A stretch of 24,601 nt of DNA. It comes from an archaeon (lineage in GTDB: Archaea > Asgardarchaeota > Hermodarchaeia > Hermodarchaeales > Hermodarchaeaceae). Numbering within the stretch: position 1 is the stretch's first letter; every line of letters starts with the position of its first letter. Location: assembly GCA_016550425.1 (NCBI GenBank), contig JABXGS010000006.1:1-24601 (forward strand), written 5' to 3'. This document shows, one piece after another, positions 1 through 24,601 of this stretch. The notes below the pieces were generated by a model that saw only the letters and a program-made list of their open reading frames with translations, made no database searches and was not told where the DNA came from. Both the position numbers and the translations under genes were made by a program.

Positions 1-302
1 CACGCATCAAAGAGTGTGTCAGTAAGTGTACTTTCCCTCAAGGTAATCGTGCCCTTGAATCCCATGTGATGAGGAGAATAGCCAAAGCATATGGGAGGAG
101 TCACCACGACCTTAACCTTCGTCCACAACCGTTCTGCAGCCATCTTGGCAAATTCGAGTGCTGTGAAGTGATCATTGTCAAGGGGGAGGGCAGGTCCATG
201 TTGCTCAGTTGAACCTACAGGGATAATAGCGATATTTGATTCAGTAAGACGTTGCTCTACCTCGGGCCAAGTCATTTTTCCAAGCATGTAACTTTTTGAC
301 AC
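1..302 (-). CDS. creatininase-family amidohydrolase (N-terminal part; gene leaves the window)
   Basis: I read about 100 residues of a metal-dependent amidohydrolase of the creatininase fold, cut by the left edge. Seen: IIPVGSTEQHGP followed by PLDNDH, which supplies the family's metal ligands (E33, H35, D44 counted from the chosen start), then a SPHH..FKGTITL block typical of the family. I chose the GTG at 302-300 because AGGTGA (308-313, minus strand) lies five bases ahead of it. An in-frame ATG at 287 would leave that site about 20 bases away. The family includes creatininase, the archaeal formamidopyrimidine hydrolase ArfB and the mycofactocin peptidase MftE, so the substrate cannot be assigned. 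It is last in a run with an aminomutase-like and a dehydrogenase-like gene and may also have its own promoter (TATA 339-348). Confidence 0.88.
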   Translation of the reverse strand, partial: MSKSYMLGKMTWPEVEQRLTESNIAIIPVGSTEQHGPALPLDNDHFTALEFAKMAAERLWTKVKVVVTPPICFGYSPHHMGFKGTITLRESTLTDTLFDA

Positions 303-307
303 AACAG

Positions 308-313
308 TCACCT
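308..313 (-). promoter_or_regulatory. Shine-Dalgarno site deciding the creatininase start
   Basis: On the minus strand AGGTGA lies five bases before the GTG at 302-300. It matches the archaeal 16S tail complement (GGAGGTGATC) and supports the GTG over the in-frame ATG at 287. Confidence 0.6.
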
Positions 314-338
314 AACCATTGCAAGGCAACTATCTGGC

Positions 339-348
339 ATTATATATT
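339..348 (-). promoter_or_regulatory. TATA box candidate for the creatininase-family gene
   Basis: The minus strand reads AATATATAAT in the 90-base gap after the aminomutase-like gene. A start of transcription about 26 bases downstream, near 318, would give a leader of roughly 16 bases that still contains the AGGTGA site. This fits internal transcription of the last gene in the operon. It rests on sequence match and spacing only. Confidence 0.45.
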
Positions 349-392
349 GCGGAAATTCAAAGTGGCACAATATAACCTGAAAGGCTGTATGT

Positions 393-1703
393 TTAGTCCG
401 TGTGGGCTTTGAAGTTCGGGGCAATTCTTTGGACTACTTCTAGAGTATGCTGAATATCGGCTTCAGAATGTGCAAAAGAAAGTGCTCCGAGCCCATGATA
501 GCCAAAGATGCCTTCTTCGACGAGGGTGGCTTGCAAAAGGTCGGTGCGTTCTTTATCAAAGACTTCACCGATTTGTGAGGGGGTGAGATATTTATCAGTT
601 AGGGGAGATTTGAGAAGATGGAGGAAAGCAATGGAACCCTCCCCAGTGGCTAGGGCGGGTATTCCTTCGTCGTTGAAAATTGCTGTTATTTCTTCACGGA
701 ATTTGTTTCCTCGCCGATTAAGCTGAGAGTATTCATCCTTGTTAGCTTTGAGAGCGTTAAGGGTGGCTTTTCCGGATTCCATAGTGAGATGGTGGGCAGA
801 AAATGTTCCTCCACCAACCCAGCGACCACTAGGTGCTCCCGGCGCCGCTAGTTTCATCACGTCTTCGCGACCACCGTATACTCCGAGAGGCATTCCCCCT
901 GCAACAATTTTGCCAAGGGTAACTAGGTCGGGTTCGACTCCGTATACTCTGTTGCCTGCTGTTCCAAAACAGAGGCGGAATCCTGTTATGATTTCATCAA
1001 ATATTAGGAGGATATCATGGTTTTCTGTTTCTTCTCTGAGGTAGGAAAGAAATTCGGGTTCTGGGGCTAGTCCTCCACCAGCTCCAAGAACCGGTTCAAT
1101 AATGATGGCAGCTAATTCCTTTCCATGGGCTTTGAGAAGGGAATCAAAGCTGTTGCGATCGTTGAATTCGAAATAGGCACCAGTGAAGAAAGGCTCATCT
1201 TTGTAAGGGTAGTGGAGATGGTAGCATAGGGAGTCATTACCTCCATGCCAGCCACCATTGACTTTGGCTACTAATTTTTTGCCTGTAAATAATCGGCACA
1301 GACGGGTCGAATACATCGTGGCGTCGGAGCCAGTTGTAGTTAAACGTAATAGCTTCATATATGGAATCGCGTCTTGGAGCAGTTCACCAAATTCAATCTG
1401 TGGTTCATTAAGAGCCCCTAGATGAACTCCGTAATCTAGTCTGCCTAAGATGGCTTTTCGGATAGCGGGGTAATTATGACCCAAGATGAGAGAGAAATGG
1501 GTCATCCAATAGTCTATGTATTCGTTACCATCCACGTCCCAGATGTGGCTACCGTCGCCACGCTGTATAAAAGGTGGATAAACATGAACCCGATCGAGCC
1601 CGAAAGTTCGTATATTGTGGCTCATGCCGCCAGGGAATATTCTGCGGGAACGATCCCAGTCGGCTTTGGATTTTTTGGTGACTTCTTTATAGTGCTCTAA
1701 CAT
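393..1703 (-). CDS. class III PLP aminotransferase, glutamate-1-semialdehyde aminomutase-like
   Basis: This 436-residue fold-type I PLP enzyme resembles HemL, which moves an amino group within a small carbon chain. Seen: RIFPGGMSHNIR near residues 21-32, the phosphate-binding TTTGSDATM (122-130), IIIEPV (200-205), LLIFDEIITGF with the cofactor-ring Asp236 (232-242), TLGKIVAGGMPLG with the Schiff-base lysine K265, and GGGTFSAHHLTM (298-308). Length is normal for the family. The start ATG has GGAGA nine bases upstream. The family also contains beta-amino-acid aminotransferases and other aminomutases. No haem-pathway gene is nearby, and the gene follows a diaminopentanoate dehydrogenase-like gene by 45 bases. 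I therefore expect a catabolic or unusual amino-acid role and give no gene symbol. Confidence 0.93.
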   Translation of the reverse strand: MLEHYKEVTKKSKADWDRSRRIFPGGMSHNIRTFGLDRVHVYPPFIQRGDGSHIWDVDGNEYIDYWMTHFSLILGHNYPAIRKAILGRLDYGVHLGALNEPQIEFGELLQDAIPYMKLLRLTTTGSDATMYSTRLCRLFTGKKLVAKVNGGWHGGNDSLCYHLHYPYKDEPFFTGAYFEFNDRNSFDSLLKAHGKELAAIIIEPVLGAGGGLAPEPEFLSYLREETENHDILLIFDEIITGFRLCFGTAGNRVYGVEPDLVTLGKIVAGGMPLGVYGGREDVMKLAAPGAPSGRWVGGGTFSAHHLTMESGKATLNALKANKDEYSQLNRRGNKFREEITAIFNDEGIPALATGEGSIAFLHLLKSPLTDKYLTPSQIGEVFDKERTDLLQATLVEEGIFGYHGLGALSFAHSEADIQHTLEVVQRIAPNFKAHTD

Positions 1704-1748
1704 CTATTCCTATCTCCTTTGTTGTGGAGCTTTTTGATGTAAGTGTGA

Positions 1749-2777
1749 TTATTTCCATACGCGTTCGGTGTTGTGTGGGCAAGGAATGTCCTTCATTGTG
1801 AGAAGACCTGGAGGTGCTGTTATTACTAGGGGTATGAGGTTGATTAGCATTCCAACAGTTCCTTCATCGCCTGGCATTCCCCCTTCGATTCGTTGCTGGA
1901 TATTTGGGTTTCCTTCGATTTTCACTTCATCATAGGCTGGTGAAGCGTCAGCGTAAGCGTTGAAGTCATGAGTTATAATGGTTTCACCGGCTTTTTGTCC
2001 AATGCCTCGGCTTTTAAGCCCACGGACTTCTCCTGGATTTACGGTAGTGTAGGTGGTTATGATTTTTTCAGTAGCTATTACCGGTTCGGGTGGAAATTCT
2101 TCGATGTGATCTAATTGTAGATTGAGGGCAGCCCCAAGCATGCGTATGGATTCAACGAGTCCTACATGACCAGTAATGGCTCCGGTTTCGATAGCATTCC
2201 TGAAATCTTTTTCAGTCATTCCTGTGCCTACTTTCTTTTGAAATGCGTCACGACGTGAACTGGAGTTCATATTCCGAGTCACATGAATTCTGTCTACCTG
2301 TTGACAAGGTGCAGTTAGAACAATGGGCAAAAGGTCCATAAGAAATCCAGGATTGATTCCTGTCCCAAGAAGAGTTTTGCCTTTATTTAATGCAGCATCA
2401 TGTAATTCCTTTGATAATTGTGGGTGCCGCTCATAAGGGTAGGAAAGTTCTTCACAAAGTGAAATCACATCCAAACCTGCTTGTAAACAGGCGAGAATAG
2501 TCGCTTTCACCTTTTGTAGATGTGAAGAAGTAGCAACGATGGCTACATCGGGAGGATTCTCACGGGTTTCATCTAATACTTTTGACAAATCATCCCTGAT
2601 AGTCGTTGAGGTCTTTTGGTCCACCTTGATAAAATCTTCCACTTGCTTGTCCTGAAGGGCTGGATCGATATCAATCACCGTAACTAATTCGAGGTTTTTT
2701 CGCTCGATAATCGCTTTTGAGATCCATTTACCTAAGGTTCCAAACCCAATTTGTATTACGCGAAATGGCTCTGGCAT
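1749..2777 (-). CDS. 2,4-diaminopentanoate dehydrogenase-like NAD(P)-dependent enzyme (DapB-type N-terminus)
   Basis: The N-terminus is a Rossmann domain, VIQIGFGTLGKW, with the GxGxxG dinucleotide loop at residues 11-16 from the chosen start. A mid-protein GTGINPGFLMD block and a C-terminal half ending near GGMPGDEGTVGMLINLIP are typical of the 2,4-diaminopentanoate dehydrogenase group. That enzyme oxidatively deaminates a diamino acid in ornithine fermentation. I chose the ATG at 2777 (342 residues) because GGTGG lies five bases upstream and the length then matches the family. A TTG at 2825 would add 16 residues. The thiolase and mutase genes that accompany this enzyme in clostridial ornithine degradation are not in the window, so the substrate may differ. 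It begins the operon with the PLP enzyme. Confidence 0.85.
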   Translation of the reverse strand: MPEPFRVIQIGFGTLGKWISKAIIERKNLELVTVIDIDPALQDKQVEDFIKVDQKTSTTIRDDLSKVLDETRENPPDVAIVATSSHLQKVKATILACLQAGLDVISLCEELSYPYERHPQLSKELHDAALNKGKTLLGTGINPGFLMDLLPIVLTAPCQQVDRIHVTRNMNSSSRRDAFQKKVGTGMTEKDFRNAIETGAITGHVGLVESIRMLGAALNLQLDHIEEFPPEPVIATEKIITTYTTVNPGEVRGLKSRGIGQKAGETIITHDFNAYADASPAYDEVKIEGNPNIQQRIEGGMPGDEGTVGMLINLIPLVITAPPGLLTMKDIPCPHNTERVWK

Positions 2778-2963
2778 AATATCCACCAATTGAACATCAT
2801 TAGAATAAGCTTTATCCTCACTCAAATTTTAAGGTTTAATCAAATCCTATTGTGCCTTACTTTTTCCTAGCGGAATGTGTTTGATTTCTCATCTCTTTGC
2901 TGATATCGTGTGTAATGATTTACTGGAAATGCCTATTGTATTTTCTTTGTGTGAGGATATTAG

Positions 2964-2973
2964 TAATATAATA
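2964..2973 (+). promoter_or_regulatory. TATA box for a probably leaderless transcript
   Basis: TAATATAATA is centred about 25 bases before the ATG at 2993, and no SD site lies between them. That geometry places transcription start at or next to the start codon, as in leaderless archaeal messages. Confidence 0.6.
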
Positions 2974-2992
2974 TGATAACACAGTTTATTTT

Positions 2993-3208
2993 ATGCCACC
3001 AAAAAAGCCCTCTTCATGGGAGAATAGAATTCGAGAGATGGTGCCTTGTATTCTTGCACTGCTAATTTTTATTGTTCCCCTTATCGTCTATGTGGTTGTC
3101 TTTCCCACTGTGGGACCGATTATTGCGCTCTTTGCGGGCGTTGGAGCTTATTTGATTATTTTGGGTATCTGCATTATAATATGGTGGAGGGGGCGTGTTA
3201 CAGAATAA
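2993..3208 (+). CDS. small two-helix membrane protein, unknown function
   Basis: A 71-residue protein that I do not recognise. It has a basic, proline-containing N-terminus (MPPKKPSSW), two hydrophobic helices at about residues 16-37 and 41-65, and a short WWRGRVTE tail. Both ends are probably cytoplasmic. A TATA box with leaderless spacing stands directly ahead, which argues that the ORF is real despite its size. An overlapping +1-frame ORF lacks such a promoter and is treated as a shadow. A second membrane protein follows 41 bases downstream on the same strand and may share the transcript. Confidence 0.6.
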   Translation: MPPKKPSSWENRIREMVPCILALLIFIVPLIVYVVVFPTVGPIIALFAGVGAYLIILGICIIIWWRGRVTE

Positions 3209-3249
3209 CCGCCTCTTTTTCTCACAATTTTAAAATTTGACAAAACCAG

Positions 3250-3735
3250 ATGTGGATTAGATTGGCTAGCAGATTCTCATTTGAATCAGGATATGGCGTG
3301 AAAGTGTTAGCGATTATTCATGCCCTAATTGGTGTCACTCTCTTCGCCATTACACTGTTGGTGAATCCCACGATCTTATTGTGTTCAGGCATACCCTATG
3401 CATCTTTTCAACTATTTCTGTTAAGTTGGTGGCTGTGGCGCTTTCCCCGAATTGATTCGTTCCGGACACGAATCCTCCCTATCAGTCTTAAAAGGCAACC
3501 AATGACTGAAGAGCAAGAAGTACAGTTGCTACAACGGGCTTGGCAATTTCAGCTAGTCTTTGTTAGCTTATGGGGTTGGATTTGCACCGCTCTTCTTGGA
3601 ACCTTAGCTAACTGGTGGATGCTTTGGGGAGGTTGTCCTTGGGCATCAGTTTTACTCCTGGGAGGCGTGTTACTAGGAGTTGCAGGATGGATCCTAGGTA
3701 GCGCATGGATAGTCCATATTGTCTACAAGGAATAG
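3250..3735 (+). CDS. multi-pass membrane protein, unknown function
   Basis: A 161-residue, tryptophan-rich membrane protein of no family I recognise. Hydrophobic segments lie at about 18-37, 43-64, 99-120 and 132-158. They are separated by a soluble, charged loop (about 65-98) containing RFPRIDSFRTR and MTEEQEVQLLQRAW. The four-helix pattern with a middle cytoplasmic loop looks like two helical hairpins. The start ATG has no clear SD site; an AT-rich TTTTAAAA stretch sits at 3228-3235. It ends 26 bases from the convergent M20 gene. It is probably co-transcribed with the two-helix protein before it. Confidence 0.65.
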   Translation: MWIRLASRFSFESGYGVKVLAIIHALIGVTLFAITLLVNPTILLCSGIPYASFQLFLLSWWLWRFPRIDSFRTRILPISLKRQPMTEEQEVQLLQRAWQFQLVFVSLWGWICTALLGTLANWWMLWGGCPWASVLLLGGVLLGVAGWILGSAWIVHIVYKE

Positions 3736-3761
3736 GGTATTGTTAGGAATATGGCACGCTT

Positions 3762-4979
3762 TTAGAACTTAAACTGGTCCTTTGAGAGTTGGCCTAGTGC
3801 AACAAAGACATCACGGCAATCCCGTAAATCTTCTAACCACACAAATTCATTATGACCATGATAGCGGGTGCCATCCCGAAGGGCACCAAAGGTGACAACG
3901 GGGATACCAACTTCTGCAAGATACATTCCATCATCGAAGCCTAAATCGGCACCAAGATAGAATTCACGACCTAATGTATTCTCGGTAACTTTTTGGAAAA
4001 GCTGTACCCAGGGATGTTCAGGCTTTGTAAAGTAGCCTGAGGCTTTGTTGATAATTTCCATTTTGATTTTTGCACCCTGTTGTTTTGCGGTCTCGTCTAT
4101 GAAGGTTTTCATATTCTTGGCTGCTTCATCTGGGTCTTCTTCAGGGGTGAGTCGGCGATCGAACCGAAACTCGCAACTATCAGGGATGATATTTTCCTTT
4201 CGCCATGCTTTAACCATGCTCACTGATAATCGTCCATAGAGTTGGGGCTTTACTGCCGCAGGGGGTCCGCGAAGGCTACTAGTGGTTTGTTCTTTGATTG
4301 TTTCGTGATGGTTTTCAAGTGCTTGGATAAGACGACTCGCGCGATAGATTGGATTATCGAGGATATCAGGATTTCCACTATGTCCTCCTTCACCCTTTAC
4401 AATGACTTTGCCCCAAATCGAGCCGCTAGCTCCAATTCCGATATATTGGTTGCCCGCATCAACGACAATAGCTGCATTTCCCCTTATTTTCGCCTGATTG
4501 AACAAATAATTAATGCCCCCTGGTCCACCAGTCTCTTCATCACAAGCTGCACAAAGACGTAAATTGATGTCAACATCTTTATCTAGCAGCTTCCTCATGG
4601 CACCTAATCCGATGACAATTCCTGATTTGTCGTCAGCGGCACCCCGTCCAAAGGCTTTTTCGCCTTTTATTGTGAGATGGAATGGGTCAGTCTCCCATTT
4701 TTCTCGTTCAACCGGAACCACATCATAGTGACACACAAATAGCACAGTAACATCGGATCCGGTATCCAGATCAACAATCACATTCGGACGCGATTCACCA
4801 TCTTCTGTGGCACTCTTTCCATCAATGATTTTGGTTTTAAGCCCAAGTTTGTCAGCTTCGGTCTTAATAAGAGACGCACATTCAGGATAGTTCTTTCGCG
4901 TAGTACCTGTATTAGTAGTGTCTAATGCCACTAATTTTCCCAGCAAGTCGAGTTCCCAATCAATAGTTTCCCAAGTCAT
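3762..4979 (-). CDS. M20-family metallohydrolase (ArgE/DapE/carboxypeptidase-like)
   Basis: This 405-residue di-zinc hydrolase removes acyl or amino-acid groups from amino-acid derivatives or small peptides. Seen: CHYDVVP with metal ligand H84 and D86, GRGAADDKSG with bridging D116, ACDEETGG with the catalytic base E148 and ligand E149, VVDAG with D174, GEGGHSG with the dimerisation-domain His200, and a C-terminal HGHNE with H374. All the family's metal positions are therefore present. Length fits ArgE/DapE relatives. No arginine or lysine biosynthesis gene adjoins, so a scavenging peptidase or deacylase is as likely as a biosynthetic enzyme. A TATA-like box lies about 45 bases upstream, after the terminator of the preceding operon, so it appears to be a single transcript. 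Confidence 0.93.
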   Translation of the reverse strand: MTWETIDWELDLLGKLVALDTTNTGTTRKNYPECASLIKTEADKLGLKTKIIDGKSATEDGESRPNVIVDLDTGSDVTVLFVCHYDVVPVEREKWETDPFHLTIKGEKAFGRGAADDKSGIVIGLGAMRKLLDKDVDINLRLCAACDEETGGPGGINYLFNQAKIRGNAAIVVDAGNQYIGIGASGSIWGKVIVKGEGGHSGNPDILDNPIYRASRLIQALENHHETIKEQTTSSLRGPPAAVKPQLYGRLSVSMVKAWRKENIIPDSCEFRFDRRLTPEEDPDEAAKNMKTFIDETAKQQGAKIKMEIINKASGYFTKPEHPWVQLFQKVTENTLGREFYLGADLGFDDGMYLAEVGIPVVTFGALRDGTRYHGHNEFVWLEDLRDCRDVFVALGQLSKDQFKF

Positions 4980-5021
4980 AAGCTCATATCCTTCGAATGA
5001 AGAACAAATACTCGCACTAAA

Positions 5022-5030
5022 TTAATATTA
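5022..5030 (-). promoter_or_regulatory. TATA box candidate for the M20 hydrolase
   Basis: The minus strand reads TAATATTAAT just after a GC-rich GAGCGGGAA element that could act as a BRE. Predicted transcription start is near 5001, giving a leader of about 22 bases before the ATG at 4979. Confidence 0.4.
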
Positions 5031-5100
5031 TTCCCGCTCAAAAAACTTCGATACAATCAGAATTCCATGAGCTACAAGAAGTCACCTTAGCCAATATGAA

Positions 5101-5155
5101 AAAAGAAAGGGGGAGGGAATAGACACGGGAGATAACCCGATATAGCGTCTATTCC
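5101..5155 (-). terminator. hairpin terminator of the leftward ECF operon
   Basis: On the minus strand GGAATAGAC (5147-5155) pairs perfectly with GTCTATTCC (5116-5124). The loop holds a second small stem, CGGG/CCCG (5126-5129 with 5136-5139). A pyrimidine-rich tail, CCCTCCCCCTTTCTTTT, follows. The stem includes the stop codon of the two-helix gene, so folding begins as translation ends. Confidence 0.65.
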
Positions 5156-5421
5156 TTTTTAAAGAAGGTTCGTCGTAGGAAGAAGATTATGATTATGATA
5201 ATGATGATCAGGGCGATCATGATTCCAGCAGAAGCTAATAGTCCGATATTCTCGTAACTGAATGGGCGCTGACCCCAAAAGACATTCCAATTGATGATTT
5301 GCAGCCCAAACCAATCAGCCCATGTGCTTCCTCCGAGAAGCCTGACCACAGCGAGGATGATGATTATGATGATAATGATGAGAAACCATGCCCACCAATT
5401 CTTCTTAAAGAATTCAGACAT
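5149..5421 (-). CDS. two-helix small membrane partner of the ECF S component (CbiN-like layout)
   Basis: A 90-residue protein with two very hydrophobic helices (about 12-28 and 59-82). Each contains an unbroken isoleucine run, and they are joined by a loop of about 30 residues rich in tryptophan (STWADWFGL, WNVFWGQRPF). Both ends are basic. GAGGAGG lies about nine bases before the ATG, inside the end of the S-component gene, and only three bases separate the two genes, so translation is tightly coupled. CbiN and NikN of cobalt and nickel ECF systems are also two-helix proteins of about this size encoded beside their S component. I see no sequence motif that proves kinship, so the comparison rests on layout and context. 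It may be an accessory subunit that stabilises or gates the S component. Confidence 0.75.
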   Translation of the reverse strand: MSEFFKKNWWAWFLIIIIIIIILAVVRLLGGSTWADWFGLQIINWNVFWGQRPFSYENIGLLASAGIMIALIIIIIIIIFFLRRTFFKKE

Positions 5422-5424
5422 AAT

Positions 5425-6003
5425 CTATTCCTCCTCGCCTCCAGTCCATAACCAAGCTGGTCGCATGAAGTCTGGGAAGAGTTTCAGGATGATCCAGAGT
5501 GGGATAATCGCTTGTATAACATAGATTAGATAGGTTCCACCGAGGAAGGATGCGATCATTTCAGCTTCGAAAGAAACGAGTCCCACTATAGCTAATTCGT
5601 AGTTGAAAATGGTTAGTGCAATGGCTTCTGCTACTGCTATGACGATTGATAGGATGACTAATGAATAAATGCCGTACGCTACATCTCGTTTCTCAAAGAT
5701 ATGTTTGCTGAAAATCGATAGGATAATTCCGATTAGTGGGTAGTAGATCACATCACAAAACGGTACAGACGATGGGAGGCCTATAAGTATGCCAACACCG
5801 ACAGCAACCCAAGGTCCACCTGCGAAGGCGGCGATCACGTTGATACTTTCCCGAATATCAAGAACGTATGGAGGATATAATGGAATTACTAGTCCAAGAG
5901 CACGCCAGGCAAATCCAAGACCACCAAAAGCAGCGATCATAGCAACTTGCCTTGACGTCAAAAGTGGTCGACGATATGACTCTGATTCAGTGATTTTAAT
6001 CAC
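5425..6003 (-). CDS. ECF transporter S component-like membrane protein
   Basis: A 192-residue protein with about five or six hydrophobic segments (roughly 18-40, 54-78, 84-100, 110-134, 138-160, 162-177). Its N-terminus has the small-residue pattern of substrate-binding S components, AMIAAFGGLGFAWRALG, where the first helix packs on EcfT. Loops containing YPPYVLDIRES and GLPSSVPFCDV could contribute to a binding site. The nearest biosynthetic genes give no hint of the substrate, and no riboswitch is visible upstream. It is divergent from genes for the energising module (fused ATPase and EcfT), which is the main support for the call. The start is a GTG without an SD site, about 50 bases downstream of a good TATA box. 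Confidence 0.75.
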   Translation of the reverse strand: MIKITESESYRRPLLTSRQVAMIAAFGGLGFAWRALGLVIPLYPPYVLDIRESINVIAAFAGGPWVAVGVGILIGLPSSVPFCDVIYYPLIGIILSIFSKHIFEKRDVAYGIYSLVILSIVIAVAEAIALTIFNYELAIVGLVSFEAEMIASFLGGTYLIYVIQAIIPLWIILKLFPDFMRPAWLWTGGEEE

Positions 6004-6049
6004 CGAAAAAGAGATATGATAAACTAGTAATATTAATCATTGACGGTCA

Positions 6050-6057
6050 TTTATATA
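6050..6057 (-). promoter_or_regulatory. TATA box of the S-component operon
   Basis: The minus strand reads GGG TATATAAA TGA. Transcription would start near 6028, about 25 bases before the GTG at 6003. It lies in the 222-base divergent region shared with the ATPase gene, so one regulator could control both arms. I see no inverted repeat there. Confidence 0.6.
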
Positions 6058-6192
6058 CCCTTGAAAAACTCGGAAAAATACCTGTTTTGTCCCTTTTTTT
6101 CGCTTAGAATGCGATTTTTTCACTATTAGAGCATAACTGATTCTTGTTTTTGATTAAAATCTTGTATCAATGTAACAGCTAAATATCTGAAC

Positions 6193-6199
6193 ATATAAT
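6193..6199 (+). promoter_or_regulatory. TATA box of the EcfA-EcfT operon
   Basis: ATATAAT is centred 30 bases before the GTG at 6226 and 39 before the ATG at 6235. This fits a leaderless or very short-leader message. The AT-rich stretch between this box and the opposite-facing box at 6050-6057 holds several T-runs but no motif I recognise. Confidence 0.55.
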
Positions 6200-6225
6200 C
6201 AGTCGAGACGAGCCACCTAGGACGC

Positions 6226-7956
6226 GTGGTTGCAATGGAAGGCAACGCCGATATTTTGATGGAAGATGTTTCTTTTACCTATCAAGGGTCTGACCAGCCT
6301 GCACTTGAAAATATTAATCTCCGCATGGAACCTGGCGAGATTATAATGCTTTCAGGTCCAGCAGGGGCAGGAAAATCCACTCTATGCCAAATGCTGAATG
6401 GACTGGTACCACATTTCTTTCGTGGTACAATGACGGGTACTGTCCAAATTCAAGGAAAAAATACACGCAAAAATACTATTGCATACCTATCTCAGCGTGT
6501 AGGATTATTATTCCAGGATCCTGCGGCCCAATTAATCGCACCTACCGTTAACGAGGAGATTGCTTTTGGCGCTGAGAACTATGGCGTTCCACGTGATGAA
6601 ATAATAAACCGTGTGGAGAACTTTAGAAAATTGGTACGGCTTGATCGCTATGCGAATACAAGTCCTCACCGCCTTTCAGGAGGCGAACAGCAAGCATGTG
6701 CACTTGCAGCGGTCATGGCGATGTATCCAGATATCTACGTTCTTGACGAACCCACATCAAACTTGGACCCAATTGGGAGTCACCGGGTTCTAGAACTTAT
6801 CACCCAGATGGTTCGTGAAGAAAAGAAGACCATGCTAATCGTCGAGCACAAGATGGAAGAATTGTTGCCTATCGTTGATCGCCTTATCATCCTCAATGAA
6901 GGAAAAATCATTCTTGAAGGGACGCCAAGAGACCTATTAAAAGATGTTAAGTTAATGGGGAAAATTGGTCTCAAACCACCGCAAGTTGCCCTTCTCGCCT
7001 CAGAAATTGATAGCGGACACATCGGCTCTGAACTCCCCCTGACATTAGATGAGGCTATTACACAATTCAAATCACTATTGAAAAAACGAGACGGACAGCC
7101 AATAAAATTAGAAGAAAAAAAGACAGTGCAGCTAGGTGAAGAGATTTTACGAACGGAATCGCTCTGGCATGTTTATGAAGAGGGCGAAGTCCAAGCACTT
7201 CGAGGCATCGATCTTTCAATCAAGGCAGGAGATTTTGTTGGGATAATTGGACAAAACGGATCAGGAAAAACCACCCTGGTTAAACACTTCAACGGCCTTC
7301 TATTGCCAACCTATGGTGATGCATGGATAATGGGCGATAACTCGAAGGACAAAACAATCGCACAATTATCTACTCAAGTGGGATATGTATTCCAAAATCC
7401 CGACTTTCAAATCTGTTGCCAAACCGTTAAAGATGAAATGGAATTTGGGCCAAAGAACCTGAAACTCAATCAAGAAGAAATCGATCGACGTCGTGATGAG
7501 GTAGCTAAACTCTTTGGTTTTGATGAACTGCTAGAAGAAAAACCCTTTTCGTTAAGTAAAGGTGAGCGGCAGAAGCTTGCCGTGGCTTCAGTTCTTGCTA
7601 TGCGCCCTGAGGTTCTCATTGTTGATGAACCAACAACAGGCCAAGATTACAAAACGGGTAATGAGATGATGGAATTTTATCGTCGCTTAAACCAAGGTGG
7701 TAAAACGATAATCATTATCACGCACGATATGAACCTTGCTGCCGAGTACTGTAATCGAATTATCGTTCTCCGTAAAGGGCGTATTCTTCTGGATGGTCCG
7801 GTTCGTGATGTATATTCACAATCAGAGACTCTTGCCAGTAGTTTTATCCAGGCTCCACAAATTACCCGGTTTGGTCAAGCTTTGGTTGAGTATGGGTTGC
7901 CAATTAACGCATTGAATGTAGATGAGATGGCAGATTATGTATCCAAGCTTTTATGA
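6226..7956 (+). CDS. fused double ATPase of an ECF transporter (EcfA1-EcfA2 type)
   Basis: This 576-residue protein joins two ABC ATPase domains that power an energy-coupling-factor importer. Domain 1: Walker A GPAGAGKST (44-52), Q-loop FQDPAAQ (96-102), signature LSGGEQQ (150-156), Walker B YVLDEPTSNLD (171-181), H-loop H208. Domain 2: Walker A GQNGSGKTT (342-350), Q-loop FQNPDFQ (389-395), signature LSKGERQ (443-449), Walker B LIVDEPTTGQD (464-474), H-loop H500. All catalytic positions are intact in both halves. In domain 2 the signature is LSKGE rather than LSGGE. The start could be GTG 6226, ATG 6235 or ATG 6259; the TATA spacing favours the first two. The stop overlaps the upstream ATG of the EcfT reading frame. 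Confidence 0.95.
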   Translation: MVAMEGNADILMEDVSFTYQGSDQPALENINLRMEPGEIIMLSGPAGAGKSTLCQMLNGLVPHFFRGTMTGTVQIQGKNTRKNTIAYLSQRVGLLFQDPAAQLIAPTVNEEIAFGAENYGVPRDEIINRVENFRKLVRLDRYANTSPHRLSGGEQQACALAAVMAMYPDIYVLDEPTSNLDPIGSHRVLELITQMVREEKKTMLIVEHKMEELLPIVDRLIILNEGKIILEGTPRDLLKDVKLMGKIGLKPPQVALLASEIDSGHIGSELPLTLDEAITQFKSLLKKRDGQPIKLEEKKTVQLGEEILRTESLWHVYEEGEVQALRGIDLSIKAGDFVGIIGQNGSGKTTLVKHFNGLLLPTYGDAWIMGDNSKDKTIAQLSTQVGYVFQNPDFQICCQTVKDEMEFGPKNLKLNQEEIDRRRDEVAKLFGFDELLEEKPFSLSKGERQKLAVASVLAMRPEVLIVDEPTTGQDYKTGNEMMEFYRRLNQGGKTIIIITHDMNLAAEYCNRIIVLRKGRILLDGPVRDVYSQSETLASSFIQAPQITRFGQALVEYGLPINALNVDEMADYVSKLL

Positions 7957-7960
7957 GGTG
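7955..7960 (+). promoter_or_regulatory. Shine-Dalgarno site deciding the EcfT start
   Basis: GAGGTG overlaps the stop codon of the ATPase gene and lies seven bases before the ATG at 7968. The upstream in-frame ATG at 7953 has no such site. Confidence 0.65.
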
Positions 7961-7967
7961 TATACAG

Positions 7968-9308
7968 ATGGCTTTTGAATATGTTCCTGGGGATGATTTT
8001 TTCCACCGACGTGATCCACGGGCAAAAATCTTCATGGCGATATCCATTGTCATTATGTCTGTATGGTTTAATGATCCGGTTTGGCTTCTTGCCCTCTTTT
8101 TCTTTGAATTAGTTATACTACGACTAGCGCGTATTCCGCTGGGTAAAATTGCCGGCTTCATTCGCTCAATTGTTCCAGTTGCGGTTATGTATTTTATCTT
8201 TAACCTTATTCTTCCTCCCGTTCGGGTGCCTGATCCCTTAGTCATGTTCTACTTAGTATTTTGGACATTTCCTCCACTTTTTCCAATTACAGTTGAGTCA
8301 GTAGTGTGGGGAATTGGTGCCCTCCTTCGCTTCCTCATTATTCTGGTGATGATTAGAACAGTACTAATGTTAACGCCTATTCGAGACCTGATTCTTGCTC
8401 TTACAAAGCTACGTGTCCCTCCAGAGTTTGCACTGGCTGTGAGCATCGGTCTTGGTTATCTTCCCGTCTTAATTGATGAAAATCGCAGGATTAGGGAAGC
8501 GCAGCAAGCCAGAGGTTGGGAATATCAATTCCGCAATCCCGCAAAACGGTTCTCGGCTCTTCTCACAAAGATGTTGATCCCATCTATTGCTAATTCAATG
8601 CGCCGAACACGTGATATCGCCACCGCTATCGAGTCTCGAGGATTTGGATATAACCTGCGAGCTAGAACCTATCTTCACGAAATCAAGATGAAGGCTGGAG
8701 ATTATCTAGTAGTAGTGGTCTTCCTGGGTCTATTACTAGGTGCGGCCTTCATTCGGGGGGTGGCTGTGGGTGGTCAACTTATCTTTGGGCTTGGTTTAGC
8801 GGACTTCCAAGCAACCGCTCGATTCGTGCGAGCCTGGGTAACCACCCCACCATACGCACTGTTCGTCAGTTGGATGAATCTCATCCCTTGGAATATAGTT
8901 CCCTTTGTCAGCTTGCTCCCCATCAGTTATATGCATGTAGAATTTGGACAATACTTCTTTCTGTTATTGGTGGGAATGATTACTGGACTCATTGCAGGGA
9001 TTATCAGTCGGGGTAAAGCTAGAAAAATTGCCTTTGTCCTCAACCTTCTTATCGCTGTACCACTTTTTATCGCACTATTCTATTTCATCTGGCCAATACT
9101 TCCCACAAGTTTCCTTGTGCTCTCTTCCTTTGGGTGGGTTGACGCAATTCTTACCTTAAACCTCAATTTATTCATCGCCTACTTCATGCTCTTCTTTATT
9201 ACCCTCTTATGGCCCTACTTCGGATCAGTTTTAGGCACTACAATTGGTAGATTCCGTGGGGGCAAAAAAGAAATATTCATCCCCCCTGAAATCACAGAAG
9301 AGGACTAG
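7968..9308 (+). CDS. EcfT-like transmembrane coupling protein with a long C-terminal membrane extension
   Basis: EcfT couples ATP hydrolysis to movement of the S component. Seen from the chosen start: FHRRDPRAK near the N-terminus, as in EcfT proteins. Two Ala-Arg-Gly-type coupling motifs follow, EAQQARGWE (about 177-185) and AIESRGFG (about 220-227), which normally dock on the two ATPases. Ordinary EcfT proteins end soon after, near 265 residues. This one runs to 446, adding about 180 residues with roughly four more hydrophobic segments (about 325-347, 352-376, 380-392, 396-416) and a charged tail (FIPPEITEED). The extra part is of no family I recognise. I chose ATG 7968 over ATG 7953 because GAGGTG lies seven bases before it. 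Translation is coupled to the ATPase gene. Confidence 0.9.
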   Translation: MAFEYVPGDDFFHRRDPRAKIFMAISIVIMSVWFNDPVWLLALFFFELVILRLARIPLGKIAGFIRSIVPVAVMYFIFNLILPPVRVPDPLVMFYLVFWTFPPLFPITVESVVWGIGALLRFLIILVMIRTVLMLTPIRDLILALTKLRVPPEFALAVSIGLGYLPVLIDENRRIREAQQARGWEYQFRNPAKRFSALLTKMLIPSIANSMRRTRDIATAIESRGFGYNLRARTYLHEIKMKAGDYLVVVVFLGLLLGAAFIRGVAVGGQLIFGLGLADFQATARFVRAWVTTPPYALFVSWMNLIPWNIVPFVSLLPISYMHVEFGQYFFLLLVGMITGLIAGIISRGKARKIAFVLNLLIAVPLFIALFYFIWPILPTSFLVLSSFGWVDAILTLNLNLFIAYFMLFFITLLWPYFGSVLGTTIGRFRGGKKEIFIPPEITEED

Positions 9309-9321
9309 TTTAACCGGTCTT

Positions 9322-9339
9322 GTCTGAGTGCACTCAGAC
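9322..9339 (+). repeat. 18-base perfect palindrome after the ecfT stop
   Basis: GTCTGAGTGCACTCAGAC is fully self-complementary and begins 14 bases after the EcfT stop. As RNA it would form a seven-base-pair stem with a four-base loop; as DNA it has the symmetry of a dimeric repressor site. The downstream sequence is only moderately T-rich, so a terminator is possible but not certain. The rest of the 224-base gap to the M42 gene shows no convincing gene; a 62-codon ORF at 9328-9516 has no SD site and looks random. Confidence 0.6.
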
Positions 9340-9519
9340 TCTAAGAGATATTCTTATTCACTCAAGAGCATCCTGAAAATAACCCTTATTTTCTTACGTG
9401 AGTTGTTACAAAGTATTCGTCACATTATGGAAGTACTGATACGTCGTATTCTGAAATGTGACAGTAGTCTTAAATCAAACATTGACATCAAAACACTCAG
9501 AAGCAATCATCGATAGTTC

Positions 9520-9524
9520 AGGTG
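9520..9524 (+). promoter_or_regulatory. Shine-Dalgarno site deciding the M42 start
   Basis: AGGTG stands eight bases before the ATG at 9533. An in-frame ATG at 9458 would add 25 residues but has no such site. Confidence 0.55.
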
Positions 9525-9532
9525 TTGTGGAT

Positions 9533-10600
9533 ATGTCGGATAAAGCGTTACGAGAATTACTCCGTGGGTTATCAGAAGTGATTGGGATTTCAGGGTATGA
9601 AGAAGAGGCTCGAGCGATTATTCAGAAAACAGTTGAACCATTTGTGGATGAGAGCTGGGTGGATCCTTTAGGAAATCTATTGGTCATTCGGAAGGGAAGA
9701 CAGGAAGAGCCACGGATTCTTCTTGATGCCCATATGGATGAGATTGGGTTCATTGTGCGGTATATTCATGAAAGTGGATTTTTACGGTTAACACCTATTG
9801 GTGGATGGGATCCACGTGTGCTTCCTGGTCATCGAGTATGCCTTCAACCTTCTGAGTCTAAATCAAAGAAGCCGGTATTCGGAGTTATCGGTGCAACCCC
9901 ACCGCACCTGACAACGAGTAAGCAACGAGAAAGTGTGATTGCGATCGACGATTTGTATGTAGATATTGGTGTGACCTCCCAGAAAGCCGTTGAAGGCATG
10001 GGAATTCGGATTGGAACCCCTATGACCGTTTGGCAGCCTTTTATTGAATTGCCAGATGACACGGTATCTGGTAAAGCCTTTGATGATCGAGTAGGGTGCC
10101 TGGTAATTATTGAAGTGTTGAAACGGTTAGCGAAATCAGCGGACCATAAATGTTCAATTGCGGTGAACTTTGCAGTAGCAGAAGAAGTTGGAGGACGAGG
10201 AGCTCGAACTGGGGCATATACTTTAGACCCGGATGTGGCTTTAGCTTTGGAATGTACATCAGCAGGAGATATGCCTGGGATTCCTAAACATAAGTCACCG
10301 ACCACGATTGGGAAAGGACCCGCAATAACTGTGGCCGATCGAACCCTAATTGCTCATCCCAAAGTGCTTGCTACTTTAGAGCAGGTGGCTAGAAAAGAAA
10401 AAATCTCGTTCCAATACAAACAACCGTTAGGTGGGGGCACAGACGGAGGACCAATCTCGCAAAGTCGAAAGGGCATTCCCACCGGTGTGGTGTCAGTACC
10501 CTGTCGTTATATCCATTCAGCAATCTCGCTGCTTCGACTTAGCGACATTAAGGCGGCAATAGAACTGGTATACGGGTTTACTCATTCATGGCAATCATAG
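9533..10600 (+). CDS. M42-family aminopeptidase (glutamyl/deblocking aminopeptidase type)
   Basis: This 355-residue di-metal aminopeptidase is of the TET-forming M42 family, which trims peptides released by the proteasome or taken up. Seen from the chosen start: LLDAHMDEIGF with ligand H67 and D69, GKAFDDRVGC with bridging D185, VAEEVGGRGA with catalytic E217 and ligand E218, ALECT with E240, GGGTDGGPI, and PCRYIHS with ligand H328. All five metal positions and the catalytic glutamate are present. Start evidence: AGGTG eight bases ahead, and homologues begin near this point. The family was once annotated as endoglucanase, which should be disregarded. A PNPOx-fold gene follows after 13 bases with its own strong SD site, so the two form an operon. 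Confidence 0.95.
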   Translation: MSDKALRELLRGLSEVIGISGYEEEARAIIQKTVEPFVDESWVDPLGNLLVIRKGRQEEPRILLDAHMDEIGFIVRYIHESGFLRLTPIGGWDPRVLPGHRVCLQPSESKSKKPVFGVIGATPPHLTTSKQRESVIAIDDLYVDIGVTSQKAVEGMGIRIGTPMTVWQPFIELPDDTVSGKAFDDRVGCLVIIEVLKRLAKSADHKCSIAVNFAVAEEVGGRGARTGAYTLDPDVALALECTSAGDMPGIPKHKSPTTIGKGPAITVADRTLIAHPKVLATLEQVARKEKISFQYKQPLGGGTDGGPISQSRKGIPTGVVSVPCRYIHSAISLLRLSDIKAAIELVYGFTHSWQS

Positions 10601-10604
10601 GAGG
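10599..10604 (+). promoter_or_regulatory. Shine-Dalgarno site for the GTG start of the PNPOx-fold gene
   Basis: AGGAGG overlaps the stop codon of the M42 gene and sits nine bases before the GTG at 10614. It supports a non-ATG start and translational coupling. Confidence 0.75.
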
Positions 10605-10613
10605 AAAAATAGC

Positions 10614-11042
10614 GTGGATATTCCATCTGTTGAAGATTTGTTAAGAGGCGAAAACAGCATATTTTTCGCTACTGTCGAGGAAGATCAGCCCAGAGTTCGG
10701 CCGGTAACCCTTGTTGAAAGTGAAGGGAAGCTCTACGTTCTCACTGGTACGGCGGATGCGAAGGTTTCGCAGGTTCGGAAGAATGAGAAGGTTGAAGTGG
10801 TTCGGCTCATCCGATTTGAAGAAGGAGGAGGTTATGTTCGCTTTAGTGCTGTTGCAAAAATCATTGAGGATGCACCAACCCGATCGCGACTAGCGGAGGC
10901 AACTTCATTTTTTTCTAAATATTTCAAAGGAGCAAATGATCCGAAATTCACACTTTTTCACCTGATTCCGAAAAAGATTGAATATATGAAACCAGGACAG
11001 ATGTATCCTGATCCCGTCGAAAAACTTGATTTCACAAAGTAA
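10614..11042 (+). CDS. pyridoxamine 5'-phosphate oxidase-fold protein (FMN/F420 split barrel)
   Basis: A 142-residue single-domain protein with the split-barrel opening of the PNPOx-like family: IFFATVEEDQPRVRPVTL (about 16-33), where the RVRPV strand normally lines the flavin phosphate. LYVLTGTADAKVSQVRKN (about 40-57) and EGGGYVRFSAVAKI (70-83) follow. Members bind FMN, F420 or haem and reduce small molecules; the ligand cannot be read here. True PdxH enzymes are longer and have a C-terminal motif not seen here, so vitamin B6 synthesis is unlikely. It is co-transcribed with the M42 aminopeptidase. The functional link is unclear. Confidence 0.85.
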   Translation: MDIPSVEDLLRGENSIFFATVEEDQPRVRPVTLVESEGKLYVLTGTADAKVSQVRKNEKVEVVRLIRFEEGGGYVRFSAVAKIIEDAPTRSRLAEATSFFSKYFKGANDPKFTLFHLIPKKIEYMKPGQMYPDPVEKLDFTK

Positions 11043-11168
11043 TAGACGAGATTTGGATTGCAGGGTAACCTATTTCAAGGTGCATAAGTACTGGTTCTTG
11101 GATTGGCAATTAACGCGGTTAATATGATTTGGTTAGATGAACTGGTGTGGGTACGGTGAATTAGCGCG

Positions 11169-13328
11169 ATGGAACAGAATAACTTCGGTACGGAGACACC
11201 GAGCCAAGCCATACAGCCCTCATTGAAACTGCAAGACTATACGATTAAAGTTGAAGGTGAAGAAGTCCCATATTACAGCGGTTCAGTAGATTATTGGCGT
11301 GTTCCGGCGGAAAATTGGGAACAGATTCTTGAACGCATTGTTGGAGTGGGGTTCCGCGTCATTTCAATTACGATTCCATGGAATATCCATGAAATAGCCA
11401 GTGAGCTATTCGATTTTGGCACCACTAATAAACAACGAGACATTGAACGGTTCCTAACCTTATGCCAAGAGAAAGGACTCTATGCCATAGTGCGACCTGG
11501 GCCCTGTGTTGATGCAGAACTCACCTATTATGGTTATCCAAAACGCATTCTCTATGATCCGGAAATTCAAGCACTAAGTGCTTATGGAACTCGAGTAATC
11601 ATCCCAGCAACGCCTAACCCTTTTCCGATGCCAAGCTATGCTAGTGAAAAATTCTATGAGGAGATATCACAATTCTTTGATGTCCTTTGTCCCATCATTA
11701 GTCGATATTTAGCACCCGGAGGACCAATAATCGGAATTCAAATTGATAATGATTTACCACGAATTTTCTTGAATGGCCCATTTAGTGCAGATTATTCTAC
11801 ACACGCGCTTCGCTGGTATTTCGAATTTCTGAATAGTAAGTACCCGTCAATAGGGAGTTTAAACCGGGCTTATCGGACACGATATAACCAGTTCACGGAC
11901 ATTGAGCCTCCACGTGCCCTTGCAGCAACGGAACGCGAAGCGCTTCCACGCTTCATTGATTGGATGGAATTTCAAGAATATTATGTTGGTCTAGCTCTCA
12001 GCGTATTGACCAGCCTCCTATGGTCTCGTGGTGTTCGTGGAGTTCCCACGTTCCATAGTACACGATCGATTTTTCCTCAGTTACCGTTGAATATTGCACG
12101 AACTGAAAAAGAACTCGATTTTCAAGGTGTAAGTCTTTACCTGGGTCGATTGCAATATGATCGAATTCGTCGAGGTGCTCTTTATCTCAGCGTGGTGAGC
12201 CGATTCCCCTTTTTATCTGAAGGTGGTATGGGGACATGGCCGTGGGGTCCCATTTTACAGTCTAATGATCAACAGTTCGCTTTGCTTGTGGCGCTAATGT
12301 ATGGTTTTCGTGGCTTCAACGCGTATATGCTGGTAGATCGTAATCGATGGATAGGCAGCCCGATATCTAACTCTGGGGAAATGGATGATGAGCACTCAGC
12401 CTTTTTAAAACGATTACTTGAGATTTTGACTTTGGTAGAACTCCATAAGCTACAACGCAATGTCCCTGTACTCCTACTTCGGAATCTCGAATATGAGCGG
12501 CTCCAAAGATCATGCACCAACTCAAACTGGTTATCACAGCTAATGGGCATCCCTGATGATTTATTGTTAAGTAATCGTACTTTCAGCTATACTGAAACCA
12601 TTCAAAAGGCCTATCCAGCATTGTGGGAGGCATACTACTGGGGCTTAACCCGTTCCAAAATCCCGTTTGCCATCGGTGATACCGAGATGGATCGCCCCGC
12701 TTTGAGCCGTTATCAAGCCCTTATCATACCAACCTTTGATTTCATGTCTGAGGACCTTCAATCAAAAATCATCGATTTTGTAGAACGCGGAGGTTCAGCT
12801 ATTCTTGGACCCGAGCTTCCATTCTTAGGCACTGACATGCGTGGGTGCAACGTATTAACGGAAAGAGCTGGTATCGAATCCACCTCAACTCGTCGACCAC
12901 TAGTAGGACTTCATGACCCATTTACCTTCACAGAGGATAAAGTGCGAGTTGGTACTCGTGCAGCTGGAGGTATCACTTCTTTAGGAAAAGGAAAGATTGT
13001 CTATTTGGGAATCACGCTACCGCCCATTTATAACCGGGATGATTCCATTGAATCTGAGACAGTGATTACAAAATCCTTGAAACACTTGAAACTTTCTGCT
13101 GTCGGTGATGCACAGAATCCTTCAGTTGATGAAATTCATTGGGGAACCCGAGCCCCTAACATTATCTTCCAAGTTAATGCGACTAACCAACCCCAATCTG
13201 TGACCTTGAAAATCGCCAAACGTCTTATGGTTCGAGATCTTTGGACTGGTGAACAATTACCCCAAAAAGGTCCCCAAGAGATTGCGTTGAATCCTCATGA
13301 TCTTCGCATATTTGAGGTGGTGCGATGA
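11169..13328 (+). CDS. GH35/GH42-like glycosidase (beta-galactosidase superfamily) with altered acid/base residue
   Basis: A 719-residue cytoplasmic protein with no signal peptide. The N-terminal TIM barrel opens like GH35: PYYSGSVDYWRVP (34-46), TIPWNIHE (68-75), GLYAIVRPGPCVDAE (103-117). The region GPIIGIQIDND (185-195) corresponds to the GH35 GPIxxxQxENEY block, but the position of the acid/base glutamate is Asp195. FLSEGG (349-353) offers Glu351 as nucleophile. Residues about 485-560 (YYWGLTRSKIPFAI, ALIIPTFDFMSEDLQ, FVERGGSAILGPELP) resemble the class-I glutamine-amidotransferase-like trimerisation domain of GH42. A beta-sandwich-like tail ends in LNPHDLRIFEV. GGTGA nine bases ahead supports the start. 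It may act on beta-galactosides or related sugars, or be impaired. Its stop overlaps the next gene. Confidence 0.82.
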   Translation: MEQNNFGTETPSQAIQPSLKLQDYTIKVEGEEVPYYSGSVDYWRVPAENWEQILERIVGVGFRVISITIPWNIHEIASELFDFGTTNKQRDIERFLTLCQEKGLYAIVRPGPCVDAELTYYGYPKRILYDPEIQALSAYGTRVIIPATPNPFPMPSYASEKFYEEISQFFDVLCPIISRYLAPGGPIIGIQIDNDLPRIFLNGPFSADYSTHALRWYFEFLNSKYPSIGSLNRAYRTRYNQFTDIEPPRALAATEREALPRFIDWMEFQEYYVGLALSVLTSLLWSRGVRGVPTFHSTRSIFPQLPLNIARTEKELDFQGVSLYLGRLQYDRIRRGALYLSVVSRFPFLSEGGMGTWPWGPILQSNDQQFALLVALMYGFRGFNAYMLVDRNRWIGSPISNSGEMDDEHSAFLKRLLEILTLVELHKLQRNVPVLLLRNLEYERLQRSCTNSNWLSQLMGIPDDLLLSNRTFSYTETIQKAYPALWEAYYWGLTRSKIPFAIGDTEMDRPALSRYQALIIPTFDFMSEDLQSKIIDFVERGGSAILGPELPFLGTDMRGCNVLTERAGIESTSTRRPLVGLHDPFTFTEDKVRVGTRAAGGITSLGKGKIVYLGITLPPIYNRDDSIESETVITKSLKHLKLSAVGDAQNPSVDEIHWGTRAPNIIFQVNATNQPQSVTLKIAKRLMVRDLWTGEQLPQKGPQEIALNPHDLRIFEVVR

Positions 13329-14116
13329 GACGTCTCAACGAGAATTACCAATTCTCTGATATGAACGCTTCCCACTGGTCTAATTTACTATCCACCTTGC
13401 CCCAGTTAACAAGTAAACGAGGAGTTCTTTTTCTTCTATACCATGAGGCAGAAATAATTCACGCATTTCACTCCTTACAAGGTTCTAGACCCGACCTCAC
13501 AGGACCCTTTTCAACGCCTTCAACCGTGGTACAACAGATGCAGAAGCGTGAAGACGTTGATGCCGTGTTTATGATCGAACAAGGGCTTGTGGTATATCTC
13601 ATCGCAAAGATGCAAGCGGCTTTCACTCCCGAAATGGATATCTTCCAATACCTCAAAATTGCCCAAACAAGCATGGAGGAAGAATTTGGTCGACGATTCT
13701 ATGTCTGGCCCAAAGAATTCTGGAATAAAGGATTAGTCTCATTATTCCACCGCGTTCACGGAGTCTTGGATGAACTTCCCGATGATTTTATTTGTATAAT
13801 TACGGTTTTCGAAGAAAATACAATATGGGCAAGTCTCATCATTCAAGCGGTAGGTGGACAAATCAATCGCATCACAACCACGAAATTACTAGAACCACTT
13901 GGAATAACGTTCACTGATTGGCAAACTGAGTATCCAAAACTCTTAGAGATTGTGAAGAACAAATTCGGTTCCCCCACCCTAGGATTTTTCACTGATGATG
14001 AAACGCTCCGATTCCTCTTACGAAGTGAAACACCACTTAATTTCATTCGCCAAGCCCGTCGAACGAAACAAATAATCCTTGATCCAATTCCAGGTCGGCT
14101 TCGTGGAAAACTATAG
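13325..14116 (+). CDS. conserved-looking protein of unknown function coupled to the glycosidase
   Basis: A 263-residue soluble protein I do not recognise. It has no signal peptide, no membrane helix and no metal-binding cluster. It appears to have two alpha/beta parts. The first is about residues 30-125, with alternating hydrophobic strands such as GVLFLLYHEAEIIHAF and DAVFMIEQGLVVYLI. The second is about 155-225, with DDFICIITVFEENTIWASLII. A basic tail (FIRQARRTKQIIL ... GRLRGKL) follows. The strand patterns resemble small ligand-binding or profilin/roadblock-like domains, but that is only an impression. The ATG overlaps the stop of the glycosidase (ATGA) and AGGTGG stands just before it, so the two proteins are made together. 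The gene ends three bases from the convergent legumain-like gene. Confidence 0.75.
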   Translation: MRRLNENYQFSDMNASHWSNLLSTLPQLTSKRGVLFLLYHEAEIIHAFHSLQGSRPDLTGPFSTPSTVVQQMQKREDVDAVFMIEQGLVVYLIAKMQAAFTPEMDIFQYLKIAQTSMEEEFGRRFYVWPKEFWNKGLVSLFHRVHGVLDELPDDFICIITVFEENTIWASLIIQAVGGQINRITTTKLLEPLGITFTDWQTEYPKLLEIVKNKFGSPTLGFFTDDETLRFLLRSETPLNFIRQARRTKQIILDPIPGRLRGKL

Positions 14117-14119
14117 CTG

Positions 14120-15103
14120 TTATTTTTTTGTGTTACGTTGGCGGATTAGCAAGAGCCCACCAACCAGAATACTGGCAACCAAGATAATAGCGGCAACCAC
14201 TAATCCGTCCTCAATACGAAAACCTGTAGGAACGGCAGGAGGATCACCTAATTCGACTTGCAATGAGAAGTTTCCAGTGTATCCATCATCAATTACCGGA
14301 TGCGGAGGAACATGATCACACATTTCTGCATAATCTGGAAATGCCGGAAAAACCACTGAAGAAATATAATTCTGACTTAGAGGGGATGCGAAAATAAACG
14401 CTTCTTCGACCGACACCTCACCATCTGCGTTAACATCCGCTGTTGAATTAACCAAGGCATTAGAGAGGTAATGACTAAAGATTTCACCAATCACTGGTAA
14501 ACCTTCTTCTGGGAGTCCTGCCCAAGCATATTCATCAGCTTCAGTAGAGGCTAGGTGGATATGGGGCACAGGATCATCATAGAGGGGTTGGAGCATAATT
14601 TCTGATGTGCAAGCTGCAACAACAAGAAGTTTTTCTTGGCTTACAAGGTTCTTCCACTGTGCTGGGAACCATGATTGCCAGTGCACTTCTTCTAGCAGGT
14701 AGTTGCCATGAGCAAAAACGAAGAAAAGCACCACATCGTTTGCATCAGCATTCATAGCGAGGAATTGGAGCGCTGCTTCGCCGGTCTGTTGATTGATTAA
14801 TCCTTGATGGATGAGAATATGGTTGGTTTGCCAGCCAAGGGCATGTAGTGTGCTATTCCATTTGCGAGTATCACTATATCCTGTTTCTAAATCGGTGCCA
14901 GATGGATAGTCATTCATCTCCATCAGAACAGCCCAGCCTTCTCGAATAGTGTCCGCAGATTGAAGTGCGCGAGAGCTTGAGTCATAGATGTAACAAGATA
15001 CTGGGAACAGGGTGCCAAGTAGCATAAGAGCGAAAAAGAACCAGCGAATATGAGTACGAGGTAAATAGTTCACGGTGAATTCTCGGGAAGCTGTCTTTTT
15101 CAA
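14120..15103 (-). CDS. membrane-anchored caspase/legumain-like (clan CD) protein with an EF-hand loop
   Basis: A 327-residue exported protein. It has an N-terminal hydrophobic signal or anchor (about 20-39), a catalytic-like alpha/beta domain, a Pro-rich stalk (about 265-297), a C-terminal helix (about 301-320) and a basic RQRNTKK tail. Clan CD proteases place His after one hydrophobic strand and Cys after the next; here these are VVLFFVFAHGN (H132) and KLLVVAACTSE (C165). This resembles the C13 legumain arrangement more than true caspases. Residues 223-234 (DVNADGEVSVEE) form a complete calcium-binding EF-hand loop, as in dockerin-type repeats. The start is a TTG without a clear SD site; a GTG 10 codons later is possible. 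The fold and protease activity are inferred. A non-proteolytic C13-like role is also possible. Confidence 0.72.
   Translation of the reverse strand: MKKTASREFTVNYLPRTHIRWFFFALMLLGTLFPVSCYIYDSSSRALQSADTIREGWAVLMEMNDYPSGTDLETGYSDTRKWNSTLHALGWQTNHILIHQGLINQQTGEAALQFLAMNADANDVVLFFVFAHGNYLLEEVHWQSWFPAQWKNLVSQEKLLVVAACTSEIMLQPLYDDPVPHIHLASTEADEYAWAGLPEEGLPVIGEIFSHYLSNALVNSTADVNADGEVSVEEAFIFASPLSQNYISSVVFPAFPDYAEMCDHVPPHPVIDDGYTGNFSLQVELGDPPAVPTGFRIEDGLVVAAIILVASILVGGLLLIRQRNTKK
14121..14129 (+). terminator. oligo-T terminator of the glycosidase operon
   Basis: A run of seven T residues begins seven bases after the stop of the preceding plus-strand gene, inside the last codons (Lys-Lys) of the convergent minus-strand gene. 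Archaeal RNA polymerase commonly stops at such oligo-T tracts without a hairpin. No stem precedes it. Confidence 0.4.
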
Positions 15104-15210
15104 GTTTATTATTTCGGACCCAACCCCCGTTGATCTTAACGAATAAAGCGAACTGGATTACTCCACACACAATCCTTGTTAAGTTGATTCCGGGTTCTTA
15201 ATATTGTCAA

Positions 15211-15981
15211 TCATGCAAGGCGCTTGTTGACTTCAGCTAGCCGTTTGCGGAGTTGCTTGCGTTTACGCTTGTAGAAACGTTTAGTGATTCTACCTTCATT
15301 GTGTTGGAGTTCAAGGGCACCAAGTAAATTGAGGATGGCTTCTTTCTCAACCTCTGCTTCTAAAACAGCTGAAGAAGGTTCCGGGAGTATGGTGTCACCT
15401 ACATCGTGTTTTCTGGGTGTTTTTGTTTGGTGGTAGTCTTCTTCTGGGTAGCGGATTACCACGATTTCGGTGTCAAGTTCTTTGATTCGTGACTGCAAGC
15501 GAAATTCGCTTTCAGCTTGAGTCTGTGCGGAGGCGACTAAGTCTTCATGAATGGCCCTAGCCATGGGTCGATTTTTTAAAAGGGGTATGAGCCAGTCAGG
15601 AAGGTCTCGATCAATATCATTAACTAGCTCATCGATTTCGCCATTCTGTGTGGCCTCAACCACTGAAGGCTCTTGAGTTACAGAAACAGCATCTTCAACC
15701 CGAGGACGACGTAGCCATCTTTGGCGTTTGGTTCGAATGCGGTCTGAGGCACGGAGGCGACGAGCACGTGATTGGGATTGAGAGATATGAAGGAACCATG
15801 CACCAAAAGATGTAATCCCGAATATTCCTGAGAGCAAGAATAGTAGTATTGCTATATACAGAAGCCAGGTGAAGAAGTCATAATTTATATCGAGCCACTG
15901 GATTGACCCGAAGTAGAATCCAATTCCTAAAACTAGAGTTAGAAAAAACCCGATGGAAAGAAGATATCGGGAAGAAACCAC
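15211..15981 (-). CDS. two-helix membrane protein with a SHOCT-like basic C-terminal helix
   Basis: A 256-residue protein with two N-terminal membrane helices (about 6-25 and 36-62). An Arg-rich juxtamembrane stretch follows (SRARRLRASDRIRTKRQRW, about 71-89). Next come an acidic, probably flexible linker and a C-terminal helical segment (about 207-256) with ILNLLGALELQHNEGRITKRFY and then dense lysine and arginine. The pattern leucine-rich helix, 'EGRIT..FY', basic helix resembles short C-terminal oligomerisation (SHOCT-like) domains. I recognise no enzyme motif. The start is a GTG with GAGGAG about six bases ahead. It lies between the alpha-mannosidase gene (86 bases upstream) and the legumain-like gene on the same strand, and may be co-transcribed with either. 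Confidence 0.75.
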   Translation of the reverse strand: MVSSRYLLSIGFFLTLVLGIGFYFGSIQWLDINYDFFTWLLYIAILLFLLSGIFGITSFGAWFLHISQSQSRARRLRASDRIRTKRQRWLRRPRVEDAVSVTQEPSVVEATQNGEIDELVNDIDRDLPDWLIPLLKNRPMARAIHEDLVASAQTQAESEFRLQSRIKELDTEIVVIRYPEEDYHQTKTPRKHDVGDTILPEPSSAVLEAEVEKEAILNLLGALELQHNEGRITKRFYKRKRKQLRKRLAEVNKRLA

Positions 15982-16067
15982 TTAATTTCTCCTCATCATT
16001 GGACCTAATGAAAAGGCCTTCTGCCTCCATAGTATGATGTTAAAATGAAGAATAAATCCTTTGGGTG

Positions 16068-19037
16068 TTACCTACTATTCATTCTTTTGAATTTTGAACC
16101 AGTCGTCCATTGTAAAGTCCGAATTTGGTGAGGGGATAAAGGCACTTGTATTTGGTTGGCGGTTTGTTTGTTGATTGGCGAGATTTGAATGGATTGTTCA
16201 GCGAGATTGACTGAAGAAGGGGTTTCAATTGGAAATGAGATTTCGATTTGGGCTTGGGATGATTCTCCCTTAAGTTCGAATAGCCGGAGTATCGTCGATT
16301 CGGTTTCTTCGGCTTTTTTCAAACAGCTTAAGACACAGCCAGGTTTATCAATTGATAAGAACCCCTGTGATAACGTAAGAGGGCCGTTTACTAGTTCGTT
16401 TATTTGGATGGCTTTTAGGGGTGTGATAAACGATCTAACTTGCACAAGTGCTGTGGCATTCTTCCATGATCCTTGGTGGGGTATGATTGAATATTGCGCG
16501 ATATGTTCACCTAGACATTGTGCTCCGGGTGTGGGAAGTTCTGGTCCAGCATGTCCTCGGCGTGTGGTTAAGTCAGCTCGGGAAAGCCACCCGACTGAGC
16601 GGAGAAGAGTTAAAGCAATGGTTCGATTGGGGTTATCAATGACTTCAAATTCTGGTAGTCCACGGGTAGCAATGGATAATCCTTGGTGACCATCTGTTAC
16701 ATCGAGGAAGGTTTGGAGAGCGTGGGTTGTGGTGGAATCTTCGAACCAACCCATGGGTTTGCCTGGTACATTGGGTCGTTTGAGGATGGAGTTGAGGTAG
16801 TAGTCCATCATCATGGGATAGAGTTGGGCTTCCCAGTCTTGGGGAGCAGGTTTGAGAGAGCGTTCCGTGACATGAAAAGGAGTGTCACCCCATGCAGAAT
16901 CTGTGTTAATATGTGTTGGGAAAAGGACGCGTAGTCGATGATCTTCAGCTGTATTGGTGAATGTGGTTTGGATGTCGATTCGAGAGGATTGAGCAGAGAT
17001 AGTAATGAGATTCTGGATGGGTATTGTTATTGTTTTAGCACTTCGTTTTTGACGGTTTTTTAAGGCTTTTTGGGGAACCAGTAGATGCGTAGTCACTTCA
17101 ACTGTGACTGTTACAGGTCCCTGTTCGAGGATGCGAATCTTGGGTGGCGGTTCATCCTGAGTTGTTATTCGTTTATCTGTTGGTGGAGGGCAGTAGTTGT
17201 ATTCGTCACCGATATCCCCAGTGTCTTCGAAGATTAGAAGTGGTGAATATCTTTTTCGAGTAGGTTTATGGTAGAGGTTAATGGTGCCATCGAGTTTCGA
17301 AATTTGTAGGCTGATGAATTGGTTTGTGATACCAAAATTGTCGTCATCCTGTGTCAGAGATAGTGCAGGCATTGAATGTGGTGGCTTATCAGGCGTGTTG
17401 GGTGCTAGATAGAATGTAGTGTACCCCAAATGGGGAATGTCCTGTGCTGAGAAGGTAATCAGTACCTGTCTGGAAGTATCTGGGATTTGGGTTTCCCCTT
17501 TGTAAATGTGGGGAAGAGTGTGGAGATGAATGAGCGATTGGTAAGCAGGGTCGATGTCTTTGGCAGCGATGCTTTGAAATGGTATTTTTTCTCCCTTCTG
17601 ATTATAGAGGGCTAGTTGGGGGTTTTCATTTAGTTGTGAAGGGAGTTGGAGAAGGATGCGGATCAGGTCAGTTGTATTCCAGGGGTGGGGGTTAAAGATA
17701 CGGAATGCGGCTTGAATGGGTTGTGGTATGGCAGGAGGGGGTTGTGAAGATGCGTTTTGGTTGATGTGATGGATGGCTTCGCTAAGGATTTGTCGACCAA
17801 GTTGTTGACTCCAAGCAAACCTGCGCTCCATATCAGCGTGAGTGGCGTCGACGCTACAACCACAGATGGAGTCATGGGGGTGATTTTGAAGGAGTAGCTG
17901 CCAAGCCCTGCGAAGTGGGATCTCTGGATATAAGGCACCCAGCCACCAAGCGATGGTGGCAAAGGGTTCCACCCATCGTTCCAGAAGCTGTTGTGTCGCA
18001 AAATTTTGTTGTTTTAGATATAGACGAGTAGAGAAGACTCCAGGGAGTACTGGGATGTATTTGCTAGCATGTTGTTCGCCTTCAATGACTGGTAATTCTG
18101 CAAGATTTGCTTCATTTCGTACGATATTCAAGTACTCGTTAAAGGTGCTATGGTGTATAGTCACTCCTTGCAGCTCTTGAACGAAATCAGCAAACAGCTG
18201 ATCGATAAACGGACTTAATTCATCAAGGCCTGTGATATCTTCAATAAGAGGACTTTTCCCAAACTCCTGAAGTAACTGGGAAACCGTTTTTCCCTGTAAA
18301 ATGTCTGAGGATTGAAAACGTTTGTTTAGTGCAACAATTAGATCTGGAAGAAAGGGTTGCGGTGCAAGATGATCACTTCCATTCATAAGAAGGGCCGCTG
18401 AACTAGTCCCTCGCAACGCTAGCACATTAAGAGGCATTAGAAGCTGAGCCAATGTGCCATCAACTGAATTTGGCAGGTTCGCGGCTGTTGAATAACTTGA
18501 GCGTAAATGAACTAAGAGAACCTCAGACCCATCGGGTGCTCGCCAACGCAGTTCGGTGGGAAGTGTTTTGCCCCCGTCTTCCAGACCACGCCACCAGATA
18601 CTTGTATTAATATCAAAGCCCTTGAAAATCTGGGGTAGCTGTGCTATATGACCAAAGGTGTCAGGGACATAGCCGATTGCCATTGGATTTCCAAACTGAC
18701 GAGCTATCCGATGCCCATGTAGTAGATTCCGGATTAATGCTTCTCCACTAACCAGGAACTCGTCGGCAAGCACATACCAAGGCCCAGTTTGAATTCGATT
18801 TTGCGTAATCAGTTGTTTGAGACGATTGTGGTTTTCGGGGCGAAGTTCAAGATAGTCATCTAAGACAATTGTTTGCCCATCTAAGGTGAAATGCCGGTAT
18901 TGAGGATTTGTCTCCATTAAATCGATGAGTTGGTCTAAGGTTTTTACCAAGAGCCAACGGAAGTCCTCAAAGGGGAGGTACCATTCGCGGTCCCAGTGGG
19001 TATGACTAACAATTATCACGTTTTGAAGCTTGGGCAC
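16068..19037 (-). CDS. GH38 alpha-mannosidase
   Basis: An exo-acting, zinc-dependent retaining alpha-mannosidase of 989 residues with no signal peptide, hence cytosolic. Seen from the chosen start: VSHTHWDREW with zinc ligands H14 and D16, MAIGYVPDTFGH with nucleophile D126, a MNGSDH block, and QNHPHDSICGCSVDATHADM with zinc-ligand region H388-D389. The middle domain and long beta-sandwich C-terminus match the family in length. I chose the GTG at 19037 because AGGTGG lies seven bases ahead, the protein then starts MPKLQNVIIVSHTHW like bacterial relatives, and the TATA box at 19116-19124 would start transcription near 19094. The longest ORF (GTG 19115) would lie upstream of that. Bacterial relatives include mannosylglycerate hydrolase MngB, so the substrate could be mannosylglycerate or cell glycans. 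Confidence 0.95.
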   Translation of the reverse strand: MPKLQNVIIVSHTHWDREWYLPFEDFRWLLVKTLDQLIDLMETNPQYRHFTLDGQTIVLDDYLELRPENHNRLKQLITQNRIQTGPWYVLADEFLVSGEALIRNLLHGHRIARQFGNPMAIGYVPDTFGHIAQLPQIFKGFDINTSIWWRGLEDGGKTLPTELRWRAPDGSEVLLVHLRSSYSTAANLPNSVDGTLAQLLMPLNVLALRGTSSAALLMNGSDHLAPQPFLPDLIVALNKRFQSSDILQGKTVSQLLQEFGKSPLIEDITGLDELSPFIDQLFADFVQELQGVTIHHSTFNEYLNIVRNEANLAELPVIEGEQHASKYIPVLPGVFSTRLYLKQQNFATQQLLERWVEPFATIAWWLGALYPEIPLRRAWQLLLQNHPHDSICGCSVDATHADMERRFAWSQQLGRQILSEAIHHINQNASSQPPPAIPQPIQAAFRIFNPHPWNTTDLIRILLQLPSQLNENPQLALYNQKGEKIPFQSIAAKDIDPAYQSLIHLHTLPHIYKGETQIPDTSRQVLITFSAQDIPHLGYTTFYLAPNTPDKPPHSMPALSLTQDDDNFGITNQFISLQISKLDGTINLYHKPTRKRYSPLLIFEDTGDIGDEYNYCPPPTDKRITTQDEPPPKIRILEQGPVTVTVEVTTHLLVPQKALKNRQKRSAKTITIPIQNLITISAQSSRIDIQTTFTNTAEDHRLRVLFPTHINTDSAWGDTPFHVTERSLKPAPQDWEAQLYPMMMDYYLNSILKRPNVPGKPMGWFEDSTTTHALQTFLDVTDGHQGLSIATRGLPEFEVIDNPNRTIALTLLRSVGWLSRADLTTRRGHAGPELPTPGAQCLGEHIAQYSIIPHQGSWKNATALVQVRSFITPLKAIQINELVNGPLTLSQGFLSIDKPGCVLSCLKKAEETESTILRLFELKGESSQAQIEISFPIETPSSVNLAEQSIQISPINKQTANQIQVPLSPHQIRTLQWTTGSKFKRMNSR

Positions 19038-19043
19038 CGTAGT

Positions 19044-19049
19044 CCACCT
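19044..19049 (-). promoter_or_regulatory. Shine-Dalgarno site deciding the alpha-mannosidase start
   Basis: AGGTGG on the minus strand lies about six to seven bases before the GTG at 19037. It favours that start over the GTG at 19115 and over a third GTG at 19019. Confidence 0.6.
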
Positions 19050-19115
19050 ATTCTGAATAATCTCTTGTAGAGTATATGGGTTAGTGACTCTTACTCTTAT
19101 GATGTTCGTTCCCAC

Positions 19116-19124
19116 AATATAGCA
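19116..19124 (-). promoter_or_regulatory. TATA box candidate of the alpha-mannosidase gene
   Basis: The minus strand reads TGCTATATT. Transcription about 26 bases downstream would begin near 19094, giving a leader of about 57 bases to the GTG at 19037. Confidence 0.4.
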
Positions 19125-19286
19125 TAAGATACGCCATCAACAACATTTCTTTTCGAACCCACCAAGATGTGGTTTCACATCCTTTCCATGGTAAAGGGCG
19201 AAGCATTTGATCTTTACTTATCCGAACCCCTCTCTGCCTTTTAGTAGCAGATACTCGAAGCCATTCTAAGTGGAGGTTTAAAAAAC

Positions 19287-19538
19287 ATGACACAACTGAT
19301 GCAACCGCAAGCGGAATCAGATCGCATTCTCTGGGAAGTACTACGCGAGTTACAACCACATCGTGATCCGCTGCAACATGCAGCAATTCTGCGAGCCGAC
19401 CAAGTCCAACGGCTTCGCCCATTATTAGATTATGTTTGCCGACTTCACTGGCGGGCAGGACCCACTGAAGAAGGGGAAGCCGCCTTGAAGCGCTTTGTCT
19501 ACAGATTTCTCAGTGGGGATATCCCATTTTACGACTAA
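19287..19538 (+). CDS. small soluble helical protein, unknown function
   Basis: An 83-residue protein, mostly helical and charged, with no membrane segment and no recognisable motif. It is rich in Gln, Leu and Arg (ADQVQRLRPLLDYVCRLHW) and ends GDIPFYD. The ATG has GGAGG ten bases ahead, which is the chief evidence that it is real. A hairpin follows 32 bases after the stop, giving a self-contained transcription unit. Longer minus-strand ORFs that overlap it have no SD site. It is divergent from the alpha-mannosidase gene, with about 250 bases between the starts; a regulator is one possibility, though no DNA-binding helix-turn-helix is evident. Confidence 0.6.
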   Translation: MTQLMQPQAESDRILWEVLRELQPHRDPLQHAAILRADQVQRLRPLLDYVCRLHWRAGPTEEGEAALKRFVYRFLSGDIPFYD

Positions 19539-19570
19539 ATAAGCTTTCAACCATTGCTCAAACAAAGGTA

Positions 19571-19611
19571 TGAGGAGAGGAAACCCTTCCGCTGGGGGAA
19601 TCCTCTCCTTA
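19571..19611. terminator. hairpin between convergent genes, possible bidirectional terminator
   Basis: AGGAGAGGA (19573-19581) pairs perfectly with TCCTCTCCT (19601-19609). Flanking G-T and T-A pairs extend the stem to about 11. Inside, two A-A mismatches precede a CCC/GGG stem. It lies between a plus-strand gene ending at 19538 and a minus-strand gene ending at 19633. There is no strong T-tract on either side. Confidence 0.5.
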
Positions 19612-19632
19612 ACCTTCCATTCACTAGAAGTA

Positions 19633-20952
19633 CTACTTTTTGATATAACGATTGTAGACCCAACCACCAACCGCTAAGGCGACAACAATTACTATGCTAA
19701 TAATGATGTATTCTATAGGAATTGGCTCTGGTGGAGGTGGTGTCGTGGGGGTTCCTAGATATTCTCCGACCTCCCAATCCCACTGAAAAATCTGTGAAAA
19801 ATAATTTGCTACACCTGAATGTGAAATTATTACACCTGCCTCTCTGTTTTCACTCACTGATTCGTTACTCCAGTTGATGCTTGAAATGAGTACTCGTTGG
19901 TTATCAGCGATAACGCCCTTGTTATGGGTCCATCCAAAGTAGGTTTGATTAGTGAAAGCGACTTGGACGCCATTTGCGAGGAACATATCTGCGACGTCTT
20001 GCATTCCAGAACTTCTGTTATCAAGCATAACTCTGCAAGTCACACCACGCGCAGCAGCAGCAATTATTGCATCATTAAACTGATTAGATGAACCGTCCCA
20101 CGATATTTTTGAATACATTTGTTGAATATCTAAAGTAGAGGTTGCGCTGTCAATTAAAGCAACAATTGGTGGAATACATTCGTTGGGAGACACTAACGAG
20201 GTAATAGTCATTGTACCTGTAAATGATTGATTGGAAAACGGAGCTGGATAGGGTCCAGTGTAAGTGCTTGCAGAAAGGAAAACGTAATCATCACCATCTT
20301 GTGTGTAAGGAGTTGCAGCGATTACATCATTAGCAAAAACATTTAGGAAGTATTGAACTACATCTGGATTACGGATTGCCACCCCCCATTCACGGTTCCC
20401 ATCACTATTTATTGGTGGTATTCCGGATTTAGCCCAATTAGCACTTTGAACAATCACAATCTCACGATCAATAATAATGAACTTCGAATGATCAAAATAG
20501 AGATCCGGTCGAGAATAGTAGGCCTGTACATTAGCCCCGTATCCTGGTAGACTTGAAATATTGTAAAGAGAAGCATGTGTCCAGTAATTTTCCGAGCTAC
20601 TAGCCCAATTACGAGATACAATAACCTGTATATTCATGGTACCATTTCTAGCTAGTGCATCAGTGAATTCTCTTAGTAGAAACCCATTGCTTATAGCATA
20701 CATTTCCATAAGAATTTCTTTTTGAGCTCGCCGAAGATAATCTAAAGTAATTTCATATGAGGAGTCAGGAGAAGAGAAACAGTCTACAGTTGCTATTCCA
20801 GTTGTCGTGTTAGCTACAAACTCACCGCTTTGTGCTCGAATTGTAAATGGAAGTTTGTGTGAGCTCATTGGTATAAAGACTGGTTGGGTGAATACCAGCA
20901 AGCTAAGTACAACTGCTATTGTAGATAATCTAAATACATGGGAACGATCCAT
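19633..20952 (-). CDS. exported, membrane-anchored phospholipase D-family protein with two HKD motifs
   Basis: A 439-residue protein of the PLD superfamily, which cleaves phosphodiesters in lipids or nucleic acids through a two-histidine active site. It has an N-terminal signal segment (STIAVVLSLLVF, about 10-21) and two complete HxK(x)4D motifs: HSKFIIID (H155, K157, D162) followed by SANW, and HNKGVIAD (H343, K345, D350) followed by SSINWSNES. A Pro-rich linker (TPTTPPPPEPIPIE) leads to a C-terminal helix and YNRYIKK, so the catalytic part faces outside. I chose ATG 20952 because the signal peptide then starts properly; the ORF extends to 21024 without clear signals. Extracellular nuclease, lipase or toxin-like roles are all possible. 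It is convergent with the 83-residue gene and divergent from the 160-residue gene. Confidence 0.9.
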   Translation of the reverse strand: MDRSHVFRLSTIAVVLSLLVFTQPVFIPMSSHKLPFTIRAQSGEFVANTTTGIATVDCFSSPDSSYEITLDYLRRAQKEILMEMYAISNGFLLREFTDALARNGTMNIQVIVSRNWASSSENYWTHASLYNISSLPGYGANVQAYYSRPDLYFDHSKFIIIDREIVIVQSANWAKSGIPPINSDGNREWGVAIRNPDVVQYFLNVFANDVIAATPYTQDGDDYVFLSASTYTGPYPAPFSNQSFTGTMTITSLVSPNECIPPIVALIDSATSTLDIQQMYSKISWDGSSNQFNDAIIAAAARGVTCRVMLDNRSSGMQDVADMFLANGVQVAFTNQTYFGWTHNKGVIADNQRVLISSINWSNESVSENREAGVIISHSGVANYFSQIFQWDWEVGEYLGTPTTPPPPEPIPIEYIIISIVIVVALAVGGWVYNRYIKK

Positions 20953-21147
20953 TGTAATACATTTCCTGTTGAGTCTTGTACAATGGTATCGATTCTGGAG
21001 CATTTTCCTATTAGAATCTATCACATTTTCCGATATTTTGGGTTTTCATGGCGACAAAAGCTTGAAAATAATTGAAACAGAATTTATTCGTGATTTTTCT
21101 ATTTGAGTCTAGTTCATTTCGTGAAAGGTTGATATAGGATACTTAAG

Positions 21148-21155
21148 CTATAATG
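21148..21155 (+). promoter_or_regulatory. TATA box candidate for the 160-residue protein
   Basis: GCTATAATG lies about 44 bases before the GTG at 21195. Predicted transcription start is near 21177, leaving a short leader that includes GGTGA at 21185-21189. Confidence 0.45.
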
Positions 21156-21194
21156 ATTGCCTAAAAAACATTGTAACCATAAAGGGTGAAAATA

Positions 21195-21677
21195 GTGGCT
21201 AAAGAACTGAAATATACATTCAAACAATTCCCCCCTGCTGAAAAAGCGTTCAAATGCCTTGTGAATCGATTAGAATTACAGGTTCGAGAAGAAGACATAG
21301 GTGGAGGACTTAGGGCGTTTAATGAAAATCGCAGTTTGTCAATGCAGTTACAGACTCGCGTAACTGAACGTGGTGGAATGACTGTTGAAGTTCACATTAG
21401 GGCATCAAATGATACACTTATCTCGCATGTTCTCGCCTGTTTTGGTGAACCAGACAAGGAACGAAAAATGGCTCCAACGGCTAAGGATTTTGCAGAAGTT
21501 ATAATGACAACCGAATTGGGTGAAGATATGAAGGCTTTTGTTTCAGAAGTCTGTTCAAAAATGGACATTACAGCTGACCAATTCGGAAATTATCGAGCTA
21601 TGGTTATAACAACATCTGGTCTTCCTGGTGCTTCTATGGAAATTAAAAAAGCAGCAAAGAAACTTAAATCCCTTTGA
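21195..21677 (+). CDS. soluble protein of unknown function
   Basis: A 160-residue protein I do not recognise, with no membrane segments. The N-terminal half alternates strands and charged turns (NRSLSMQLQTRVTER, MTVEVHIRASNDTLISHVLACFG). The C-terminal half is helical, with KDFAEVIMTTELGEDMKAFVSEVCSKM and a Lys-rich end (EIKKAAKKLKSL). The look is of a small alpha/beta domain, perhaps nucleic-acid- or ligand-binding, but I see no diagnostic motif. Two GTG starts are possible. I chose 21195 because GGTGA ends five bases before it, whereas the GTG at 21186 overlaps that site. The gene is convergent with the zinc-finger gene, 23 bases away. Confidence 0.72.
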   Translation: MAKELKYTFKQFPPAEKAFKCLVNRLELQVREEDIGGGLRAFNENRSLSMQLQTRVTERGGMTVEVHIRASNDTLISHVLACFGEPDKERKMAPTAKDFAEVIMTTELGEDMKAFVSEVCSKMDITADQFGNYRAMVITTSGLPGASMEIKKAAKKLKSL

Positions 21678-21700
21678 TTACGTGACCTGAAAGACTAAAA

Positions 21701-21868
21701 TTAGCCAAATCGTAATTCATGTGTATCGGATTCGTGACCACAGACTGGGCATTTGTATTTCTTTTTCTTGAAAATACAGGCCCGGTGAAATGAAGAATTA
21801 CAATTCGAGCATTTAATCGGGGTTTGCACCATTTTTCCGCATGCCTGACAGACATCATCAGAACTCAA
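21701..21868 (-). CDS. 55-residue C4HC3 (RING/PHD-like) zinc-finger protein
   Basis: Minus-strand translation gives a tiny protein that is almost entirely a two-zinc finger: C7, C10, C20, C23, H28, C31, C40, C43. The spacing is CxxC-x9-CxxC-x4-HxxC-x8-CxxC. The core NSSFHRAC followed by KYKCPVCG is the cross-brace pattern of eukaryote-like RING and PHD fingers, with C4HC3 order. A short DTHELRFG tail follows. No ATG precedes the first cysteine in frame. The only start that keeps all eight ligands is TTG 21868, with AGGA ten bases ahead, and the frame is open only to 21880. The stop is at 21701. It could be a small E3-type adaptor, a transcription accessory finger or a substrate tag reader; nothing nearby encodes ubiquitin machinery. 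Eight correctly ordered ligands in 55 codons make chance unlikely. Confidence 0.78.
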   Translation of the reverse strand: MSSDDVCQACGKMVQTPIKCSNCNSSFHRACIFKKKKYKCPVCGHESDTHELRFG

Positions 21869-21960
21869 AATATCACATTCCTATTACTCTAATACCTACG
21901 GACTTCATGATTAAACGTTTCTCTTGGAGTTCCTCATAGATTAATTCGTTAAGGAGTACC

Positions 21961-22887
21961 TCAAATTTCTTTTTCTTTGATGTAAGGGACACCTATTGCC
22001 TTAGGTGGTATCGATCGGCGGATAATCCCTAATGCTACAATAACGCTGATGTATGGTATCATTTGGATAAATTGGACATATTGTGAGAGAAACTGAAATT
22101 CAGGTAGAATAAGTATCGAGGATTCGATAGCACTTAGAAATCCAAAGAACAAACCAGAAAGAAAGACACCAAGTGGAGTCCAATTTCCGAAGATTAATGC
22201 GGCAAGAGCGATAAATCCACGACCACCAGTCATTAATTCAACGAACCGGCCAAGTGATCCAATGGATAATTGAGCCCCACCAAGGGCAGAAAGAATGCCA
22301 CTAAGAACGACTCCTACCATTCTTACCGTTTCCACACTCACTCCAGCAGTATCGAGAGTGCTAGGATCTTCTCCTGAAGCACGTAGTCTTAACCCAAAGG
22401 GAGATCGAAAAAGGACATAATGACTTAGGGGAAGCATGAGAAACATCAATACAATCAATGGTGTGATATATCCTAGCCAAGGAACCGCAACTCCAGGTAA
22501 ACGTGGAACTGTAGGGGATACACCATGAACCCCCCATATTGCAAAAAGTCCAAATGTCGTTAAACCTGTAGCGAATAAAATGATGCCTGCACCACTTACA
22601 ATCTGGTTCCCTTTTAGTTTCACACAAATTATTGCATGAATTAGTCCTAAGAAGGCTCCTGAAACAAGAGCAGCTAGTAGACCAAACCAAGGATTATTTG
22701 TGAACCAAGTTATAGCTACTCCTGTAAAAGCACCCATGAGCATCATACCCTCTAAGCCGATATTAACCACTCCTGATCGCTCCGAGAACATACCACCTAA
22801 TGCTGCTAGTACTAAAGGTGTAGCAAATTTCAAAGTAGAATTGATGAACCACGCAATTATTAGCGGATTAAAAAGTGAATCCTGCAT
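21961..22887 (-). CDS. BMP-type nucleoside ABC importer, second permease (YufQ/NupQ-like)
   Basis: A 308-residue membrane permease of the branched-chain-amino-acid/ribose superfamily, nucleoside branch. Seen: GGMFSERSGVVNIGLEGMML (31-50), the signature of this subunit, then alternating hydrophobic helices, SPFGLRLRASGEDPSTLDTAGV (the cytoplasmic coupling loop that docks on the ATPase) and GGRGFIALAALIFGNW. Length is typical. Its ATG shares one base with the stop of the preceding permease (TGATG), and a strong GGAGGTG lies seven bases ahead. It is the partner of the gene upstream, and together they form the channel. The substrate is expected to be purine or pyrimidine nucleosides by family. 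The binding lipoprotein gene is not in the window. Confidence 0.93.
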   Translation of the reverse strand: MQDSLFNPLIIAWFINSTLKFATPLVLAALGGMFSERSGVVNIGLEGMMLMGAFTGVAITWFTNNPWFGLLAALVSGAFLGLIHAIICVKLKGNQIVSGAGIILFATGLTTFGLFAIWGVHGVSPTVPRLPGVAVPWLGYITPLIVLMFLMLPLSHYVLFRSPFGLRLRASGEDPSTLDTAGVSVETVRMVGVVLSGILSALGGAQLSIGSLGRFVELMTGGRGFIALAALIFGNWTPLGVFLSGLFFGFLSAIESSILILPEFQFLSQYVQFIQMIPYISVIVALGIIRRSIPPKAIGVPYIKEKEI

Positions 22888-24368
22888 CAGAACGCACCTC
22901 CGATAATTACTCCCTTCCTAAATGTCAGATAATAAGAAGAAACAACAAGAAAGATTCCGATGAGTCCAAGTACTAAAAGAGGTATCGTGAGGGTGTTTAC
23001 CTGAAATATAAAAACCAATATTGCTAAAACTATCCAACAAATTGATGAAACAAAGGCGACAAGAAGACCCCATATTCGTCTCATAAAAATACCTACGAAG
23101 GCAACAAGGGCTACAATTCCAATACTAACCATTTGAGCCATGAAGATAAGATCGGTTTGAGTATGAGCAAAGCCAATGAAAAGCCCAAGTATGGACCCAG
23201 ATAGAGTGATAATCGCGGTAAGAAAAATTGGTAATGCACTTTTAGGGTCTTCGATTATCCAATTGGCATATTGATTGCCTCTAGAAGCCAACCATTTGAT
23301 TATCTTAGGGGCTGCTACAAATATAACGACTAGTCCTTGGATTATGATAACCATCTCTCTGGGAACATTAGCAACTGAATCCATAACAACGGCGCCTGCT
23401 TTCAAGAAACCAAAGAACAGGGCACCTAAAAACACACCAAACGGATTATTAAGACCAAGTACAGCAACTGTTATCCCGTCAAAACCTAGTCCCGCAGACC
23501 ATCCATTGATGAAGCGATGATGATAGCCAAGAATCTCTCCTGCTCCAGCTAGTCCCGCAAGAGCGCCACTAAGAGTTAGAGCTAGTACCATCATATATTT
23601 TGGATTGATGCCTGCAGCTTCAGCCGCATATAAATTGCGACCCACAGCTCGAATTTCGAAACCGCTTACAGTTTTATTCAAAAAAAACCAAATAGCAATG
23701 GCGCAAATGATTGCCACAATAAATCCAGCATGAAGAAAGGGGGACCCTAATAGATTGGGAAGCATGGCTGTATTTTGAATGGGAGAGGTTTGGGGATATG
23801 GCGTTCCGGGTTCTTTCAAGGGAAATGTTACCAGCCATTCTGTTAAAAGGATAGCAACATAGCTCAACATCATTGTAGTAACAACTTCATGAGCACCACG
23901 ATAGGCCTTAAGCAAACCAGGAAGAAACGCCCAAGCAGCCCCACCAATTGCGGCTGCAATTAGACAAGCAAGCGGATGGATAATGGGAGGTAACAACGTG
24001 TAAACCCCAAGAATAGTCGCTATCATTGCACCGATGTAAAGCTGACCTTCTGCACCAATATTAAAAAGACCGGCTTTGAACGCAACAGCTACTGAAAGTC
24101 CAGTTAGAATTAGAGGAGTTGCATACCAGAATACCTGATCGGGATTTCTGAAAGCACCCTGAATTAAAACTGCATAAGCAAAAAATGGATCATAGCCTGT
24201 TGCAATCATTATAAGGGCGGCTATAAACAATGCAAGAATAATGGAACCAAGTGCCCAAAACACTTCTTTCAAAATTTCTAATAATGTTCTTTCGAAAGGG
24301 CGAAGTTCTTGTCCGCCATTAATTACCTTTTCAACCTCTGAATCACTTGAGCCACGAATATCGTTCAT
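22887..24368 (-). CDS. BMP-type nucleoside ABC importer, first permease (YufP/NupP-like) with extra C-terminal helices
   Basis: A 493-residue permease. The core (about 40-355) carries AFKAGLFNIGAEGQLYIGAM (96-115), YRGAHEVVTTMMLSYVA (156-172), the coupling loop FEIRAVGRNLYAAEAAGIN (237-255) and LGFDGITVAVLG (294-305), all typical of the subunit. Usual members end near 350-365 residues. Here about 130 residues follow, with four further hydrophobic segments (about 380-400, 408-428, 433-456, 460-482) and a short basic end. The segment is of no family I recognise. The start overlaps the ATPase stop by four bases (ATGA), with GGAG about eight bases ahead, so the importer genes are translationally coupled. 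Confidence 0.93.
   Translation of the reverse strand: MNDIRGSSDSEVEKVINGGQELRPFERTLLEILKEVFWALGSIILALFIAALIMIATGYDPFFAYAVLIQGAFRNPDQVFWYATPLILTGLSVAVAFKAGLFNIGAEGQLYIGAMIATILGVYTLLPPIIHPLACLIAAAIGGAAWAFLPGLLKAYRGAHEVVTTMMLSYVAILLTEWLVTFPLKEPGTPYPQTSPIQNTAMLPNLLGSPFLHAGFIVAIICAIAIWFFLNKTVSGFEIRAVGRNLYAAEAAGINPKYMMVLALTLSGALAGLAGAGEILGYHHRFINGWSAGLGFDGITVAVLGLNNPFGVFLGALFFGFLKAGAVVMDSVANVPREMVIIIQGLVVIFVAAPKIIKWLASRGNQYANWIIEDPKSALPIFLTAIITLSGSILGLFIGFAHTQTDLIFMAQMVSIGIVALVAFVGIFMRRIWGLLVAFVSSICWIVLAILVFIFQVNTLTIPLLVLGLIGIFLVVSSYYLTFRKGVIIGGAF
22895..22901 (-). promoter_or_regulatory. strong Shine-Dalgarno site inside the first permease gene
   Basis: GGAGGTG on the minus strand overlaps the last codons of the first permease (Gly-Gly-Ala) and lies seven bases before the ATG of the second. 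It is the longest match to the archaeal 16S tail seen in the window. Confidence 0.7.
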
Positions 24369-24601
24369 TGTTCTGACTCCATACCAACTTGTTCAGATTG
24401 AAGTCCAGCCATTAATAGCCCAAGTTCCCGGTCATCGGTCTTTTCTGGATCTCTCAATGCAACAATTTGGCCTTCAAAAATGACTGCGATACGATCGGCG
24501 ATATTTCGAACTTCTTCGAGTTCTGCAGAAACAAGTAACACTGCCACACCTTTGTCACGCATTTCGATTAACACTTTATGGATATATTCAATTGCCCCCA
24601 C
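24365..24601 (-). CDS. BMP-type nucleoside ABC importer ATPase (C-terminal part; gene leaves the window)
   Basis: The last 78 residues of an ATPase of the RbsA/YufO type, which has two ABC domains. Seen: GAIEYIHKVLIEMRDKGVAVLLVSAELEEV (about 2-31), the stretch just after the Walker B and D-loop of the second domain, in which this subfamily has SAELEE in place of an H-loop histidine. IADRIAVIFEGQIVALRD and a helical end, LLMAGLQS, follow. The Walker motifs and first domain lie beyond the right edge. The stop overlaps the start of the first permease. Confidence 0.9.
   Translation of the reverse strand: MGAIEYIHKVLIEMRDKGVAVLLVSAELEEVRNIADRIAVIFEGQIVALRDPEKTDDRELGLLMAGLQSEQVGMESEQ

Follow-up and report, generated by a model that had tools for sequence, protein, structure and literature searches.

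Does a 55-codon reading frame with a TTG start encode a real protein in an Asgard archaeon, and is that protein a eukaryote-like cross-brace finger with a part in ubiquitin-like signalling? The question arises from a first-pass annotation of the 24,601-nucleotide stretch of DNA analysed here (the window), which had pointed to such a frame on the minus strand and described its product as an easily missed C4HC3 RING/PHD-like protein (Table 1).

Table 1. Positions of the finger gene, its upstream signals and its neighbours in the window
Feature	Position	Strand	Description
Finger CDS	21868-21701	minus	55 aa, C4HC3, TTG start, TAA stop
GTGAT	21872..21876	minus	ribosome-binding-like box just upstream of the finger start; invariant in 6/6 closest genes
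GAAACGTTTAA	21911..21921	minus	BRE/TATA-like block; invariant in 6/6 aligned upstream regions
ABC transporter permease (BPD_transp_2)	21961..22887	minus	upstream of the finger, same strand
Convergent neighbour, 163 aa	21186..21677	plus	no Pfam match at E 0.001
PLD-like protein	19633..21024	minus	beyond the 163-aa gene; matched in 7/8 stretches, not L070

The finger gene is conserved across Hermodarchaeia

The frame translates to LSSDDVCQACGKMVQTPIKCSNCNSSFHRACIFKKKKYKCPVCGHESDTHELRFG*, and the translation bears out the eight ordered ligands of the annotation (C7 C10 C20 C23 H28 C31 C40 C43) and their spacing, CxxC-x9-CxxC-x4-HxxC-x8-CxxC. The terms of the annotation need one correction: the ligand order C-C-C-C-H-C-C-C is C4HC3, the order of PHD fingers, and classical RINGs are C3HC4. 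When the four-pair pattern is relaxed slightly, the window contains it a single time and none of 1000 dinucleotide-block shuffles of the window contains it; of 1,000,000 shuffles of the protein, 1 matched. The charge of the protein, +3.7, is counted with free cysteines; metal binding would bring it down to about +1.

A contig scan with the finger returned one locus, in Candidatus Hermodarchaeum yapensis, whose NCBI lineage (Promethearchaeati, Hermodarchaeota, Hermodarchaeia) we take to be an Asgard group. This copy has 55 codons and an ATG start, and 75% of its residues are common to the window copy. The gene order permease, permease, finger, 163-aa gene, PLD-like, GH38 is common to the two, and by this synteny the suggestion of an Asgard-type host proved right. 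A profile search of 227 Asgard genomes gives matches at E <= 0.001 in 42, eight of which contain a strong full-length stand-alone copy (E <= 2.4e-29; one per genome) and are the eight counted here as the Hermodarchaeia class; the remaining 34 genomes have weak matches (E >= 2.7e-6).

Word-limited searches of 5.8 billion proteins yielded four family members, P0002–P0005, and did not return the H. yapensis protein. Of these, P0003 is identical to the copy in G071. P0004 carries the label Candidatus Hodarchaeota, and the family may accordingly extend outside Hermodarchaeia. Strong full-length copies are nevertheless confined to Hermodarchaeia among the 227 Asgard genomes, with P0004 added from the protein database, a distribution that does not demonstrate the proposed bearing on the origin of RING/PHD domains. 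The phage collection searched contained no relatives, the region 21150-22900 has no RNA family over gathering score, and no report on this gene was found in the literature, judged by titles and the starts of abstracts.

The eight ligands are invariant in all nine proteins of an alignment composed of the window copy, L001 and seven further class copies; P0002 was left out of it, as it was of two further alignments (A4/A5). Also invariant in the nine are K12, V14, T16, K19, F27, K35, K36, G44, E51, R53 and G55. Between ligands 6 and 7, the six closer copies have a loop of 8 residues and the three divergent ones a longer loop. The C-terminus reads E-[LM]-R-[FYV]-G (window residues 51-55), with E, R and the terminal G invariant in the nine rows; this ending is absent from P0004 (ALTYG) and P0005 (SMQMT).

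Among the six closest genes, window included, the start codon lies at the same position (TTG in three, ATG in three), and dN/dS is 0.04-0.13 in 8 of the 15 pairs, the remaining 7 having returned no dS. The GTGAT box presumably matches the archaeal Shine-Dalgarno sequence, and in the three divergent class genomes AAGGAG lies ahead of the start. The conserved block GAAACGTTTAA is a putative promoter of the finger gene itself, from which it would be transcribed. Short as the frame is, and with a TTG start, a chance ORF or pseudogene is ruled out for practical purposes by the class-wide conservation, the purifying selection, and the conserved start codon and upstream signals. None of the frame breaks or lost ligands that the annotation had named as counting against it is found in the eight genomes or in P0003–P0005. 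The frame is a real, functional gene and, as had been supposed, one that is easily overlooked.

The 163-aa gene adjoins the finger convergently in all eight class genomes (in L070 only its residues 109-163 matched), so that the search of relatives proposed by the annotation finds both the ligands and this neighbour conserved. The BPD_transp_2 permease adjoins the finger in five of the eight. Upstream of the finger lies a different gene in L070 and L071, and the contig ends in L069, these three being the divergent genomes. Membership of an operon with the ABC permeases is unlikely, given the promoter-like block of the finger's own and the other upstream gene in L070 and L071.

Predicted fold and related fingers in vWA-like proteins

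Two AlphaFold2 models of the finger (pLDDT 77 and 72) resemble RING/U-box domains over nearly the full length with moderate scores, and eight RING rows stand in the Foldseek top 12 for model 1 (TMq 0.55-0.61). Going by these models, the finger probably folds like eukaryotic RING/PHD fingers, and to that extent the RING/PHD-like reading of the annotation is supported. Ligand order, spacing and predicted fold together make a two-zinc cross-brace, with pairs 1+3 and 2+4, the most likely arrangement.

In other Asgard genomes, many of the weak finger-profile matches fall on a finger within a protein of ~450 aa whose N-terminus is vWA-like; 23 distinct loci of this kind were kept, 8 being used for an alignment of the finger and 10 for one of the whole protein. 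The label 'vWA-like' is based on a weak PF00092 VWA match (1 of the 10 proteins, E 0.0062) and on a reading of motifs; no Pfam family was seen for the whole protein. In a comparison of profiles with hhalign, the eight vWA-protein fingers match the Hermodarchaeia finger with a probability of 98.2 (E 5.6e-14), a figure biased upward by their selection from matches of the same finger profile, and they are the nearest relative found. At E <= 1e-10, a whole-length profile of the ten proteins detects vWA-like proteins in 74 of the 227 Asgard genomes, where they are often encoded side by side in pairs, and in none of the eight class genomes. A search of the class with the entire vWA-like protein recovered nothing beyond the finger gene, in five of the eight genomes, and a single weak match of the protein's C-terminal ribbon in G067. 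On the evidence of these profiles the finger is related to the vWA-protein finger of other Asgard archaea and is a separate small protein in Hermodarchaeia. A split vWA protein with its other half kept in the class was considered and rejected, no such half being found in the eight genomes.

Loci of the ~450-aa type include L017, L019–L026, L029, L044–L047 and L049–L064, as well as L103:7323-10113 and L104:5539-8326, and a shorter type of ~385 aa occurs elsewhere. An aminotransferase-dehydrogenase pair lies at the start of the window (393-2825), and by eye a similar pair follows tandem vWA-like finger genes in two Asgard genomes (L103:10827-13270 and L105:9987-12444).

The TFIIH core subunits p34/Tfb4 and p44/Ssl1 combine a vWA domain with a RING-like finger, and one structural match of the finger model is to chain 4 in TFIIH-containing complexes of yeast (7zsa_4, presumably Tfb4; Foldseek probability 0.87, TMq 0.64). 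That the Asgard proteins are precursors of the TFIIH vWA subunits, with the Hermodarchaeia finger a detached counterpart acting as a free subunit, is a long shot. A TFIIH identity for the vWA-like proteins was rejected, as Ssl1 and Tfb4 models are absent from the Pfam families listed for them (8; 25 of 44). No vWA or TFIIH chain was recognised by name among their PDB matches (2 matches; 60 of 91 listed), and no report linking Asgard archaea to TFIIH p44 was found in the literature.

Candidate roles of the finger

We favour, by a modest balance of probability, a free-standing, lysine-rich, non-enzymatic two-zinc cross-brace adaptor that acts in trans. The mini-protein would consist of one treble-clef-type finger, in which C7, C10, H28 and C31 would hold one zinc and C20, C23, C40 and C43 another. 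This metal-braced core would present the invariant K12, K19, K35, K36 and R53 together with the lysine-rich loop between ligands 6 and 7, and the resulting surface may bind a protein or nucleic-acid partner in trans.

The annotation had tied the finger to ubiquitin-like signalling, in which it could act as a ligase. Each of the eight class genomes has two E2 matches (control genomes, 0 of 14), and these, with the predicted RING/U-box-like fold and weak matches to RING-like Pfam models, are what a minimal RING-type E3 recruiting one of the class's E2 proteins would have in its favour. However, the E2 stretch of all eight genomes also encodes a dedicated RING-pattern protein of ~82 residues with invariant CxVC, helix Trp and CPICR, its gene lying between the two E2 genes in seven genomes and, in G001, next to a single E2 gene close to the end of a contig, and the finger genes are located on other contigs. 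RING E3s are marked by C3HC4 or C3H2C3 order, hydrophobic residues that contact the E2, and a linchpin Arg or Lys after ligand 8; in the finger the order is C4HC3, Gly follows ligand 8 (9 of 9 proteins), Trp is absent, and Pro follows ligand 7 in 5 of 9. Its best RING-type Pfam match reaches 22.5 of the 26.6 bits required, no family attaining its gathering score among the 25 of 72 matching families listed, and hhalign pairs it with the E2-adjacent RING at a probability of 36.2, against the 98.2 for the vWA-protein finger. On these residues, the separate RING and the profile score, the tie to ubiquitin-like signalling is not supported; an E3 of this kind is improbable, and a small binding module is more likely than a ubiquitin ligase. 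These E2-adjacent RING proteins (L088–L095) have 81-83 aa from the likely start and contain WDWT...CPICR. Three other Hermodarchaeum finger proteins outside the E2 stretch (L003, L004, L009) have the pattern CxxC...CxxC-x4-HxxH...CxxC in open frames of 173-175 codons and, by eye, a probable membrane anchor.

The main rival to the adaptor, though an unlikely one, is ribosome or RNA binding: a small zinc protein in the style of aS21/HVO_2753 (which we take to be the NF011481 family) that attaches to rRNA or mRNA. The small size and lysine-rich composition fit it, archaeal ribosomal particles supply the chains in rows 1, 4, 6 and 11 of the Foldseek list for model 1, and phmmer aligns residues 5/6-46 with 6sw9_C and 9fny_A1 ('Zn-ribbon RNA-binding protein'; E 0.036 and 0.11). 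Yet TMq to such chains is 0.33-0.35 as compared with 0.55-0.61 for the eight RING rows, and HVO_2753 itself (6ydh) reaches a probability of 0.30 and TMq 0.35 with the second model. Relationship to NF011481 is likewise not favoured, since an NF011481 gene distinct from the finger scores above the cut-off in seven of the eight class genomes, and the hhalign probability of the finger against these class proteins is 25.1.

A link to rubredoxin, with the fourth CxxC as a rubredoxin-type knuckle and the window copy a shortened tandem-ribbon protein, would draw on profile matches of finger residues 36-51 to rubredoxin knuckles and on P0002, an 88-aa protein that agrees with the finger at 38 of the first 40 positions and from there on continues as a rubredoxin (PF00301, 1.3e-24). 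P0002 is, however, a single protein on one 1053-bp metagenomic contig, and no rubredoxin follows the finger in the eight class genomes or in P0003–P0005; a rubredoxin-linked protein has accordingly little to recommend it. The switch falls in KKKKYKC, a stretch common to the finger and rubredoxins, and P0002 is therefore likely an assembly chimera or a recent recombination. The chimera stays unproven because no identical free rubredoxin was found among the 120 matches listed, of 2748 in a database clustered at 90%, the best of them (P0018) having 94%.

The adaptor reading would add a minimal cross-brace-type finger, conserved across a class and sparse in protein databases, to the Asgard repertoire. 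The finger also leads to a broader group of Asgard vWA-like proteins whose fingers are related to it. A two-metal finger of 55 residues lends itself to expression and structure determination, and so offers a direct test of whether archaea build eukaryote-style cross-brace fingers independently of the ubiquitin system.

Comparison with known fingers

PHD fingers (PF00628) share with the Hermodarchaeia finger the C4HC3 order, CxxC-x4-HxxC, and an aromatic residue (Tyr or Phe) two positions before ligand 7, present in all nine proteins. PF00628 matches all nine weakly (window copy over residues 7-43), below the gathering score (17.7 of 24 bits), and the last loop of the window copy has only 8 residues. 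C1 domains (PF03107, PF00130) give the window protein its best Pfam E-value (7.9e-5) and also match all nine weakly, but the score is below gathering (23.3 of 26) and the match, which begins only at position 16 of the 48 in the profile, lacks the opening part of the C1 signature. The Nse1-type RING-like domain (PF08746) is matched over the whole model (1-43/43), again below gathering (22.5 of 26.6). Chains that we take to be Nse1-type (7dg2_A, 5hvq_C, 2ct0) bear on this family: Nse1 chains rank 7 and 12 in Foldseek for model 1, where 7dg2_A has the highest probability (0.99), and 1 and 2 in a separate structure search with the finger model. The Nse1 RING-like domain sits in a larger SMC5/6 subunit.

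Among archaeal proteins, the fingers of the vWA-like proteins have their first three pairs spaced identically (CxxC-x9-CxxC-x4-HxxC, with FH) and a last CPxC. They differ in a longer loop (x17) before the last pair and in being embedded near residues 237-285 of a protein that in 7 of 10 cases has a C-terminal zinc ribbon by Pfam, whereas the Hermodarchaeia finger stands alone in all eight class genomes. NF011481-type proteins (aS21/HVO_2753; PMC11241148) are likewise small and archaeal with four ligand pairs; in the class members all four pairs are CxxC and the C-terminus has F[KE]GP, and the finger has HxxC as its third pair, x4 in place of x6, an ELRFG end and an NF011481 score of 14.3 of 61 bits. 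The small RING finger protein (srfp) encoded at archaeal ubiquitin loci, for which PMC5654768 reports E3 activity, is also a small archaeal protein with four ligand pairs and a predicted cross-brace, and it is this protein that the E2-adjacent RING of the class resembles. The class version differs from the finger in its HxxH, its x12 and x10 loops, its helix Trp and its CPICR, and it lies beside E2 genes, whereas the finger in the eight class genomes is not encoded beside E2, E1 or ubiquitin genes.
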